This document shows, piece by piece, positions 1-64,000 of a stretch of DNA of 64,000 bases. How positions within the stretch are numbered: position 1 is the first letter of the stretch; each line of letters begins with the position of its first letter. Under the pieces are notes generated by a model. It was not told the origin of the DNA, ran no database searches, and saw only the letters and a program-made list of their open reading frames with translations. Origin of the DNA: Natrinema ejinorense (GTDB taxonomy: Archaea; Halobacteriota; Halobacteria; Halobacteriales; Natrialbaceae); assembly GCF_002494345.1 (NCBI RefSeq), contig NZ_NXNI01000001.1, forward strand, positions 992,001 to 1,056,000, given 5' to 3'. The translations under genes were made by a program, and so were the position numbers.

Positions 1-18
1 ACCGTCGAACTCACGCTC

Positions 19-621
19 TCACCGTCCGTCCGTGACTGCTGTCGCCAGTATGTCGGTTACGGCCTCGAGTACGTCCGTCGGCGACTGGGTCGCGTCGACG
101 CGGACGAACCGATCGGGATCGCGCTCGATCAGTCGCTCGTAGTTCTCGCGGACCGACTCGAGGTACTCCGCGCGCTCGAACTTATTCGTCGTTCCAGCGC
201 GCATAGCGGCGGTCTCGGGCTCGAGGTCGAGATAGATCGTCAGGTCCGGCTGGATCGAGAACGGCCGGTGGACGTCGACGACGTACTCGAGAGGGTCCGC
301 GAGGTCGTGCCCGTCAGCCGCATCGAGCGTCGCGCCCTGATAGGCAAACCGGGAGTCGGAGTAGCGATCGGAGATCACGAGGTCGCCGCGCTCGAGGGCC
401 GGTTCGATCACCCGCGAGAGGTGATCGGCGTGGTCGGCGGTGTAGAGGAAGAGTTCCGCCAACGGGTCCGCGTCGTCGTCATCGATCGAGCGATAGACGG
501 CGTCGCCGTACCACGAATTCGTCGGTTCCCGCGTGAACGTGGCATCGGGATAGCACTCGCGTAAGGCCTCCCAGACCGTCGTCTTGCCGCTGCCGTCCAG
601 TCCCTCGAGCGTGACGAGCAT
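19..621 (-). CDS. tmk: Thymidylate kinase
   Basis: Phosphorylates dTMP to dTDP for DNA synthesis in the cytoplasm. The 200-residue product has the usual family length. A P-loop GLDGSGKTT lies at residues 7-15, FTREP at 29-33 and the DRY-type motif ISDRYSDS at 83-90, all in the expected order. The ATG runs straight into the core (VTLEGLDG), so the start is secure. It is the leftmost gene, divergent from the epimerase-like gene at 717, and nothing ties it to an operon. Identification rests on motif order and length. Confidence 0.95.
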
Positions 622-716
622 GGTCGTCCCTCCTCGTGACGGCTACTACAATCTGTCGAGAGAGCCTTACAACGTAGCCGTCCATCTATTTATCGCTGCG
701 GGATCACGTTCCGAAT

Positions 717-1646
717 ATGAACGTCCTCGTCGCTGGCGGAACCGGCTTCATCGGTACGAATCTGTGTGCGGAACTGGTCGAGCGCGGCCACCAGGTGACG
801 GCACTGTCCCGCTCTCCCGCCGACGGTGGGCTGCCCGACGGCGTCGAGTCGGCCATCGGGGACGTCAGCGCCTACGATTCGATCGCCGGGATCGTCGGGG
901 ACCACGACGCCGTCGTGAACCTCGTCTCGCTCTCGCCGCTCTATCGGCCACCCAGCGGGACGAGTCACGAAGAAGTCCACCTCGGCGGGACCGAGAACCT
1001 CGTCCGCGCCGCCGAGTCCGGTGACGTCTCCCGGTTCCTCCAAATGAGCGCGCTCGGAGCCGATCCGAACGGGAACACCGCCTACGTTCGCGCCAAGGGA
1101 AAGGCGGAGGCGGTCGTCAAGGACTCGTCTCTGGAGTGGACGATCGTCCGCCCGTCGGTCGTCTTCGGCGACGGCGGCGAGTTCGTCGAGTTTACGAAAA
1201 CGCTGACGACGCCGTACCTGACTGGATTGCCCGGGGGCGGCAAGACGCGTTTTCAACCGATCTGGGTCGGCGACCTCGTCCCGATGCTCGCGGAGGCCCT
1301 CGAGGACGAAACGCACGTCGGCGAAACGTACGAGTTCGGTGGGCCACAGGTCACCACGCTCGCGGACGTCACGGAGCTGGTCTATGCGGCCGAGGGGAAA
1401 GACGTCACGATCGTTTCGATTCCGATGGGAGTGACGAAACTCGGCCTCTCGACGGTCGGCTCGCTGCCGTTCGTCCCCTTTGGCCCCGACCAGGCTCGGT
1501 CCCTCGAGTTCGACAACACCGTGGCCGACAACGACGTGACGGCGTTTGGCCGCGATCAGGACGAACTGACGACGCTCGGCTCGTATCTCGGCCGTGGGGG
1601 ACGTGGTTCCCGCGAGACAGCGGCAGAGACGGCCGGAGATCGGTGA
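717..1646 (+). CDS. NAD(P)-binding epimerase-like protein, complex I NDUFA9 family
   Basis: An extended or atypical short-chain dehydrogenase of 309 residues. The dinucleotide-binding GGTGFIG is at residues 7-13 right after the start, and a YVRAK (YxxxK) motif sits near residue 122. The tract TIVRPSVVFGDGGEF and the following order of segments match the NDUFA9/NmrA-like group, whose mitochondrial members are accessory subunits of NADH dehydrogenase. In haloarchaea such genes usually stand alone and their substrate is unknown. It is followed by about 215 bp of AT-rich intergenic DNA, so it is probably monocistronic. A sugar-nucleotide epimerase is less likely from the C-terminal half. Confidence 0.85.
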   Translation: MNVLVAGGTGFIGTNLCAELVERGHQVTALSRSPADGGLPDGVESAIGDVSAYDSIAGIVGDHDAVVNLVSLSPLYRPPSGTSHEEVHLGGTENLVRAAESGDVSRFLQMSALGADPNGNTAYVRAKGKAEAVVKDSSLEWTIVRPSVVFGDGGEFVEFTKTLTTPYLTGLPGGGKTRFQPIWVGDLVPMLAEALEDETHVGETYEFGGPQVTTLADVTELVYAAEGKDVTIVSIPMGVTKLGLSTVGSLPFVPFGPDQARSLEFDNTVADNDVTAFGRDQDELTTLGSYLGRGGRGSRETAAETAGDR

Positions 1647-1809
1647 CGGAAGTCCCTCTCCGACCCACACTAATCAAACATAATAAATATTGGTATCGAA
1701 ATTATATCGCCGGGTGTTTTTGAAAGGGGGAATATCCACTCAAAATCCCTCTCAGTTGCGCTATCAGGCGTGATATTCAATTATTCGAGAAATTCAGATT
1801 AGCACAAGA

Positions 1810-1817
1810 CTTATATC
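1810..1817 (+). promoter_or_regulatory. TATA-like box upstream of cetZ
   Basis: CTTATATC lies in an AT-rich stretch about 45-52 nt before the cetZ ATG. This predicts a short 5' leader of roughly 25 nt rather than a leaderless message. A GGAG at 1844-1847 is 14 nt from the ATG, further than a typical ribosome binding site. Confidence 0.45.
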
Positions 1818-1861
1818 CTGTATTGTTCTGTTTCCAAGCCAACGGAGCCCCCAGATAAACA

Positions 1862-3043
1862 ATGAAGCTGGCGATGATCGGATTCGGACAGGCCGGTGGC
1901 AAAATCGTCGATCGGTTCCTCGATTACGACGATCGGACGAACAGCGGGATCGTCCGGGCAGCGATCGCTGTCAACTCCGCGAAAGCGGATCTCATCGGTC
2001 TCGACAACATTCCAGAGGAGAATCGGGTACTCATCGGCCAGGCCCGCGTCAAGGGCCATGGTGTCGGTGCTGACAACGAACTCGGGGCGGAAATCGCCGA
2101 GGAGGACATCGACGAGGTACAGAACGCCATCGACCAGATCCCGACCCACGAGGTCGACGCGTTCCTGATCGTCGCCGGCATGGGCGGTGGCACCGGGTCC
2201 GGTGGCTCGCCGGTCCTCGCGAAACATCTGAAACGGATCTATACGATCCCCGTCTACGGACTCGGCGTCCTGCCGGGGACGGACGAAGGTGGAATCTACA
2301 CGCTCAATGCGGCGCGATCCTTCCAGACGTTCGTCCGCGAGGTCGACAACCTGCTCGTCTTCGACAACGACTCCTGGCGACAGACCGGCGAGTCCGTCGA
2401 GGGCGGCTACGACCAGATCAACGAGGAGATCGTCCGCCGCTTTGGCATTCTCTTCGGGGCTGGTGAGGTCGGTGACGGCCAGGAGGTCGCGGAGAGCGTC
2501 GTCGACTCCTCCGAGATCATCAACACGCTTTCCGGCGGTGGTGTCTCCACTGTCGGCTACGCATCGGAGGAAGTCGAGTTGGACTCCGGCGGCGGGCTAC
2601 TCTCCCGATTCACCGGCGAAGGCGGCGGCTCCGACGACGACCTCGACGCCGCGAACACGACCAACCGCATCACGAGCCTCGTCCGCAAGGCCGCGCTCGG
2701 TCGGCTCACACTCCCCTGCGAGATCGAAGGAACCGAACGCGCCTTGCTCGTCCTCTCCGGTCCCTCGGAGTATCTCAACCGAAAAGGGATCGAACGCGGC
2801 CGGAAGTGGCTCGAGGAGGAAACGGGCAGCATGGAAGTTCGCGGTGGCGACTTCCCGCGCCAGGAGCCCGAAGTGGCTGCGGCGATCTTGCTGTCGGGCG
2901 TGACGAACGTGCCACGAATTAAACGCCTACAGCAGGTCGCTATCGAAGCTCAGGACAACATCGACGACATCCAGCGGGAGAGCGAGGAGAACCTCGAGGA
3001 ACTCGTCGAGGACGACGAAGACGAACTCGAGCCGCTGTTCTGA
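1862..3043 (+). CDS. cetZ: Tubulin-like protein CetZ
   Basis: A member of the tubulin/FtsZ superfamily specific to Euryarchaeota. CetZ proteins polymerise with GTP and control cell shape rather than division. Evidence: GFGQAGGKI at residues 7-15 and the tubulin/FtsZ G-box GGGTGSG at 108-114, at the spacing seen in FtsZ. The 393-residue length and the acidic C-terminal tail (residues about 370-393) fit CetZ, while the sequence around the G-box is unlike FtsZ1/FtsZ2. The acidic tail could bind partners. A second shape locus, rdfA and its SMC-like neighbour, lies 20 kb away. Which CetZ paralogue this is cannot be settled without a tree. Confidence 0.9.
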   Translation: MKLAMIGFGQAGGKIVDRFLDYDDRTNSGIVRAAIAVNSAKADLIGLDNIPEENRVLIGQARVKGHGVGADNELGAEIAEEDIDEVQNAIDQIPTHEVDAFLIVAGMGGGTGSGGSPVLAKHLKRIYTIPVYGLGVLPGTDEGGIYTLNAARSFQTFVREVDNLLVFDNDSWRQTGESVEGGYDQINEEIVRRFGILFGAGEVGDGQEVAESVVDSSEIINTLSGGGVSTVGYASEEVELDSGGGLLSRFTGEGGGSDDDLDAANTTNRITSLVRKAALGRLTLPCEIEGTERALLVLSGPSEYLNRKGIERGRKWLEEETGSMEVRGGDFPRQEPEVAAAILLSGVTNVPRIKRLQQVAIEAQDNIDDIQRESEENLEELVEDDEDELEPLF

Positions 3044-3213
3044 CCTCCCGTTCGCTCGAATTCGACGCGATCGTAGCCGTCGAGACCCCGTTCTAACAGG
3101 TGGAGCCGAACTGCCAGTAGCGCGGTCGCTGATTGCCGGTTCGCGAGCGGATACTTACCGATACTACTCCGACGTACTTTTGAGCGCGCCCGGACTACCG
3201 CAACCAGATTCAG

Positions 3214-3906
3214 ATGCGCGTCGTGGTCCCGTTCGCTGCCGAGACGCCGAAGACCCGTCTCGAGTCGGTACTCACGTCGGCCGAGCGCTCCGCCGTCGCC
3301 CGCGCCATGCTCGCGGACGTTCTCTGCGCGGTCGTCGGGGCGGGCCACGAGCCGATGGTCGTCTCGACTGCCCCTCTCGATCTCGAGACCCTCGAGCTTC
3401 CGGGCGAGGTCCTCACGTCGGCATCGGTCACGCTGGACGAGCGGTCGCTGACGGACGCGGTCAACGCGCGACTGCCTGGTGGCGAGGGGGAGACCGCGGC
3501 CGATGGCATCGACCCCGTCGCCGTCGTCATGGCCGATCTCGCGTTGGCAACCCCTGACGCGCTCGAGGCGCTGCTGGCGACGTCGGCCGACGTCGCAATC
3601 GCGCCGGGACGGGGCGGCGGGACGAACGCGCTCGTCGTCCGCCACCCCGATTTTGTCGTCGATTACCACGGAACCTCCTATCTGGACCACCGCGAGATCG
3701 CTCTGGAGGTCGGTGCGACGCTCGAGACCGTCGACTCGTTCCGACTGGCGACCGACATCGACGAACCGGCGGATCTGGTCGAAGTGCTCGTCCACGGTCG
3801 CGAGGGTGCTCGTGCTCCGACCTGTCTCCGGGAGTTCGGGTTCGAACTCGCCGATCGAGATGGACGGGTCGATGTCAGTCGCGACGGGGACCACGGAGCG
3901 GCGTGA
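3214..3906 (+). CDS. cofC: 2-phospho-L-lactate guanylyltransferase CofC
   Basis: Activates 2-phospholactate (or a related 3-carbon acid) with GTP to make the side-chain donor for coenzyme F420. The 230-residue protein starts with the nucleotidyltransferase strand MRVVVPFAAETPKTRLE, whose PKTRL matches the nucleotide-binding segment of the CofC family, and carries ATDIDEPADL near residue 185. The next gene, 69 bp downstream, is cofG, which makes the F420 chromophore with CofH (encoded near 16 kb), so context agrees. The ATG is preceded by an AT-rich region. Confidence 0.92.
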   Translation: MRVVVPFAAETPKTRLESVLTSAERSAVARAMLADVLCAVVGAGHEPMVVSTAPLDLETLELPGEVLTSASVTLDERSLTDAVNARLPGGEGETAADGIDPVAVVMADLALATPDALEALLATSADVAIAPGRGGGTNALVVRHPDFVVDYHGTSYLDHREIALEVGATLETVDSFRLATDIDEPADLVEVLVHGREGARAPTCLREFGFELADRDGRVDVSRDGDHGAA

Positions 3907-3975
3907 CCTGATAGCGACCGGCCGGACCGCCGTGAAGTGAAGCCCTTATGTGCCGAGCGACGGCATTCAGAGGTA

Positions 3976-5142
3976 ATGTTTCCCGGGGCGAGCGAGTACG
4001 GTGTCGATATCGCCGTCGACGATGGAGCCGTCGACGACCTCCTGCAGGTCAGCCCGAACGACGTCGAGTCGCCGTCGGCGTTGACGTTCTCACGGAACGT
4101 CTTCGTTCCGCTTACCACCGCCTGTCGGTACACCTGTACCTACTGTACGTACTTCGATCCGCCGGGACGGGCCTCCCTCCTCTCGCTCGAGGAGGTCCGT
4201 GAGATCTGCCGGCGCGGGGCCGATGCGGGCTGTACGGAGGCACTGTTTACCTTCGGCGACGATCCGGACGACCGCTACACCGAAATTCACGACCAGCTCG
4301 CAGAGTGGGGCTACGACTCGATTCACAGCTACCTGCGCGGGGCCTGCGAGGTCGCGCTCGAGGAGGGACTGCTCCCCCACGCGAACCCGGGCGACCAGAC
4401 CCGCGAGCAGATGGCAACCGTCGCGGACGTCAACGCCAGCATGGGCGTGATGCTCGAGACGACCGCCGAAGTCGGGGCCCACGCCGGTCCGCGGCGCAAG
4501 GTGCCAGGACAGCGACTGCGGACCCTGAAAAACGCGGGCGAACTCGACGTGGCCTTTACCACGGGAATCCTCGTCGGCATCGGCGAGGACTGGCGCGACC
4601 GCGCGGAGAGCCTGCTGGCGATCCGCGAGCTCCACGAGCGCTACGACCACATCCAAGAGGTGATCGTCCAGCCGGTCGTCGACAACGAGCGCTGGTCGGG
4701 GGGCTCGCCCGATCTCGCGACGATGCGGCAGGTGACCGCGATGGCACGGGTGGCTCTGCCCGAGGAGGTGTCGGTGCAGGTCCCGCCGAACCTCGCCCCC
4801 GCCAAGGAGTTGATCGACTGTGGCGTCGACGATCTCGGTGGCGTCTCGCCGGTCACCGACGACCACATCAACCCCGAGTACGAGTGGCCCGCGCTGCGCG
4901 AACTCGAGGAGATCGCCGCCTCCGCGGAGTTACCGCTCGGAGAGCGGCTCCCGGTTTACGAACGGTTCCTGTCGCCCGACCTGCGAACGGACGGGTTCGA
5001 CGGGAGGGTCGCCGACGGTGCGGACGGCGGCGATCGCGAGTGGATCTCGGCGACGATCCGGGACGCGCTCTCGGCGGACGACTCGGCGGGCGAGCGCTAT
5101 CGGTCGGTACTTGGGGGCGAGACGGCGACCGGGCCGCGGTGA
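3976..5142 (+). CDS. cofG: FO synthase subunit CofG (radical SAM)
   Basis: With CofH it forms the 7,8-didemethyl-8-hydroxy-5-deazariboflavin (FO) chromophore of coenzyme F420. The radical-SAM cysteines are in CRYTCTYC at residues 50-57 (C50, C54, C57). An upstream in-frame ATG at 3937 exists, but 3976 gives MFPGASEYGVDIAV, a more natural N-terminus, and a 388-residue protein of family length. It follows cofC closely and on the same strand. The split into separate CofG and CofH proteins is the usual archaeal state, against the fused actinobacterial FbiC. Confidence 0.93.
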   Translation: MFPGASEYGVDIAVDDGAVDDLLQVSPNDVESPSALTFSRNVFVPLTTACRYTCTYCTYFDPPGRASLLSLEEVREICRRGADAGCTEALFTFGDDPDDRYTEIHDQLAEWGYDSIHSYLRGACEVALEEGLLPHANPGDQTREQMATVADVNASMGVMLETTAEVGAHAGPRRKVPGQRLRTLKNAGELDVAFTTGILVGIGEDWRDRAESLLAIRELHERYDHIQEVIVQPVVDNERWSGGSPDLATMRQVTAMARVALPEEVSVQVPPNLAPAKELIDCGVDDLGGVSPVTDDHINPEYEWPALRELEEIAASAELPLGERLPVYERFLSPDLRTDGFDGRVADGADGGDREWISATIRDALSADDSAGERYRSVLGGETATGPR

Positions 5143-5157
5143 CCCACCCTGTGCCGG

Positions 5158-5792
5158 TCAGGTTCGACCGAGCAGGAACTGCTCGAGCACGCGGGCGCTG
5201 CCGCGGCGAATCGTCTCGCTGGCCGTCGACTTGTCGACGCCGAGTTCGTCGGCCAACTCCGCCAGGGTACACTCCCGGGGCACCTCCAGATACCCCTGTC
5301 GGAGCGCGACGGTCAAACACTCTCGCTGACGATCTGTGAGGAGGGCGGATTTCTCGTCCGTTCTGACGACCGACAGGAGGTCGTACTGGAGTCCGCTGGC
5401 TTCGAGGGACGTGCCGAACGCGTCGAACTGGTCTCGGGTCGCGGTCAGATCGAACTCCATCTCGCCGTCCTCGATGACGAGCGGAAACTCCGGGGAAGCG
5501 ACGACTCCCAGAGGAACTCGTAGAGGCGCTGTTCGGTCGCCTCGTACTGACTGATTGCCCGCCGGTCGTCCGCATAGAGGCGGTCGAAGACGGGAATGTC
5601 GGGATGGTCGCGGATCGCATCGGCGACCGCGTCGGGGTCCTTGGCCAGGACCTCGCCCAGTTCCAGCGACCGATCGCCCTTCGGGACGCCCGTGAGCAGT
5701 CGAAACGTCGCGTCCGGAAACGACGAGGAGACCGTCGCGACCCAGATGTCCTCGGGAAGGGTCATCCGGAAGCGCGCACGAATCAGAGCCAT
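5158..5792 (-). pseudogene. HTH_10 (bacterioopsin-activator type) regulator, frameshifted
   Basis: Two overlapping reading frames together make one typical haloarchaeal HTH_10 regulator of about 210 residues. The N-terminal part (from ATG at 5792, MALIRARFRMTLPEDIWVA) is in one frame down to about 5500. The C-terminal part, with LVIEDGEMEFDL and the helix-turn-helix LAELADELGVDKSTASETI, is in another frame down to the stop at 5158. The break lies at a run of four C on the coding strand (GGGG at 5492-5495 on +). One more C would rejoin the frames as LWESSLP-PEFPLVIEDGE. It is either a true one-base deletion or a homopolymer sequencing error; the rest of the protein looks intact. Confidence 0.85.
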
Positions 5793-5930
5793 CCCTCCTG
5801 AAGCGCTCGTCGCCGCTGGAACGTCGACATGGTCGCATTCCTCCCGTCCCGACTCGATAAAACCATCGGGCGGATCGCCGGCCGAGACCGGCCGAACCGA
5901 GGAACAACCTCTTCGCTCGAGCGCGCCCGG

Positions 5931-6389
5931 TCATGATCGGACCCGGTGCCAGCGGACGGCCGCGTACGCGCACCCGAGACCGACCGACGCGATGAGACCG
6001 AGCAACACGGCGAATGCGAGGAGGCCAACCACTGGGTTGGCGTATGGCGCGATGACATCCCGTGGCGGTTCGATCGCCCACGGGCTGATGTGAACGGACG
6101 CGATCATGGCGGCGCTGAACGCGAAGAATCCCGTCCAGTATCCGGCGTCGACCCGGTTGCGCAGCGTCAGAGACAGGCTGAGGGCGACGAGTGGGTATAT
6201 CGCGAGGCTGTACGTGAACGGAGTCACCTGTTGGATGAAAGGCCAGCCGAGGTGATTCCCCCGGACGATGTGGTCGACGTGGTGGACCGCCCCCAGCACC
6301 GTCGGGAGCAGGACGAACAGGAAAAACACCGGTTTCAGGGCCGTCCCGTCCAGCAGTCGATCGATCGGACGGGAAGCTTCGATATCCAT
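5931..6389 (-). CDS. Four-helix integral membrane protein of unknown function
   Basis: A 152-residue protein with four hydrophobic segments: PVFFLFVLLPTVLGAVHHV, then FTYSLAIYPLVALSLSL, then GYWTGFFAFSAAMIASVHI, then GLLAFAVLLGLIASVGLG. The start at 6389 (MDIEASRPIDRLLDG) was chosen because the open frame upstream of it, to 6545, has no membrane-protein or acidic character. Histidines in HHVDHIVRGNH after helix 1 could bind metal or haem, but this is speculation. I do not recognise the family. It is on the same strand as the frameshifted regulator but separated by about 140 bp. Confidence 0.75.
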   Translation of the reverse strand: MDIEASRPIDRLLDGTALKPVFFLFVLLPTVLGAVHHVDHIVRGNHLGWPFIQQVTPFTYSLAIYPLVALSLSLTLRNRVDAGYWTGFFAFSAAMIASVHISPWAIEPPRDVIAPYANPVVGLLAFAVLLGLIASVGLGCAYAAVRWHRVRS

Positions 6390-6552
6390 ACGAATCGGTC
6401 GTCGGTCCGCAGGTTCAGATTTTCTCCAACATGTTGGGTTCGACCGAGATGGGGAGCGCGTCGGCCGGTGCCGACCGTTCCCCGCTTCCCTCGAGTCGCG
6501 TACTGTAGGCTCGAGTCGCATGCTGATGACCGCCGAATCGGGCACCCGACGG

Positions 6553-7011
6553 TTACTGGAAGTGCTCCTCGTGGACAGAGAGACCCTCGCTCTCGAGGAT
6601 CGGTCCCGTCACAGTCGTCGACCCGCCGGCTCGATCGACCACTTCCTCACAGGGGATCTCGATCACGCCGTCGTCCCGCAGTTCCGCGAGCGACTCGACG
6701 GGCACACTGTAGACGACGCGGCCGAGTCCCGCGTAGACGATCGCGCTCGCACACATCGGGCACGGCTCGGTACTCGTGTACATCGTACACGAGTCGCGTT
6801 CGGCCGGCTCGAGTTCGCTCGCGGCCCATCGGGCCAGTTTGAACTCCGGATGCGCGGCGATGTCGTCGTCGGTGAGTGTCGTGTTCTCGTCCGTCCGGAC
6901 CACGTCGTCGTCGACGACGAGCAGCGAGCCAAAGGGGGTGTTTCCGTTCTCGACTGCCGACTCCGAGAGTTCGATCGCACGCCGTACGTAGGATTCGTCC
7001 GTCGTAGTCAT
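6553..7011 (-). CDS. Nucleoside/base deaminase (CMP/dCMP deaminase fold)
   Basis: A zinc-dependent deaminase of about 152 residues from the ATG at 7011. Zinc ligands are seen as HPE (H54, E56) and PCPMC (C84, C87), in the spacing of the guanine deaminase/TadA-like group. HPE instead of HAE and the sequence TSTEPCPMCASAIVYAG fit the guanine or cytosine deaminase branch rather than tRNA-editing TadA. An alternative start at 7035 adds only eight residues. It would act in purine or pyrimidine salvage in the cytoplasm. The exact base is not determinable from motifs. Confidence 0.88.
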   Translation of the reverse strand: MTTTDESYVRRAIELSESAVENGNTPFGSLLVVDDDVVRTDENTTLTDDDIAAHPEFKLARWAASELEPAERDSCTMYTSTEPCPMCASAIVYAGLGRVVYSVPVESLAELRDDGVIEIPCEEVVDRAGGSTTVTGPILESEGLSVHEEHFQ

Positions 7012-7158
7012 AGCGGGATCTTCCGTCGCCGGCACCGAAACCCTTCCCCTCCCCGCGACGGGGCTGCACTCGCCCGCTCAGACGGTTTGCTGTCCCGATT
7101 TCCGGTGGGACCGCAGGGAGGTCCCGGGCCCACCGGCACTGACGGACAGGAGACCGTA

Positions 7159-8451
7159 TCAGTCCGCGCCGCTCGCGCCAGGGGGTGGCGTCTCGCTCGC
7201 GTCCTCGCTTGCACTGACCTGCCGAATGTACCGAATCCGGTCGGGAATCGGCGGGTGCGTGTAGTGAAAGGTGGCGTACAACGGATGCGGGAAGGGGTTC
7301 GCGAGGTTCTCGCTCGTGAGCCGACAGAGCGCGTCGACCAACGGCTCGCCGTCGCCCATCACGGCCGTCGCGAAGGCGTCGGCCTCGCGCTCGTGGGCCA
7401 ACGAGAGCCTGTTCTCGAGCGGGCTGGTGAATTTGGCCAGCGGCTGGAGCCAGAGCGCACCCATCGCGAGGCCGACGTAGGTGATTTCCGGCAGCGCGAA
7501 CAGCTCGGAGAGCCACGGTGCCTCGAGCAGGTACCAAAGGACGGCGAGCATCGCTCCGATCCGCACCAGCCCGGCGGCGAACCCCTTCCAGACGTGGCGT
7601 TTCTTCCAGTGGACGAGTTCGTGTGCGAGGACGGCCTCGATCTCGGCGAGCCCCATCCGGTCGAGGAGGGTATCGAACAGGACCACGCGTTTGGTCCGGC
7701 CGAAGCCGACGAAGTAGGCGTTGGAGTGCGAAGACCGCTTGCTTGCGTCCATGACGTAGACGTCGTCGCAGGTAAAGCCGGCGCGCTCGAAGACGCGCTC
7801 GACCGCCGTCCGCAAGTCGCCGGCGTCGACGGGTTCGAAGTCGTTGAACAGCGGCGCGATCACCCGCGGGTAGAGTACGAGCATCGCGAGCGAGACGGCC
7901 GCGAACAGGGCGGTCGCCGCCAGCGGCCAGTAGGTCGGCAGGCGAGCGACGACCCAGAGGACGGCGGCGGCGAGGACGGCGGTGAAGACCGCCGCGAGAA
8001 CCGTCCCGAGCAGGAAGTCCGTGACGAACAGCCCTGGTGACGCCTCGTTGAAGTCGAACCGCTCTTCGATCACGAACGTCTCGTAGGCGTCGAAGGGGAC
8101 CGAGACGAGTCGGAGTCCGACGACCGCAGCGACGAAGAAGGCCGTGCCCGTCGCGATCGGCCCGTATCCCAGCCCTTCGAGCCACTCGACGGCCGTCGCC
8201 AGCGCGCCCGAATAAAGAACCGCCAGCACGAGCGCCAGAATCGCCCAGGTCTGGCCCTGCGAGCGGATCGTCGTCGCACGCTGATAGTCGATGATTCGGT
8301 CGGTGTCCTCGAGATCGAGTCGCTCCGCGACCCAGTCGGACTTGCGCTCGAGCGCTCGTCTCCCGTGGCGGACGTTGAGCGCGGACAGGACGGTGAAGAA
8401 CGCGGTCGTCCCGACGAGTAAGACGAGAAAGAGCGCGTGGTACGCGAGCAT
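7159..8451 (-). CDS. M48 family membrane metalloprotease (Ste24/CAAX-protease-like)
   Basis: A 430-residue membrane protease with the zinc motif HELVH at residues 277-281 and a downstream EREADAFA that supplies the third ligand. Several hydrophobic segments precede the active site (residues about 5-25, 65-110, 150-200) and one follows it. This order (membrane helices, then HExxH, then ExxxDxxA) matches Ste24/CAAX prenyl protease 1 relatives. In archaea these are taken to be membrane-protein quality-control proteases, since CAAX boxes are not established there. It starts at ATG 8451 with a divergent gap of only 74 bp to the SDR stop. Confidence 0.88.
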   Translation of the reverse strand: MLAYHALFLVLLVGTTAFFTVLSALNVRHGRRALERKSDWVAERLDLEDTDRIIDYQRATTIRSQGQTWAILALVLAVLYSGALATAVEWLEGLGYGPIATGTAFFVAAVVGLRLVSVPFDAYETFVIEERFDFNEASPGLFVTDFLLGTVLAAVFTAVLAAAVLWVVARLPTYWPLAATALFAAVSLAMLVLYPRVIAPLFNDFEPVDAGDLRTAVERVFERAGFTCDDVYVMDASKRSSHSNAYFVGFGRTKRVVLFDTLLDRMGLAEIEAVLAHELVHWKKRHVWKGFAAGLVRIGAMLAVLWYLLEAPWLSELFALPEITYVGLAMGALWLQPLAKFTSPLENRLSLAHEREADAFATAVMGDGEPLVDALCRLTSENLANPFPHPLYATFHYTHPPIPDRIRYIRQVSASEDASETPPPGASGAD

Positions 8452-8524
8452 AGCCGTAGTACGGCGTGCAGACGAATTAACGGTTGCTCTGCCCTCGAGC
8501 GGAGACGGCGGTCACCGGGCCCGA

Positions 8525-9283
8525 TCAGGTACAGGAGAACCCGCCGTCGACGACGAGTGCCTGACCGGTGATCCAGTCGGCTTCGTCGCTGGCTAAGAAC
8601 AGCATCGCGTTGGCGATGTCTTCGGGCTCTCCGAGTCGTTTGAGCGGGTAGTGGCGCGCCATTTCCTCCTTGGTCGCCGCCCACTCTTCGTCGGTCTGTC
8701 CCTTCCGGGGCATCGGCGTGTCGGTCACCCCCGGACAGACCGCGTTCGCCCGGACGCCGGCGGGGCCGACTTCCGCGGCGACCGTTCGCGTGAAGTTGAC
8801 GACCGCGCCTTTCGACAGCGAGTAGGCACCGAGTTCCGGCGCGCCGATGACGCCGGCCAGCGACGCGGTGTTGACGATCGCACCCGACCCTTGTTCCTTG
8901 AAGTGGGGGATCACCGCGTGGCAGCCGTTCCAGACGCCCTTGACGTTCACGTCGATGACGCGGTCGCGTTCGCCCTCGTCGATCTCCTCGATCCGCATCC
9001 GGTTGTGGCTGACACCCGCGTTGTTGACCATGACGTCGAGGCCGAACTCCGAGACCGCCTCGTCGACCGCCGCGTGGACCGCATCGGAATCCCGGACGTC
9101 CAACTCGAGTGCCGTTCCGTCCTGGCCCGCGTCCTCGACGTGATTGATCGTCTCCTCGGCACCCTCGAGATCGACGTCGGCCGCGACGATCGTCGCCCCT
9201 TCCCGGGCGAATCGTTCGGCTGCTTCCCGGCCGAGGCCGGAGCCTGCTCCCGTGATGAACGCTGTCTTGTCTTCGAGTCGCAT
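8525..9283 (-). CDS. SDR family oxidoreductase
   Basis: A classical short-chain dehydrogenase of 252 residues: TGAGSGLG cofactor loop at residues 11-18, NNAG near 87, and catalytic AYSLSK near 152. The acidic residue after strand 2 (AADVD) suggests NAD rather than NADP preference. ATG 9283 is preferred over a GTG two codons upstream because a TATA box lies 26 bp upstream, giving a leaderless transcript. The C-terminus MLFLASDEADWITGQALVVDGG is typical of the 3-oxoacyl-ACP reductase/glucose dehydrogenase-like set. The substrate is unknown. Confidence 0.9.
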   Translation of the reverse strand: MRLEDKTAFITGAGSGLGREAAERFAREGATIVAADVDLEGAEETINHVEDAGQDGTALELDVRDSDAVHAAVDEAVSEFGLDVMVNNAGVSHNRMRIEEIDEGERDRVIDVNVKGVWNGCHAVIPHFKEQGSGAIVNTASLAGVIGAPELGAYSLSKGAVVNFTRTVAAEVGPAGVRANAVCPGVTDTPMPRKGQTDEEWAATKEEMARHYPLKRLGEPEDIANAMLFLASDEADWITGQALVVDGGFSCT

Positions 9284-9306
9284 ACCCACACATTATCGAG
9301 CGGGTG

Positions 9307-9312
9307 TATAAA
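9307..9312 (-). promoter_or_regulatory. TATA box of the SDR gene (leaderless)
   Basis: On the minus strand this reads TTTATA followed by C. Its centre is about 26 nt upstream of the ATG at 9283, so transcription should begin at or next to the start codon, a common haloarchaeal arrangement. Confidence 0.6.
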
Positions 9313-9394
9313 CGCTGGTCACGGCCGTCGGGGCGTGCCTCGAGTCGCTCGGAATTGAGAACGAGACTTCGAACGGAATCGAACGCACCGGCAT

Positions 9395-10408
9395 CTACTC
9401 CGCGAACTGGCGCTCGAGCAGCGTCGTCAGGAGATAGGCGGCGAGCCGTGCCGTGTCGTTCGTGGGGTCGTACGGCGGCGAGACCTCCATCAGGTCGGCA
9501 GCGCCGACGGCGGGATGTTCGCCGAGGGTTTCGACGACGGCCAGCGCCTGCGAGGCCGAGAGACCGCCGGGTTCGGGCGTGCCGGTGCCGGGGGCGACCG
9601 AGGGGTCGACCGAGTCGATGTCGAAGGTGACGTAGACGGCGTCGGTCTCGGCGGCGGCGTGCTCGACGGCGTCGCGGACGACCGGCCGAACGCCGCGCTC
9701 CTCGATATCGCGGATGGTGTACAGCCCGAGCCCGGTTTCGTCGGCGAACTCGAAGAAGTCGGGAGACTCGTAGCCGCGGATACCGACCTGCGCGACGTGT
9801 TCGAGGTCGGTGTGGGGCGATTCCGAGATGTGGTGGGTCGGCGAGCCGTGGAAGTGTTCGCCGAAGACCGGGCTCTCGGCGGCGGTGTCGGTGTGGGCGT
9901 CGATCTGGACCAGCCCGATCGTCTCGTGATCGGAGCCCTCCGCGAACCCCCGAAACGCGGGGAACGTACAGTAGTGATCGCCGCCGATGAAGACGGGCAT
10001 GACGCCCTGCTCGGCGACGGTTGCGACGTGGGCCCTGATCGATTCGGCGGTCGTCTCGAGGTCCATCGGGAAGACCGGAACGTCGCCGCAGTCGACGACC
10101 TCGAGGCTCCCGAAGTCGACCTGTTTGCCAGTGCGCATGTTCGTCAGCCCGCCCTTGTAGCCCGAGAGGTAGGCGAGCCAGCCACTCGCCCGGCGGACGG
10201 CCCGTGGGCCGTACCGCGCGCCCGGTCGATTGCTCAGGGCACCGTCGTAGGGCGCGCCCAGAACCGCAGCGTCCGCGCCCGCGACGTCCTCGACGTCGGT
10301 GGGGTCGCTCTTGAGGAACGTGTCGAAACCGGCGTAGGCGAGTTCGACCTCGCTGCCGGGCGTCGAGTCGCGAAACGCCGCGGCCCGACTCGGGTCGTCC
10401 CCCGTCAT
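9395..10408 (-). CDS. speB: Agmatinase/ureohydrolase family protein
   Basis: A Mn2+-dependent ureohydrolase of 337 residues, probably splitting agmatine or a related guanidino compound to release urea. Metal-binding motifs are FIGGDHYCTFP, IDAHTD and, near the C-terminus, TFDIDSVDPSVAPGTGTPEPGG, in family order. NRPGARYGPRAVR near residue 60 is also typical. Its ATG overlaps the stop of the upstream truncated aminotransferase by 4 nt (ATGA), so translation is probably coupled. The operon starts with a GTGGCA-N6-TGCCAC palindrome. Guanidinobutyrase or formiminoglutamase activity cannot be excluded. Confidence 0.88.
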   Translation of the reverse strand: MTGDDPSRAAAFRDSTPGSEVELAYAGFDTFLKSDPTDVEDVAGADAAVLGAPYDGALSNRPGARYGPRAVRRASGWLAYLSGYKGGLTNMRTGKQVDFGSLEVVDCGDVPVFPMDLETTAESIRAHVATVAEQGVMPVFIGGDHYCTFPAFRGFAEGSDHETIGLVQIDAHTDTAAESPVFGEHFHGSPTHHISESPHTDLEHVAQVGIRGYESPDFFEFADETGLGLYTIRDIEERGVRPVVRDAVEHAAAETDAVYVTFDIDSVDPSVAPGTGTPEPGGLSASQALAVVETLGEHPAVGAADLMEVSPPYDPTNDTARLAAYLLTTLLERQFAE

Positions 10409-10692
10409 CGGTCGGCCTCCGGTTCGTGGGGACGGACGGACGGACAGCCGTGAACGAACTCGTCGAGTCGTGCTTTCGCGGCCCCGACGACGGCGTCGTC
10501 GCCGTGGCCCACGTTCGTCACGGCGATCCCCGAGAAGAGATCGAGGTACTCGGTGCCCTCGCAGTCCTCGAGCGTACAGTCCGATGGCCGCTGGAGGGGG
10601 ACGTGTAAGTCCTTCCAGATCGGCAGCAGGTACTCGTCGTACTGGCCCGTGATCCGGTCGTTCGTCGTGGTCGTCTCTGTGTGCCGTGCCAT
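10405..10692 (-). pseudogene. Class III aminotransferase, N-terminal fragment only
   Basis: The 95-residue product matches only the N-terminus of PLP class III (ornithine/GABA type) aminotransferases: an ITGQYDEYLLPIWK opening, then YLDLFSGIAVTNVGHG. It stops at RPHEPEADR, just where the full-length enzyme would continue into its first large-domain helix. The PLP lysine and the rest (over 300 residues) are absent. The next base positions are already the agmatinase start, so an internal deletion has joined the two. It could persist as a leader that couples translation of the agmatinase. A dedicated 95-aa protein is less likely. Confidence 0.75.
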
Positions 10693-10702
10693 GGTGGAGT
10701 GT

Positions 10703-10720
10703 GTGGCAGTTCTATGCCAC
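10703..10720. promoter_or_regulatory. Palindromic operator candidate GTGGCA-N6-TGCCAC
   Basis: A perfect 6+6 bp inverted repeat with spacer GTTCTA, 11 nt upstream of the aminotransferase-fragment ATG. On the minus strand it lies about 25 nt downstream of a TATA-like CTTTTAGTA (10745-10753), so a bound protein would cover the transcription start. A near-identical site precedes the symporter operon at 13760-13777. Confidence 0.6.
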
Positions 10721-10846
10721 CTCTATCGAGGCATTCGGGGAGGATACTAAAAGCTTTGAGGTCTTTACGAGGACACAGTGTGCACTTACGTCTGCGTATC
10801 GGACCAGTCCGCGTCAGTCAGACGGGCCGATAGTCGAGCAAAATAC

Positions 10847-10860
10847 GGAAATTAAGTTCC
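10847..10860. promoter_or_regulatory. NrpR-type operator candidate GGAA-N6-TTCC
   Basis: GGAAATTAAGTTCC is palindromic except for one base pair and matches GGAA-N6-TTCC, the operator established for the nitrogen repressor NrpR in Methanococcus maripaludis. It lies 76 nt upstream of a gene encoding an NrpR-domain protein and directly beside a TATA-like AAAATAC (10840-10846). Autoregulation is inferred. Confidence 0.55.
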
Positions 10861-10935
10861 ACCGAATCGCCGGGGCGGGTCCGCTCGCGAGCGGTCGACA
10901 GGGATTTCTACTGGGACACGGAAACGGGCGAACGG

Positions 10936-11904
10936 ATGGTCCCGAACGACGACCGGCGAACGTACGATCTGTTACGCCTGATCGGCGAGAACGAACCAAT
11001 CGGGAGTATTCGTCTCGTTGAGCAGATGCAACGACGTGGCTACTCGATCAAGGGCCGGACGATCCGGCTCATGCTCTCCGATCTCGACGAAGCCGGGCTG
11101 ACCGAGAAGGTCGCCGGAAAGGGACGCCGACTGACCGACCGGGGCCGAGACGAACTCGAGCGAGGCGACGTCAGTGGCCGCCTCGAGAGCATCCGCGAAC
11201 GGATCGCGACGTTGACGAGCCGCGTGACCTACGACCCGACCGACGACGTCGGCGAGCTGGTCGTCGGCACGGTACGGCTGTCGCCGGCGGCGATCGAGCC
11301 GGCGTTCGATCACCTCGAGCGGCTCCACGAATCGACGCTCGGCCCGATTCTCGTCGCCGCGACCGACGACGATACGCGCGAGGGAATCGAACTCGCCTTT
11401 CCCTCGAGCATCTCGCTCGACGGCGTCTTGCTCTCGCGAGGCATCGACTCGCGACTGATTACGGCGGGGTTAGTCGAGTACGACGACGAGGTCCGGCGCT
11501 ACATCGACGCGATCAGCGGCGAGAACGCGACGATGGACGTGATTACGCTGCTCGTCGAGGCGGGACGAACCGACATCGACCGCTATCTCGAGGGGGAGAC
11601 GGGCGTCTTCATCGTGGACAACAGGGAGTTTCCGCTGACGCGCTTCGAGGAGGGACAGGACCTCGCGACGGCGACCCGTGACGCGATCGGCGGTGCGGTC
11701 GACCTCCGACGGCCGCGCGAGTCGGGGCCGTTTCCGGCCGGCAATCCCAGCTGGGATTTCGCCTCGCTCACCTACTTGGGGACCAGCGAAACGGCGATCT
11801 CGCTCCTCTACGAGCAGGGGCTGGCAACGGAATGGGAATCGCTCACGGATATTCGGCCACGGAGCGCGTTCGAACCGGCACCGACCGCGCGCCGTCGGTT
11901 CTGA
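10936..11904 (+). CDS. NrpR-like transcriptional regulator (winged helix plus one NrpR/DUF128 domain)
   Basis: A 322-residue regulator. Residues about 5-70 form a winged helix (RRTYDLLRLIGENEPIGSIR, then GRTIRLMLSDLDEAGL). Residues about 90-310 look like a single NrpR effector domain (DUF128), e.g. VGTVRLSPAAIEPAF and GLVEYDDEVRRYI. NrpR of methanogens represses nitrogen-assimilation genes and is released by 2-oxoglutarate. The variant here has one effector domain. It is divergent from the agmatinase operon and close to a symporter operon and a cyclase gene, so control of nitrogen-compound uptake and use is a reasonable inference. A GGAA-N6-TTCC palindrome in its promoter suggests autoregulation. 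Confidence 0.85.
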   Translation: MVPNDDRRTYDLLRLIGENEPIGSIRLVEQMQRRGYSIKGRTIRLMLSDLDEAGLTEKVAGKGRRLTDRGRDELERGDVSGRLESIRERIATLTSRVTYDPTDDVGELVVGTVRLSPAAIEPAFDHLERLHESTLGPILVAATDDDTREGIELAFPSSISLDGVLLSRGIDSRLITAGLVEYDDEVRRYIDAISGENATMDVITLLVEAGRTDIDRYLEGETGVFIVDNREFPLTRFEEGQDLATATRDAIGGAVDLRRPRESGPFPAGNPSWDFASLTYLGTSETAISLLYEQGLATEWESLTDIRPRSAFEPAPTARRRF

Positions 11905-11940
11905 GTCGAACCGGGGCCGCCGAGGCGAACACCGGCGACC

Positions 11941-12165
11941 CTACGATGCCAGCAGGATGCCCACGACGAGGACCACGAAGAACGCGGCCCACATCCCGAG
12001 CGATTGCATCGTGTCCGACCGGTCCTCGAGCGGAGTGCTCCCCGACACGGTCGCGCTCTCGTCGTCGAACCCCTGCGTGAGGAACCAGTAGACGACCAGC
12101 GAGCCGAAGGCGAACTCCGAGAGCCAGAAGACGGCGATCATCACCGTGAACGCGGTTTCGCCCAT
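11941..12165 (-). CDS. Small two-helix membrane protein, probable symporter accessory subunit
   Basis: About 74 residues with two hydrophobic segments (TVMIAVFWLSEFAFGSLVVY and MWAAFFVVLVVGILLA) joined by an acidic polar loop. There are two adjacent ATG codons, at 12168 and 12165. The 12168 start overlaps the TGA of the upstream symporter gene (ATGA), so the pair is co-translated. Small membrane partners are known for some solute:sodium symporters, and this gene is placed like one. The family was not recognised by name. Confidence 0.75.
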   Translation of the reverse strand: MGETAFTVMIAVFWLSEFAFGSLVVYWFLTQGFDDESATVSGSTPLEDRSDTMQSLGMWAAFFVVLVVGILLAS

Positions 12166-13712
12166 CATTCGCGCTCACCTCCGTTCGACCCCACGGGCGG
12201 GCCGCCGTCGGTTCTGGCTGCTGAGTCCGCGTCGGTCGCGGCTCCCGTCCCCGGTTCGCGGGCGATCGAGTCGAATTCGAACTCGTCGGGTGCGGCCGCC
12301 GAGATGACTACGGCCAGGGCGGTCGCGACGAGATGGCCGACGGCCATGATCTCCCAGAGTTTCAGCGTCGGCGCGGTGACGACCACGTCGTAACTCGCCG
12401 CCAGCAGGTAGCCGGTCACCAGCTGGGACCCGACGACGCCCGCGATAAAGCCAGCACTCGAGGTCCCCTTCCAGAACAGCGACAGCGCGAAGGGGCCGAC
12501 GAGTGCCGTGGCACCGATGCCGCCGATGAGCAGCAACTGGATGAAGCCGAGCGTATCGAGTGCGAACACCGTCGCGCCGAAGATCACGATGGCGAACCCG
12601 ATCGAGGCGATCCGGGCGACGCGAAGCTGTTGGTCGTCTGATGCCTCGGTCGCGAGGTGCCGGTAGTAGATGTCCCGTGACGTGAGACTGGCGATCGCCG
12701 TCAGGTAGGAGTCGACGGACGAGCCAAGGACCATCAGTGCGATCACCAGGAAGAGGACGGTAGCCCAGCCGGGCAAGAGCTCGAGGGCCTCGATCGAGAG
12801 GTCGCCGGGTGCGACGTCGGGGAACGCCGCGAGCCCGACGAGACCGATGACGCCATACATGGCGATCGTCGTGAAGACCCCGATTCCGCCGGCGGTAAGA
12901 AACCGGGACGTCTTGTCGCGCCGGACGGCGAAGATCCGCTGCCACGTCGACAGCGAGACGACGCCCCAGACGCCCAGACCGAGCGCATAGGGGAGGAACA
13001 GGTCCTCGATCCAGTCCAGATTCGACGCCGTCAGGAACGGCTCCGCGTTCTCGCCGAGGTTTTCGATCATCCCGTTGTACACGCCCGACGGTCCGCCCGC
13101 CTCGAACAACAATAGCGGGACGAAGACGACGGTCAGGACGATCGCACTGACGAACTGCACGAGGTCGGTCGTCATCGATCCCCAGAGTCCACCGAGCAGG
13201 ATGTAGATCCCGATCGTTCCCATCAGGATCGCCATGACCACGTTCGGGTCGATCCCGGTCAGGCCACCGATGACGGTTCCGCCGACGTAGAGCTGAATGA
13301 CGCCGCCGAGGACCATCGTATACAGGATGACGAAGATCACGGCGACGTGGGCTCGCTTGTCGAACCGTTCGATGAAGTACTCGCTGTAGGTCAGCCCTTG
13401 CGGGAACAGTCGGCGCATCCGAAGGGCAAACGGAACGACGATCAGCGAGGAGAGCACGGCCGGCGCGGCGTACATCCAGATTCCCGCGACACCCGTAATT
13501 CCGACGTACTCGGGGACGCCGAGAATGTCACCCGCCCACATCCACGTCACCGCGAACGATGCGGTCGTCAGGCCGACCTGTGCGCGACCGCCCGCCGTGA
13601 CGAACTCCCTCGTGTCGTCGACGTGTTGCCGTCGAAAGATCAGGTAACTCAACCCGATCATGGCAACCGCCCACGCGCCGAGCAGTCTGTAGCCAATACC
13701 CGAACTAGTCAT
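12165..13712 (-). CDS. Sodium:solute symporter family (SSS) transporter
   Basis: A 515-residue polytopic transporter with about 13 hydrophobic segments. The opening IGLSYLIFRRQHVDDTREFVTAGG, here read as separate helix and loop parts, followed by VGLTTASFAVTWMWAGDILG, is the classic SSS N-terminal pattern, and GLWGSMTTDLVQFV marks the sodium-binding helix region. It imports a small solute with Na+; proline, pantothenate, urea or a carboxylate are all possible. It is co-transcribed with the small protein that overlaps its stop. The promoter region carries a GTGGTA-N6-TGCCAC operator candidate shared with the agmatinase operon. Confidence 0.9.
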   Translation of the reverse strand: MTSSGIGYRLLGAWAVAMIGLSYLIFRRQHVDDTREFVTAGGRAQVGLTTASFAVTWMWAGDILGVPEYVGITGVAGIWMYAAPAVLSSLIVVPFALRMRRLFPQGLTYSEYFIERFDKRAHVAVIFVILYTMVLGGVIQLYVGGTVIGGLTGIDPNVVMAILMGTIGIYILLGGLWGSMTTDLVQFVSAIVLTVVFVPLLLFEAGGPSGVYNGMIENLGENAEPFLTASNLDWIEDLFLPYALGLGVWGVVSLSTWQRIFAVRRDKTSRFLTAGGIGVFTTIAMYGVIGLVGLAAFPDVAPGDLSIEALELLPGWATVLFLVIALMVLGSSVDSYLTAIASLTSRDIYYRHLATEASDDQQLRVARIASIGFAIVIFGATVFALDTLGFIQLLLIGGIGATALVGPFALSLFWKGTSSAGFIAGVVGSQLVTGYLLAASYDVVVTAPTLKLWEIMAVGHLVATALAVVISAAAPDEFEFDSIAREPGTGAATDADSAARTDGGPPVGSNGGERE

Positions 13713-13759
13713 TCCCGCTCACCTCGAGCACGGACCGATCCGGCGGCCCCGTCCCGGAG

Positions 13760-13777
13760 GTGGTAACAGTATGCCAC
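13760..13777. promoter_or_regulatory. Palindromic operator candidate GTGGTA-N6-TGCCAC
   Basis: Same layout as the site at 10703-10720: GTGG-Y-A, six bases (ACAGTA), TGCCAC. It lies 48 nt upstream of the symporter ATG and about 28 nt downstream of the TATA-like TATTTATTA (minus strand, 13806-13814). A weaker second copy, GTGGCC-N6-CACACA, follows at 13784-13801, so two dimers could bind in tandem. Confidence 0.6.
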
Positions 13778-13867
13778 ATTCTAGTGGCCACATGTCACAC
13801 ACATCTAATAAATATTGTGGTGAGGGGTATCACACACCGTTTTGGCGCTCGACCGTTCGGTACCCGT

Positions 13868-14509
13868 ATGCACGTCGATCTGACTCAGCCGGTCGAGACC
13901 GGGATGCAGACCTACCCCGACGATCCCGCCGTCGCCGTCCGGCGACACGCGAGCCACGCGGAACACGGCGTCCGCGTCGATGCCCTCGAGTGTGGCAGCC
14001 ACACCGGGACCCACGTCGACGCGCCGGCACACACCGAAGCAGACGGCCAAACGCTCGAGTCGTACCCGATCGAGCGCTTCGTTTTCGACGCGGTTCGGAT
14101 CGATTGCCGCGATCTCGGGGCCCGCGAGCCGATTCCGGCGGCCCGTATTCCGGGCGTCGATGCCGACCTCGTGGCCTGCTGGACGGGCTGGGACGCCCAC
14201 TGGGGGACCGATCGGTACCTCGATCACCCCTATCTTTCGCCGGCCGCGGCCGAGACGTGCGTCGAACGGGGCTACGACGTGGCCGTGGACGCGCTCAACC
14301 CGGATCCCACGCCGACGGACGACGCCACTGGGGACGAACCCGAGGGGTTCCAGGTCCACCACGCGCTGCTCGGGAACGACCTGCTGATCCTCGAGAACCT
14401 GACGAACCTCGAGGCGGTCGGGGATCGGTTCGAACTCCGTGCCTACCCGATGGCCCTCGCGAGCGACGGCGCGCCGGTGCGGGCCGTCGGCGTCGAGTAT
14501 ATGGAATAG
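13868..14509 (+). CDS. Cyclase family protein (kynurenine-formamidase-like metal hydrolase)
   Basis: A 213-residue hydrolase with the signature HTGTHVDAPAH at residues 45-55 (H45, H49, D51, H55 as metal ligands). This is the motif of the cyclase/kynurenine formamidase/isatin hydrolase family, which opens amide or lactone bonds with Mn2+ or Zn2+. ATG 13868 (MHVDLTQPVETGMQTYP) was preferred over the frame opening at 13760 because it matches the family start and leaves room for a promoter. It is divergent from the symporter and shares its regulatory region, so it may act on the imported compound. The substrate is unknown. Confidence 0.88.
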   Translation: MHVDLTQPVETGMQTYPDDPAVAVRRHASHAEHGVRVDALECGSHTGTHVDAPAHTEADGQTLESYPIERFVFDAVRIDCRDLGAREPIPAARIPGVDADLVACWTGWDAHWGTDRYLDHPYLSPAAAETCVERGYDVAVDALNPDPTPTDDATGDEPEGFQVHHALLGNDLLILENLTNLEAVGDRFELRAYPMALASDGAPVRAVGVEYME

Positions 14510-14664
14510 TGGTGCCACCCCTATCGCGCCGTTCGCGGCATCGGAGCGGCGACGGTACGGCGACGGATCGACTGCCGACGTCGACGATAGACGCCGGGAA
14601 GCGTTCGGTTCGACGTGGACCGGCCGCTCGCTGCTCGTGTGTCAGCGCCGGTCGAAAGCCGCGG

Positions 14665-15090
14665 CTACGCGTCGTGGAGCAGCCGTCGAACGGCGGTGGC
14701 CGCGTCTTCGAACGCGTTGACGTCCATGCTGTCGATCGTCAGGAGGACCCCGGCGTCGCCCTGTAGCACTCTGACGACGAACCCGTCCTCGTGGAATCGG
14801 ACAGTGAACTCGTAGGGTCCGATCTCCGACCCAGTCCCCTGGTTCGTGATCGTCGTTCGGACCGGGCTCTCCGCGAACCCGACCCGCTCGAGTTCGACCA
14901 GTTGCGTCTTTGCCGGCCGAGCGTCCGCCGTCGCGTCGTAGAGACCCTGGCGGAGGTACAGGATCTCGAGCGTCGACGGCGTGAAATACACGACGCTCCT
15001 GAGGGTGTCGCCGAGGCTGGTGCGGGCGGCGCTGACGATACCGCTCGCCAGGTCGTCGTCGATTTCCGTTCTGCGTGCTTCAGGACTCAT
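14665..15090 (-). CDS. Conserved haloarchaeal protein of unknown function
   Basis: A 141-residue acidic soluble protein from ATG 15090 (MSPEARRTEIDDDL). It contains an alpha-helical N-terminal part and a beta-rich C-terminal part (YEFTVRFHEDGFVVRVLQGD) ending in VNAFEDAATAVRRLL. The layout resembles small haloarchaeal proteins that sit beside signalling or regulatory genes, but I do not recognise a named family. The frame is open 45 nt further upstream, but those codons have no acidic bias. It lies alone between two gaps of 155 and 212 bp. Confidence 0.7.
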   Translation of the reverse strand: MSPEARRTEIDDDLASGIVSAARTSLGDTLRSVVYFTPSTLEILYLRQGLYDATADARPAKTQLVELERVGFAESPVRTTITNQGTGSEIGPYEFTVRFHEDGFVVRVLQGDAGVLLTIDSMDVNAFEDAATAVRRLLHDA

Positions 15091-15302
15091 CGGAGAGGAT
15101 AGGGGCGGTGTGATATCAAGCATGTCGGTCGTCACAGCCGCGATGCGACGTTGCCCGTCGACCGTTCGAGAAGGGTCCGGTCACGCGAGCGGACGACGAT
15201 CAGGGCGGCGAGCGGAGACGGTCGGCGACGCCGTTCGAGTCGAGTTCGAACGGCGACGAACGATCGTCGACCCCCGGCGAACTGCACGTCCGTTCGTCCC
15301 GC

Positions 15303-16682
15303 TCAGTCGTCGGCGGGAACGGCCCGCGCGTCCCGCTCCGCTCGAGTGAGCAACGGCGTGCCGTCGGCTTTCGGCCCGAGCCGGGGCCCGAAGGGCGGCT
15401 CGTCGGGGTCGATGACCCGGCGTTTCTCGTAGTCGGTCGAGCGCTCGACGGGAACGCGGCCGATCGAAGCGACCATCTCGACGTAGTCCTCGAACGACCG
15501 GAACTCGCCGTAGCCCCCGCCCGCGCGCTTGGTGATCTCCTCCGAGAGGATCGTCCCCATGTAGTCGTCGGCCCCACACGAGAGCATCTTCAGCCCCTGC
15601 TGGTCGCCGTACTTGACCCACGAGGACTGGATGTGGTCGACGTTGTCGAGAAAGAGCCGGGAGACCGCGATCATCAGTTCGTCCTCGTCGATGCTCGCCC
15701 CGCCCGATACCACGTCGTGTTCGAACAGCGGCGTGTTCTGGTGGATAAAGGAAAGCGGAACGAACTCGGTGATATTGCCGGTCCGGTCCTGTAAGTCCCG
15801 AACTCGTTTCAGATGCATCGCGCGGTGGGCCTCGTTCTCGACGTGCCCGTACATGATCGTCGCCGTCATCCCGAGGCCGACGTTGGCCGCGGCCTCCATC
15901 GCCTCGAGCCAGCCGTCGGTGCTGATCTTGCCGGGACAGATCACCTCGCGAACTTCCTCAACGAGGATCTCGGCTGCGGTTCCGGGGACGGTATCGAGTC
16001 CGGCGTCTTTCAACCGCCGGTAAACTTCCTCGTAAGACCAGTCGGTACCGCGCCGTGCGTGGTAGGCCTCTTCGGGCGTCATCGAGTGGACGTGGACGCC
16101 GTCGACGCTCATCGCTGCGATCTGATCCGTGTAGGTGCCAGGGCTCGTCTCGTAGACCGCGGGTGGCTTGTAGTTGACTTCCTTCGGGTTCGGGTGCTCC
16201 TCGAGGATCTCACGGTGTTCCTCGTCGAGCGCGAACGCGGGGTGGAGCCCGGAGACCGAGGTCACCTCGTAGATGCCCCGGTCGACCGCGTCGGCGACGA
16301 TTTCCCGGGACTCCGCGGGCGTCTTCGTGAAGCCGACCGTCTCGATCTCGGTCCCGCTTTCGAAGGTGTGAGCGGCGTCTTTGAAGTTACAGAAGAGACA
16401 GCCCACGTTACAGGCCGTCGTAACGTTGTTGTTCAGGTTCGCGATGAAGGTGACCTCCTCGCCGACCTGCTCGGCCCGGCGGCGGTCGGCCGCCTCGAGG
16501 ACGCGTTCCTTGCGCCGGCGGTCGATCCCCTCGCTGTCCGTTCCCGTGGTGAATAACTCGATCGCGTCGTCGACCGTGAGTCGGTCGCCGTCGCGTGCCT
16601 TTGCCAGTGCGTTCTCGAAGGACTGGTCGGTCTCGGGAACGTGATCGAACGTGAGGTCGGCCTCGGTCACCGGTCGCTCCAT
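15303..16682 (-). CDS. cofH: FO synthase subunit CofH (radical SAM)
   Basis: Second half of the FO synthase: joins 5-amino-6-ribitylaminouracil and tyrosine in coenzyme F420 synthesis. The radical-SAM cluster motif CNVGCLFC is at residues 91-98 (C91, C95, C98). AYHARRGTDWSYEEVYRRLK and GMTATIMYGHVE are characteristic of CofH/MqnC relatives, and CofH is chosen over MqnC because cofC and cofG lie in the same window. At 459 residues it is slightly long because of an acidic N-terminal extension. It is monocistronic by position, 12 kb from cofG. Confidence 0.9.
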   Translation of the reverse strand: MERPVTEADLTFDHVPETDQSFENALAKARDGDRLTVDDAIELFTTGTDSEGIDRRRKERVLEAADRRRAEQVGEEVTFIANLNNNVTTACNVGCLFCNFKDAAHTFESGTEIETVGFTKTPAESREIVADAVDRGIYEVTSVSGLHPAFALDEEHREILEEHPNPKEVNYKPPAVYETSPGTYTDQIAAMSVDGVHVHSMTPEEAYHARRGTDWSYEEVYRRLKDAGLDTVPGTAAEILVEEVREVICPGKISTDGWLEAMEAAANVGLGMTATIMYGHVENEAHRAMHLKRVRDLQDRTGNITEFVPLSFIHQNTPLFEHDVVSGGASIDEDELMIAVSRLFLDNVDHIQSSWVKYGDQQGLKMLSCGADDYMGTILSEEITKRAGGGYGEFRSFEDYVEMVASIGRVPVERSTDYEKRRVIDPDEPPFGPRLGPKADGTPLLTRAERDARAVPADD

Positions 16683-16872
16683 CGACGTAACGATACCAGT
16701 ACAGCGAGAAAAGCATGATGGATTCGCGGATCCGAAGCGACGCCGGGATAGGCGGGTCCGATGAAAACGCTCGGTCAGGTCTCGTCGCGTTCACGCTGCG
16801 AGTTCGGTCTCGACCCCCGGTCCGTCGAACGCAGGTCTCGGAACTATCGGTGTGGGCCGCGAACGGCGATCC

Positions 16873-17160
16873 ATGAGTTCACGGACGCCGGAGGAATGCG
16901 TGGAGATCGCTCTCGAGGAAGGGGCCGACGAATCGAAGCGCACGGCTGCGATTCGCGAACTGAAGACGGCAAACGAGTGCGACGAACTCGCGGCGCTCGT
17001 CCGCGAAGAGGGGATCGACGAGGGGTATCGCCGGCAGGCCCTCGAAGCGTTAGCGACGCGGCAGTGCGATTCGACGCTGCGCGAACTCGTCGAGGAGGGG
17101 TCACTCGAGGAGGCGTTCCATCAGGACGCCCAGGCGCTGCTCGCGACCGTCGACGACTGA
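16873..17160 (+). CDS. Small HEAT-like helical protein
   Basis: A 95-residue protein from ATG 16873 (MSSRTPEECVEIALEEG). It consists of repeated amphipathic helices of about 30 residues (ESKRTAAIRELKTANECDEL, then EGYRRQALEALATRQCDSTL), like two or three HEAT/PBS-lyase repeats. Such modules bind proteins. It precedes purC by 136 bp on the same strand and may share its transcript. The function is unknown. Confidence 0.7.
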   Translation: MSSRTPEECVEIALEEGADESKRTAAIRELKTANECDELAALVREEGIDEGYRRQALEALATRQCDSTLRELVEEGSLEEAFHQDAQALLATVDD

Positions 17161-17296
17161 GAATGGAGGAATATCCGAACCGAGGGGGGATCCCACCGAT
17201 CGCGGGCCGTCCACCCGATATTGAAACCTTCTTAGGGTCCGGCCACGGCAACTGGGATATGAACTGCGGTGGCGGACACGTCCTGGGGTGTCTCGT

Positions 17297-18316
17297 ATGA
17301 CGAGCGTCAAAGAGTTCCGCATCGAGGAAGCGGCGACCGACGAGGAGCTCGGTCGCGGTTCGTTCGTCTTCACCGACGACTACTCGGTGTTCGACTGGGG
17401 GAAGATGCCCGACCAGATCCCACAGAAGGGGGCGAGCCTCTGTACGATGGGCGCGTTCAACTTCGAACTGCTCGAAGGAGCGGGCGTCCCGACCCACTAC
17501 CGCGGCGTTGTCGAGAACGGCGACGTCGTTCCGCTCGCAGAGGCTTCCCACCCGCCCTGGGAGATGGCCATCGACCTCACGCAAGTACCCGACCTCCCCC
17601 ACGAGGGCCGCGAGTACGATTACGACCACTACCACGATGCGGCCGGCGAGAACTACCTGATCCCCCTCGAGATCGTCTTCCGCAACCGAGTCCCCGTCGG
17701 CTCGAGCCTGCGGAGTCGGACCGATCCCGCCGACCACGGGCTCGACTTCGACGAGTGGCCAGACGAGGCCGTCGACCTCGCGGAGCCGATCGTCGAGTTC
17801 ACCACGAAGTACGAGGAGAGCGATCGCCAGCTCGAGCGCACCGAGGCCGACGACATCGCCGGGAACGCGGCCATCGAGGACCTCGAGTCGATCGCCCGCG
17901 AGGTCAACCGGATCGTCACCGAGCAGGCCGATAGTGCCGGGCTGGTCCACGAGGACGGCAAGATCGAGTGTTGCTACTACCACGGCGAGATCCGTGTCGC
18001 GGACGTGGTCGGGACGTTCGACGAAAACCGCTTCAGCTACGAGGGCACCCAGCTCTCGAAGGAGGTGCTTCGCCAGTACCACAAGCGTACCCAGCCCGAG
18101 TGGGTGCAGGCCGTCGAAGCCGCCAAGGCCCAGGCGAAGCGAGAGGGCGTCGCCGACTGGAAATCCCGCTGTGAGGAAGCGCCCGAACCGCTCGAGGAGT
18201 CGGTCCTCGAGACCGCCAGCGACCTCTACTGTGCCGGTGCCAACGCCTACACCGGCCGCGAGTTCTTCGACGCACCGCCGCTCTCGAGTGCGATCGGTGC
18301 GGTCCGGCGGCTGTAG
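17297..18316 (+). CDS. purC: Phosphoribosylaminoimidazole-succinocarboxamide synthase
   Basis: ATP-dependent ligase that joins CAIR and aspartate in de novo purine synthesis. [21 protein letters not shown] near residues 18-38 holds the SAICAR synthetase nucleotide-binding and metal segment (quoted as an overall region; key residues F, D, D, S, D). [18 protein letters not shown] matches the PurC signature. The length of 339 residues is long for PurC, as in other haloarchaea, because of acidic insertions. ATG 17297 is preferred to an ATG three codons upstream. Other pathway genes, purS and purQ, lie at 50-51 kb. Confidence 0.92.
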
Positions 18317-18441
18317 CCGGCCAGGGGTCGACCGACCGCCGGTTCCGCGGGGGAATTCGGTCGAGGTATGCGATCATTTCACAACCCCACTCGGGGAAGT
18401 AACCCTCATATAGAGGGAGGAGGAACGTGCAAACGACACCA

Positions 18442-18651
18442 ATGAGCCTCGCTGTCGCCAGTGGAATCGCGCCGAGTATCGTACTGTTCACTGTCACGAC
18501 GGGGATCGCGGCCGTCGCAAGCGTCATGCTGACGTTGTTCGTACTCGTGTTGGTCGGCTTCGCTGTCGCCCCGCTAGTCTCATCGACGTGGGTCGGCCAA
18601 CAGAACGTGTCATCGACGACCGGACCCCACGCCGAGCCGAGCGACGACTGA
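18442..18651 (+). CDS. Small single-pass or two-helix membrane protein
   Basis: A 69-residue protein (or 74 from a GTG at 18427) with a long hydrophobic region, IVLFTVTTGIAAVASVMLTL and VLVLVGFAVAPLVS, and a short polar tail rich in S, T and P. Haloarchaeal genomes carry many such stand-alone membrane micro-proteins of unknown function. An AT-rich stretch with TCATATAGAG just upstream could serve as promoter. No family recognised. Confidence 0.55.
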   Translation: MSLAVASGIAPSIVLFTVTTGIAAVASVMLTLFVLVLVGFAVAPLVSSTWVGQQNVSSTTGPHAEPSDD

Positions 18652-19104
18652 ACGCGACGTTTCGCCGCCCGCCGTTTCCCGCGAGGACGGGAAGGGCGTC
18701 TCTCCGACGGATCGACGCCGGATCGGCACGTAGCGTGGGACTACGAACGGATTACACAGTGCCTGCGGCCAGTTTGGAACTGCTACCGACGACCAAACGG
18801 CCGCATAACAATGGGTGAGTGTCACCGTTTACGATCTGCGGGGCGAAAACCCCCGCCGGGTACGCGTTCGGCCCAACTGATGCGTTGACCAGCCGATTGC
18901 GTGCGTTCATGCCCGGATCGCTCGGACGTGGACTTGTCTCCGCTTCGAGTACGCTCATGTCTCTCACGCCACGGGCGGTTCCCGCCCGCCCGTCTTTATG
19001 CACTCGAGTCGTATCAGCCGACTGCTTGCTTGATAACGGACGACAGCGCCTCGCATCGAACCCACGTGGCCGATCGGCCGGTTGTCGACGCCCCGAATCG
19101 CCGT
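18652..19104. other. Intergenic stretch with several strong hairpins, no convincing gene
   Basis: No reading frame here has the acidic bias of its neighbours. The segment 18764-18988 contains four hairpins. One (18764-18805) has a 13-bp stem with one bulged A, 7 bp TGCGGCC/GGCCGCA plus 6 bp GTTTGG/CCAAAC. Others are GGTGA/TCACC at 18814-18826, GCGGGG/CCCCGC at 18838-18856 and CGGGCGG/CCGCCCG at 18972-18988. A TATA-like GCATAAAG on the minus strand (about 18996-19003) lies just before the last one, so a structured RNA read leftward is possible. I could not match it to RNase P, SRP or a riboswitch by eye. A 68-codon minus-strand frame starting at 18958 also exists but has non-halophilic composition. 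Confidence 0.4.
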
Positions 19105-20166
19105 TCAGAACTCGGTGATGACGGGGATGCCGACCGTCTCGTAGTCGTCCATCGAGGCCAACGTCTCCGGGGCTTCCTCGAGCGACAGGGTCTCGCCGAT
19201 GATCTTGCCGGGCTCGAGGGTCCCCTGGGCGATCAGGTTGAACAGTTCCTCGTAGCGGACGAGGGGCATGCCAAAGGAGCCATGGAAGTCGATCTCCTGC
19301 ATCGTCATGACGTCGACGGGCAGCTCGATCTGGCCCTGTTCTTCGCCGGTCGTGAGTCCGACCTGGACGTGGCTGCCGCGGGTGCCCAGACTGTTGACCG
19401 AGTTCTGGCAAGTCTCGGCGATCCCCAGCGCGTCGATCGAGACGTCCGCACCGCCGTCGGTGATCGCCTGGACCTCCTGGGGCGTGCTGTCGACGTCGGC
19501 TCCGTTGATCGTCTCGACGGCACCGAGTTCCTCGGCGCGCTCGAGTTTACTGTCGAGGACGTCGATCGCGATCGGGTGTGCACCCAGCGCTTGCGCGATG
19601 TGGATCGCCGAGAGCCCGACGCCGCCACAGCCGTGGACGGCGACCCAGTCGCCGGGCCGCAGATCGGCGCGGTCGGCGAGCGCGTGGTAGGCCGTCATGA
19701 ACCGACAGCCCAGTCCGGCCATTTCGGCGAAATCGACTTCGTCGGGGAGTTTGACACAGTTGAAATCGGCTTCCCGAACGGGGAACGCCTCCGCGAAGGC
19801 ACCCGGTGCGAACTCCGTCAGGCCCAGCGGAATGACCGTCTCGCAGTTGTTCGCCCGACCTTCACGACAGTGTGTGCAGGTTCCGTCCCCGAGGTGGAAC
19901 GGGACCGCGACGCGGTCGCCCTCCTCGAGCGTCTCGACGTCCTCGCCGACCGCCGAAACGATACCCGCGGGCTCGTGACCGAGGATCTGGCCCTCCGGAA
20001 CGCCAGCACCGATCCAGCTCCAGTCGCCCTGCCAGGCGTGCCAGTCGCTCCGACAGACCCCACAGGCCTCGGTCTCGACGATGACCTGGTCCGCTGTTGG
20101 CTCCGGGTAGTCGACGTCTTTGACCGCGAGCGGTTCTCCATGTTCCTCGAGTACGGCTGCTCGCAT
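19105..20166 (-). CDS. Zinc-dependent alcohol dehydrogenase family protein
   Basis: Medium-chain dehydrogenase of 353 residues. Catalytic zinc ligands are C38 (in ACGVCRSDWH) with H64 and E65 (GHEPAG). The structural zinc site is CTHCREGRANNC around residues 96-107. The cofactor loop is VHGCGGVGLSA near residue 173, followed by an acidic AIDVLDSKLERA, pointing to NAD. It oxidises an alcohol to an aldehyde or ketone in the cytoplasm. A strong TATA box 27 bp upstream of the ATG implies a leaderless transcript. Substrate unknown. Confidence 0.92.
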   Translation of the reverse strand: MRAAVLEEHGEPLAVKDVDYPEPTADQVIVETEACGVCRSDWHAWQGDWSWIGAGVPEGQILGHEPAGIVSAVGEDVETLEEGDRVAVPFHLGDGTCTHCREGRANNCETVIPLGLTEFAPGAFAEAFPVREADFNCVKLPDEVDFAEMAGLGCRFMTAYHALADRADLRPGDWVAVHGCGGVGLSAIHIAQALGAHPIAIDVLDSKLERAEELGAVETINGADVDSTPQEVQAITDGGADVSIDALGIAETCQNSVNSLGTRGSHVQVGLTTGEEQGQIELPVDVMTMQEIDFHGSFGMPLVRYEELFNLIAQGTLEPGKIIGETLSLEEAPETLASMDDYETVGIPVITEF

Positions 20167-20189
20167 GGTTCGACGGTAGAGTCAGCGAG

Positions 20190-20196
20190 TATAAAA
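20190..20196 (-). promoter_or_regulatory. TATA box of the alcohol dehydrogenase gene (leaderless)
   Basis: TTTTATA on the minus strand is centred about 27 nt before the ATG at 20166, the usual spacing for a transcript that begins at the start codon. Confidence 0.6.
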
Positions 20197-20212
20197 GTGT
20201 AGGCGGTACACA

Positions 20213-21054
20213 CACGGATCGTGGTAAACTCTTCGTTAGTTCCTTCACGTTTCTAACATCGAACCGGGCGGGATAGCCGCTAGTTAGCCCTCACAAAGGG
20301 ATTCGCTGTACAGGCGTGAAAACGTGACAGGAATGTATTCGCCGGAGTGAGTGCGAGATTTACTGGACTGTAACGCGACGAAGACCGTCACGACGCGGGT
20401 AATGTGTGGGACCTGCGTTCTGCAAATCAGGAGTCGTTCTCGGGAGCACCCTCTCTGCATTACTACTAATCTGAATTTCATATATGGGTTCTGACCTATA
20501 TACGAACGAGGAGGTAGCACAGCGAATCCGTTTCCCCTGAGCTACCAGAAACGGGCATAAGTAGGGCAATACGGCCGTTCCGGGCGACGAATGAGTCGTC
20601 ACTCCCAGTCGGGGGAACGCGCCCGATCTTCTCCTATCTTCTCGTCCGAGTATCGTGGATATACCGACCGTATCGGCTTCAAACGAGCGATCACTGGAAA
20701 GATGCCCCGCTCAGTGGACACAATTATAGATTACACTACATGCATTCGAATATATTTATCATATTATATTTGGTCGACTCCCCGTTTCCACGCTGTACGA
20801 ATCCGATCAGAGCCGCCCGCGAACGCGCCATCCGTTTACACCCATAGGTTCGTAATTCCAGGCCGAGGATTCGCCGTCTCCGCCGAACGAATTCGACCTG
20901 GCACGCGGTACTTCCCCCTGATCGTGTTCGGTGCAGTAACTGTTACCCATCGGAGCGCTCGAGCCGGCACCGTCCTCTCGCAGGTGGGAACGAACAGTAC
21001 GTAGCGACGAACAGCAGGCGGGTCCGACGGGAACCGACGGTCGCCGACCCCTGC
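20213..21054. other. Long AT-richer intergenic region without a supportable gene
   Basis: About 840 bp between the alcohol dehydrogenase promoter and the malic enzyme stop. Short frames exist on both strands (for example 20284-20520 and 20360-20602 on minus, 20591-21004 on plus). They lack acidic composition, a recognisable domain or a promoter at the right distance. AT-rich tracts with TATA-like sequences occur near 20480-20510 and 20725-20770. It may be a decayed gene or an old insertion site; I see no identifiable remnant. Confidence 0.5.
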
Positions 21055-23310
21055 TCAGGAACGGTCGCCCTGAGCGTCCACCGTCGCGACGGCCGCGAGG
21101 TTGACGATATCTTTGACCTCGTCGCCGCGCTGGAGGACGTGGACCGGTTCGTCCATCCCGACCAGCATCGGACCGATCGCGTCGGCCCCACCCAGTCGTT
21201 GCAACAACTTGTACCCGATGTTGCCGGCTTCGAGGTTGGGGAAGACCAACACGTTCGCCGGTTTCTCGAGCTCGCTGAACTCGTAGGTCCCGGTCAGCAT
21301 CTCCTCGAGGACGGCGGTATCGGCCTGCATCTCGCCGTCGACCGGGAAGTCGACCGCGGGGTCCTCGCGGAGGCGGCGGGCCGCTTCGCGGGGCTTTCGG
21401 GTTCCCTCGTTGTCGACGCTGCCGAAGTCCGAGTACGAGAGCAGGGCAGCACGGGGTTCGACGTCGAACCGGCGTGCGAGGTCGGCGGTGTGACGGGTGA
21501 CCTCCTCGAGGACGTCCTCGTCGGGGGCCTGGTTGACCGTCGCGTCGGCCACGAAGAGGACCCGGTTTTTGAACGTGAGCATGTAGACCCCGGCCGCGTA
21601 CTCGGCGTCGTCGGCCGTTCCGATCACCTGGAGAGGCGGTCGCAGTGCCGACGGGTAGTGGTTCGTCAACCCGGTGAGCATCGCATCGGCGTCGCCCCGG
21701 TCGACCATGACGCTGCCGAAGTAGTTGGTGTCGTTGCGGATCCTCGCCATCGCATCGCGGCGGGTGATTCCGCTGCGCTGGCGGCGTTCGTAGAGGTGTT
21801 CGGCGTAGGCCTCGTAATCGCCGCTCTCGGGGTCGACGACGTCCGGTTCGAACTCGAGTCCGAGGTTCGCGATCGTCCCCCGGATCTCGGCCTCGTCCCC
21901 GATCAACACCGGATTCGCGATCCGCCGTTCGATCATCTGGGCCGCCGCCCGGACGATCGTTTCGTCTGCGCCCTCCGCCAGCGCGATCCGCTTCGGGTCG
22001 GATTTGGCCTTGTTGAGCACGACCCGCATCATCTCGCGGGACTTCCCGAGACGGGCCTCGAGCCGTTCGACGTACGCGTCGAGGTCGCGCTCGAGGCGGA
22101 CCGCACCCGACTCGACCGCCGCACGTGCGACCGCGGGGGTGACTTCGAAGAGAACCCGGGCGTCGAGCGGTTTCGGAATGATGTAGTCGGGGCCGAACTG
22201 CAGCGGCTGGTCCCCGTAGGCTTTGACCACCGAATCGGGGACGTCCTGTTTGGCGAGATCGGCCAGCGCGTGGGCCGCCGCGACTTTCATCTCCTCGTTA
22301 ATCTCCGTCGCGCGGACGTCGAGTGCACCCCGGAAAATGAAGGGGAAGCCGAGGACGTTGTTGACCTGATTGGGGTAGTCCGAGCGACCGGTCGCCATGA
22401 TGACGGTATCGTCGCGAGCGCGCTTGGCGTCCTCGTAGGCGATCTCCGGGTCGGGGTTCGCCATCGCGAAGATGATCGGATCGTCGGCCATCGATCGGAC
22501 CATCTCCGGCGAGACGATGCCGCCGGCCGAGAGGCCGACGAACGCGTCGGCGCCGACCATGGCATCCGCGAGGTCTCCGTCGGGGCGGTCTCGAGCGAAC
22601 TCCCGGTTGTACTCGTTCAAGTCGCCGGATTCGGCCCGTGCCGTCGTCAGTACGCCATCGATATCACACATGGTGATGTTCTCCCGGCGGACGCCCAGCG
22701 AGACGTAAAACGTGGCCGTCGCGACCGCAGCCGCGCCCGCACCGGCGAACGTCACTTCGAGGTCCTCGAGATCTTTGCCGGAGATTTCGACGGCGTTGAG
22801 CAGGGCGGCACCGCTGATGATCGCGGTGCCGTGTTGATCGTCGTGAAACACCGGGATCGACAGCCGATCACGGAGTCGCTCTTCGATCTCGAAACAGTGT
22901 GGGGCCGCGATGTCCTCCAGGTTGATCCCGCCGAACGTCGGCTCCATCGCAGCGACGGATTCGACGAACGCGTCCGGGTCGTCGAGATCGAGTTCGATGT
23001 CGAAAACGTCGATGTCGGCAAAACGCTTGAACAGGACGCCCTTCCCTTCCATGACCGGCTTCGAGGCCTGCGCGCCGATGTCACCGAGGCCGAGCACGGC
23101 CGAACCGTTCGAGACAACGCCGACGAGGTTCCCTTTCGTCGTATACTGGTAGGCGTCGCCCGCGTCAGCGGCGATCTCACGGCACGGCGCAGCGACGCCC
23201 GGCGAGTAGGCGAGACTGAGATCACGCTGCGTGTTCGTCGGCTTCGTCGTCGCGATTTCGATCTTTCCCGGCGGTTCACTCCGATGATACTCGAGCGCGT
23301 CTTCGTCCAT
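21055..23310 (-). CDS. maeB: NADP-dependent malic enzyme with phosphotransacetylase-like domain
   Basis: Decarboxylates malate to pyruvate with reduction of NAD(P). Residues about 10-385 form the malic enzyme domain ([10 protein letters not shown] near residue 35, HDDQHGTAI, then [15 protein letters not shown] as cofactor loop). Residues about 415-750 are a phosphotransacetylase-like domain ([17 protein letters not shown]), the MaeB arrangement, where it is usually regulatory and binds acetyl-CoA. The total is 751 residues from ATG 23310 ([16 protein letters not shown]); the frame open upstream to 23385 is not protein-like. It stands alone. Confidence 0.93.
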
Positions 23311-23761
23311 TGTCGTGCCCGTGTGTCTCCGGCGGACCGACAAAAGTGTACGGTTGTACTCGGATACTGCGACGTGTTCGAACACATGCCGGATTCGAAA
23401 CCGTGACAGTCCGTTGCGTGGCGCGAAACGGAGCCATCATCCACGTACTGTCAGGATCGGCGGTCGAAGACGGGGTCGCCGCCGCTCCGGACACGGAGAC
23501 GACCGTCCCTTACATGCACATTCACAGAGAGTTTTCTCGAGAATGAAACCATACATTCCGATTTCGAGCGTTCTATTCCGCCCAGGGCGAGGATATACCA
23601 GAGGGATAATTATGACGACCTGATTATGAAAGCGTAGGGAAAGACGTAGTATGTCGTTGACCGATCCGTGGTAGTGTGCTTCCCGATGGCGTCGACCGGG
23701 CGGACTCGCGGTGCCACCATCCACCGCAACCTTTGTACCGTCAGCATCAGTGCCATCCGAC
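23311..23761. other. Divergent promoter region between malic enzyme and rdfA
   Basis: About 450 bp without a supported gene. It includes AT-rich tracts around 23575-23635 (TATACCAGAGGGATAATTATG) suitable for promoters. Short frames on both strands here read as shadows. No repeats or IS ends seen. Confidence 0.5.
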
Positions 23762-24388
23762 ATGGCAGACAACGCGAGTGGTGGGCGACGAACGAAGGTC
23801 GAGCGAGTGATGGCCGAGTACGACCTCGAGGAGTGGGGGGATCGGCTGGAGGCCGAGTGGATCGGCGACGGAACGGAGCGAACGAGCCTCCGGGACCTCG
23901 CGACGGAGTTCAATCAGGCAGTGCTCCGCGCGGCGGTTCACGACGCGGGCCCGTCCACGCTCGATACGGACATCGAATCCCTCTATCGGACGCTGACCGA
24001 CGACGACGCGTCGCGATCCGACGCGGTTCGGAAACGGCGCGATCTCGAGCGTTCCGGAGTCGACATCGACGACGTCACGTCGGACTTCGTTACGCACCAG
24101 ACCGTGTATACGTATCTCACGAACGTTCGCGACGCCTCCCTTCCCGAGGAAGACAGCGACGACCGCGTCGAACGGAAAAAAGAGACCGTCCAGCGACTCG
24201 CCGGCCGAACGCAGGTTATTACCGAATCCACGCTCGAGGAACTGAGCAATGCCGACGAGATCACGGACCGAAATTACGAGGTCTTCGTCGACGTCAGAAC
24301 CATCTGTGGAAACTGCGGGGCCGACTATCCGATCGCCGACCTCCTCGATCAGGGCGGCTGTGACTGTGAGGCCGACGACGGGGCGTAA
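23762..24388 (+). CDS. rdfA: Rod-determining factor RdfA
   Basis: Haloarchaea-specific protein; its Haloferax volcanii namesake is needed to form rod-shaped cells. The 208-residue product has an opening MADNASGGRRTKVERVMAEYDLEEWG region (residues 1-26, key features basic RRTK then DLEEWGDRLEAEW), a middle helical part with RRDLERSGVDIDDV, and a C-terminal zinc-ribbon-like cluster CGNCGADYP...CDC (residues about 182-202). ATG 23762 gives the family N-terminus. It is followed 64 bp downstream by the SMC-like gene, the same pairing known from other haloarchaea. It is probably a DNA- or protein-binding regulator; the biochemical role is unproven. Confidence 0.88.
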   Translation: MADNASGGRRTKVERVMAEYDLEEWGDRLEAEWIGDGTERTSLRDLATEFNQAVLRAAVHDAGPSTLDTDIESLYRTLTDDDASRSDAVRKRRDLERSGVDIDDVTSDFVTHQTVYTYLTNVRDASLPEEDSDDRVERKKETVQRLAGRTQVITESTLEELSNADEITDRNYEVFVDVRTICGNCGADYPIADLLDQGGCDCEADDGA

Positions 24389-24423
24389 CGTCCGAGTCGG
24401 AAAACCGCCGTAACCAAATAGCA

Positions 24424-24429
24424 TTTATA
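24424..24429 (+). promoter_or_regulatory. TATA box of the SMC-like gene (leaderless GTG start)
   Basis: TTTATA in GCATTTATAG is centred 26 nt before the GTG at 24453. It supports that GTG as the start and gives the SMC-like gene a promoter of its own within the 64-bp gap after rdfA. Confidence 0.6.
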
Positions 24430-24452
24430 GCCAGCGGCGAGAACTATTCGTC

Positions 24453-26396
24453 GTGTCATCTCCAGAGTCAGTCACCTCGCCGATTACCGTCCAGGCGGAG
24501 AACATCGGCGGTATCGATACAACCGAGGTACTGCTACAGCCCGGTGTAAACGTTCTGACTGGCCGGAATGCGACGAACCGAACGTCGTTCCTCCAGACGA
24601 TTATGGCGGCCCTGGGCAGCCGACGGTCGTCGCTGAAAGGCGACGCGGACGCCGGTCACGTCGAACTGACGTTCGACGACGAGCAGTACACACGATACCT
24701 CGAGCGGCGAAACGGCGAAATCGTCTTCGACGGCGATCCCTATCTCGACGACCCGGAGCTCGCGGATCTCTTCGCGTTCCTGCTCGAATCCAACGAGGCA
24801 CGTCGGGCGGTACGACGCGGCGACGACCTCCGTGAACTCATCATGCGGCCGATCGATACGGACGAGATCGAAGCGGAGATCGAAGCGCTCGAGGCGGAAA
24901 AACGCGAGTTAGACGACCGCCTCGAGGAACTCTCGCGGCTCGATACCGAACTTCCCGATCTCGAGGAAGAGCGCGTCACGCTCGAGAGCGAGATCGCAGC
25001 CACGAACGAGCGAATCGCCGAGCTCGAGAACGAACTCGACGACTTCGATCTCGACGTGGACGCGAGTCGCGCTCGAAAAGCGGAGATAGAGTCCGCCTTC
25101 GCCGACCTCCAGGACGCCCGGACGGAACTCGAGTCAATCGAGTACGACCTCGAGACCGAACGGGAGAGCTACGCCGAACTCGAGCGAGAGCGCGACGAAC
25201 TCGAGGCCGAACTCGAGGCGTTCGACGATCCACAGGAGTCGCCGGACCGACTCGAGGGACGAGTACAGGAGCTTCGATCGCGGAAACGGTCGCTCGATAC
25301 GACCGTCAGCGAACTCCAGAGCGTGATCCGGTTCAACGAGGAACGGCTCGCCGACGGCGGGCTCGACCTCGAGGCGTCCGCCGAGTCGAGCGACGACGAC
25401 GATATTACCGAGCAGCTCCTCACGGAGTCGACCGACGTCGTCTGCTGGACGTGTGGCTCGCAGGTCGAGCGCGACCGAATCGAATCGACGCTGGATCGGT
25501 TGCGGTCGCTTCGACAGGAAAAGCTCGACGAACGCAGCGACCTGCAAGAACGGATCGACGAGCTCTCCGACCGCCGAAAGGAACTCCGCCAGCAAGCACA
25601 GAACCGGGGGCAGATCGAAACGCGACTCGCGGCGATCGATGACGAACTCGAGCGACGGGCAACGCGGATCGACGAACTCGAGGCCGAACTCGACGACCAA
25701 CAGGAACGCGTCGACGAACTCGAATCGGACGCCGAGACGTTCGAGAACGCGGAGTACGGCGACGTCATCGAGACGCACCGCGAACTGAATCGACTCGAAC
25801 TCGAGCGCGAGGATCTCGAGGACGAACGCGACGAGGTCCAGGCTCGAATCGACGAGATCGACGGGCGAATCGAGGAACGGAGCGAACTCGAGGATCGGCG
25901 TGGAACCGTCGAAGACGAGTTAACCGATCTCAGGACGCGAGTCGATCGGATCGAGGAAACGGCCGTCGACGCGTTCAACGAGCACATGGACTCGATCCTG
26001 TCGATCCTCGAGTATCGAAACATCGACCGCATCTGGATAGAACGGCGCGAGAAAACGGTTCGCGAGGGGCGTCGAAAGGTCACGCGGACGGCGTTCGACC
26101 TGCACATCGTCCGGACGACCGAGGAGGGACGGACCTACGAGGACACCGTCGATCATCTCTCGGAGAGCGAACGCGAAGTGACGGGGCTCGTCTTCGCGCT
26201 TGCGGGCTATCTGGTCCACGACGTTCACGAAGTCGTGCCGTTCATGCTGCTCGATTCGCTCGAAGCGATCGATTCGAACCGAATCGCCGATCTCGTCGAT
26301 TACTTCGAGGAGTACGTCGACTGCCTCGTCGTCGCGCTCCTCCGTGAGGACGCCGAAGCACTCTCGGACGCGTACACGTACGTTCAGGAGATTTGA
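24453..26396 (+). CDS. Archaea-specific SMC-related protein (Sph-type) partnered with RdfA
   Basis: A 647-residue coiled-coil ATPase-like protein with Rad50/SMC layout. It has an N-terminal head with a P-loop-like GRNATNRTS at 37-45, a long heptad-rich coiled coil (about 110-540), a zinc-hook-like CWTC near 331-334, and a C-terminal head with signature-like HLSESEREVTGL and Walker-B-like MLLDSLEAID (598-607). The P-loop lacks the usual GKS/T (NRTS replaces it) and the Walker-B DE pair is DS, so ATP use may be altered. Related Sph genes next to rdfA act in cell-shape control in Haloferax. Translation starts at GTG, 26 bp after a TATA box. Confidence 0.88.
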   Translation: MSSPESVTSPITVQAENIGGIDTTEVLLQPGVNVLTGRNATNRTSFLQTIMAALGSRRSSLKGDADAGHVELTFDDEQYTRYLERRNGEIVFDGDPYLDDPELADLFAFLLESNEARRAVRRGDDLRELIMRPIDTDEIEAEIEALEAEKRELDDRLEELSRLDTELPDLEEERVTLESEIAATNERIAELENELDDFDLDVDASRARKAEIESAFADLQDARTELESIEYDLETERESYAELERERDELEAELEAFDDPQESPDRLEGRVQELRSRKRSLDTTVSELQSVIRFNEERLADGGLDLEASAESSDDDDITEQLLTESTDVVCWTCGSQVERDRIESTLDRLRSLRQEKLDERSDLQERIDELSDRRKELRQQAQNRGQIETRLAAIDDELERRATRIDELEAELDDQQERVDELESDAETFENAEYGDVIETHRELNRLELEREDLEDERDEVQARIDEIDGRIEERSELEDRRGTVEDELTDLRTRVDRIEETAVDAFNEHMDSILSILEYRNIDRIWIERREKTVREGRRKVTRTAFDLHIVRTTEEGRTYEDTVDHLSESEREVTGLVFALAGYLVHDVHEVVPFMLLDSLEAIDSNRIADLVDYFEEYVDCLVVALLREDAEALSDAYTYVQEI

Positions 26397-26773
26397 GTCC
26401 CGTTTCGACCGCGTCAGAACCGGACACTCTGTCTCGAAACAGTATACTCTGCTCTCTGAGGAGACATTGATGTCCACGGTTCATCCTACGAAATGAAACT
26501 TCCTCAGACGTTATCATCAACTAGTATTCGGCCGCTATCCCCAGCTATTCAACCCATATGGTTTATTTATTATAATATTTGGGCCACTAGATGTTCACCA
26601 CCGTCCTACAGTCGTGGGAACGATCTCCCGCACGACGCTTGAACATCACAGATGCTAAGATGTGCTCTCAATTGAAGTTAGATCGGTCAGTATAGGTTAT
26701 CCACTTTCTTGACCGATCCTAATAGAGTGGAGATGTAGATCGATCACAACTATGGGTCACTGCCCCGCACGGA
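26397..26773. other. AT-rich border of an accessory segment
   Basis: About 377 bp without a gene. GC content falls sharply from about 26500 (for example GGTTTATTTATTATAATAT at 26564-26582). It carries a perfect 9-bp inverted repeat, GATCGGTCA (26681-26689) and TGACCGATC (26710-26718), with a 20-nt loop, downstream of the ABC permease stop. This may act as a transcript-end hairpin or be an IS remnant. No direct repeat flanking the accessory segment was found by eye. Confidence 0.5.
26681..26718 (-). repeat. Inverted repeat downstream of the ABC permease gene
   Basis: Perfect 9-bp arms GATCGGTCA/TGACCGATC separated by 20 nt, 56-93 nt past the permease stop codon. It would form a hairpin at the 3' end of the ABC operon transcript. 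There is no strong T-run after it, so a terminator role is uncertain. Confidence 0.45.
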
Positions 26774-27547
26774 TTAATAGTGCCCAAGAACACCCCGTTT
26801 GCGCGCTTTGGCTGTCCCAATCCGGAAGACCAATAATCCAATCGCTAGGTAGACAACCGACTGCCCGACCAGTAGCCCAAGGTCGAATACCGGAAGTTCC
26901 CACACGCGGACCCCATCCGTCATCACTCGTTGCAATAAGTGACTCCCCAGCGACACTGGAAGGATTTTCAACAGTACAAACTCTTGGACTGGCAGGGCAA
27001 TCAGGCCTGCAAACGAAAGTTGGATCAGCGGAAACACCTTCTCAATCTGCTTGTAGACAAGCGCCGCCCCACCGAAGACGAATCCGAGGCCGACCACTGG
27101 GAGCAGCGTCAACACACCGAGCACAACGAGTGATAGGGGTGCAATAGAAAGCCACGTCCCTGTCGTCGCCATCATCAACACCAGAAGGACGATGCCGGTA
27201 GCGAACGTTCCCAAGAGATTGACCACGGTCTTCACCGCAACAACCTCTGTGAAGCCAAACGGCGACATCGACAACTGTTCCAGAGTTCCCCACTGTGCCT
27301 CATCAGTCAGGTCGTGCGTGAGATCGGCATATGCCGACACCGCCATCGTGAAGAGGAAATACCCGACAACGAGCGGTCCAACTGACCGGGAAATCAAATC
27401 CGCTGCCACAAACTGCCCGCCGAAGAAAACGAGCGCGAAAAACAGATACAGCGTCACGAATCCCACCACTGTATTCACGAGATAGCGACGCGAGAGCGTC
27501 ACTGATTTACTCGCAATCACTCGAAACAAGATGAGATGCCGGTTCAT
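26774..27547 (-). CDS. ABC-2 type transporter permease
   Basis: A 257-residue membrane protein with about six hydrophobic segments (e.g. VNTVVGFVTLYLFFALVFFG, LVVGYFLFTMAVSAYA, LGTFATGIVLLVLMMAT, VVLGVLTLLPVVGLGFVFGG). HDLTDEAQWGTLEQLSMSPF between helices 2 and 3 is the conserved cytoplasmic coupling segment of ABC-2 exporters. Its ATG overlaps the stop of the upstream ATPase gene (ATGA), so the two are translated together. Base composition is less GC-rich than in neighbouring genes, suggesting acquisition. The exported substrate (drug, lipid or peptide) cannot be told. Confidence 0.88.
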   Translation of the reverse strand: MNRHLILFRVIASKSVTLSRRYLVNTVVGFVTLYLFFALVFFGGQFVAADLISRSVGPLVVGYFLFTMAVSAYADLTHDLTDEAQWGTLEQLSMSPFGFTEVVAVKTVVNLLGTFATGIVLLVLMMATTGTWLSIAPLSLVVLGVLTLLPVVGLGFVFGGAALVYKQIEKVFPLIQLSFAGLIALPVQEFVLLKILPVSLGSHLLQRVMTDGVRVWELPVFDLGLLVGQSVVYLAIGLLVFRIGTAKARKRGVLGHY

Positions 27548-28551
27548 GACTCCGCCTCCTCCGGTGACACTGACTCAGCTGTCGTCAGCTCAACGAAGAC
27601 GTCTTCCAGGTCAGGCTCGATTTCAGTGACCGACCTGATAGTCGCCTCTGCCGTTTGAAGTATATCGACACACTCGTAGAACTCCTCGCTGCCTGCAAGC
27701 GCGATTTCGAACTCCACGGAGTCAGTGTCGGTCCGCCAGTCAAGTAGCTGGAAGCGGGTGTCGAGTTGCTCTCGTAGGTGTGCTGGCGGGTTCTCGGTCA
27801 GTTGGACGCGGTATGATTGGGACTGGAAGACATCGAGTAAGCTGTCGACGGAATCATCAGCGACGATGTCGCCGTCACTGAGAACGATCACGCGGTCGCA
27901 GACGGCTTCGATGATATCCATGTCGTGACTCGTAATCACGATCGTTTTGTTCTCCTCATGGGCAAGGCGTTGTAATTCAGTTTGGAGGTCGCGGGACGTT
28001 TCCACGTCGAGGCCAAGCATCGGTTCGTCAAGGAAGAGGACATGAGTCTCGCGGGCGAGTGTACAGCCGAGCGCGACTTTCTGCTTCATGCCACGCGAGA
28101 GATTCTTGGCGGGTTCGTCTGCCTTTCCGGTGAGTCCGAGCGTGTCGATGATCGCCTCGTGTCTGTCGACACGTGCCCGGGGATCGATGCCATGGAGGCC
28201 AGCGAAAAACGCGAGATTTTCACGAACGCTCAGACGCCAATAGACGTTGCGTGCGCCTTCGAGAACAGCACTCACGTAGTTGTATGCGCGTGAACGGGCC
28301 TCATGCACAGGGACGCCGTGAATAGAAACATCGCCACGTGTGGGAGTGATGAGTCCGAGAACAGTTTTGACGATTGTCGTTTTGCCAGCGCCGTTTGGGC
28401 CGAGGAGTCCGACAATTTGCCCGGATTGGATATCAAAGGAAACGTCATCAACGGCTGTGAAGCGGCCTGTCTCTCCTGTATAGAGTTTTGTGAGGCCCGA
28501 GACCGAAACTACGGGGTCATGTTCTGGAGGATCAGTTGTGCGGGGATACAT
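27544..28551 (-). CDS. ABC-2 type transporter ATP-binding protein
   Basis: A 335-residue ATPase driving the adjacent permease. Walker A GPNGAGKTT near residues 53-61, signature LSRGMKQK, Walker B HVLFLDEPMLGLD and switch histidine in ITSHDMD are all intact and in order. The C-terminal 100 residues form the extra domain typical of NatA/CcmA-like exporters (FEIALAGSEEFYECVDIL). The start lies only about 50 bp from the broken 5' edge of a transposase fragment, so its promoter region has been rearranged or arose from the insertion. Confidence 0.92.
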   Translation of the reverse strand: MYPRTTDPPEHDPVVSVSGLTKLYTGETGRFTAVDDVSFDIQSGQIVGLLGPNGAGKTTIVKTVLGLITPTRGDVSIHGVPVHEARSRAYNYVSAVLEGARNVYWRLSVRENLAFFAGLHGIDPRARVDRHEAIIDTLGLTGKADEPAKNLSRGMKQKVALGCTLARETHVLFLDEPMLGLDVETSRDLQTELQRLAHEENKTIVITSHDMDIIEAVCDRVIVLSDGDIVADDSVDSLLDVFQSQSYRVQLTENPPAHLREQLDTRFQLLDWRTDTDSVEFEIALAGSEEFYECVDILQTAEATIRSVTEIEPDLEDVFVELTTAESVSPEEAES

Positions 28552-28600
28552 CGTTTGCGTCCACCTATTCGGTGGCCGATATTAAGCGTACACAACATAG

Positions 28601-29311
28601 AACAAGTTCACGTTTCGGGACATCACCGGCGACCGTCACCGCGGCACCAACCCCTTCGCTTACGCACGAGCATACTATGCCCGGTGTCTCCACCCCGAAA
28701 TCGAGTCTGACCCTGCACTGCATCGGTTCCTCACACGCTTCGAAGGAGAACTCGACCGCCTGGGCTACACCATTAACGAGAACAAGGATGAAAGTAGCCA
28801 GAAGTATCACGAAACGCGGCTGTTGGCAAAGTGCGTGAAGCGTGGAACGCCCGACTTGACCCTACCAAACGGCCAGCACTCACTCGATTCGTTCGTCACC
28901 GAGGCTGGCCAACTGGGCCTTGAGGACTCCGACCACCGAGATACCGAGGAGTACGACGGGCCATGGTTCGTCTACGTCACCAGCCACGACGTCCCGGACA
29001 ACCGCGAGAACGTCCGTACGAAACTCCGCGAGTACGCGGCTCGCTGGAACGTGGAGACGGACTTCCGGGTTGTGAAGCAGAACTTCATTCCGTTTACGAA
29101 CACCGACCAGTACGCCGTTCGCGTGTTGTTTCGGTTCTGGGCGGTCGCGCTCTACGACGCGTGGGTATTGGCGGATACGCTTATCAAACTGGACCGGGGA
29201 TGGAATCCGAATGACGACTACTCAGTGCGGTCGAAACCGTTCCGGCGGGAGATCGCCAAGGTGGATTACTGGTATCACCGCCTGATTTTCTCGGGTTCTC
29301 CTGATTCGTGA
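28601..29311 (+). mobile_element. IS4-type transposase remnant, 5' end missing
   Basis: The frame is open from a TAG at 28598 to 29311 (about 236 codons) and encodes the C-terminal part of a DDE transposase. KYHETRLLAKCVKRGTPDLT is followed by the exact IS4 signature Y-x2-R-x3-E-x6-K in YAARWNVETDFRVVK (residues Y, R, E, K). There is no start codon at the left edge except internal TTG/ATG, and the N-terminal catalytic part with the first Asp is missing, so it cannot be active. A short inverted repeat GCGACAG-CA-CTGTCG follows the stop at 29313-29327. The specific IS name was not identified. Confidence 0.8.
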
Positions 29312-29628
29312 GCGACAGCACTGTCGTTCTCCTTCGCTTTTATCAGGACTAACCAGAGCCTAGACAAGTTTATATATTATTACTAGGGGGTTTCAATAGT
29401 GGTGCGTGGAAGCTGAGATTCGTTCAGGTCGAGTCCGAAACTGGCGTGTAATATCGAGCTACCTCAGAGAGCAGATACTGCCGATCTGGTACGTCCCTAT
29501 TTCCATCTATTTTCAATCATTACACGGAACGATCCCAACACTACGGGCGACTCGCGTTTCCGGCCCCGTTCGATGTCGTCATAGTGACTCTCTCGAGCGG
29601 TCGGGCAACACCGTGTCACCCGGCGCGT
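29312..29628. other. AT-rich gap after the transposase remnant
   Basis: About 317 bp with no gene. It holds the small inverted repeat just after the transposase stop and an AT-rich tract GTTTATATATTATTACTAGG at 29369-29388. The latter resembles an archaeal promoter but no gene follows it on the plus strand. It marks the right edge of the accessory segment, as GC content rises again from about 29590. Confidence 0.45.
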
Positions 29629-31098
29629 TCAATCGCCGTGTGCCGACTCCGGGCGATACTCCCGACTGATGACCTTCCAGCGGCCGGCGGCGAATCGGTG
29701 GTAGGTGACGATCGCCGGAACGAGCGTCTCGAGGACCAGCGCCGCGTAGAGCGCGCCGATCCCCAGCGGGGTGACCGTTCCGAGGAACGGGACCGGGACC
29801 GAGATCACGCCGAAAGCGGCGACGGGGAGTGCGAACACGTAGAGTCCGAGCACCTGGCCGTAGAACGGCCAGCGCGTGTCACCGCTCGCGCGGAGGGGGC
29901 CGGTCGCACCGCCGCTGATGCCGCGGAAGACGACGCTCACGCAGGCGACAGCGACGAACGTCGTCACGAGCGGCAGGATCGCCGGATCGTTCACGAAGAG
30001 TCGGCCCACCTGTTCGGCGAAGACGAGAACGACGGTCGCGCTGAAGAGGTAGACGGCAGTGCCGAACCAGAGGACTTCGCGGCCATATGTGCCGGCATCA
30101 CCTTCGTCGCCGGTCCCGAGTTCCTGCCCGACCAGACTGCTGGACGCGAGCGAAAAGCCCCAGCCGGGCGTGTCCATCAGGTCACGGACGCGCCGGGCAA
30201 CGACGTAGGCGGCCACCACGTTCGGCCCGAACAACGCGACGATGGCGAGCATGGGGAACTGTGCGGCTCGGCGGGCGACGTTCGTAAACACGAGCGGTGT
30301 CCCGATTCCGACCACGTTCCGGACGTCGTCGACCGTCGTGTACGGGCGGGAAACATCCACAGTGACGGGGAACTCGCCTACGAGCGGGAGCCGGCCGAGG
30401 GTAAATCCGGTGACGAACGCCGCCAGTACGAGGGCGTTCGCCAGTACCGTGCCGATCGCCGCACCGACGACGCCGACCTCGAGGACGAACAACAGGACGG
30501 CGTTGATAGCGACGTTGACGGCCGCACCCCCCGCTCGGAGGACCATCGGCGTCCACGCGTCGTCGGCACCGACGAGCGTTCGGCTCCCGATCAGGTTCAA
30601 CGCGGCGATCGGAACGCCGATAGCGACGACTCGGAGGTAGTCCGCGCCGTAGGCCAGCGACGTCGCATCGTCCCCGATAAGGGAGATGAGCCGTTCGGGA
30701 ACGGTCCAGTAGAGGGCGGCGAGGGGAACGGTGATCGCGACGACGACCAGCGCGCTCGTCGTCACCGCCATCGACAGCTCCTCGATGGCTCGAGCGCTGT
30801 AGCGCTGGGAGACGAGACTGATCGTCGCGCCCGCGACCCCGCCACCGAGCGCGAACGCCATCGCCCAGAAGGGAGTCGCGAAGCCGACGCCAGCGATCGC
30901 TGCCGGACCGAGGGCGATGCCGACCATCGCCACGTCCGCGGCGGATTTGGACATGCGCGCGATTCCCGTGACGATCCGCGGCCAGGCGAGATCGGTGGTC
31001 CGCTCGGCCCGTCCCCCGTCGACGATCCCGGCCCGCGCGAGCAGGAGGCCGATCGACAGCAGGAGCCAGCGGAACGGATTCGGTACCCGAGAAGCCAC
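29629..31098 (-). CDS. MATE family efflux transporter
   Basis: A 489-residue polytopic protein with about 12 hydrophobic segments in two similar halves. The first half contains LAWPRIVTGIARMSKSAADVAMVG and FALGGGVAGATISLVSQRY, typical MATE helices 1-3. It exports organic cations or drugs in exchange for Na+ or H+. The start is GTG at 31098 (MASRVPNPF). It could also begin at the internal ATG of MSKSAADVAM, but that would cut helix 1. Monocistronic by position. Confidence 0.9.
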   Translation of the reverse strand: MASRVPNPFRWLLLSIGLLLARAGIVDGGRAERTTDLAWPRIVTGIARMSKSAADVAMVGIALGPAAIAGVGFATPFWAMAFALGGGVAGATISLVSQRYSARAIEELSMAVTTSALVVVAITVPLAALYWTVPERLISLIGDDATSLAYGADYLRVVAIGVPIAALNLIGSRTLVGADDAWTPMVLRAGGAAVNVAINAVLLFVLEVGVVGAAIGTVLANALVLAAFVTGFTLGRLPLVGEFPVTVDVSRPYTTVDDVRNVVGIGTPLVFTNVARRAAQFPMLAIVALFGPNVVAAYVVARRVRDLMDTPGWGFSLASSSLVGQELGTGDEGDAGTYGREVLWFGTAVYLFSATVVLVFAEQVGRLFVNDPAILPLVTTFVAVACVSVVFRGISGGATGPLRASGDTRWPFYGQVLGLYVFALPVAAFGVISVPVPFLGTVTPLGIGALYAALVLETLVPAIVTYHRFAAGRWKVISREYRPESAHGD

Positions 31099-31251
31099 GC
31101 TCGAGCGTTCAGGACTCAGCGCTAAAACGCTTTATACCTCAGCAATACGTCATGATCGATGACGCGATATGGCGACCGAAGGGAGCCACACACCGTCGCC
31201 CACGTGGGTGCAGGCAGCACGGGCTTGTCTCGGACTCGCTCACGAGCGATT

Positions 31252-31626
31252 ATGAGCCCGACGTTTTCGCCGGACGATATCGACAAAGCGGTCGAGAACG
31301 CGAACGGTGAGGCGATCGGTCCCGTTACGGAAATCGATGGCGACACCGCCCGCGTCGAACCCAGTTCCGGCGTCGTGGATTCGATCAGGGCGGCCCTGGG
31401 CTGGCGCCGGGGTGCCGACGATACCGTGAGGATCCGCGAGGACGCGATCGCATCGGTTTCCGACGACGTGATCCGACTCGAGTCCGAGAGTGGGTCCTAT
31501 AATCCGTTGCGTATCGACGGCGAGTGTGATCGAGAATCGACAGTGTCGGGACGGATGTCGGCTCGGCCCCGTCTAGATTTATTATACTCGAGGCCCTCGC
31601 TTCCGGAAGAGCGAGCAGCCAGCTAA
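31252..31626 (+). CDS. PRC-barrel domain protein, possibly with a run-on C-terminus
   Basis: From ATG 31252 (MSPTFSPDDIDKAVENANG) the first about 78 residues form a PRC-barrel: AIGPVTEIDGDTARVEP, then DSIRAALGW and REDAIASVSDDVIRLE, as in many small haloarchaeal PRC proteins. The remaining about 45 residues (GSYNPLRIDGECDRES onward) are not barrel-like or acidic, and they contain a TATA sequence for the next gene. The original stop may have been lost by a frameshift near 31500, where a TAA lies in another frame. The frame upstream of 31252 (to 31159) is not convincing. Confidence 0.7.
   Translation: MSPTFSPDDIDKAVENANGEAIGPVTEIDGDTARVEPSSGVVDSIRAALGWRRGADDTVRIREDAIASVSDDVIRLESESGSYNPLRIDGECDRESTVSGRMSARPRLDLLYSRPSLPEERAAS
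31578..31587 (+). promoter_or_regulatory. TATA-like box inside the 3' tail of the PRC-barrel gene
   Basis: TTTATTATAC lies 42-51 nt before the ATG at 31629, in the otherwise GC-rich 3' part of the PRC-barrel frame. It suggests that the downstream gene has its own promoter and that the PRC frame runs through non-coding DNA. Confidence 0.5.
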
Positions 31627-31628
31627 CT

Positions 31629-32045
31629 ATGACCAGTGACGATCGCTACACACTGTTCGGCGTCTATCTCTCGGCGGATGTCTTCGATGCGCTGGCGGAG
31701 CACTTGTACGCGGAGGCCGGCGTCGTCGACTACGGGAACTACTTCGATTCGTCCGACTCCGGCGTTCCCGTGGGCGATCCCGGTGCTGATGCGACCGATG
31801 ACCTCCTCGCGGACGTGGTCGCGTCCTTCGCCGACCTGTACGATGAGGCGGATTTCGACGCCGCGCGGCGAGTCGACGCCGATGCGTTCGTCCTCGCCCA
31901 CCTCGCCGCCGAGCCACAGACGGTGACGCGTGCCCGCGAGCGCTTCCAGGCGGCCGCCACGATTCAGGAGACGGACAGTCGCACCGTTCACACTGCCGTC
32001 CTGGCCGCATTTCTCTCGACAATGGACGGACTCGAGGCCGATTGA
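31629..32045 (+). CDS. Acidic helical protein of unknown function
   Basis: A 138-residue, strongly acidic, soluble protein (YTLFGVYLSADVFDALAEHL at the start, DADAFVLAHLAAEPQTVTRA in the middle). It is predicted to be mostly helical, with no cysteines and no membrane segment. Halophile-type composition and a promoter 45 nt upstream support a true gene. It begins two nt after the PRC-barrel stop codon. No family recognised. Confidence 0.7.
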   Translation: MTSDDRYTLFGVYLSADVFDALAEHLYAEAGVVDYGNYFDSSDSGVPVGDPGADATDDLLADVVASFADLYDEADFDAARRVDADAFVLAHLAAEPQTVTRARERFQAAATIQETDSRTVHTAVLAAFLSTMDGLEAD

Positions 32046-32211
32046 GACGGGCCCCTGTCACTGTTTCCCGGCGCGCCCCCACAGCGGTCGCGGCTGCGTC
32101 GGCACTGACAGATGTCCGTACGAGGACTCGATCGTCGTCCGATCGACGCCGAACCCGTCGGCCCAGTCGAGGAACGCTCGCCCGTCGTTCGGGTCGAACC
32201 GCTGGAGACGC

Positions 32212-32352
32212 CTAGGCCTCCTGCAGGTCGACGATACTCACCCAGTGATCGACGTATTCGGCTTCGTGGTCGCTGGCGACCCTGTTCGCTTCGGCCCAGT
32301 CCCGACACTCACGGTCGAGTTCGCAGCTGTCACAGCGGAGTCGGTACACCAT
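32212..32352 (-). CDS. 46-residue Cys-rich micro-protein
   Basis: ATG at 32352, TAG at 32212. The product starts MVYRLRCDSCELDRECRDWA and ends in EYVDHWVSIVDLQEA. CDSC-x5-C could bind zinc with the histidines DHE and DHW. Acidic composition, codon use like real halophile genes and the cysteine pattern support it, although it is below usual size cut-offs. Similar short CxxC proteins are frequent in haloarchaea and some are known to be expressed. Function unknown. Confidence 0.65.
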   Translation of the reverse strand: MVYRLRCDSCELDRECRDWAEANRVASDHEAEYVDHWVSIVDLQEA

Positions 32353-33129
32353 GTGTTGCCGTACCATATGGTCCGTCTTAAACGTTCGTCGGATCGCTCA
32401 TCGGGGAACGCGGGTATCGAATCCCGCGGCGATCCTGGCCGACCGGCCATCGTCGGTGATCAGGAGTCCAGCCGTGTCCGTCTCGCCGCCGATTCCTCGC
32501 GCGTCGGTCGTGTGTGCGATCGCCACCGTTGGCTCGCCCAGAACTTGCCTGGACTCTCTTTCGAATACTATCTTTATTAGTTATATATTAGGCACTCATC
32601 CGGTTCGTCAACCGTTTAAAAGTGGCTCACAGGACTGCTCTACAGCCGGACGATGAGCGGTCGGCGGATCACGTTTCGAGCGACGAAACTCGTTATCTAA
32701 CTCACCGATGAGAACTAGTGGTTGTCTGTCCTCGTCGGTCTGGGATGAACGAATTAGTTCATACAACGCTCGAGCCGGCTTCAACGAAGAGTTTCGCACA
32801 TCCGTCTCTCACTGAACGCAGTGGGAACTACGACCGCAACAATACTGTGTTCCTCGTTGATGTTTCACAGACCATACGAGCTGCGTGTCATCGCTATGGG
32901 TTCGATTGCAGAGACGAACAGCATAGAAACGGAACACTGTCAAACATGTCTTTAAAGAAATAAAATGACGAACCATCCATTTCTCAAATAGTTTTGCTAA
33001 CACCGAATCGGAAACAGCCGATGAGCGGGACAGGGCAGTTAGCTTCGCAGGAGGTCGCCGCATTTGAACACTATCCGACACGTATAGTCCGTACATTTAC
33101 CACTGTACACGTCCAACACTACGGCGAAT
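32353..33129. other. Low-density region with a possible minus-strand micro-ORF
   Basis: About 777 bp with no firm gene. A 42-codon minus-strand frame (GTG 32526 to TGA 32398) encodes VAIAHTTDARGIGGETDTAG and more. Its composition looks protein-like, and a TATA-like TAATATATAACT lies upstream at about 32578-32589. It could be a micro-gene preceding the 46-residue protein, or a remnant. From about 32550 to 33120 the DNA is AT-richer and I see only shadow frames. Confidence 0.35.
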
Positions 33130-33318
33130 ATGTCGTCCAGCTATCCGGATCAGTCGTCCCTGGTCACTGCAGTCGGCCTCCTCGTTGCCATTGTCGCAGT
33201 TGTGGGTACGCAGGTCTTTGGCTGGGAGTGGGGAGCAGGGCAACTCGCTCCGACGATCATCGGCGTCGTCGTTGCTGGAGTCGCGGTCGTAGTTGTTGTG
33301 AGGCGTCTAGTAAAGTAA
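33130..33318 (+). CDS. Small two-helix membrane protein
   Basis: A 62-residue protein with two strongly hydrophobic helices (VTAVGLLVAIVAVVGTQVFG and TIIGVVVAGVAVVVVVRRL) joined by a short loop WEWGAGQLAP, and a basic C-terminus. ATG 33130 follows an AT-rich region with TATA-like sequence at about 33085-33110. Topology with a positively charged C-terminus suggests the tail is inside. Unknown family. Confidence 0.6.
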   Translation: MSSSYPDQSSLVTAVGLLVAIVAVVGTQVFGWEWGAGQLAPTIIGVVVAGVAVVVVVRRLVK

Positions 33319-33605
33319 ACCGGCAGCGCCATTCAGTGTTCGCTCGATAGCGGGCTTTATTAGCCGCTCAGCTTGCAGATCGATTTGCGGCCCCACCCAG
33401 TAATTATACGGTGTAGCCCCTAGCTCTCAACCGGAATTGCCGGAGCGGATTATCGAAATGGGCGCTCACGTACGCTGGTCAAGCTTCTATCCAGTCTCTC
33501 CAGCGTATTGAGTCGACCGTTCCCCTCCCTCAATGCTTCTGGTACCTGACCCAGGATACCTCTCATCGTTCCTTTTTAGTACTTCACAAGGAGCAAAGCG
33601 ACGAG

Positions 33606-33680
33606 TGGGTTGGGGCAGATTTGAACTGCCGACTTCCTCCGTGTGAAGGAGGTATCATAACCGGACTAGATCACCAACCC
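33606..33680 (-). tRNA. tRNA-Val (anticodon CAC)
   Basis: Reads on the minus strand as a complete cloverleaf of 75 nt. The 7-bp acceptor is GGGTTGG/CCAACCC (33674-33680 with 33607-33613), with a discriminator A. The anticodon stem CCTCC/GGAGG has loop TTCACAC, giving anticodon CAC for GUG valine codons. The T arm GGCAG-TTCAAAT-CTGCC is intact. No intron, and no encoded CCA, as usual in haloarchaea. Confidence 0.95.
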
Positions 33681-33720
33681 GCACGAGGTGCTTCCCGTGC
33701 GTTCAACTTAAGGCTTCCTT

Positions 33721-33987
33721 TCACCGATCGTCGTCGGATTCGCTCGAGCGACCCACCCGATCGCGCAGCGACCCGACCGTCCGACGGGTCCGCGTCTCCG
33801 CTCGCGTTTCGAGTGCGGTCACGGCGGCCAGGACGCCGTCGACGCGGCCGGGTTCGGGTTCCGACTCCCGGCCGAGGAGGACTCGAACGCGAGCTACGGG
33901 TGCTGCGAGGGATTCGGACACGCCGAGGCGGGCGTGGTCGGCGGCGCGGGTGAGGTAGTATCGGCTGTCGTCGAAGTGTTTGTTCAT
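33721..33987 (-). CDS. Small acidic/basic helical protein near tRNA-Val
   Basis: An 88-residue protein from ATG 33987 (MNKHFDDSRYYLTRAADHAR). The opening resembles small haloarchaeal proteins of unknown function that begin with HFDDSRYYLKRA. The second half is arginine- and glutamate-rich (ALETRAETRTRRTVGSLRD). It has no cysteines or membrane segments. The extended frame upstream to 34107 is not protein-like. Function unknown. Confidence 0.7.
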   Translation of the reverse strand: MNKHFDDSRYYLTRAADHARLGVSESLAAPVARVRVLLGRESEPEPGRVDGVLAAVTALETRAETRTRRTVGSLRDRVGRSSESDDDR

Positions 33988-34146
33988 CTGATTCTCTCCC
34001 GTAGAGCGGTCGGCTGCGAATATAGTTCTTTCGCGGACAACAGAATCGGGCTTTCCCGACGCGATCCAGCGCGGCGGGCGAGCCATCGGCGGATCACACG
34101 AGCACACGAGCGATTAACGTGGGAGGGCACACGAGAACGAGTGAAG

Positions 34147-35916
34147 ATGAACGAGTTACAGCCGATCGCCCTCGAGAGCGAGGGAGCGACCGCGGATCTG
34201 GTCGTCGAGGGTGGACGGGTCTACTGCTCGAACCGCCGGGAATTCCTCGAGCGCGACATCGCGGTCGTCGGTGACCGGATCGCTGCGTTGCTCGAGGACG
34301 CGGGTTCGGTCACGGGTCCCGACACGACGGTCGTCTCGGCGGCCGATCGTGTCGTCTTGCCGGGACTGATCGACGCCCACACGCACGCGGACATCCAGCT
34401 GATTTTCGACCGCGCGGTCCCGGAACTGCTCGCGACCGGGACGACCGCGGTCGTCACCGAAAGCTCGGGACTGGGGCTGCTGTTCGGGAGCCGTGGGGTC
34501 GAGACGTTCCTCGAGCGGACCGCCGACTGTCCGATTTCGACCTACGTGACGCTGCCACCGCAGGCCTTCGTCGATACGTTCGAGCCGGCGACCGGCTCCC
34601 CAGCCGAACTCGAGGCGCTCTCGAGCCTGCTCGAGCGCGAGCGGGTCGTCGGCGTCGGCGAGATCGACTGGATCCACGTCGTTGGGCAGGATGCGCCGAT
34701 CGAGCGCCTCTACGAGCGCGCCCGCGAGAAAAACGCCGCGATCGTCGGACACGGTGCGGGCTGTCGCGGTGACTCGCTGCGCGCGTTCGCGACCGTCGTC
34801 GACAACGACCACGAGGCGATCTCGGCCGCTGGAATCCGTGAACGCGCCGAGAACGGCATCCACGTGGTCGGGCGCTGTGGCTCGATCCGCGACGACCTCG
34901 CGGCACTTATCGAGGCGTATCCGGCGCTCGATCCGGGGAGCGTCTCCCTCTCGACCGACGGCGTCTGGCCGGCCGATCTGCTCGAAGGCGTTGGTATGGC
35001 CGAAATCGTCCGCCGGCTGATCGATGCCGGCGTGGAGCCGGCCGACGCGATCGACGCCGCGACCCGGAACACGGCGGAGCAGTTCGGACTCGCGAACCGG
35101 GGCATCGTCGCACCGGGAGCCGTCGCCGATCTCGTCGTCGTCGACGACCTCGAGACGATGACCGTCGAAACGGTCTGTACGGAGGGTGACGTTGTCGTCG
35201 ACGGCGGCGATCCGCTCGTCGAGGCCAGGACCGATCCGTACCCGGAGTACGTCTACGACACCGTCTCAGTCGCGCTCGAACGCGAACGGTTCACCGCCCC
35301 GCTCGAGGCAGCCCCGGACGGGACGGTTCGTGCGATGGCGGCCGATAGTGGCCTCGTGACGACCGAAACGACCGTCGATCCCGACATCGTCGATGCCGGA
35401 GACGGCGGGGAGCAGCGGCTCGGTCCCGACCCGGAGAACGACGTCCTCACCGCGACGCTGTTCGACCGGAATCCGGCGACCGATGATCGCGGCTTTACCG
35501 GCTTTCTCACCGGCTACGGTCTCGAATCGGGGGCGATCGCGACGACCGGCACCTGGGAGAGTCCCGGGCTGGTGACCGTCGCCGCCGACACCGACGATGC
35601 CGTCGTCGCTGCCGACCGGGTCGCGTCGATGGGCGGCGGGTTTGCAGTCGCTCGTGACGGGGAGGTGGTGGCGGCTCTCGCGATGCCGATCGCCGCGACC
35701 GCCGCCGAACTGGCCCCGGAGACGTTCGCGACCGAGTTCGACGTGCTCGAGGACGCCCTTCGCGAGGGCGGCGTCGACATCGAGCGTCCGCTGTTGACCG
35801 TCCAGACGCTGACGTTCCCCGGCGTCCCGGCGGTGAAGCTCACGCCGTCGGGCTACGCGAACGTCCGTGGCCGGTCCGTCGTCGGCCTCGAGCCCGATCC
35901 GGCCCGTTCCGACTGA
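34147..35916 (+). CDS. Adenine deaminase-like amidohydrolase
   Basis: A 589-residue amidohydrolase. The N-terminal half has the metal motif PGLIDAHTHADI near residues 73-84. After a TIM-barrel (TDGVWPADLLEGVGMAEIV near residue 272) the C-terminal region, about residues 390-589, matches the adenine deaminase C-terminal domain (MPIAATAAELAPETFATEF, then LTFPGVPAVKLTPSGY). It likely deaminates adenine to hypoxanthine, or a related base or amide. The barrel sequence is divergent from bacterial Ade, so the substrate is uncertain. The frame is open upstream to 33934, but ATG 34147 (MNELQPIALESEG) starts the conserved part. Confidence 0.82.
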   Translation: MNELQPIALESEGATADLVVEGGRVYCSNRREFLERDIAVVGDRIAALLEDAGSVTGPDTTVVSAADRVVLPGLIDAHTHADIQLIFDRAVPELLATGTTAVVTESSGLGLLFGSRGVETFLERTADCPISTYVTLPPQAFVDTFEPATGSPAELEALSSLLERERVVGVGEIDWIHVVGQDAPIERLYERAREKNAAIVGHGAGCRGDSLRAFATVVDNDHEAISAAGIRERAENGIHVVGRCGSIRDDLAALIEAYPALDPGSVSLSTDGVWPADLLEGVGMAEIVRRLIDAGVEPADAIDAATRNTAEQFGLANRGIVAPGAVADLVVVDDLETMTVETVCTEGDVVVDGGDPLVEARTDPYPEYVYDTVSVALERERFTAPLEAAPDGTVRAMAADSGLVTTETTVDPDIVDAGDGGEQRLGPDPENDVLTATLFDRNPATDDRGFTGFLTGYGLESGAIATTGTWESPGLVTVAADTDDAVVAADRVASMGGGFAVARDGEVVAALAMPIAATAAELAPETFATEFDVLEDALREGGVDIERPLLTVQTLTFPGVPAVKLTPSGYANVRGRSVVGLEPDPARSD

Positions 35917-36056
35917 CTGGGCCGAACTGCGACAACCATTACAGAAATTCCACCAGCCAACGATGAGCGTACACGCGGTGAACGGGTCGGAGAAACTCTT
36001 AACAATGGTAATACGGTGTCGGTGGAATTAAGACACTCCCGACCGACGACACCACC

Positions 36057-38009
36057 ATGTCACTCGAAAGCATTGACCGCGTTGCGGTTCTGGGCGCGGG
36101 GAACATGGGGCACGGAATTACCGAAGTCACGGCCATGGCCGGCTACGACGTCACGATGCGGGACATCAAAGACGAGTTCGTCGAGGACGGCTACGAGTCG
36201 ATCAAGTGGAGCCTCGAGAAACTCGAGGAAAAGGAGATGATCGACGAGTCGGCCGACGAGGTCCTTTCGCGGATCGAGACGACGACGGATCTCGAGGAGG
36301 CCGTCACCGACGCCGACCTCGTCATCGAGGCCGCACCCGAAGAGCTCGACCTGAAACACGAGATCTTCACGGACCTCGAGGAGTACACCAGCGGCGACAC
36401 GCTGCTGGCGACGAACACCTCGAGTCTGCCGATTTCGGACATCGCGGAGGCCGTCGACACGCCCGAGCGCGTGCTCGGTCTGCACTTCTTCAACCCGCCG
36501 GTCAAGATGGACCTCGTGGAGGTCATCTACGGCGAGGACACCAGCGACGAGGCCGCCGAAGCCGGCTACGAGTGGGTCGAGTCGATCGGCAAGACGCCGA
36601 TTTACGTCCGCAAGGACGTTCGCGGGTTCGTCGTCAACACCATCGTCGGACCCTTCGGCGGCGAGCCCGCCTTTATGGTCTCGAACGGCGAGGCGACGAT
36701 CCGCGAGGCCGACGCGACGATGGCCCACGAGCGGGGCTACCCGATGGGGCCGTTCGAACTCGGCGACCTCACCGGCATCGACGTCGGCTACCACGTTCGC
36801 AAGGAGGGCGACAGCCCGATCCCGCCGATCACCGAGGAGAAGGTCGAGGCCGGTGATCTCGGCCAGAAGACCGGCAAGGGCTTCTACGACTACGAGGACG
36901 GCGACGGTGCCGATTACGAGCCCGAGGACGCGGGCGACTTCGACTGGCTCCGCGTCGAGGCGCGCATGATCAACCGCGCGGCCTTCCTCGTCGGCGAGGG
37001 CGTCGCGACCCCCGAAGAAGTCGACACCGGCGTCCAGCTCGGGCTGGGCTTCCCCGAGGGAATCTGCCGACGCGGCGACAAGATCGGCCTCGATACGGTC
37101 CTCGAGAAACTCGAGACGCTCTACGAGGAAACGGGCGAGGACCGATTCGAGCCCCATCCCTACCTCGAGGAACTCGTCGAGGAGGGCAAGACCGGCGAGG
37201 AGGCCGGCGCTGGCTTCTACGACTACGGCGACGACGAGCTCGGTCCCTATCACGACCTGAACTACGACCTCGAGGACGGCGTCCTGCAGGTCGAACTCGA
37301 CCGACCGTCCCGGATGAACGCGCTGTCGGAGGATCTGCTCTCCGAGATCGACGACCTGTTCTCCTCGGTCGATACTGACGAGGTTCGGGTCGCGACGATC
37401 GAGGGATCGGGCGACCGGGCGTTCAGCGCCGGTGCGGACATCTCCGGGTTCGCGGATACGGCTCCGACCGATATGATGGACGTCACGCCCGGCTTCGAGA
37501 CGGTCAACGAGTTCCCCCGTCCCGTCCTCGCGAAGATCGACGGCTTCTGTCTCGGTGGCGGCTTGGAGCTCGCGCTAGCCTGTGACCTGCGGATCGCGAC
37601 CGAGCGCTCGTCGTTCGGTGCGCCCGAGATCGGCCTCGGACTGATCCCCGGCGGCGGCGGCACGCAGCGGCTCACCCGGATCCTCGGGGAGACCCGCGCG
37701 AAAGAACTCGTCTTCCGTGGCAACCACATCGACGCCGACCGCGCGGAGGACTGGGGCCTCATCAACCGCTCTGTCGAGCGAGAGGACTTCGACGACACCG
37801 TCGGCGAATTCCTCGACGATCTCCGTTCTGGCCCGCCGATCGGTCTCAAAGTCGCCAAGAAGGTCATGAACGAGGGGCAAGACGCCAGCCTCGACGCCGC
37901 ACTGGTCATGGAGAGCCAGGGCTTTGGCCTCCTCTCGAGCACCGACGACGTGCTGGAAGGGACCGCCGCGTTCGCCGAAGACCGCGAGCCCGAGTTCGAG
38001 GGCAAGTAA
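36057..38009 (+). CDS. 3-hydroxyacyl-CoA dehydrogenase/enoyl-CoA hydratase fusion
   Basis: A 650-residue bifunctional beta-oxidation enzyme. Residues about 5-180 are the NAD-binding domain (AVLGAGNMGHGI at 8-19). Residues about 185-285 and 300-395 are two 3-hydroxyacyl-CoA dehydrogenase C-terminal domains, each ending in AGxGFYDY-like sequence. Residues about 400-650 are a crotonase (SAGADISGFADT as oxyanion region; FGAPEIGLGLIPGGGGTQRL). This domain order is the archaeal type, reversed against bacterial FadB. A thioesterase gene starts one base after its stop, and a winged-helix regulator is encoded convergently. Confidence 0.95.
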   Translation: MSLESIDRVAVLGAGNMGHGITEVTAMAGYDVTMRDIKDEFVEDGYESIKWSLEKLEEKEMIDESADEVLSRIETTTDLEEAVTDADLVIEAAPEELDLKHEIFTDLEEYTSGDTLLATNTSSLPISDIAEAVDTPERVLGLHFFNPPVKMDLVEVIYGEDTSDEAAEAGYEWVESIGKTPIYVRKDVRGFVVNTIVGPFGGEPAFMVSNGEATIREADATMAHERGYPMGPFELGDLTGIDVGYHVRKEGDSPIPPITEEKVEAGDLGQKTGKGFYDYEDGDGADYEPEDAGDFDWLRVEARMINRAAFLVGEGVATPEEVDTGVQLGLGFPEGICRRGDKIGLDTVLEKLETLYEETGEDRFEPHPYLEELVEEGKTGEEAGAGFYDYGDDELGPYHDLNYDLEDGVLQVELDRPSRMNALSEDLLSEIDDLFSSVDTDEVRVATIEGSGDRAFSAGADISGFADTAPTDMMDVTPGFETVNEFPRPVLAKIDGFCLGGGLELALACDLRIATERSSFGAPEIGLGLIPGGGGTQRLTRILGETRAKELVFRGNHIDADRAEDWGLINRSVEREDFDDTVGEFLDDLRSGPPIGLKVAKKVMNEGQDASLDAALVMESQGFGLLSSTDDVLEGTAAFAEDREPEFEGK

Positions 38010-38010
38010 G

Positions 38011-38466
38011 ATGACCGAGGGGCCGGCGGACGCATCGGGCTGGCCGGAGTGGGAGTCGTTCGTCCAGCGTCACGGCTACCTGTCGTGGCTCGACCTCGAG
38101 GTCGAACACCTCGAGGACGGACGAGCAGTCCTGGTGATCGAACAGGACGAGGACTTCGAGAACCCGGTCGGCAACGACGGACACGATCCGGTCCACGGCG
38201 GCATCGTCGCGACGCTGATCGATACCTCGAGCGCGTTCGCCCTGCGGACGACGTTCGAGAATCCCGCCGATGCGTTCCTGACGACGACCGATCTCAACGT
38301 CTCCTATCTGCGACCGGCGACCGGCGACCTGCGCGCCGAAGCCGAGGTGCTCCGGGCCGGCGGTTCGACCGGCGTCACCGAGGTCACCGTCAGCGGCGCG
38401 GACGGCGAGGCCGCCGTCGGTCGCACTACCTACCGCTTGTTCCGCGATGGGATCGGGGAGGAGTGA
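38011..38466 (+). CDS. PaaI family hotdog thioesterase
   Basis: A 151-residue hotdog-fold acyl-CoA thioesterase. GHDPVHGGIVATLIDTSSAF carries the active-site HGG and the following Asp typical of the PaaI/YbgC group, and TTDLNVSYLRPATGDL is the second conserved strand pair. It starts one base after the stop of the beta-oxidation fusion gene, so it is co-transcribed. It probably releases CoA from dead-end acyl-CoA intermediates of that pathway. Confidence 0.9.
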   Translation: MTEGPADASGWPEWESFVQRHGYLSWLDLEVEHLEDGRAVLVIEQDEDFENPVGNDGHDPVHGGIVATLIDTSSAFALRTTFENPADAFLTTTDLNVSYLRPATGDLRAEAEVLRAGGSTGVTEVTVSGADGEAAVGRTTYRLFRDGIGEE

Positions 38467-38499
38467 CCACTCGGTTCCGACTCGAGGACCACGAGTCGG

Positions 38500-39021
38500 T
38501 CACTCCTCCTGATCGTCGCCGAGCTCTTCGAAGATCCGTGGATCGGTCTGGAACTTGAGGACGTTGTGGACCGCCGAATTTCGAATGTTCGCGATGACCG
38601 TTCCGTAATCCCGATAACAGTCGTGAATCCACTTGGAGATCTCTTCGCGGTCCCGAAACATCATCACCGTTTTCCACTGGTACTCCCCGTCCGAGAGGAA
38701 GAAAAACAGGGTGTGTTTGTCCGCCTTGATGTACTCCATGGCGTCGCGCCAGTTGTCGGCGAAGTGTTCGGGATTGAACTTGAACTCGAACAGCGCGAAG
38801 ATGTAGTACTCCTCGTTCGGGATGATCGCCTCGCGGAAGACGCCCTCGTCGCGCATCCGCCGGATCGACTCGCTGACGGTGACGTGGGAGACGTCGATGT
38901 CGTATTCGGACTCGAGTACTTGCGTCAGTTCGCGCGAGGACAACTGTGGATCGTTCGAGAGTTCGCTGAGGATCGCGATATCGCGATCTTTGAACTCCCA
39001 GTTCGGCGATTCGTCGCTCAT
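38500..39021 (-). CDS. Winged-helix transcriptional regulator (Lrp/AsnC-like)
   Basis: A 173-residue regulator. Residues about 8-65 form a winged helix (DRDIAILSELSNDPQLSSRE, then VSHVTVSESIRRMRDEGVF) like the Lrp/AsnC DNA-binding domain. The C-terminal part (HTLFFFLSDGEYQWKTVMMF) is an unassigned ligand or dimer domain rather than a classical RAM domain. It converges on the beta-oxidation genes and is 30 bp downstream of a dehalogenase-like hydrolase on the same strand. It may regulate either set. Confidence 0.85.
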   Translation of the reverse strand: MSDESPNWEFKDRDIAILSELSNDPQLSSRELTQVLESEYDIDVSHVTVSESIRRMRDEGVFREAIIPNEEYYIFALFEFKFNPEHFADNWRDAMEYIKADKHTLFFFLSDGEYQWKTVMMFRDREEISKWIHDCYRDYGTVIANIRNSAVHNVLKFQTDPRIFEELGDDQEE

Positions 39022-39051
39022 ACTAGCTGTAATTCCATCGGATACATGTGT

Positions 39052-39906
39052 TTATGTGTTCGATTCGGTCAAAAACTCGCCGAGGCGCTCGGCGTACGCG
39101 TCCGATCGGTCCTCGGGAACCCAGTGGTAGGCCTCCGACAGCGGCGCGAGTTCGGCCTCCGGAACGTCTCTGGCCAGTTGCTCGGCGTAGTCGTAGGGCT
39201 GCATGACGTCGTCTTCACCCCACAACAGCAGCGTCTCTGCGGTGATCGCGCCGTAGTCGATCTCCGTCGTGTGGTTCGTGTTCGTCGAGACTGCGTTGCG
39301 AACGAGTGACACGTGGCCCTCGTCGGTGAGCCACGGTGCTTTCATTCCCGCGACGAATTCGGGATCGGCCTCACCGTACGCCCCCTCGACGAACGCCGCG
39401 TCGAGTCGCCCTTCGAGTTCCTCGCGCTCTATCTCGGCGGTCGACGGCAGCCCCAGGTTCGAGACGAACTCGACCGGCCAGGAGTCGTAACAGACGGCGT
39501 TCGAGAGGACGAGCTGATCGACCATCTCGGGATTGTGTGCGGCGAATCGCAGGGCGACGCCGCCACCGATGTCGTGGGCGACCAGTGCGATCCGATCGAC
39601 ATCGAGATCCGCGAGCAGGGCCTCGAGCATCGCCTCTTGGGCGCGAATCGAGCGATCGAAGCCGTCCTGCATCGCGGAGTTGCCGTAGCCGACCAGATCC
39701 GGTGCGATCGTGCGTCGATCGTCGGCGATCGCGGGGACGATATCGCGCCAGAGGAACGACCACGTCGGGATGCCGTGGACGAAGACCACCGGGGGCTCGT
39801 CGCTCTCGTCGGGGCCGTCCTCGTAGTAGGCCACCTCGAGGTCGTGGCCGTCGACCGCGACCGTCGTCGACGACTGTCGCTCGCTCCACGTCTCGTGATC
39901 GACCAT
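39052..39906 (-). CDS. Alpha/beta hydrolase, haloalkane dehalogenase/epoxide hydrolase-like
   Basis: A 284-residue alpha/beta hydrolase with oxyanion motif FVHGIPTWSFLWR and nucleophile elbow VAHDIGGG, where the nucleophile is Asp112 rather than Ser. An Asp nucleophile with PTWSFLWR points to the haloalkane dehalogenase/epoxide hydrolase branch. A catalytic His lies near the C-terminus (EAYHWVPED). Whether it dehalogenates or opens epoxides needs the halide-binding residues to be compared. The start ATG 39906 is preceded by about 245 bp with no other gene. Confidence 0.85.
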   Translation of the reverse strand: MVDHETWSERQSSTTVAVDGHDLEVAYYEDGPDESDEPPVVFVHGIPTWSFLWRDIVPAIADDRRTIAPDLVGYGNSAMQDGFDRSIRAQEAMLEALLADLDVDRIALVAHDIGGGVALRFAAHNPEMVDQLVLSNAVCYDSWPVEFVSNLGLPSTAEIEREELEGRLDAAFVEGAYGEADPEFVAGMKAPWLTDEGHVSLVRNAVSTNTNHTTEIDYGAITAETLLLWGEDDVMQPYDYAEQLARDVPEAELAPLSEAYHWVPEDRSDAYAERLGEFLTESNT

Positions 39907-40151
39907 TCAGACCCCTCCGTTCGCGGAGCGCTCCGTTGGCGGACGACCCGGACCGTCGTGGGGTCGCTGCCGATCATCTCGGCTGCTTCGTGCCGGTAGT
40001 TCTCGCATAATCATTGGTGACACACCCCCATTCAGTTTCCAAGATAAAGTCAGTTTGGGCGATGACTACCGATGTTAACTATTTATACTGTAGAATGGCG
40101 GCGATGGCTCCGTCCCCCGACCGATCGCCGAGAGCGGGGCTCGATCGTCCG

Positions 40152-43100
40152 CTATTCGTCGTCCGAACCCGTCGTCAGGCCCGCGAGCGACTCCTCGCCG
40201 ATCTCCTCGAGCACGCGCTCGTGGAACGACTGGAGGGCGGCGCTCTCGTCTTCGGCGAGGACGACGTCGCTGGCCGAGAGCGTCGCGAGGCCAAAGGCCC
40301 GCGGCGTCGGCGAATCGAGGAGTCTCCGGGAGACGGTCAGGTCGTCGCTGGCGATCGCGCGGACGAGAGCCTCGATCTCGTCGACGTTGAGTTTGTCCTC
40401 GAGGATCTCGCGGTAGGTCTCCTCGATCACGGCGAAGTCCGCGAGGTCCTCGGCGAAGCCAAGCAGCATCTCGCTGGAGACTTGCTGTTCGCTCGCGGAC
40501 TTCTCGTAGCCCTTGTAGCGTTTGAGGATCATCAGCGAGCGGGTCGCGTTGATCCGGAAGTACCGCTGGAGCAGGTCCGTCCCCGAGAGGGAGGCTCGGA
40601 GGTCCTCGCGGACCTGTTCGGCCTCGAGGTCGGCGACGATCCCCTCGATGTCGACCTTGCGGTTCAGCGGCATCGAGAGGACGAAGCCGTTGTCCGCGAC
40701 GGCGACGCGGACGTTCGCCGTCGCCTCCTGGGCACAGCGGTAGGCGAGCAGCCGCGACAGGCCGTCGTTGACCTTGCGACCGTACGTCGAGTGAACGTAG
40801 TAGTGGCGTTCGTACTCCTCGCGATCCCGGACGACTTCGATCGCGAGCCGGTCGGTCGTGCTCACGCTTTCGATGCCGGCGTACTGACACTGGTGATCGA
40901 ACAGGCGGGCGATGGCCCGCACGCTGTCGTCGTCCAGCGGAAACTCCCGGAGCCACGCGCGGACTCGCGGCGGCCCGCCGTCGTCGTAGCGCGCGAGGAG
41001 TTCGCCCTGAAAGGCGAGGATCTCACGGCCCAGATCGTACGAGAGCGGCAGTCGCTCGGAGTACCACGAGGGGACGGTCGGACGCGCGCTCGTGCGATCG
41101 ACGTACACCTTCGATCCGCGCCGGTAGCGGTACTCGAAGTGATCGCCACCGAGGACGAAGACGTCGCCCTTCTCCAAGGTGTCGAGGTACTCCTCGTCCA
41201 ACTGGCCGACCCAGTCGTCGCTCGCGCGCGTGTAGACGTCGCAGGTGAAGGAATCCGGGATCGTCCCGATGTTGGTCATGTAGATGACCCGTGCGAGCCG
41301 ACCGCGCTTGCCGATCAGCGGTTCGCCGACCGGGAACGCCTCATGGTGGTGCTGGCCGTCCGGCGGGTCGTTCGCGTCGCGCCAGACCTTCGCGTAGACG
41401 TTCTTCTCCTCGAGGCCGGCGTAGTCGGCGGTGAGATACCGCATGAGCGATTCGTACTCGTCCTCGCTGTAGTTGCGGTAGGGATAGGCCCGCCGGAGGA
41501 TCGCCTTCAGGTCGGCCTCGGGTCGGATTTCCGCGATCGCCATCCCGTAGACGTGCTGGGCGGCCACGTCCTGGGCGTTCTCGGGGATCGACACGGAGTC
41601 GACGAACCCCTCCGTGGCCTTCTTCAGCATGACCGCACACTCGAGGAGTTCGTCCCTGTCGAGGGCGATCACCCGCCCCGTGACTGTCTGACCGACGCGG
41701 TGGCCCGCACGGCCGATCCGCTGGAGCAAGGCCGCGACGGACTTGGGCGAGCCGACCTGGACGACGAGATCGACGTGGGGCATGTCGATCCCCAGCTCGA
41801 GGCTGGTCGAGGTGGTGACCACGTCGAGAGCGCCGTCCTTCAGCCGCCCCTCGATGTCCTGGCGGACGTCTTTCGAGAGACTCCCGTGATGACACCCCGA
41901 GTTGTCCTCGTCGTAGCCGTCGAAGCGCTCACGGAGGTTGTGGAGGACCCGTTCGGCACCCGAACGGGTGTTCGTAAACACCAGCGTGTTCGTGTGATTT
42001 TGAATGTGGTCGTGGAGCAGCCGGTAAAATCGCTCCTGAACGACCGCTCTGGGCGTGTTGATCAGGTCGTCGGTCGGACACTCCAGTTGCATGTCGAACT
42101 CGCGAGCGAAGCGCGCGTCGACGATCTCGTAGTCGCGAGGGGAAGGGCCCTGTGCCTCGCCGCTGGGTTCCTCACAGCCGACGAGGAACTCCGCCACCCG
42201 AGAGAGGGGCTCGATCGTCGCCGAGCAGCCGATCCGCGTAATGTCGCCCTCGGCCATCGCCTCGAGTCGCTCGAGGCTGACCGCGAGGTGGGTGCCCCGT
42301 TTGCCCGCCGCCAGCGAGTGGATCTCGTCGACGATGACGTACTCGACGGTCCGGAGCTTCTCGCGGAACTTGGGCGAGTTGAGAAGTATCGCGAGGGTTT
42401 CGGGCGTCGTATTGAGGATGTGGGGCGTCTCCTCGAGCATCTTCTGGCGGTCGCTCGAGGCAGTGTCGCCGTGGCGAATCGCGTGGCGGATCTCGCCCAT
42501 CTCCTCGCCCTCTCGGTCGTCGACGATCGCCTCGATCCCCTCGAGGGGCACCTCGAGGTTGCGGTGAATGTCGTTTGCGAGCGATTTGAGCGGCGAGACG
42601 TAGAGACAGTAAACAGAGTTCTCGAGGCCGTCGTCAGTGTCGTGGTCGCGGCGATACAGGTCGTTGATAATCGACGTGAAGGATGCAAGCGTGTTGTGAA
42701 GGTACAGTCCGCCACGACCACCGACGAAGTTGTGCGTATCCGGAACACTGAGATCGACGATTTGTCCGCTATATTGTGACGTGTCGTTCGATTCGACGGG
42801 TACCCAAGCGACGTTCCGACGACGTATCTCGTCGATCTGTGCCGCAAGTTCACGAGTCGTCTCGTCGGATGGGAGCGACTGAAGCGTCGTAGACAGCGTT
42901 TCCAGTGCTCGTTCCGTGAGGTATCCGCTTCGTCTGGCTACTTCGTAAATGTTGCCGAGCTCGGCATTGAACTCTCGGTCGTTCTCGAAGTACTTCGACA
43001 GCGCTCGAACGTCTCGATAGTCGAACGCGTACCGCCCAATGTGATTGCCGTTACTCTGCCCGGCAGTATGTGCTTCCAGTTCGTCGATTTTCGGGTGGAC

Positions 43101-44633
43101 GATCGAACACTCCGACAGGAGCGTCGACAGATTCTCGATTCCTCGAACGATAAGCGAGTGATACTCTCGTCTCGTCTGCTCTTCCGTATTCGTCGCGTAC
43201 TTTTCCCGGCGGCTCCGAGCGGGGAGGATCCCGAACGAGAGTAAGAGGTACGACAACTGTTCTATCTTCAATTCATTAGCCTGTATGAGACGGACTTCGT
43301 TGGATCGAACCTCGCTCTCCAGCGATAGAAACGTCGAGAGGAACGACCGTTTAATCTGTTTCGACGCGTTCAGCACCCAATTCGGGAGCGGTACGTCGCG
43401 GCTCGGTCCCGGTTCGAGATCCAGTAATTCCGAAAAGAACACGGAAAACGCTGCGTCGGAAACAACGTAGTCGATCTCCGACTTCTGCTCGAATTCGATA
43501 CCGAACCGATCCCGCATCGTCTCCACCGCGCGTTCGAGAAGTTCAGTCCGATTCTTTTGGGTTATCTGAACGAACCTGTTCCGATCGTCTGCTCCGATCA
43601 GGCCCTCCGCGAGGACGAACGCGGACAGTTCTGCGAGTTCGGAATCGAGCGTCGTTGGATAGCGAAAGCGGGACAAGCGACCGTTGTCGGTTTTGACGAG
43701 TATCTCACCGGGCTCGAGCGGCGTACACTTCGCTCGAAGCAACGCGAGGAGGTCATTCGCACAGTACTCGGTATCGCCTTTCACCAGTTTCCAGGCGGAC
43801 GAAATCCCGATCGATAGGTGATCCGCAACGTCCGGCACAGAGAGTCCAGCAAGCGCGAGGGCAAGCCACCGTTCGGACTCGTCGAACGCCGAAATGGGGG
43901 CCTTGTCTTCGAGACGAGCGATGACATGATCCGATTTTGCTTCGGTTGCGACGAGCGGGAATTCGGATCGAAGCCGGTCAAGCGCAGCGCGAACATTAAG
44001 GTCGATGTCTCGCTCGGGGAGTTCGATACGAGTCGGAACGCCGATCCGATCACCCTCCTCGATGTCCTCCGCCGAGCGCCACGTGGGCCCCGATGGAGTC
44101 TCGACGAGAAGCGGATGATCCGGTGTGACTTCGACTTCTCTCCCGTACGACGTTCGGATTCGATGGATCGGCCCGTCGTAGCTCTCCGAGTAGACCATCG
44201 ATTGACGAAGCGTGAGCTCCTCTTCGTCGAGTGAGTATGCCTCGATCGGACTCGTGTACAACTCTCCGTCCGTATCGACGTCTGTGACTTTTCGATTCCG
44301 GCGTTCGAGAAGGTCTTCCGCTCGAAGGACCGATGCCTCACCGTCGTCTCGAACGATCATCGGCGTATCCGGTTTGACGCACTTCCCGCTCCCGGTCGGC
44401 GCACAGACCAGCGTGTTCGTCCTCTCGTGGATCTTCGGGATCGCACCCCGCTGTGGCGGCGTGAAGAACCCGTCGTTCTCGGGGACGAACTCGCCGAACT
44501 CCTCGAGCCACCACTCCTGAACCGCGGGCTCGAGCAACTCGAACACGTCCCCGTCCTCGATCGTCGTGTCGGCCGGATCGAACGGAAGGGCGTCGTCGGC
44601 GACCGGCAACTCGCGGGGCTCGTTCCCGTCCAT
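40152..44633 (-). CDS. Lhr-like superfamily 2 helicase interrupted by an intein
   Basis: A 1493-residue precursor whose spliced product would be about 930 residues. Extein parts carry Walker A CAPTGSGK-T (interrupted), DEIHSLAAGKRGTH (motif II), GCSATI (motif III), VFTNTRSGAERVLHNL and QRIGRAGHRVGQ (motifs IV-VI), then the Lhr-core C-terminal region. Lhr-type helicases move 3'-5' on DNA and act in repair. The start ATG 44633 (MDGNEPRELPVADDAL) was preferred over the frame opening at 44750, whose extra 39 residues are not acidic. The family match is to the archaeal Lhr-like group; the exact subgroup is unsettled. Confidence 0.9.
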   Translation of the reverse strand: MDGNEPRELPVADDALPFDPADTTIEDGDVFELLEPAVQEWWLEEFGEFVPENDGFFTPPQRGAIPKIHERTNTLVCAPTGSGKCVKPDTPMIVRDDGEASVLRAEDLLERRNRKVTDVDTDGELYTSPIEAYSLDEEELTLRQSMVYSESYDGPIHRIRTSYGREVEVTPDHPLLVETPSGPTWRSAEDIEEGDRIGVPTRIELPERDIDLNVRAALDRLRSEFPLVATEAKSDHVIARLEDKAPISAFDESERWLALALAGLSVPDVADHLSIGISSAWKLVKGDTEYCANDLLALLRAKCTPLEPGEILVKTDNGRLSRFRYPTTLDSELAELSAFVLAEGLIGADDRNRFVQITQKNRTELLERAVETMRDRFGIEFEQKSEIDYVVSDAAFSVFFSELLDLEPGPSRDVPLPNWVLNASKQIKRSFLSTFLSLESEVRSNEVRLIQANELKIEQLSYLLLSFGILPARSRREKYATNTEEQTRREYHSLIVRGIENLSTLLSECSIVHPKIDELEAHTAGQSNGNHIGRYAFDYRDVRALSKYFENDREFNAELGNIYEVARRSGYLTERALETLSTTLQSLPSDETTRELAAQIDEIRRRNVAWVPVESNDTSQYSGQIVDLSVPDTHNFVGGRGGLYLHNTLASFTSIINDLYRRDHDTDDGLENSVYCLYVSPLKSLANDIHRNLEVPLEGIEAIVDDREGEEMGEIRHAIRHGDTASSDRQKMLEETPHILNTTPETLAILLNSPKFREKLRTVEYVIVDEIHSLAAGKRGTHLAVSLERLEAMAEGDITRIGCSATIEPLSRVAEFLVGCEEPSGEAQGPSPRDYEIVDARFAREFDMQLECPTDDLINTPRAVVQERFYRLLHDHIQNHTNTLVFTNTRSGAERVLHNLRERFDGYDEDNSGCHHGSLSKDVRQDIEGRLKDGALDVVTTSTSLELGIDMPHVDLVVQVGSPKSVAALLQRIGRAGHRVGQTVTGRVIALDRDELLECAVMLKKATEGFVDSVSIPENAQDVAAQHVYGMAIAEIRPEADLKAILRRAYPYRNYSEDEYESLMRYLTADYAGLEEKNVYAKVWRDANDPPDGQHHHEAFPVGEPLIGKRGRLARVIYMTNIGTIPDSFTCDVYTRASDDWVGQLDEEYLDTLEKGDVFVLGGDHFEYRYRRGSKVYVDRTSARPTVPSWYSERLPLSYDLGREILAFQGELLARYDDGGPPRVRAWLREFPLDDDSVRAIARLFDHQCQYAGIESVSTTDRLAIEVVRDREEYERHYYVHSTYGRKVNDGLSRLLAYRCAQEATANVRVAVADNGFVLSMPLNRKVDIEGIVADLEAEQVREDLRASLSGTDLLQRYFRINATRSLMILKRYKGYEKSASEQQVSSEMLLGFAEDLADFAVIEETYREILEDKLNVDEIEALVRAIASDDLTVSRRLLDSPTPRAFGLATLSASDVVLAEDESAALQSFHERVLEEIGEESLAGLTTGSDDE
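42693..44381 (-). mobile_element. Intein with a LAGLIDADG-type insert in the helicase P-loop
   Basis: Exactly 563 codons inside the helicase frame, between GSGK and T of the Walker A motif. Splice junctions: Cys1 (codon 44379-44381, block A CVKPDTPMIV) and the C-terminal HN (codons 42693-42698, block G GGLYLHN) followed by Thr as +1 residue. Block B is VEVTPDHPLLV and block F is VDLSVPDTHNFV. The middle holds two LAGLIDADG-like helices, SAFVLAEGLIGADDRNR and STFLSLESEVRSNEVRL; in the second, acidic residues of the motif are changed, so the nuclease may be weak or dead. An unspliced protein would have a broken ATP site. Confidence 0.95.
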
Positions 44634-44746
44634 TATCGTCGTCTGCGGGACAGGGCTGTAAGAGGGTTTGGACAGCGGAGTGAAAGTGAAACCGGCGATG
44701 GAGGGCACGAACTCGGAGCCGCCCCGCTCCGCGCGCGGTCCCGCTG

Positions 44747-45007
44747 TCACTCGACTGCGGTCGAACTACCGCGATCCGCGGTCGCGTCCGTCACGTCGAC
44801 GTGTCCCGACTCGTCGATACGAACGTGGTTCTCGCGATACGTGAATTCGATCCTCACGCTCAAGGCATCCGCCTTGCGATACAGCACATCGAGTGCGTCG
44901 GTATCGATCACCTCGTGTAGCGGCGGCTCGAGATCCATCGGGTCGACCCCTTCGTGTGCCGCCACCCCCTGTACGACCCTGAGACTGGTCGGTGTCGTGT
45001 TCGACAT
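44747..45007 (-). CDS. HalOD1 output domain protein
   Basis: An 86-residue haloarchaeal output-domain protein: LRVVQGVAAHEGVDPMDLEP, then PLHEVIDTDALDVLY and IEFTYRENHVRID are the helix-strand pattern of HalOD1 domains. These stand-alone modules are thought to act as receivers or partners in haloarchaeal signal transduction. Gap to the helicase start is 113 bp on the same strand. The mechanism is not known. Confidence 0.85.
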   Translation of the reverse strand: MSNTTPTSLRVVQGVAAHEGVDPMDLEPPLHEVIDTDALDVLYRKADALSVRIEFTYRENHVRIDESGHVDVTDATADRGSSTAVE

Positions 45008-45552
45008 ATGCTACGTCGCAACGACCCTCCCAATGAATCCCTCGATAGATTTCTGACGCCTGGCAGACGTCCGTCAGACAGTTTCCCGCTGATCGGCCGT
45101 TCCACCGGCGCGACCGACCGGACGACTGCTGGAACTGAAAACACGTTTATACCCATTTTCACATAGTGGTACGTGGACCGCGGTCGGCTGGAACGCTGGC
45201 GGTCCGGCCCCCACCCAGGCCGGTTCAGAGACACACCACCTATCAACCGAACGACCCACCCTCGCGTCCACTGGGATGCGAGTCGCCGCGTGCCAGTTCG
45301 ACCTCGCGGTCTCTAGACGACGCAACCGGGAGCGGGAAGCCGTCTCGTGTCCGTGAATCGGTTCGGACTATTCGTCGATCGTCTTCCAGGATGGCTATAG
45401 TAGCAACTGAAACGATTTACACACTGATCGCAACGCTGTCGTGCGATCAGGTATGCAATGACTTTCAGTTGCTACTATAGTGACCACAGACAGGTTCGAG
45501 GGAAGCGTTCGAGGACGACGAGCCTTTACCGTTCCAACGGGTAACGGCGGTA
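45008..45552. other. Intergenic region with a palindromic element
   Basis: About 545 bp between the HalOD1 gene and RaSEA, with no supported gene. Its notable content is the 86-bp palindromic repeat at 45395-45480, which lies 72 bp before the RaSEA ATG. An AT-rich tract at 45140-45165 (AACACGTTTATACCCATTTT) resembles a promoter read toward the HalOD1 gene. Confidence 0.5.
45395..45480. repeat. 86-bp palindromic element (MITE-like)
   Basis: Perfect 18-bp terminal inverted repeats, CTATAGTAGCAACTGAAA and its complement, at 45395-45412 and 45463-45480. The interior continues the pairing imperfectly and ends in a perfect inner hairpin TGATCGCA/TGCGATCA (45425-45432 and 45442-45449). The whole element can fold into one long hairpin. 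No coding capacity and no clear target duplication at its edges. It looks like a small non-autonomous transposable element. Confidence 0.7.
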
Positions 45553-46653
45553 ATGAGCAAACCGAGCCCGGACGTCTACGAGCAGGGGAAGGGCATGGAC
45601 GCCCACAACCAGGTGATGCGCGAGATCCGTTCGCGCAAGGAGGCCAGCTACGATCCCCACGAGCCCACTCGAGTCTGGCTCGACGAGGACAACACCCCCG
45701 GCGGCGTCAAGTCGAGCCTGACGATCATCCTCAACACCGGCGGCTGTCGGTGGGCCCGCGCCGGGGGCTGTACGATGTGTGGCTACGTCGCGGAAAGCGT
45801 CGACGGCGGCTCCGTCTCCCACGACGCCTTGATGGACCAGATCGACGTCTGTCTCGCCCACGAGGCCGACAACGCCGACGAACCCGCCGACCTGATCAAG
45901 ATCTACACCTCCGGCTCCTTCCTCGACGAGCGCGAGGTCGGCGCGGAATCCAGACGGGCGATCGCCGACACCTTCGCCGACCGCGAGCGCATCGTCGTCG
46001 AGTCGCTGCCCGACTTCGTCGATCGCGAGAAGATCGCCGACTTCACCCAGCATGGCATCGACACGGACGTCGCGATCGGCCTCGAGACGGCCACCGATCG
46101 GGTCCGCCACGACTGCGTGAACAAGTACTTCGACTTCGCGGACTTCGAGGCCGCCTGCACGGAAGCCGCGGCTGCCGACGAGGAGGCGGGTGAGGACGTC
46201 GAGGCCGGCATCAAGGCCTACCTGCTGATGAAACCGCCCTTCCTCACCGAGTCCGAAGCCGTCGCGGACATGATCTCGTCGATCGAGCGCTGTGCCGACG
46301 TCGAGGGCTGTCACACCGTCTCGATGAACCCCTGCAACGTCCAGCGCTACACCATGGTCGACGACCTCTACTTCAACGACGGCTACCGACCGCCGTGGCT
46401 GTGGTCGGTCGCACACGTGCTCGAGGAGACGGCGGCCGTCGACGCCATCGTCGTCTCGGATCCGGTCGGCCACGGCTCCGATCGGGGTCCACACAACTGT
46501 CAGGAGTGTGACGACCGCGTCCAGAAGGCGATCAAGGACTTCGACCTCCGACAGGATCCGACGGTCTTCGAGCAGGTTTCCTGTGAGTGTGAGCTGACCT
46601 GGGAGACGGTCATCGAGCGCGAGCGGAGCTTCAACCAGCCCCTGACGCGATAG
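45553..46653 (+). CDS. Archaeosine biosynthesis radical SAM protein RaSEA
   Basis: Radical SAM partner of ArcS that converts a lysine-modified preQ0 base to archaeosine (G+) at position 15 of tRNA. The 366-residue protein carries an unusual cluster motif CRWARAGGCTMC (C65, C73, C76; CX7CX2C), as in Elp3-like TIGR01210 proteins, then KIYTSGSFLDEREV and IGLETATDRVR. The C-terminus has further cysteines HNCQECDDR and CECE that may bind a metal or RNA. No arcS or tgtA gene is seen in this window. Confidence 0.87.
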   Translation: MSKPSPDVYEQGKGMDAHNQVMREIRSRKEASYDPHEPTRVWLDEDNTPGGVKSSLTIILNTGGCRWARAGGCTMCGYVAESVDGGSVSHDALMDQIDVCLAHEADNADEPADLIKIYTSGSFLDEREVGAESRRAIADTFADRERIVVESLPDFVDREKIADFTQHGIDTDVAIGLETATDRVRHDCVNKYFDFADFEAACTEAAAADEEAGEDVEAGIKAYLLMKPPFLTESEAVADMISSIERCADVEGCHTVSMNPCNVQRYTMVDDLYFNDGYRPPWLWSVAHVLEETAAVDAIVVSDPVGHGSDRGPHNCQECDDRVQKAIKDFDLRQDPTVFEQVSCECELTWETVIERERSFNQPLTR

Positions 46654-46709
46654 CACCACGTTGCGTGAGTCGGGATGTGATATTTCCTCGTCGACCCACT
46701 CCCAGCCGT

Positions 46710-46874
46710 ATGGGATACCCGTCGTTTTCTGACTACTGGAACGAACTCGAGCCAGCCGTGTTGGTCGTCATCGGCCTCCTCTTGCTCGTGTTTCCCGAGC
46801 CAGCGACGTCCGCGCTCGGCGCGGGCCTCGTGTTACTCGGGGTGAGCTGGTGGTTCTACGAGTGGGGCCGCTAG
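46710..46874 (+). CDS. 54-residue two-helix membrane protein
   Basis: ATG 46710 (MGYPSFSDYWNELEPAVLVV) with two short helices, AVLVVIGLLLLVFPEP and SALGAGLVLLGVSWWFYEWG. Similar small proteins, with a P after the first helix and a WWFYEWGR end, recur in haloarchaea with no known role. Its stop overlaps the convergent stop of the sensor kinase by 3-4 nt, so the two transcripts are complementary at their 3' ends. Confidence 0.7.
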   Translation: MGYPSFSDYWNELEPAVLVVIGLLLLVFPEPATSALGAGLVLLGVSWWFYEWGR

Positions 46875-49800
46875 AACTCGAGCCGGCTCCGGTCGTCCCC
46901 CACAGCCGTGTCGCCCGACGTGGATCGGAGGGAGGCCGAATCGGCGCGAGGCACCTCGAGTGTGACGACGGTGCCACGGGGTTCGTTGTCGGTAAACGAC
47001 AGGTGACCTCCCGCCTGCGTGACGACCCAGTTGACCAGCCAGAGTCCGAGGCCACTCGCGTGGCGGAGCGGCGTAATCTCTTGATTGCCCTCGAGGAGGT
47101 CGCGTTCTTCGGTGGGGATACCGGGGCCGTCGTCGGCGATCGAGAGTGACAACAGCCCGTCGGTCGACCGGGTACACAGCGTCACGTCGATGGAGGGCTG
47201 TGGCCGGTCGTTGTGTTCGACGGCGTTCTCGAGTATCTGAAAGACGGCCGCTTCCAGGTACTCGTCGCCTCGAGCAACGGCTCGCTCGGGCAGCGAACAG
47301 GTGATTTCGATGTCGGCGGTGCGCTCGAGGCGGGCGACTGCACGCTCGACGGCTGTGACGAGGTCGATCGGCCCGCTCGGGACCTCCTCGCGGTCGAGGA
47401 CGCGCTCGACGGCACGGGTTTTCTGCGCGAGCGCGGTGAGTTCGCTCGTCCGGCAGCGGATCGTCTCGACGAACTCGCGGTCGGCGTCGTCGACGCTCGT
47501 GGCGAGCATCTCCGCACAGCCGTCGATGATGTTCATCCCGTTGCGCAGGTCGTGACGCAGGACCCGATTGAGGATCTCGAGGCGCTTCTGTCGCTGTTTC
47601 TGCTCGGTGATATCGGTGTAGAGTCCGAACGCGCGGTCCGACGACCCGTCCATCTCCATCGGGACGACCCGGAGTCTGAAATCGCGCAATCCGTTCGCCG
47701 TCCGTCGTTTGACCTCGGACTCGCCGACCTCGCCCCGGCTTCCACGGCGATTGAGCGTCTGGGCTGCGGTTGCCCTGTCCGGCGGCACGATGATCTCGTC
47801 GAGCGGTTCGCCGACGAGATCCGCCTCGGCGTAGCCGAAGACCCGCTCGAACGCCGGATTGACCGCCTCGACCACCGGGCCGTCTTCGAGTTGGCTGACG
47901 CTGACGACGGCATCGGGGATGTTCTCGAACAGCGCCGCGAAGCGATCGCGTTCGGTTCGCAACCGCTCTTCGAACGCGATTCGGTCGAGTGCATCCGTGA
48001 CGTGGGAGAGCAGGAGCTCCGCCAGTTCCGCGTCGGCCGAGGTGAACGCGCCGGGCTCCATCGAAATGGCCTGAAACACGCCGTGATCGCCGATCGGGAC
48101 GCTCAGTACCGATCTGAGACCGTCGACGCTGGCCACCGCGTTGTCGTCCGCCTCGACGTCGTCGATCCGGTAGGGCTGTCGTGTCCGACCGGACGTCCCG
48201 TCGATGCCGACGTCGACTGGCAATTCTCCCTCGAGGTCCGCATCGAGAGTGGACGAAATAGTCCGTTTGACGAGCGACCCTTCTTGGTCCCTGTCGACAC
48301 AGCAGAGATCGAAGTTGAGCACGTCTTCGGCGGCCTCGACGGTTATTTCGTAAATTTCCTCGCGGCTCTGACAGTCGTCGAGCCGGGACGCGACGTCGTG
48401 AAGCCCTTCTATTTTCGACTTCCTGTCGACGAGCTGTTGTTCCATCCGTTTTCGGTCGCTGATGTCTCGAGCGATGCCGACCGTCCCATCGATCTCGCCG
48501 TTGGACCGCAGCAGTGCCATGTTGACTTCGCCCGGCGTCCGCTCGCCGTTGGGGCCCGTGAGGGTGACCTCGTAGGTCGCGATGCGTCGTTCGCCGTCGA
48601 TGAGGGCCTGAATGTGTCGCTGTCCGCGTTCGACGCTCTCGTCCGTAAGAAGCTTCGAGACGTACTCGCCGAGCAGGTCGTCGCGATCGTAGTCGATCTC
48701 GCCCATCGTCGTATCGTTAATGGTGACGAACCGGCCGTCGAGATCGAGCTGATAGACGTAATCACCGACCGTCTCGACGACAGTCTTCGTCCGCTCGAGT
48801 TCGCGTTCGCGAGCCGCCCGATCGAGCGCCGCTTCGGCAGTCCTCGCGAGGACGTGGATCAGGTGGATCTCGGTGTCGTCGAGGGTGTCGTCGCCGGATG
48901 CCGCGACCGTAAACAGCCCGTGATCGCCCAGCGGTTGGAAGAGCGCGGTCCCGATTTCGGCCCCGATGTCGTACGGAACGCGGTCCATCGAGACGTTCTC
49001 GGCGATAGTCGGTTCCTGGTTGCTGTAGGCCTCCCAGAAAACGGTATCTCCGGGACCGACCGACGGGATACCGTCGGTGTATTCCTCGAGCGTCGGCGTG
49101 ATGCGTGTGGCCTCGAGCGTCTCACTTTCCTCGTCGTAGAGCCGGATTCCGGCGAACGAGCGATCGATTACGTCCTCGGTCGCCGTCAACACGATATCCC
49201 CGATCTCCTCGGCGGACTCGGCTCGCAGGAGTTTCTGGGTCGTCTCCTGGAGCGCCTCGAGTGCGTTCGCCCGCTTGCGATCGGCAGTGACGTTCCGTCC
49301 GAACGAGAGAACCCTCTCGATCTCGCCGTCTTCGCCCAGCGGGATGTCGAACCACTCGCAGGTAACTGTCGTGCCGTCCTTGCGGACGTTACAGTTCTCC
49401 CGCCAGGACGGGTCGGTGAGACCGTCGTCGACGAGCGACTGTATGTCCTCGCGTACCGCCCGTCGCTCGCCCGCGGGGACGAGCAACTCGAGGGCGGACT
49501 CGCCGATCGCCTCGGCAGCGGTATAGCCAAACAGCTCCGTCGCGGCCGGATTCCAGGTTCGAACGTCGAACTCGGCGGGGGTCCACTCGACGATCGCGAG
49601 CGGCGACTGTTCGACGAGGGCCGTGAGGCGATTCGACGGCTCCGCGACCGACGTCACCGGAGCGGTATCGATCACAGCCTCCTCCCTCCCGGCGTGTAGA
49701 GACCGATCCGTCGCTGCCTGGGTTTCGAGCACTGCATCCAGCCGCGAGCGGAGGGTGTCGGACACCTGAGAACGAGGGACGTAGCCGTCGGCTCCCGCGG

Positions 49801-50086
49801 CGACGACTGCGCCCGCGAGTGCTTCGCTCCCGTCCTCGGGGACGATCACGATCGGAATCGCGGGCCACTGCTCCCGGATCGCCCTGCAGCAGTCGACCGG
49901 ACCGACGTCGGGGGGTGACCCCTCGATCACGACGCAGTCGGCTGTCGCGAGGGACTCGAGACACGCCGCGATGGTTCGAACCCGCTCGGTAGTCATGCCG
50001 CGTCCCTCGAGGGTGCGTTTGATACCGATCCCGGTATCGGCACCGACGACTACAACTCGAGCGTTCGGTCCGGTGTTCGTGGACAT
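46871..50086 (-). CDS. Multi-PAS/GAF sensor histidine kinase with N-terminal receiver-like domain
   Basis: A 1071-residue cytoplasmic kinase; no membrane segment is evident. Residues about 8-125 resemble a receiver domain (VVVVGADTGIGIKRTL, then IPIVIVPEDGS and GADGYVPRS), but the phospho-acceptor region is altered. Then follow PAS (about 160-280), GAF (about 285-440), PAS (about 445-560), GAF (about 570-720) and PAS (about 725-845). Next come the H-box RVLRHDLRNGMN and a HATPase with NAVEHND and DDGPGIP. It is an intracellular sensor, possibly of redox, oxygen or light. ATG 50086 gives MSTNTGPNARVVVVG. No partner regulator is adjacent. Confidence 0.9.
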   Translation of the reverse strand: MSTNTGPNARVVVVGADTGIGIKRTLEGRGMTTERVRTIAACLESLATADCVVIEGSPPDVGPVDCCRAIREQWPAIPIVIVPEDGSEALAGAVVAAGADGYVPRSQVSDTLRSRLDAVLETQAATDRSLHAGREEAVIDTAPVTSVAEPSNRLTALVEQSPLAIVEWTPAEFDVRTWNPAATELFGYTAAEAIGESALELLVPAGERRAVREDIQSLVDDGLTDPSWRENCNVRKDGTTVTCEWFDIPLGEDGEIERVLSFGRNVTADRKRANALEALQETTQKLLRAESAEEIGDIVLTATEDVIDRSFAGIRLYDEESETLEATRITPTLEEYTDGIPSVGPGDTVFWEAYSNQEPTIAENVSMDRVPYDIGAEIGTALFQPLGDHGLFTVAASGDDTLDDTEIHLIHVLARTAEAALDRAARERELERTKTVVETVGDYVYQLDLDGRFVTINDTTMGEIDYDRDDLLGEYVSKLLTDESVERGQRHIQALIDGERRIATYEVTLTGPNGERTPGEVNMALLRSNGEIDGTVGIARDISDRKRMEQQLVDRKSKIEGLHDVASRLDDCQSREEIYEITVEAAEDVLNFDLCCVDRDQEGSLVKRTISSTLDADLEGELPVDVGIDGTSGRTRQPYRIDDVEADDNAVASVDGLRSVLSVPIGDHGVFQAISMEPGAFTSADAELAELLLSHVTDALDRIAFEERLRTERDRFAALFENIPDAVVSVSQLEDGPVVEAVNPAFERVFGYAEADLVGEPLDEIIVPPDRATAAQTLNRRGSRGEVGESEVKRRTANGLRDFRLRVVPMEMDGSSDRAFGLYTDITEQKQRQKRLEILNRVLRHDLRNGMNIIDGCAEMLATSVDDADREFVETIRCRTSELTALAQKTRAVERVLDREEVPSGPIDLVTAVERAVARLERTADIEITCSLPERAVARGDEYLEAAVFQILENAVEHNDRPQPSIDVTLCTRSTDGLLSLSIADDGPGIPTEERDLLEGNQEITPLRHASGLGLWLVNWVVTQAGGHLSFTDNEPRGTVVTLEVPRADSASLRSTSGDTAVGDDRSRLEF

Positions 50087-50204
50087 CCCCTGTATTCCAG
50101 TCGACCACAACGAACCCCGTACGTATTAGTCTTGGACTCGGTTCACGGATTCGTTTATTCCGTTTAACCTGAAGTCGTTTCGTAGAAAAAATCGAATACA
50201 GGCC

Positions 50205-50897
50205 CTATACGCCGTTTCTCGGTGGTTCGAATCCCCGGAGGATACCCTGTCCGTCCGTCGGACCGACGTCGGGGAGGGTTACCCGTTCGGGATGGGGCAT
50301 CAACACTGCGACGGACTCGCGGTCGCCGAGGACGCCGGCGATATCGTGTTTGGAACCGTTCGGGTTCGCGTCAGGACTCGTCGTCCCGTCTTCCTCGCAG
50401 TACCGGAAGAGCACGCGATTCTCGTCCTCGAGAGCGGCCAACCGGTCGTCGTCGATCTCGTAGCGGCCCTCGCCGTGGGCGATCGGGACGTCGATGACCT
50501 CGCCCTCGTCGTAGGCGACGGTCCAGGGCGTATCGTCGCGCTCGACGCGCAGATGGACGTGTTCACACTGGAACCGAGCGCTCTCGTTGGTCGTGAACGC
50601 ACCCTCGGTCAGGCCGGACTCACAGCCGATCTGTGCGCCGTTACAGATGCCCAGAACCGGAACGCCTGCCGCCGCGGCCTCGCGAACGTCGGCCATAATC
50701 GGTGAGCGGGCCGCCATCGCCCCCGCGCGGAGGTAGTCCCCGTAAGAAAAGCCACCGGGGATAACGATGCCCGTCGTCTCCTCGGGCAGTCCGTCCTCGT
50801 GCCAGACGATCTCGGCGTCGATATCCAGATAGTCGAGTGCCCGTTTCGCGTCGCGATCGCAGTTCGAGCCGCCAAAGCGGATGATCGAAACCGTCAT
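50205..50897 (-). CDS. purQ: Phosphoribosylformylglycinamidine synthase, glutaminase subunit PurQ
   Basis: Supplies ammonia from glutamine to PurL in purine synthesis. The 230-residue class I glutaminase has the nucleophile elbow VLGICNGAQ with Cys85 and the C-terminal His-Glu pair in LMPHPERV. PGGFSYGDYLRAGAMAA near residue 47 is a PurQ hallmark. It begins directly at the stop of purS with no gap, so both subunits are made together. purL, the large subunit, is not in this window. Confidence 0.95.
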   Translation of the reverse strand: MTVSIIRFGGSNCDRDAKRALDYLDIDAEIVWHEDGLPEETTGIVIPGGFSYGDYLRAGAMAARSPIMADVREAAAAGVPVLGICNGAQIGCESGLTEGAFTTNESARFQCEHVHLRVERDDTPWTVAYDEGEVIDVPIAHGEGRYEIDDDRLAALEDENRVLFRYCEEDGTTSPDANPNGSKHDIAGVLGDRESVAVLMPHPERVTLPDVGPTDGQGILRGFEPPRNGV

Positions 50898-51149
50898 CTA
50901 CCGTTCTGCGACCTCCACGTCGTAGTCGTGGATGGTCGGATTCGCCAGCAGCCGTTCGGCCATCTCGTCTGCGCGCTCGCGTGCGCCGTCCGCGGAATCG
51001 GCCTCGAGGTCGACCTCGAAGCGATCGGCCGACCGCAGCTCCTCGAGTTCGAAGCCCAGCCGCTCGAGGGCTTGCTTCGTGGTCTCGGCCTCGGGGTCCA
51101 GTACGCCCCGTTTGAGTCGAACCGTCACCGTCGCGGTGTAGGCGGTCAT
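50898..51149 (-). CDS. purS: Phosphoribosylformylglycinamidine synthase subunit PurS
   Basis: The small 83-residue subunit that links PurQ and PurL in archaea and Gram-positive bacteria. YTATVTVRLKRGVLDPEAET at the start and ADEMAERLLANPTIHDYDVE at the end are typical. ATG 51149 gives the family start; the frame open to 51221 is not protein-like. Immediately upstream of purQ in the same operon. Confidence 0.93.
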   Translation of the reverse strand: MTAYTATVTVRLKRGVLDPEAETTKQALERLGFELEELRSADRFEVDLEADSADGARERADEMAERLLANPTIHDYDVEVAER

Positions 51150-51251
51150 TACATCATACCCCGTATCCGTGCTCAAAAACGCTTTCGCCTTGACTCCGTA
51201 ATACACGATCGTGGATACCATCTCCCGTCACCGATCGGTCGTCGGGAGAGT

Positions 51252-52187
51252 TTAGCGCTGTAACCGCGCGACGGGGCCGTCACTGCCATCGCGGTCGAAT
51301 TCGACCAGCCCATCAGACTCGAGGTCGGACAGCAAGCCCGTGAGCCAGTCACGGCCGTACTCGCCTCCGGGCGCGTAGTCGACGCGGATGCGGTGACCTA
51401 AGGTGTCGATCTCGAGTTCCTCGTACTCCCGGAGCGTCCCGATCACGCGACCGCGGAACTGCCGGCGGCTTCCCTCGAAACTCGGTTGGGTCGGCACGTC
51501 GGGAGCGGTGAAGTCGCCGCTGGCGTAGGCGCGACACCACTCGCGCCAGGGACAGCCGGCCTCGTCGCAACGAGGGGTCTGCTCGCAGGCGACGCCGCCC
51601 AGTTCCATGATCGCGTTGTTCCAGACCCGCGAGCGATCCTCGGGCATGAGGTCGCTCGCGGCGTCCTCGAAGACCGCGTCGTCGTCGGGAACGTCGAACG
51701 CCCGGTAGAGCACTCGCTTGACGTTCGTGTCGACGACCGCGTCGCCGTTGTTAAAGGCGAAACTCGCCACCGCGTTGGCCGTGTACGGACCGACGCCCAT
51801 CAGCGCTTGCAGTTCCTCGGGGGTCTCGGGGAAGTCGCCGCCGTACTCGTCTTCGACCTGTCCGGCGGCTTCGTGGAGGTACTTCGCTCGGTTGTTGTAC
51901 CCCAGGCTGTGGTCCGTCCAGAACCCCACGACGTCGGCGCGGTCGGCGTCGGCGAGGTCGGCGGTGGTCGGCCAGCGCTCGAGGAACGCCTCCCAGGCCT
52001 CGACGACGCGGCCGAGCTGGGTCTGCTGGCTCATCACCTCGCTGACGAGGATTTCGTAGGGATCGTCGGTCCGTCGCCACGGAAAGTCGCGGTGGTCGTC
52101 TTCGTACCACTCGATCAGGGCCTCGCGAACGGCCCCGGGATCGTCGGGCAGGCGCCACTCGTCGGCCGGTGCCTCGGCGTCACTCAT
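51252..52187 (-). CDS. mutY: A/G-specific adenine DNA glycosylase MutY
   Basis: Removes adenine mispaired with 8-oxoguanine. The 311-residue protein has the helix-hairpin-helix LQALMGVGPYTANAVASF with catalytic Asp in VVDTNVKR, and Glu in ILVSEVMSQQTQ. The cluster region CEQTPRCDEAGCPWREWC has cysteines spaced C-x5-C-x4-C-x5-C instead of C-x6-C-x2-C-x5-C of E. coli MutY. The C-terminus lacks the long NUDIX-like 8-oxoG reader of bacterial MutY and instead has a short winged-helix-like segment. Convergent with nothing; purS lies 102 bp downstream on the same strand. Confidence 0.9.
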   Translation of the reverse strand: MSDAEAPADEWRLPDDPGAVREALIEWYEDDHRDFPWRRTDDPYEILVSEVMSQQTQLGRVVEAWEAFLERWPTTADLADADRADVVGFWTDHSLGYNNRAKYLHEAAGQVEDEYGGDFPETPEELQALMGVGPYTANAVASFAFNNGDAVVDTNVKRVLYRAFDVPDDDAVFEDAASDLMPEDRSRVWNNAIMELGGVACEQTPRCDEAGCPWREWCRAYASGDFTAPDVPTQPSFEGSRRQFRGRVIGTLREYEELEIDTLGHRIRVDYAPGGEYGRDWLTGLLSDLESDGLVEFDRDGSDGPVARLQR

Positions 52188-52312
52188 CGGTCTCGCTAGC
52201 GACTGGGACGCCTTACTGGTGGCGGTCCCGACCGCGAGCGGTCCGCCGCGGTCGGCGTCGCCGACGCGACGACCACGAAAGGCCTATCCGGCCCGCTCGA
52301 GACCCCTCCCGT

Positions 52313-52636
52313 ATGAGCCTCGACGATCTCAACGATGCGGTTACGGACTCGTACAGTGACATCGGTGACGAACTCGCCGTCTCGCTGGACCGCGAGACGC
52401 GCAACGAACTCGCACTGCTCGAGACGGCCTTAGAGCCCGAGGAGACGGACGAACTCGTCCGCCGAGCGATCCACATGCTCTTTCAGTCGACCGTCGACAC
52501 CGGCAAACTCGACTTCCAGCTCAGGTCGGCCTACGACGTGACTTACGACGAGTACTTGTCCGACATGACCTTCGAGGAGATGACCGGCGCGGACCAGTAC
52601 CCGTCACTGGACGACGAGCGACGCTACCAGTTCTGA
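52313..52636 (+). CDS. Conserved haloarchaeal acidic helical protein
   Basis: A 107-residue acidic protein (MSLDDLNDAVTDSYSDIGDE), predicted helical, with LVRRAIHMLFQSTVDTGKLD in the middle and YDEYLSDMTFEEMTG at the end. ATG 52313 was chosen because the upstream open frame is arginine-rich shadow sequence. Divergent from mutY with 125 bp between. No named family recognised. Confidence 0.75.
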   Translation: MSLDDLNDAVTDSYSDIGDELAVSLDRETRNELALLETALEPEETDELVRRAIHMLFQSTVDTGKLDFQLRSAYDVTYDEYLSDMTFEEMTGADQYPSLDDERRYQF

Positions 52637-52782
52637 TCGCGTCCCGGGTGGAACGACCCGTCGACTGACCGTCGCGATTTTCGACGGCTCCGGCCGTGAA
52701 CCTGCTACACGTTCTAGGATCACTATCTGATTTCACCGCTATAACAGGCGAGCTTATCGGCGCTCAGTTCCTCGACCCCCAC

Positions 52783-52911
52783 ATGGCAATCAGTCAACAG
52801 TCACTCGAATCCGACTATCGCTGTCCCGACTGTCCGGGTTCGCTGTCGACCCGATACGAGTCGGTCGTCTGCGACGACTGCGGATACGCGCCGCGTCACG
52901 GCGCCGATTAA
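52783..52911 (+). CDS. 42-residue zinc-ribbon micro-protein
   Basis: ATG 52783 (MAISQQSLESDYRCPDCPGS) to TAA 52911. Two CxxC knuckles, CPDC and CDDC, 17 residues apart make a minimal zinc ribbon like those at the N-terminus of TFB or RNA polymerase small subunits. Small CPxCG-type zinc proteins are a described class in haloarchaea. It may bind nucleic acid or protein; function unknown. Confidence 0.75.
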   Translation: MAISQQSLESDYRCPDCPGSLSTRYESVVCDDCGYAPRHGAD

Positions 52912-53094
52912 TCGCGGCACTCCCGCGGTCTCGAGTTCACCGCACCGATTCCGACCGATTCTCGAAGCGCGTTCGTCGGTACTCCGTTCCGTCTGCAACG
53001 GGGGGCCGTCCGAGACGGAGCGAAGAGGCCCACCGCGTCGCGGTCGGGTGGGTGCTCGTCGCGTGCCTGCTGCGTTCTCGCGCCCGATTTTCGA

Positions 53095-56000
53095 TCAGCC
53101 GTCGCCCAGCCGGACGAACGGCAGCGTCGCTCGTTCGTCGGCCGAGTAGGCCAGCGCATCGGCCTGGGTGACGTCCGCGGGCGTCACCAGGTCCATCACG
53201 CGGGGTGCGTTCTCGACCGCGCCGGGAACGGCCCCGCCGAACACGTAGCCCCCGGCGTCTTCGGCGATGGGGCGGAGCGAACCCCGGTCCTCGGACTGGA
53301 CCATCGCGACGACCTCCAGCTCCGAAATGTCGGTCTCGCCGAACGCCGCTCGATCGACCGAGAGGGAGACGACATTGGCGTCGTGATCGACGTCGTCCCG
53401 AACGGCGATTTCGGTTCCGTCGGCGTCGATCAGCGGGTTCCCGCCCGCGTCGACCGCGCTTTTCGTGAACCCGCTCACCTCGAGGCGGTAGTGCCATGCC
53501 GACTCGAAGTCGGCGGCCACACCGATATCACCGACTTCGGACGTCGTGCCGCCGTCAGCGGTCGGATCGCGGAGCCACAGCACGAACAGCTGCGGTGAGA
53601 AGCCGCGATCGCTCCCGAACGCGTTGGTCAGGGTTTCGACGGCGAACGAGAACTGGACGGCGCTCGCGGTCCGTGTCACCTCGAACGACCGGAGGTCGAA
53701 GACGCCGTCCGCGAACGCGTCGGCCGTCGGATACGTGTACTCGCCGGGCCCGTCGTCGTCGCCGCTCGGATCGTCGAACGACGCGACGGTCACCGGCGGC
53801 TTCACCGTCACCGACCGGCTGGCGAGGGTCCCCCCCTCGAGCGTCCGGACGGTCACGTCGTAGGTTCCCGCGGCGTCGATCGACGAGCCGAACGCGAACG
53901 GCTCGTCGGTCGTGCCCGGTGCGAACCGGACGTTTTCGACGGCGACGACCTCGCCGTCGACGACGAGTTCCACGTTCGTCCCGCCGATGTAGTCGCCGTC
54001 GTTCGACCCGGTCGCCGCGATGAACGGCTCCCGAACGAACGTCTCCGCGTCGATCGAAACGTCGATATCTTGCGAGGGGCGTTCGTAGGTCGGGAGCGTC
54101 TCGAGGTCATCCCGCGTCGCCGAACGGAGCCGAACGGCGGTGCCGCCGGAGCCGACCGTCGACGCCAACAGCGTCGTGGACGCGTCGACGATCGCCTCGT
54201 CGATACGGACGTCCTCGAGATTCCCGTCGTAGCTGGCGTCGATACCGTCCGAGTAGATTTCGGCGACGTACTTTCCTTTCTTGTGGCCGTTTCCGTGCCC
54301 TTTCCCCCTGGCTTTCTCGTGTCCTTTCCCGCGGCCTTTCTTGTGGCCCTTTCCGTGACCTCGGTCGGACGCGGACTCGAGGAAGTCGAGCGGGACGTCG
54401 AGCGCGCGACCGTTCTCGTCGGTCATCGCGCCGACGTACCACTCTTCGCCCTTCCGCCGGGCGGTGATCATGTAGTCGCCGATCGACGAATTCAGGACGC
54501 GCGTGTCGCCCCAGCCCGCGGCCGGCACGTCCTTGATGAACTGGAACGCGGGAACCGTCGGTCCGGTGATCGGCGGTTTGTCCGGCTCCGGCATCGACCG
54601 CCCGGATTCCGTGACGGCGATCGAATCGAGGTTGAAGCCGCCGGTGTCCTCGTCGGTCAGCGTAAGTGAGAGGTCGTCTCCGCCCTCGAGGGAGACCGTC
54701 GTCGCCGTGGCGGTCCAGACGTCCCAGTACTCCGTTCCCGGTATCGATAGCTGTTCGACCGGCTCGCCGTCGATACGGAGCGTGGCCGTCGCGTCGACGC
54801 CGTCTCCGAGCCCGTTGTCGGCCTCGTAGTTCGCCACTCGGAGGTGGACGTCGTACTCGCCCGCGTCGACGTCCTCGAGCGTCCAGGCGGCCGTCGAGCC
54901 GCTGTCGACGCTGTTGGCGTCGAACGGAACGTACGCTTCGCCCTGCGCGTGTGCCCACTCGGACTGGGTGACGAGCCCGTCCAGGTCGGCGTGTTGGACC
55001 TGCGCGACCTCGCCGACCTCGAGCGTCGCGGGCTGGTCGGCCAGATACGAACTCGGCAGGTCGGCGACCATCTGGAGCCCGCTGAAGTAGGTCGGATACA
55101 TCGCGAGCTGCTTGGCTCGGGTCGTCTCGATGCCGCCGGAGCCGGAGTCCATGTCGAAGATCCCCGGCGTGTACTCGACGGGACCGGCGAGCATCCGCGT
55201 GAACGGGAACGTGACGTGATGGGCCGGGCTGACGTCGCCGAAGGAGTCGTACTCCTGGCCTTTCACGCCCTCGCGGGTCATCAGGTTGGGGTAGGTCCGG
55301 CGGCGACCGGTCGGGTGGATCGGCTCGTGAATATCGAGCATCTGTCGATTGGCGGCCGCCCGCTCCGCGACCAGCGTGTGGTGGTTGACCAGCACCTGAT
55401 TGTGGTGATTGTACCCCTCGCCGGCCAGATCTCCGTCGTCGGCGACGTAGCCGTTCTTGATCGTCCGAATGCCGAGGTCGTCGTACAGGCCGAACGCCTC
55501 CTCGAGCTGGGACTCGTAATTCCGGAGGTCGCCCGCCGTCTCGTTGTGCATCGTCATCTGGGTCGGCGGCTCGAGGCTCGCACCGTAGTCGGTCACCTCC
55601 TCGAGATCGAAGTCGGGATACGATTCGGTGAAGTCGAGGACGCTCCCGTCGCCCGGGTAGCTCGACCAGCCTCGGTTCCAGCCTTCGACGAGGACGCCCG
55701 AAATGCCGTGCTCGCTCGCGAAGTCCATGTACTGCTTCGCCCGCCCGGTCTGTGCGCCGTGATTACCGGTCTGTGGACCCTGATACTCCCAGTCGGCGCG
55801 ACCGGTGATCATCAACCACCAGACGCCGACGAACTTCTGGGGCTCGATCCAGTCGGTCCCCTGCGTGAACACGTCGTCGCTGTAGTCCTCGTTGAGGTTG
55901 ACGATGAGGTTCGATTCGACGAGATCCCCAGGCCGACGGCCGAGCTGGACCGTCCGCCACGGCGTCGCGTGGGGGGCCGACGCGGACACCTTCGTCCCGT

Positions 56001-56838
56001 CGGGCAGCGGCGCCAGCGTCGACTCGAACGCGGTATCGCCGCTCTCGTCCGGCGCGATCGCCAGCGAGGCGTAGTCGTCGAGGTTCGCCTCGTGGACGCT
56101 GACGTAGTGATCGTCGTCGGTCCGCATCGTCATCGGCGTGTGGATCCCGTCGAACGCGCCGTCAAGGTCCGTCTCGAGCGTCGAGCCGATCTCGCTCAAC
56201 GGCGTCTCCTCGTACTCGACCTCGAAGTTGTTGTAGTCGTTGGGAATCCACCACGACTCGTAATCGTCGGCGAAGGCGTACTGAGTCCGCTCGGACGTGA
56301 TGACGAACTGATCACCGAAGCTCTCGTCGAAGAGGAACCGAAACCCGACTCCGTCGTCGAACACCCGCACCTCGAGGGTGCCACCTCGGCCCGGAGTCGC
56401 GGTCTCCTCGAGGCCGAGTCGGAGTTCGGTGTAGCGTTCCCGGATCTCGTCGTACTGGTCCCAGACCGGGTCCCACGTCGTATCGACCGTCGTCCGCTCA
56501 CTCCCCGTGACGGCGATCTCGGACGCGTCGTCCCCGACGCCGAAAGGGTGCTGATTCTGGAACTCGAAGCCGAGGCGCGACGAGTCGATGACGGACGTCC
56601 CCTCGAACGAGACGCTGTAAGTCGGCGTCCCGTCGGCGATGTCGACAGCGACTGTCACGTTCTCGTCCGGTGACGAAACCGTCTGAGTCGTCGAGTCGTT
56701 GCCCTCGTCGACCGGCGACGCGGCGTCCGCCGATACGTTCAGGGAGTACGTCGTTGCCGCGAACAGCGACGCCATACCGCCGAGCAGTCCGCGCCGTTGA
56801 TACCGGCCGAATGATTGGTGTGATCTTTCATCAGCCAT
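53095..56838 (-). CDS. Secreted modular glycoside hydrolase, family GH97
   Basis: A 1247-residue exported enzyme with a Tat signal (RRGLLGG near residue 17). Residues about 55-320 are the GH97 N-terminal beta-sandwich. About 330-610 is the catalytic barrel (VGVWWLMITGRADWEYQGPQ region, MHNETAG, IHEPIHPTGRRRTYPN and REGVKGQEYD with conserved Glu). About 610-730 contains an inserted CBM35-like carbohydrate-binding domain, then a return to GH97 C-terminal sequence. A Lys/His/Gly-rich stretch lies at 825-856. About 1035-1247 is a glucodextranase-like C-terminal domain (FDDPSGDDDGPGEYTYPT). GH97 enzymes cleave alpha-glucosides or alpha-galactosides. It probably degrades external polysaccharide. 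Confidence 0.9.
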   Translation of the reverse strand: MADERSHQSFGRYQRRGLLGGMASLFAATTYSLNVSADAASPVDEGNDSTTQTVSSPDENVTVAVDIADGTPTYSVSFEGTSVIDSSRLGFEFQNQHPFGVGDDASEIAVTGSERTTVDTTWDPVWDQYDEIRERYTELRLGLEETATPGRGGTLEVRVFDDGVGFRFLFDESFGDQFVITSERTQYAFADDYESWWIPNDYNNFEVEYEETPLSEIGSTLETDLDGAFDGIHTPMTMRTDDDHYVSVHEANLDDYASLAIAPDESGDTAFESTLAPLPDGTKVSASAPHATPWRTVQLGRRPGDLVESNLIVNLNEDYSDDVFTQGTDWIEPQKFVGVWWLMITGRADWEYQGPQTGNHGAQTGRAKQYMDFASEHGISGVLVEGWNRGWSSYPGDGSVLDFTESYPDFDLEEVTDYGASLEPPTQMTMHNETAGDLRNYESQLEEAFGLYDDLGIRTIKNGYVADDGDLAGEGYNHHNQVLVNHHTLVAERAAANRQMLDIHEPIHPTGRRRTYPNLMTREGVKGQEYDSFGDVSPAHHVTFPFTRMLAGPVEYTPGIFDMDSGSGGIETTRAKQLAMYPTYFSGLQMVADLPSSYLADQPATLEVGEVAQVQHADLDGLVTQSEWAHAQGEAYVPFDANSVDSGSTAAWTLEDVDAGEYDVHLRVANYEADNGLGDGVDATATLRIDGEPVEQLSIPGTEYWDVWTATATTVSLEGGDDLSLTLTDEDTGGFNLDSIAVTESGRSMPEPDKPPITGPTVPAFQFIKDVPAAGWGDTRVLNSSIGDYMITARRKGEEWYVGAMTDENGRALDVPLDFLESASDRGHGKGHKKGRGKGHEKARGKGHGNGHKKGKYVAEIYSDGIDASYDGNLEDVRIDEAIVDASTTLLASTVGSGGTAVRLRSATRDDLETLPTYERPSQDIDVSIDAETFVREPFIAATGSNDGDYIGGTNVELVVDGEVVAVENVRFAPGTTDEPFAFGSSIDAAGTYDVTVRTLEGGTLASRSVTVKPPVTVASFDDPSGDDDGPGEYTYPTADAFADGVFDLRSFEVTRTASAVQFSFAVETLTNAFGSDRGFSPQLFVLWLRDPTADGGTTSEVGDIGVAADFESAWHYRLEVSGFTKSAVDAGGNPLIDADGTEIAVRDDVDHDANVVSLSVDRAAFGETDISELEVVAMVQSEDRGSLRPIAEDAGGYVFGGAVPGAVENAPRVMDLVTPADVTQADALAYSADERATLPFVRLGDG
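54271..54366 (-). repeat. Gly/His/Lys-rich short repeats within the GH97 gene
   Basis: Encodes about 32 residues built from GHGKGHKKGRGKGHEK-like units (residues about 825-856 of the glycosidase), between LDFLESASDR and YVAEIYSDG. It is a basic, histidine-rich, low-complexity loop in an otherwise strongly acidic halophilic protein. Confidence 0.85.
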
Positions 56839-57045
56839 ATCCACTCGTACGTCCTGATACGTTCACTAAAAATTTACTACGATTGGAATTCTGGTGAGAA
56901 AGGGCGCGCAGCAGCGCTCTAACGGGGCTTCGAACCCACTCTCGAGCGACGCGATCCTCCAGCCGGAGGCGCGCCGCCGAGTCGCGGGGCCCGCCAGCCG
57001 TCGCTAACCGATTCGAAAAAGCCGAAACGAGCGGTCGAGCGGCGA

Positions 57046-58950
57046 TCAGTCGTCGATCGGAGCCGCACTCGAGAGCGCTTCGTCGATGTCTGCCTCGGCC
57101 ATCTTTTCGACCAAGGCGTCGATCACTTCCTCGCGCTTGCCGGAGACGAACTTGATCGAGCCGACGACGAGGTGGCCGCCGCCGGAGACGCCGCCGCCCG
57201 CGATTTCGGCCTCGAGTTCCGAGACCATGTTCGGAATGTCCAGCCGGACGCCGTCACTGCGGAGGACGGCGAAGTCCGGGCCGTAGCCGACCGTGATGAC
57301 CGGATCGCCCGTCTCCTCGATCTTCCGGTCGTGGATCTCGCCCGTGGTCTTCCCCGGTGCGGGGTACGTAAACCGATGGGCGTAGTTCTCCACGTCGATC
57401 CGGTAGAGGTGGGCGCCGTTGTCGAGTGTCTCGTGCTCGAGGTGGGCCATCGCGGCGTCGAGTTGCTCGTCGACTTCTTCGCGCCCGCGGTCGGCAAAGA
57501 ACTCGACGAGTTCGCGGTGTCTGTCCTCGTCGTCGCTGTCGACCTGCAGCAGGTCCTGAATCAGCTGGTCACCGGAGTTGTAGCGCAGCCAGAAGGCGGC
57601 GTAATCCAGCGCCTCGCTGACGTCCTGGAGCCGGTCCTCGTCGTATCCCTCCTCGTCGGCGAGCGCGAGGTAATCGTCCATCGCGTCGGCCTTCGAGCGA
57701 TCCGAGAGGCCGGCGACGGCTGGGATGTGGCGGAGTTCGTCGGTGAGATCGGGGTAGATCATCCGCGCGAGTTCGACGCAGAGCATCCCCGTCGTGATCC
57801 GGTAGTCTTCGCCGTGGAGGTAGGGATTGACGTGGGCGTCGAGCAGGTCCTCGACCGCATCCGGGTCGGGATGGTGGTGGTCGACGACCGCGATCGGGAT
57901 GTCGTAGTGGGCCAGCGTCTCGTAGGCCGGGACGTCCTCGGCCGTCGAACCGTTGTCCAGCATGAGCAGGAGCGGGAGCTGCTGGCCGTGTTTCTCGCGG
58001 TCCTCGAGCGCGAAGTTGAGGTCCCGCGTGGCGTCTTCCATCTCGTAGAACGGCGCTTTCGCCGGCAGTCGCTTGATGAGGTGACGCGGCGCGTCCGCGT
58101 CCTCGTGGACGTCGGCGATAAACCGCTGGAGTGCGATCTGAACGGGCACGGCAGCACACATTCCGTCACCGTCGGCGTGGTGGCGCACCCGGATCGGTCG
58201 CCCCTCGAGTACGGTCCGTCGGAGCAGTTGCGCGACTTCCTCGAGGTTCGGACGGAGCTTTTCGAAGGCCGGCCAGTCGATCAGGGGCTCGACGTCGTGG
58301 GGCTCGGCGCGAGCATCGAGAGCGTCCTCGAGGCGTTCGCGGGCTTCCTCGGCAGCCTCGCCGTCGAGTTTCGAGAGGCCGTCGACCTCGACTTGGACCG
58401 ACCCTTCCCGGTGTTCCGGCGTGCCGGTGACCCGAACGACGTCGCCGACCTCGATGGCGGGGTAGGCGCGGACGCCGGCCTCTTCGAAGGCGGCACAGGG
58501 AACGACGCCGTGTTCGTCGGAGACGTGGAAGATCGTCGGCCCACCGGTCTGTTTGACCTGTGTGACCGTTCCCTCGAGGTGGATCTGGTCGCCGATATTG
58601 CTCTCGAGGCGGTCGGTCCCCGTCAGCGAGTAGTCGTGACCGACCTCCTCGAGGGTGTAATCATCGACATCGACGGTCTCGAAGGCCAGGTCACCGTTGT
58701 CGCGGACGCTCTCGAGTTCGACGACGAGTTCGTCGCCGACGGCGAACGTGCCCTCGAGGACGGACTCGTGGACGAGTCCGGAGATGGAGTCGGAGAGATC
58801 GACGAAGACGCCGTAGTCGACGATGCCGTTGATTTCGGCGAGATAGGGGCGGCCGTGCTCGACGTCGTCGGCGGTACAATCGGAAGCGAGATCGTAGACG
58901 ACGGAATCCCCGTCGTCTGCGCCGGGTTCCCCGGCGGAGTCACGCGTCAT
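57046..58950 (-). CDS. DHH family phosphoesterase/RecJ-like nuclease with S1 and OB domains
   Basis: A 634-residue protein. Residues about 30-100 form an S1 RNA-binding domain (YLAEINGIVDYGVFVDLSDS). About 120-200 form an OB-fold (HLEGTVTQVKQTGGPTIFHV). About 245-480 form the DHH core with HHADGDGMCAA, LDNGST and VVDHHHPDP. About 520-620 form the DHHA1 domain ending in SGGGHLVVGS. It matches archaeal RecJ-like single-strand exonucleases that act in replication and repair or RNA processing; several paralogues exist per genome. A TATA box at 58978-58984 lies 30 nt upstream of the ATG. Confidence 0.92.
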   Translation of the reverse strand: MTRDSAGEPGADDGDSVVYDLASDCTADDVEHGRPYLAEINGIVDYGVFVDLSDSISGLVHESVLEGTFAVGDELVVELESVRDNGDLAFETVDVDDYTLEEVGHDYSLTGTDRLESNIGDQIHLEGTVTQVKQTGGPTIFHVSDEHGVVPCAAFEEAGVRAYPAIEVGDVVRVTGTPEHREGSVQVEVDGLSKLDGEAAEEARERLEDALDARAEPHDVEPLIDWPAFEKLRPNLEEVAQLLRRTVLEGRPIRVRHHADGDGMCAAVPVQIALQRFIADVHEDADAPRHLIKRLPAKAPFYEMEDATRDLNFALEDREKHGQQLPLLLMLDNGSTAEDVPAYETLAHYDIPIAVVDHHHPDPDAVEDLLDAHVNPYLHGEDYRITTGMLCVELARMIYPDLTDELRHIPAVAGLSDRSKADAMDDYLALADEEGYDEDRLQDVSEALDYAAFWLRYNSGDQLIQDLLQVDSDDEDRHRELVEFFADRGREEVDEQLDAAMAHLEHETLDNGAHLYRIDVENYAHRFTYPAPGKTTGEIHDRKIEETGDPVITVGYGPDFAVLRSDGVRLDIPNMVSELEAEIAGGGVSGGGHLVVGSIKFVSGKREEVIDALVEKMAEADIDEALSSAAPIDD

Positions 58951-58977
58951 CTTGATTCAACGTTTGGGGGTGGTCGC

Positions 58978-58984
58978 GTATAAC
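58978..58984 (-). promoter_or_regulatory. TATA box of the DHH/RecJ-like gene
   Basis: GTTATAC on the minus strand, about 30 nt upstream of the ATG at 58950; the predicted transcript is leaderless or nearly so. Confidence 0.55.
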
Positions 58985-59075
58985 CCTTGTCAAGAAGCGA
59001 TGGGGCTCGAGGGAGTCGGTCACCGGCCCGTACGGTCGGGCTCCGCTGAGCGGTGCTCGGGGGGATGACGGGATC

Positions 59076-60194
59076 TCACTCGGGGGGTGACAGGGCCCAA
59101 AGCGTTCCCTCGCTGGTCTGGGCAAACGCCTGTTCGCCGGCGGCACCGAGTCCGAAGCCGCTGGTCGGAAGTGATGTCTCGGGCCGAGCGAAGAACGACG
59201 CGCCGTCGGTCCACGTCACGGTTCCGTCGGCCGTCCCGACAACGAGCGTCGCCGGCGTCGATACTGCTCGAGTGACAGGTGCGTCGAACCGCATTTCGTA
59301 CCGTTCGCTGCCGTCTGCCGCCGAGAGTTCGTACACCGTTCCGAACGTATCCGACGGGGCGTCGTCCGTCGACTCCGCGACGAGCAGCGACGAGTCGGTT
59401 GCGTGGACCCCCATGATCTCGGCACCTCGACCGAACGGCGTCCGCCACCGACCGGACCCGTCCGCCGCGTCGAGTGCGACGACATCACCGCCACCGCCGA
59501 CGGAGACCGTGTCGTGGATCGGAACCGGGCCGACGGCGGTTGCCTCCCATTGCGCCGGTCGCCAACTCCACGAGGTGGTCCCGTCGGTGGGTGAGATCGC
59601 AACCACTCCGTCCGCGTCACCGAAATAGACCGCGTGATCGTCGGCCGCCAACTGGTCGTCCGGGGCGGCGACGACGGTAAAATCCGTTTCGGGGACGTGG
59701 GACTGTTCCCATCGTACCGATCCGTCGGCGGTCTCGAGCGCGGCGAGACCGCCGTTTGCAGCGTATAGCGTTCCGTTCGCCACGGCCATCGCCGACGAGT
59801 GATTGGATACCGTCTGCCGCCACCGTCGTGTCCCAGTCCGGGCATCGAAAGCGGAGATCCGCGACTGCCCCGATTCCCGTTTTTCGCCGACGTACACGGA
59901 ACCGTCGGCGGCGACGAGACCGGTCGGTCGACCGAACTCGTGTTCCCACTGCTGCTTTCCCGTCTCCGTATCGAACGCGACCAGTTGCCCGGTTTCGAGA
60001 CTACCGTCGCGGCTGCCACCCGCGGCGACGACTCCCTCGGTAGTCACCGGTGACCCGAGGGCACCCGGCTCGGGGACTGAAGCCGACCAGTCAGCTCCGT
60101 CCGGTTCACGAAGCCGGGGCAACGATACACAACCGGCAATCCCGGAGGAAAAGATGCCGATGCCAGTAGCGAGAACCGAGCGGCGGGAAGACAT
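59076..60194 (-). CDS. PQQ-like beta-propeller lipoprotein
   Basis: A 372-residue exported protein. The N-terminus MSSRRSVLATGIGIFSSGIA then GC is a Tat-type signal with a lipobox ending at Cys22, so it should be anchored to the outer face of the membrane. The rest contains repeated W-containing PQQ/quinoprotein blades: FDTETGKQQWEHEF, FDARTGTRRWRQTV, LETADGSVRWEQSH, ISPTDGTTSWSW and LDAADGSGRWRTPF. Such propellers often act as scaffolds rather than dehydrogenases, and no PQQ ligand set was recognised. It stands alone. Confidence 0.88.
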   Translation of the reverse strand: MSSRRSVLATGIGIFSSGIAGCVSLPRLREPDGADWSASVPEPGALGSPVTTEGVVAAGGSRDGSLETGQLVAFDTETGKQQWEHEFGRPTGLVAADGSVYVGEKRESGQSRISAFDARTGTRRWRQTVSNHSSAMAVANGTLYAANGGLAALETADGSVRWEQSHVPETDFTVVAAPDDQLAADDHAVYFGDADGVVAISPTDGTTSWSWRPAQWEATAVGPVPIHDTVSVGGGGDVVALDAADGSGRWRTPFGRGAEIMGVHATDSSLLVAESTDDAPSDTFGTVYELSAADGSERYEMRFDAPVTRAVSTPATLVVGTADGTVTWTDGASFFARPETSLPTSGFGLGAAGEQAFAQTSEGTLWALSPPE

Positions 60195-60401
60195 CGCTCG
60201 ATAGTGGGCGGGGAGAGCACATATGTATTTTGGACAACCATATACGGGGGGAAATTGATCCGATTCATCGGCGGTCTCGAGTGGAATCGAACGCGTTCGG
60301 ATCGTGAAACCAGCCCGTTGTCGCCGACCGATCGGCCGCGCAGCGCTCGAGGCAACCGGTGCATCGGAACGTTTAGCAACCGCAAGGCCTCAGAGGGTGA
60401 T

Positions 60402-60899
60402 ATGGGGCTGTTCGACGCGCTGTTTCGCTCGAGCGAGATCCTCGGCATCGCCGAGGAGACCCTCGAGTTCGCCCTCGAGTCCTCCGAGGAGACCCATCCC
60501 AACGAGTACATGGGGTTTCTCCGGGGGACCGAGGCCGATCGCCTGGGACTGGACCGGGAGGGCCTGGTCATCACGGACATCCTCGTGGTGCCCGGCACGG
60601 AGTCCAACAGCGTCAGCGCGACCGTCAAGACGAACCAGATTCCAAACGACGTGAAGGCGCTGGGGAGCATTCACTCCCATCCCAACGGCGTCATCCGCCC
60701 GAGCGACGCCGACCTGGACACGTTCGGCCGCGGGAGCGTCCACGTCATCATCGGTGCGCCCTACCGCCGGACCGACTGGAAGGCGTTCGATTCGCAGGGC
60801 AAACCGACCACGTTGAACGTGATCGACGTCGACCTGCCCGACACCGACGACTTCTTCGATTTCACGCAAGCGGATATCGACGAGGAACTGCGCCGATGA
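60402..60899 (+). CDS. JAMM/MPN+ metalloprotease, probable desampylase
   Basis: A 165-residue JAMM protein with the full zinc site: Glu35 ([11 protein letters not shown]), H91 and H93 in HSHPNG, and S101/D104 in SDADLD. It matches Haloferax JAMM1, which removes ubiquitin-like SAMP proteins from targets, so the likely role is desampylation in the archaeal ubiquitin-like system. ATG 60402 starts [14 protein letters not shown]; the longer open frame upstream is not protein-like. ribL follows 100 bp downstream on the same strand. Confidence 0.9.
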
Positions 60900-60999
60900 C
60901 ACTGCCGAGACTCGAGACGATGCCACCAGTGACTACCGACTCAACCGCGACGGGATCGACACGCGAACCGCCAACCCCCCACTCCACAGGGAGGGACAG

Positions 61000-61434
61000 A
61001 TGACGCGGACGGTCATCGCTCAGGGAACGTTCGACATCCTCCACCCCGGCCACGTCCACTACCTCGAGGAGGCCGCCGCGATGGGCGATGAACTCGCCGT
61101 CATCGTCGCCCGCAGGGCGAACGTCGATCACAAGGAGGCACCGATCTGCCCGGCCACCCAGCGCCGCGACGTCGTCGCCGCGCTCGAGTCCGTCGACGAG
61201 GCCCTGCTCGGCCACGAGGAAGACATCTTCGTCCCGATCGAGGAGATCGACCCCGACGTGATCGCGCTGGGCCACGACCAACATCACGACGACGACGCCA
61301 TCGCGGCCGAACTCGAGGCTCGCGGGATCGACTGTGAGGTACGCCGAGCGAGCGGTCGGGAGTCGAGCGACGGCGACCAACTCCTCTCGACGCGGCTGAT
61401 CATCGACCGGATCCTCGAGCGACGGGGGGAGTGA
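61000..61434 (+). CDS. ribL: FAD synthetase (adenylyltransferase) RibL
   Basis: Archaeal FMN adenylyltransferase making FAD. The 144-residue protein has the nucleotidyltransferase motif [10 protein letters not shown] at residues 9-18 and a C-terminal [12 protein letters not shown] that replaces the ISSTR motif of relatives. An exact substrate (FMN versus glycerol-3-phosphate) cannot be proven from these motifs, but the length and [12 protein letters not shown] fit archaeal RibL. It is in the same orientation as the JAMM gene. Confidence 0.85.
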
Positions 61435-61450
61435 CCCCGGTCGCACCGAG

Positions 61451-61606
61451 TCAGTTTTCGAGGACGACCGGCGGCGGCAACCGAAGTGAATCGACCGTAT
61501 GCCCCGTCTCGACGAAGTGTTCGATCGCTTTCTCCGAAACTTCCTTTTCGGTGTAGCCGTCGGCCGTCGTGATCCGCCAGTCACACTCGAGACAGTATTT
61601 GCACAT
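61451..61606 (-). CDS. 51-residue small zinc-binding-like protein
   Basis: ATG 61606 (MCKYCLECDWRITTADGYTE) to the stop at 61451. CxxC plus a further Cys (CKYCLEC) and a distal EHFVETGH suggest a C2H2-like zinc site, with helix EVSEKAIEHFVETGHTV typical of a small haloarchaeal zinc-finger family. An in-frame start at 61633 adds nine non-conserved residues. It is convergent with ribL, 17 bp away. Function unknown. Confidence 0.8.
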   Translation of the reverse strand: MCKYCLECDWRITTADGYTEKEVSEKAIEHFVETGHTVDSLRLPPPVVLEN

Positions 61607-61723
61607 ACGTCGGTCTACCTGAGAGTGAGTCACAAGGCCGGGAAAGAGTCGTGCAGGAAAGCGAAGGGGCCACTTTGCGGGGACACTGGTCCGAGCGTGC
61701 CGGTTCCGTCCGAGCCCGCCGGC

Positions 61724-63451
61724 TTACTCCTTTTTGACGCCGGGGTTGGTCACGGCACCGTTGGCCGCCGAGCCGAAGTCACGGCCGAACTTCGCGAGGA
61801 CGCCGTTCTCGTAGTTGGGCTCGGGCTGGTCCCACTCCTCGCGGCGGGCCTCGAGTTCGGCCTCGTCGACGTCGACCTCGAGGGTTCGCTCTTCGATGTC
61901 GATGGTGATCACGTCGCCGTCCTCGATGAGGCCGATGGGGCCGCCGGCGAACGCCTCGGGGGCGACGTGGCCGATCGAGAACCCACGCGTCGCGCCGGAG
62001 AAGCGGCCGTCGGTGATGAGCGCGACGTCTTCGGCGTGGCCCTGGCCGGCGACCGCGCTCGTGACGCCCAGCATCTCGCGCATGCCGGGCCCACCCTGTG
62101 GCCCCTCGTTGCGGATGACGATCACGTCGCCGCTCTCGACGTGGCCTTCCTGGACGTACGCCATCGCGTTTTCCTCGTTCTCGAAGACGCGGACGGGTCC
62201 TTCGTGGTGGAGGTCGTCGTCGCCGGTGACCTTGAGGACCGAGCCGCCCGGCGCGAGGTTGCCCGTCAGGATCCGGATCGCACCCTGCTCGTTTTTGGGC
62301 TCGTCGACGGTGTAGAGGAAGTCGACGTCTAATTCCTCGATCGTTGGCGGATCGATTCGCTCGAGTTCCTCGCCGATCGTGTTCCCCGTGACCGTCAGCG
62401 CGTCGCCGTGGAGCAGATCGGCCTCGTGGAGGGCGTTCAGAACGACCGGAACGCCGCCGACCTCGTGGAGGTCGTTCATCACGCGCGTACCGCCGGGCTG
62501 GAGGTCGGCGATCTTCGGGGTCCGCCGACTGACCTCGTCGAACTCCTCGATGGAGAGGTCGACGCCGGCCTCGGCGGCCATCGCAAGCAGGTGGAGCACG
62601 GCGTTGGTCGAGCCGCCGACGGCGACCTGCAGGGCGATGGCGTTCTCGAACGACTCCTTGCTGAGGAAATCCGACGGCTTGCGCTGTGCTTCGACGGCCT
62701 CGACGGCGAGTTCGCCGGCTTCGCGGGCGACGTCGTATCGCGATTCGTCCTCGGCGGGCGGGCTGGCGCTGCCCAGCGGCGCGAAGCCGAGCGCTTCCGA
62801 GATCGATGCCATCGTGTTGGCGGTGAACATGCCGCCACAGGAGCCCGCGCCGGGACAGGCGTTGCGCTCCATCTCGTCGAGTTCTTCGCCGGACATCTCG
62901 CCGTCCGCGACGGCACCGACGCCCTCGAAGAGGTTCTGGACGGTGACTTCCCGACCCTCGTGCTCGCCGGGCATGATCGAACCGCCATAGAGGAAGACCG
63001 AGGGGAGGTCAGTCCGGATCGAGGCCATCATCATCCCGGGCATGTTCTTGTCACAGCCGCCGATGGTGACCAGCCCGTCCATGCGCTCGCCGAAGGAGAC
63101 GAGTTCGACGGAGTCGGCGATGAGTTCCCGGGAGATCAACGAGGCCTTCATCCCCTCGGTTCCCATCGAAATCGCGTCGGAAATCGTGATCGTCCCGAAC
63201 TCGATGGGCATCCCACCGCTCTCGTCGATCCCCTCGAGGGCCGATTCGGCGACGTCGTCGAGGTGGACGTTACACGGCGTGATGTCGGCCGCGGGATTGG
63301 GCACGCCGATCATCGGCGATCCGAAGTCCTCGTCGTCGAACCCCATTGCACGGAACATCGCGCGGTGTGGTGCCTTGTCCGGCCCCTCCGTCACTTCGCG
63401 GCTCCGCAACTGCTCGTCTTTCCCGTAGTCGAACTCGTCGTCGCTGCTCAT
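61724..63451 (-). CDS. ilvD: Dihydroxy-acid dehydratase
   Basis: Dehydrates dihydroxyisovalerate and its homologue in valine and isoleucine synthesis, using an iron-sulfur cluster. The 575-residue protein has cluster cysteines in ADITPCNVHLDD, GGCDKNMPGMMMA and ACPGAGSCGGMFTANTM, and the C-terminal RFSGATRGFSIGHV. ATG 63451 (MSSDDEFDYGKDEQL) is preferred, since the longer frame to 63652 is not protein-like and a TATA box lies 26 bp upstream. Other ilv genes are not in the window. Confidence 0.95.
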   Translation of the reverse strand: MSSDDEFDYGKDEQLRSREVTEGPDKAPHRAMFRAMGFDDEDFGSPMIGVPNPAADITPCNVHLDDVAESALEGIDESGGMPIEFGTITISDAISMGTEGMKASLISRELIADSVELVSFGERMDGLVTIGGCDKNMPGMMMASIRTDLPSVFLYGGSIMPGEHEGREVTVQNLFEGVGAVADGEMSGEELDEMERNACPGAGSCGGMFTANTMASISEALGFAPLGSASPPAEDESRYDVAREAGELAVEAVEAQRKPSDFLSKESFENAIALQVAVGGSTNAVLHLLAMAAEAGVDLSIEEFDEVSRRTPKIADLQPGGTRVMNDLHEVGGVPVVLNALHEADLLHGDALTVTGNTIGEELERIDPPTIEELDVDFLYTVDEPKNEQGAIRILTGNLAPGGSVLKVTGDDDLHHEGPVRVFENEENAMAYVQEGHVESGDVIVIRNEGPQGGPGMREMLGVTSAVAGQGHAEDVALITDGRFSGATRGFSIGHVAPEAFAGGPIGLIEDGDVITIDIEERTLEVDVDEAELEARREEWDQPEPNYENGVLAKFGRDFGSAANGAVTNPGVKKE

Positions 63452-63474
63452 GGCTCTATCTTGATTCGAAAGGG

Positions 63475-63480
63475 TATAAG
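63475..63480 (-). promoter_or_regulatory. TATA box of ilvD (leaderless)
   Basis: CTTATA followed by CC on the minus strand, centred about 26 nt before the ATG at 63451. It supports that ATG as the start and a leaderless transcript. Confidence 0.6.
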
Positions 63481-63608
63481 TCACCCTTTCTCGGTCAACC
63501 CTTCGTGCAACGGCGGCCCGGCCGAACCGGTTCGGACGTTCGACCGGGAACGTCGCCCGCGACACCGTCGTGCGAGTAGATGGGCAGTGACGTACAGTCG
63601 CTACGATA

Positions 63609-64000
63609 TCAGTCGAAATACCGTGCCAACCGCTCGGCCGCTTCTCCGACACGCGGCGTCACGAGCGCGAACCGTAGCCACTCGCTTCGAGAGTCGCCGA
63701 AGGCCTCGCCTGGCATTCCGGCAACGCCGGCCTCGTCGATCAGGCGCTCGACGTTCTCGAGCGTGCCCGGATAGCCGTCGAACCGAGCCATGACGTAGAA
63801 CGACCCGCTCGGGGACGTGTACTCCGCTCCGGCCGCGTCGAGGGCGTCGGTGAAGGTTTCGACGCGATCGCGAAGCCGTTCGCGGTTGCGCTCGTAGTAG
63901 TCGGGTCCCGTCTCCCGGAGCGCTTTCAACACCGCGTACTGACCGGGCCGGGTCGTGGCGACGTTGACCAGCATGTGGCGGCTCTTGGCGTTCGCGGCGA
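63609..64000 (-). CDS. PLP-dependent class I/II aminotransferase, C-terminal part (runs off window)
   Basis: Only the last about 130 residues are present; the gene continues past the right edge. AKSRHMLVNVATTRPGQYAV is the segment after the PLP lysine, and GSFYVMARFDGYPGTL and ERLIDEAGVAGMPGEAFGD match fold-type I aspartate/aromatic aminotransferases. The stop at 63609 is clear. Its place beside ilvD could mean a role in branched-chain amino acids, but this is only suggestive. Confidence 0.85.
   Translation of the reverse strand, partial: AANAKSRHMLVNVATTRPGQYAVLKALRETGPDYYERNRERLRDRVETFTDALDAAGAEYTSPSGSFYVMARFDGYPGTLENVERLIDEAGVAGMPGEAFGDSRSEWLRFALVTPRVGEAAERLARYFD

Follow-up and report, generated by a model that had tools for sequence, protein, structure and literature searches.

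The locus analyzed here raises the question of what an SMC-like protein does with a head whose ATP site lacks the canonical motifs. The window (the whole 64,000-nucleotide stretch of DNA that was analyzed) lies on a haloarchaeal genome made up of a 3.99 Mb chromosome and a 416 kb contig. It carries two same-strand genes with a 64 bp gap between them: rdfA (23762..24388, +), which has an ATG start and encodes a 208 aa protein of the rod-determining factor A family (Pfam PF21811, 252.7 bits against a cut-off of 27), and sph (24453..26396, +), which has a GTG start and encodes a 647 aa archaea-specific SMC-related protein (ASRP). The pair's neighbors are a gene for a malic enzyme/phosphotransacetylase fusion and, at the opposite end, one for an ABC transporter, and we saw no ddfA-like gene adjoining the window sph. 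A second RdfA-Sph pair is present on the 416 kb contig, its Sph being 54% identical to the window Sph.

A sequence-only reading of this DNA had placed both genes in the correct frames and at the correct coordinates, and had proposed that sph possesses its own leaderless promoter. This proposal is supported by a TATA-like box, TTTATA (24424..24429, +), located about 27 nt 5' of the GTG codon within a block, AACCAAATARCATTTA, that is kept in near orthologues. The rdfA gene also has such a box, TTTGTA (23732..23737, +), centered about 27 nt 5' of its ATG, and a TTTGTA-type stretch was seen 5' of rdfA in near relatives through the translation of their upstream sequence. The boxes of both genes fit leaderless transcripts. 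A block running from GTAACCAAATARCATTTA to AGCGGCGAGAA before sph (window 24405-24445), which extends beyond the TATA box, is kept in close relatives and may be a candidate regulator site.

Membership of the window Sph in the ASRP family was claimed from profile and tree only. The protein matches NCBIfam NF045487 at 691.3 bits (cut-off 300) over profile positions 1-593 of 593; the haloarchaeal ASRPs form one clade (starred in the tree), and the window Sph falls on its Sph2-4 side, together with H. salinarum Sph2. An ASRP was present in 342 of 391 genomes. Broken copies occur in close relatives, at G017:C37:70436-72245 (two adjacent fragments), L010:3929-5870 (two frames) and G016:C1:755639-757401; some of these are probably pseudogenes or assembly errors. 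A viral origin was rejected as not supported, since no close Sph homologues were found in phage records and viral contigs.

The predicted head-coil-hook-coil-head layout was borne out by the secondary structure of an AF2 model, in which the order of strands, coils and hook is as expected, and by the best PDB matches of that model, which are two-lobed Rad50/SMC heads (Z 12.9-11, residues 11-647), including heads bound to ATP-gamma-S. The hook is a CxxC motif, C331-W-T-C334 (25443..25454, +), both of whose cysteines are invariant in an alignment of ASRPs, and it lies between the two coiled coils seen in the model. Mean pLDDT was 72, with only 30-50 in the P-loop region, and the input alignments were shallow; a model with so weak a P-loop gives no ligand contacts.

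Neither canonical Walker motif is present in the window Sph, where GRNATNRTS and LLDS (within LLDSLEAID) replace GK[ST] and DE. The sequence-only reading had recognized both absences, which are real; the P-loop is not, however, unrelated to Walker A, being a Walker A loop in which Asn has taken the place of G42 and Arg that of K43 (G37-RNATNRT-S45; 24561..24587, +), with G37, N39, T44 and S45 kept. The Walker B/D-loop segment, FMLLD601-S602-L-E604-A-I-D607 (26241..26273, +), has a serine at the position of the catalytic Glu. Both residues expected of a working ATPase in the SMC superfamily, the Walker A Lys and the catalytic Glu, are thus missing (Arg43 and Ser602). The LSESER signature segment (residues 569-574; 26157..26174, +) was correctly reported as present and is no leftover, LS-x-SE being the usual form in outgroup ASRPs too (LS[TKE]SE). 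The published H. salinarum Sph2 also lacks the canonical Walker A and B motifs (GRNATGRTS and LLDS), so those motifs do not define haloarchaeal Sph proteins. As a control, the SMC protein of the same genome has the P-loop GPNGSGKS, and its Rad50 has GVNGSGKS, LSGGE and LDEPT.

We scored residues 41-43, 602 and 604 from one alignment of 182 ASRPs (172 haloarchaeal and 10 from elsewhere in the phylum) drawn from genome, contig and plasmid records. A catalytic Glu at position 602 was found in none of the 172 haloarchaeal proteins; the finding that would have refuted the sequence-only interpretation, normal GKS/DE motifs in most homologues, thus did not come about. The haloarchaeal proteins fell into an R43/S602/E604 group (111, including the window Sph, its paralogue and H. 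salinarum Sph2), a K43/A602/E604 group (30), a group with K43, S or T at 602 and G604 (10) and an Sph1-type group (21) with GK, G/R/D602 and G/S604; as a Lys pattern had been used to retrieve 40 of the loci, these counts and the share of K43 are not frequencies or measures of prevalence. Among the outgroup ASRPs, GK[ST] was present in 10 of 10 and DE in seven of 10. In the literature searched we found no mention of missing motifs in Sph proteins or ASRPs, and no biochemical work on the ATPase of any Sph protein. The class-wide alteration of the ATP site, within a known kind of module, is real, and we found no earlier report of it.

The altered residues are strongly conserved. Among 50 R-type proteins of less than 66% identity, mean entropy was 0.16 bits in the P-loop, compared with 1.37 over the remainder of the head and 2.02 in the coils. 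G37, N39, A40, T41, R43, S45, K62, S570, E571, E573, D601, S602, E604 and D607 were invariant in this set, and R43 is encoded by five different Arg codons across homologues. R43 was paired with S602 and E604 in 111 of 111 proteins, and K43 combined with E604 was paired with A602 in 30 of 30. In a tree from which the motif columns had been excluded, the K43/A602 proteins fall into two distinct clades that lie among the R43/S602 proteins, and a constraint placing them in a single clade was rejected (AU p=0.0013, 40-row subset). Positions 43 and 602 have therefore changed together twice independently, on supported branches; with only two events, this is consistent evidence that carries no formal significance test. 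The joint occurrence of R43 and S602 is far beyond chance. In the heads of ABC and SMC proteins, the P-loop ATPase positions equivalent to 43 and 602 lie opposite one another at the gamma phosphate, so the covariation suggests a contact between the two across the ATP site. We read the Sph ATP site as remade and still under selection, not as decayed.

The cysteine cluster that had been noticed at the C terminus of RdfA is present as CGNC...GCDC (C182, C185, C200 and C202; 24305..24367, +) and is a probable zinc site; C182, C185 and C200 are kept in 105-106 of 113 aligned RdfA rows and C202 in 83 of 113. We found rdfA in the flanks of at least about 99 of 107 haloarchaeal sph loci, a lower bound given the short flanks, and high adjacency of the two genes has already been published (PMC10869688). 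RdfA and Sph distances were correlated (r=0.88 for 61 pairs; r=0.83 when only the R43 type is considered; uncorrected for shared species history), and across paralogues the RdfAs sort by the type of their partner. The RdfAs next to Sph1-type proteins form one branch, as do those next to K43/G604 proteins. This co-divergence of RdfA with its Sph partner is new here. An AF2 model of RdfA, made from seven close sequences, reached a pLDDT of 60, and with this weak model PDB matches did not exceed Z 4.4 and the lowest Foldseek E-value was 1.9; scattered matches to HTH domains were not trusted. An unusual amplification of the module was seen on a 1.6 Mb replicon (G023:C2), which has at least 10 ASRP genes, the majority accompanied by an RdfA of their own.

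Three genomes that we call Methanosarcina-like, a label inferred from a published tree (PMC9389158) in which they are the sister group of Sph, have an RdfA relative directly 3' of a canonical-motif ASRP. These relatives scored 35.4, 26.3 and 22.0 bits against PF21811 (cut-off 27) and matched in a profile comparison at 97.5% (E 6e-12). Since they adjoin ASRPs with canonical motifs, the RdfA-ASRP pair is older than the loss of the catalytic residues and older than the haloarchaea. At these loci a third gene follows the ASRP and the RdfA relative (L066:4594-5112, +; L068:837-1358, -; L070:606-1130, -). It encodes a protein of about 174 aa with a PF14947 winged helix in two of the three cases and a C-terminal part resembling a further winged helix, much as in the KITE subunits of SMC complexes; the protein may be the counterpart of a KITE subunit. 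Two further RdfA relatives, in another lineage of the phylum, have no adjoining ASRP (L146:1529-2113, -; L147:3776-4468, -); they match PF21811 at 53.6 and 47.1 bits and begin with a CKLC motif. Downstream of other outgroup ASRPs lie genes of a different family, for zinc-ribbon-like proteins of about 270-335 aa (L072:1013-1960, -; L073:936-1940, -; L067:3925-4725, +), with a P-loop ATPase gene upstream at L072 and L073. These zinc-ribbon neighbors of distant outgroup ASRPs were considered as RdfA relatives and rejected, having no profile similarity.

The usual ATP-splitting residues are replaced by a conserved, different set, and haloarchaeal Sph is therefore probably not an ordinary ATP-driven SMC motor. 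The reading we favor, to which we give a probability of roughly 0.45, is that Sph is a nucleotide-responsive zinc-hook clamp in which ATP hydrolysis is impaired or absent. Loss of the catalytic Glu leads to loss of hydrolysis in established ABC and SMC enzymology. Sph would be a Rad50/SMC-type protein dimerized through its zinc hook, descended from a normal ATPase with GKT and DE in the common ancestor with the Methanosarcina-like ASRPs. The catalytic Glu would have been lost first, at or before the base of the haloarchaeal ASRPs; on the Sph2-4 side, the largest clade, K43 would then have been replaced by Arg and E604 gained, with two later returns to Lys, each accompanied by Ala602, as N39, S45, K62, S570, D601 and D607 were held constant. 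This order is read from a tree with SH-aLRT values from a short search and several long outgroup branches, and its deepest part is uncertain. The head would most likely still recognize a nucleotide or another phosphate ligand that holds two heads together and is hydrolyzed very slowly or not at all, making Sph a static or regulated clamp or tether in place of an ATP-driven loop extruder. RdfA would be the co-evolving partner that supplies regulation. What the analysis shows is the motif changes with their conservation and covariation, the fold class of the head and the co-divergence with RdfA; nucleotide binding without hydrolysis, engagement of the heads, direct contact with RdfA and a route from the module to rod shape or gene conversion are what we infer within this reading. 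Tentatively, and with clearly less conviction, we suggest that a class-wide, hydrolysis-free and RdfA-dependent clamp arose from an ATP-driven ASRP complex whose canonical form, comprising ASRP, RdfA relative and winged-helix protein, survives in methanogens.

In other P-loop proteins, replacement of the Lys by Arg together with Gly by Asn often abolishes binding, so nucleotide binding by Sph may be lost too. The alternative that we consider possible and place second is a structural pseudo-ATPase: a salt-bridge and hydrogen-bond network of R43, S602 and E604 would fill the nucleotide site, no nucleotide would bind, the head or head dimer would be locked in one conformation and Sph would serve as a coiled-coil scaffold or filament. 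Covariation of residues 43, 602 and 604 fits a direct contact of Arg with Glu and Ser as well as it fits ligand binding, neither of the canonical chemical residues is left, and published discussion favors a cytoskeletal-like role for the SMC-like proteins of cell shape (PMC10869688). However, the signature serine, K62 and D607 are invariant and their equivalents in the superfamily touch the nucleotide or the opposite head, and the return of two clades to Lys43 is not favored by an inert site. The sequence-only reading had offered a structural head as one option; in the sense of a relic, at least, this option loses weight, since few parts of the protein are as well conserved as the altered loop, which in addition covaries with residue 602.

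An active, non-canonical ATPase, with Arg43 standing in for the P-loop Lys and E604, two residues on, acting as a relocated catalytic base, seems unlikely to us. E604 is invariant in both the R43 and the K43/A602 proteins, and most outgroup ASRPs lack it and have E602 instead. Nevertheless, position 604 lies in the D-loop region, away from the usual water-activating site, and neither the ten proteins with K43, S602(T) and G604 nor any member of the Sph1 clade has an acid at these two positions (602 and 604), apart from one D602 in Sph1, indicating that the family tolerates the lack of both. That the gene is decaying and has lost its motifs by drift, or was mis-sequenced, is highly improbable: broken ASRP copies do occur elsewhere (the adjacent fragments in G017 and the two-frame copy in L010), but the 647-aa frame is intact here, the copy in a same-species genome (L046) is near-identical, and the altered residues rank with the best conserved of the protein and have diverse synonymous codons, so that conservation across the class contradicts drift.

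The module has been tested genetically in Haloferax. There, rod shape, swarming and gene conversion all require Sph proteins, and a joint deletion of Sph2 and Sph4 is not possible (PMC10869688, PMC11276520); loss of Sph3 abolishes rods (PMC10869688), and all four Sph proteins are needed for gene conversion (PMC11276520). The requirement of RdfA for rod shape is published for Haloferax volcanii HVO_2174 only. Loci with the order rdfA-sph-HalOD1 gene match the published rdfA-sph3-ddfA order, and we took their genus as Haloferax, since its Sph shares 79% identity with a plasmid protein of Haloferax gibbonsii. The Sph of these loci has GRNATNRTS and LDSVEAID, so the rod-forming Sph3 probably has no canonical ATP site either, and judging by family, all four Haloferax Sph proteins are expected to be without the catalytic Glu. 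The label of cell-shape pair previously given to the window genes is right for the family; for the window pair itself, whose Sph has no more than about 48% identity to the Sph3-type proteins of Haloferax, a shape role is only a possibility.

If the heads do not hydrolyze ATP, models of SMC-type motors do not apply to this module, which becomes a natural test of a motor-less SMC-like clamp. The three covarying residues (43, 602 and 604) and the partner gene are precise targets for mutation, and the methanogen loci give the canonical form for direct comparison.

Among known systems, Sph3/RdfA of Haloferax volcanii (PMC10869688) resembles the window pair in its adjoining same-strand rdfA and sph genes; another Haloferax Sph is 50% identical to the window protein. 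With the ASRPs (Halobacterium Sph1 and Sph2 and coalescin ClsN; PMC9389158), the window Sph shares a profile, the zinc hook and the coil layout, although the family paper gives Walker A and B as present and the window Sph has Asn/Arg and Ser instead. Rad50 is similar in its zinc hook and two-lobed head and provides the best structural matches (Z ~12.9), but GVNGSGKS, LSGGE and LDEPT, all retained in this genome's own Rad50, are absent from Sph. Arcadin-4, a crenactin-associated SMC-like protein, has a link to archaeal cell shape, known to us from the literature only, and groups with Rad50, not with the ASRPs, in the published tree (PMC9389158). SMCL-1 of Caenorhabditis elegans is also SMC-like and without the ATP-hydrolysis residues, and it has been argued to bind but not hydrolyze ATP and to act without hydrolysis (PMC5373644). 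Unlike Sph, SMCL-1 keeps Walker A, is without coils and hinge, and is a lineage-specific regulator of condensin.
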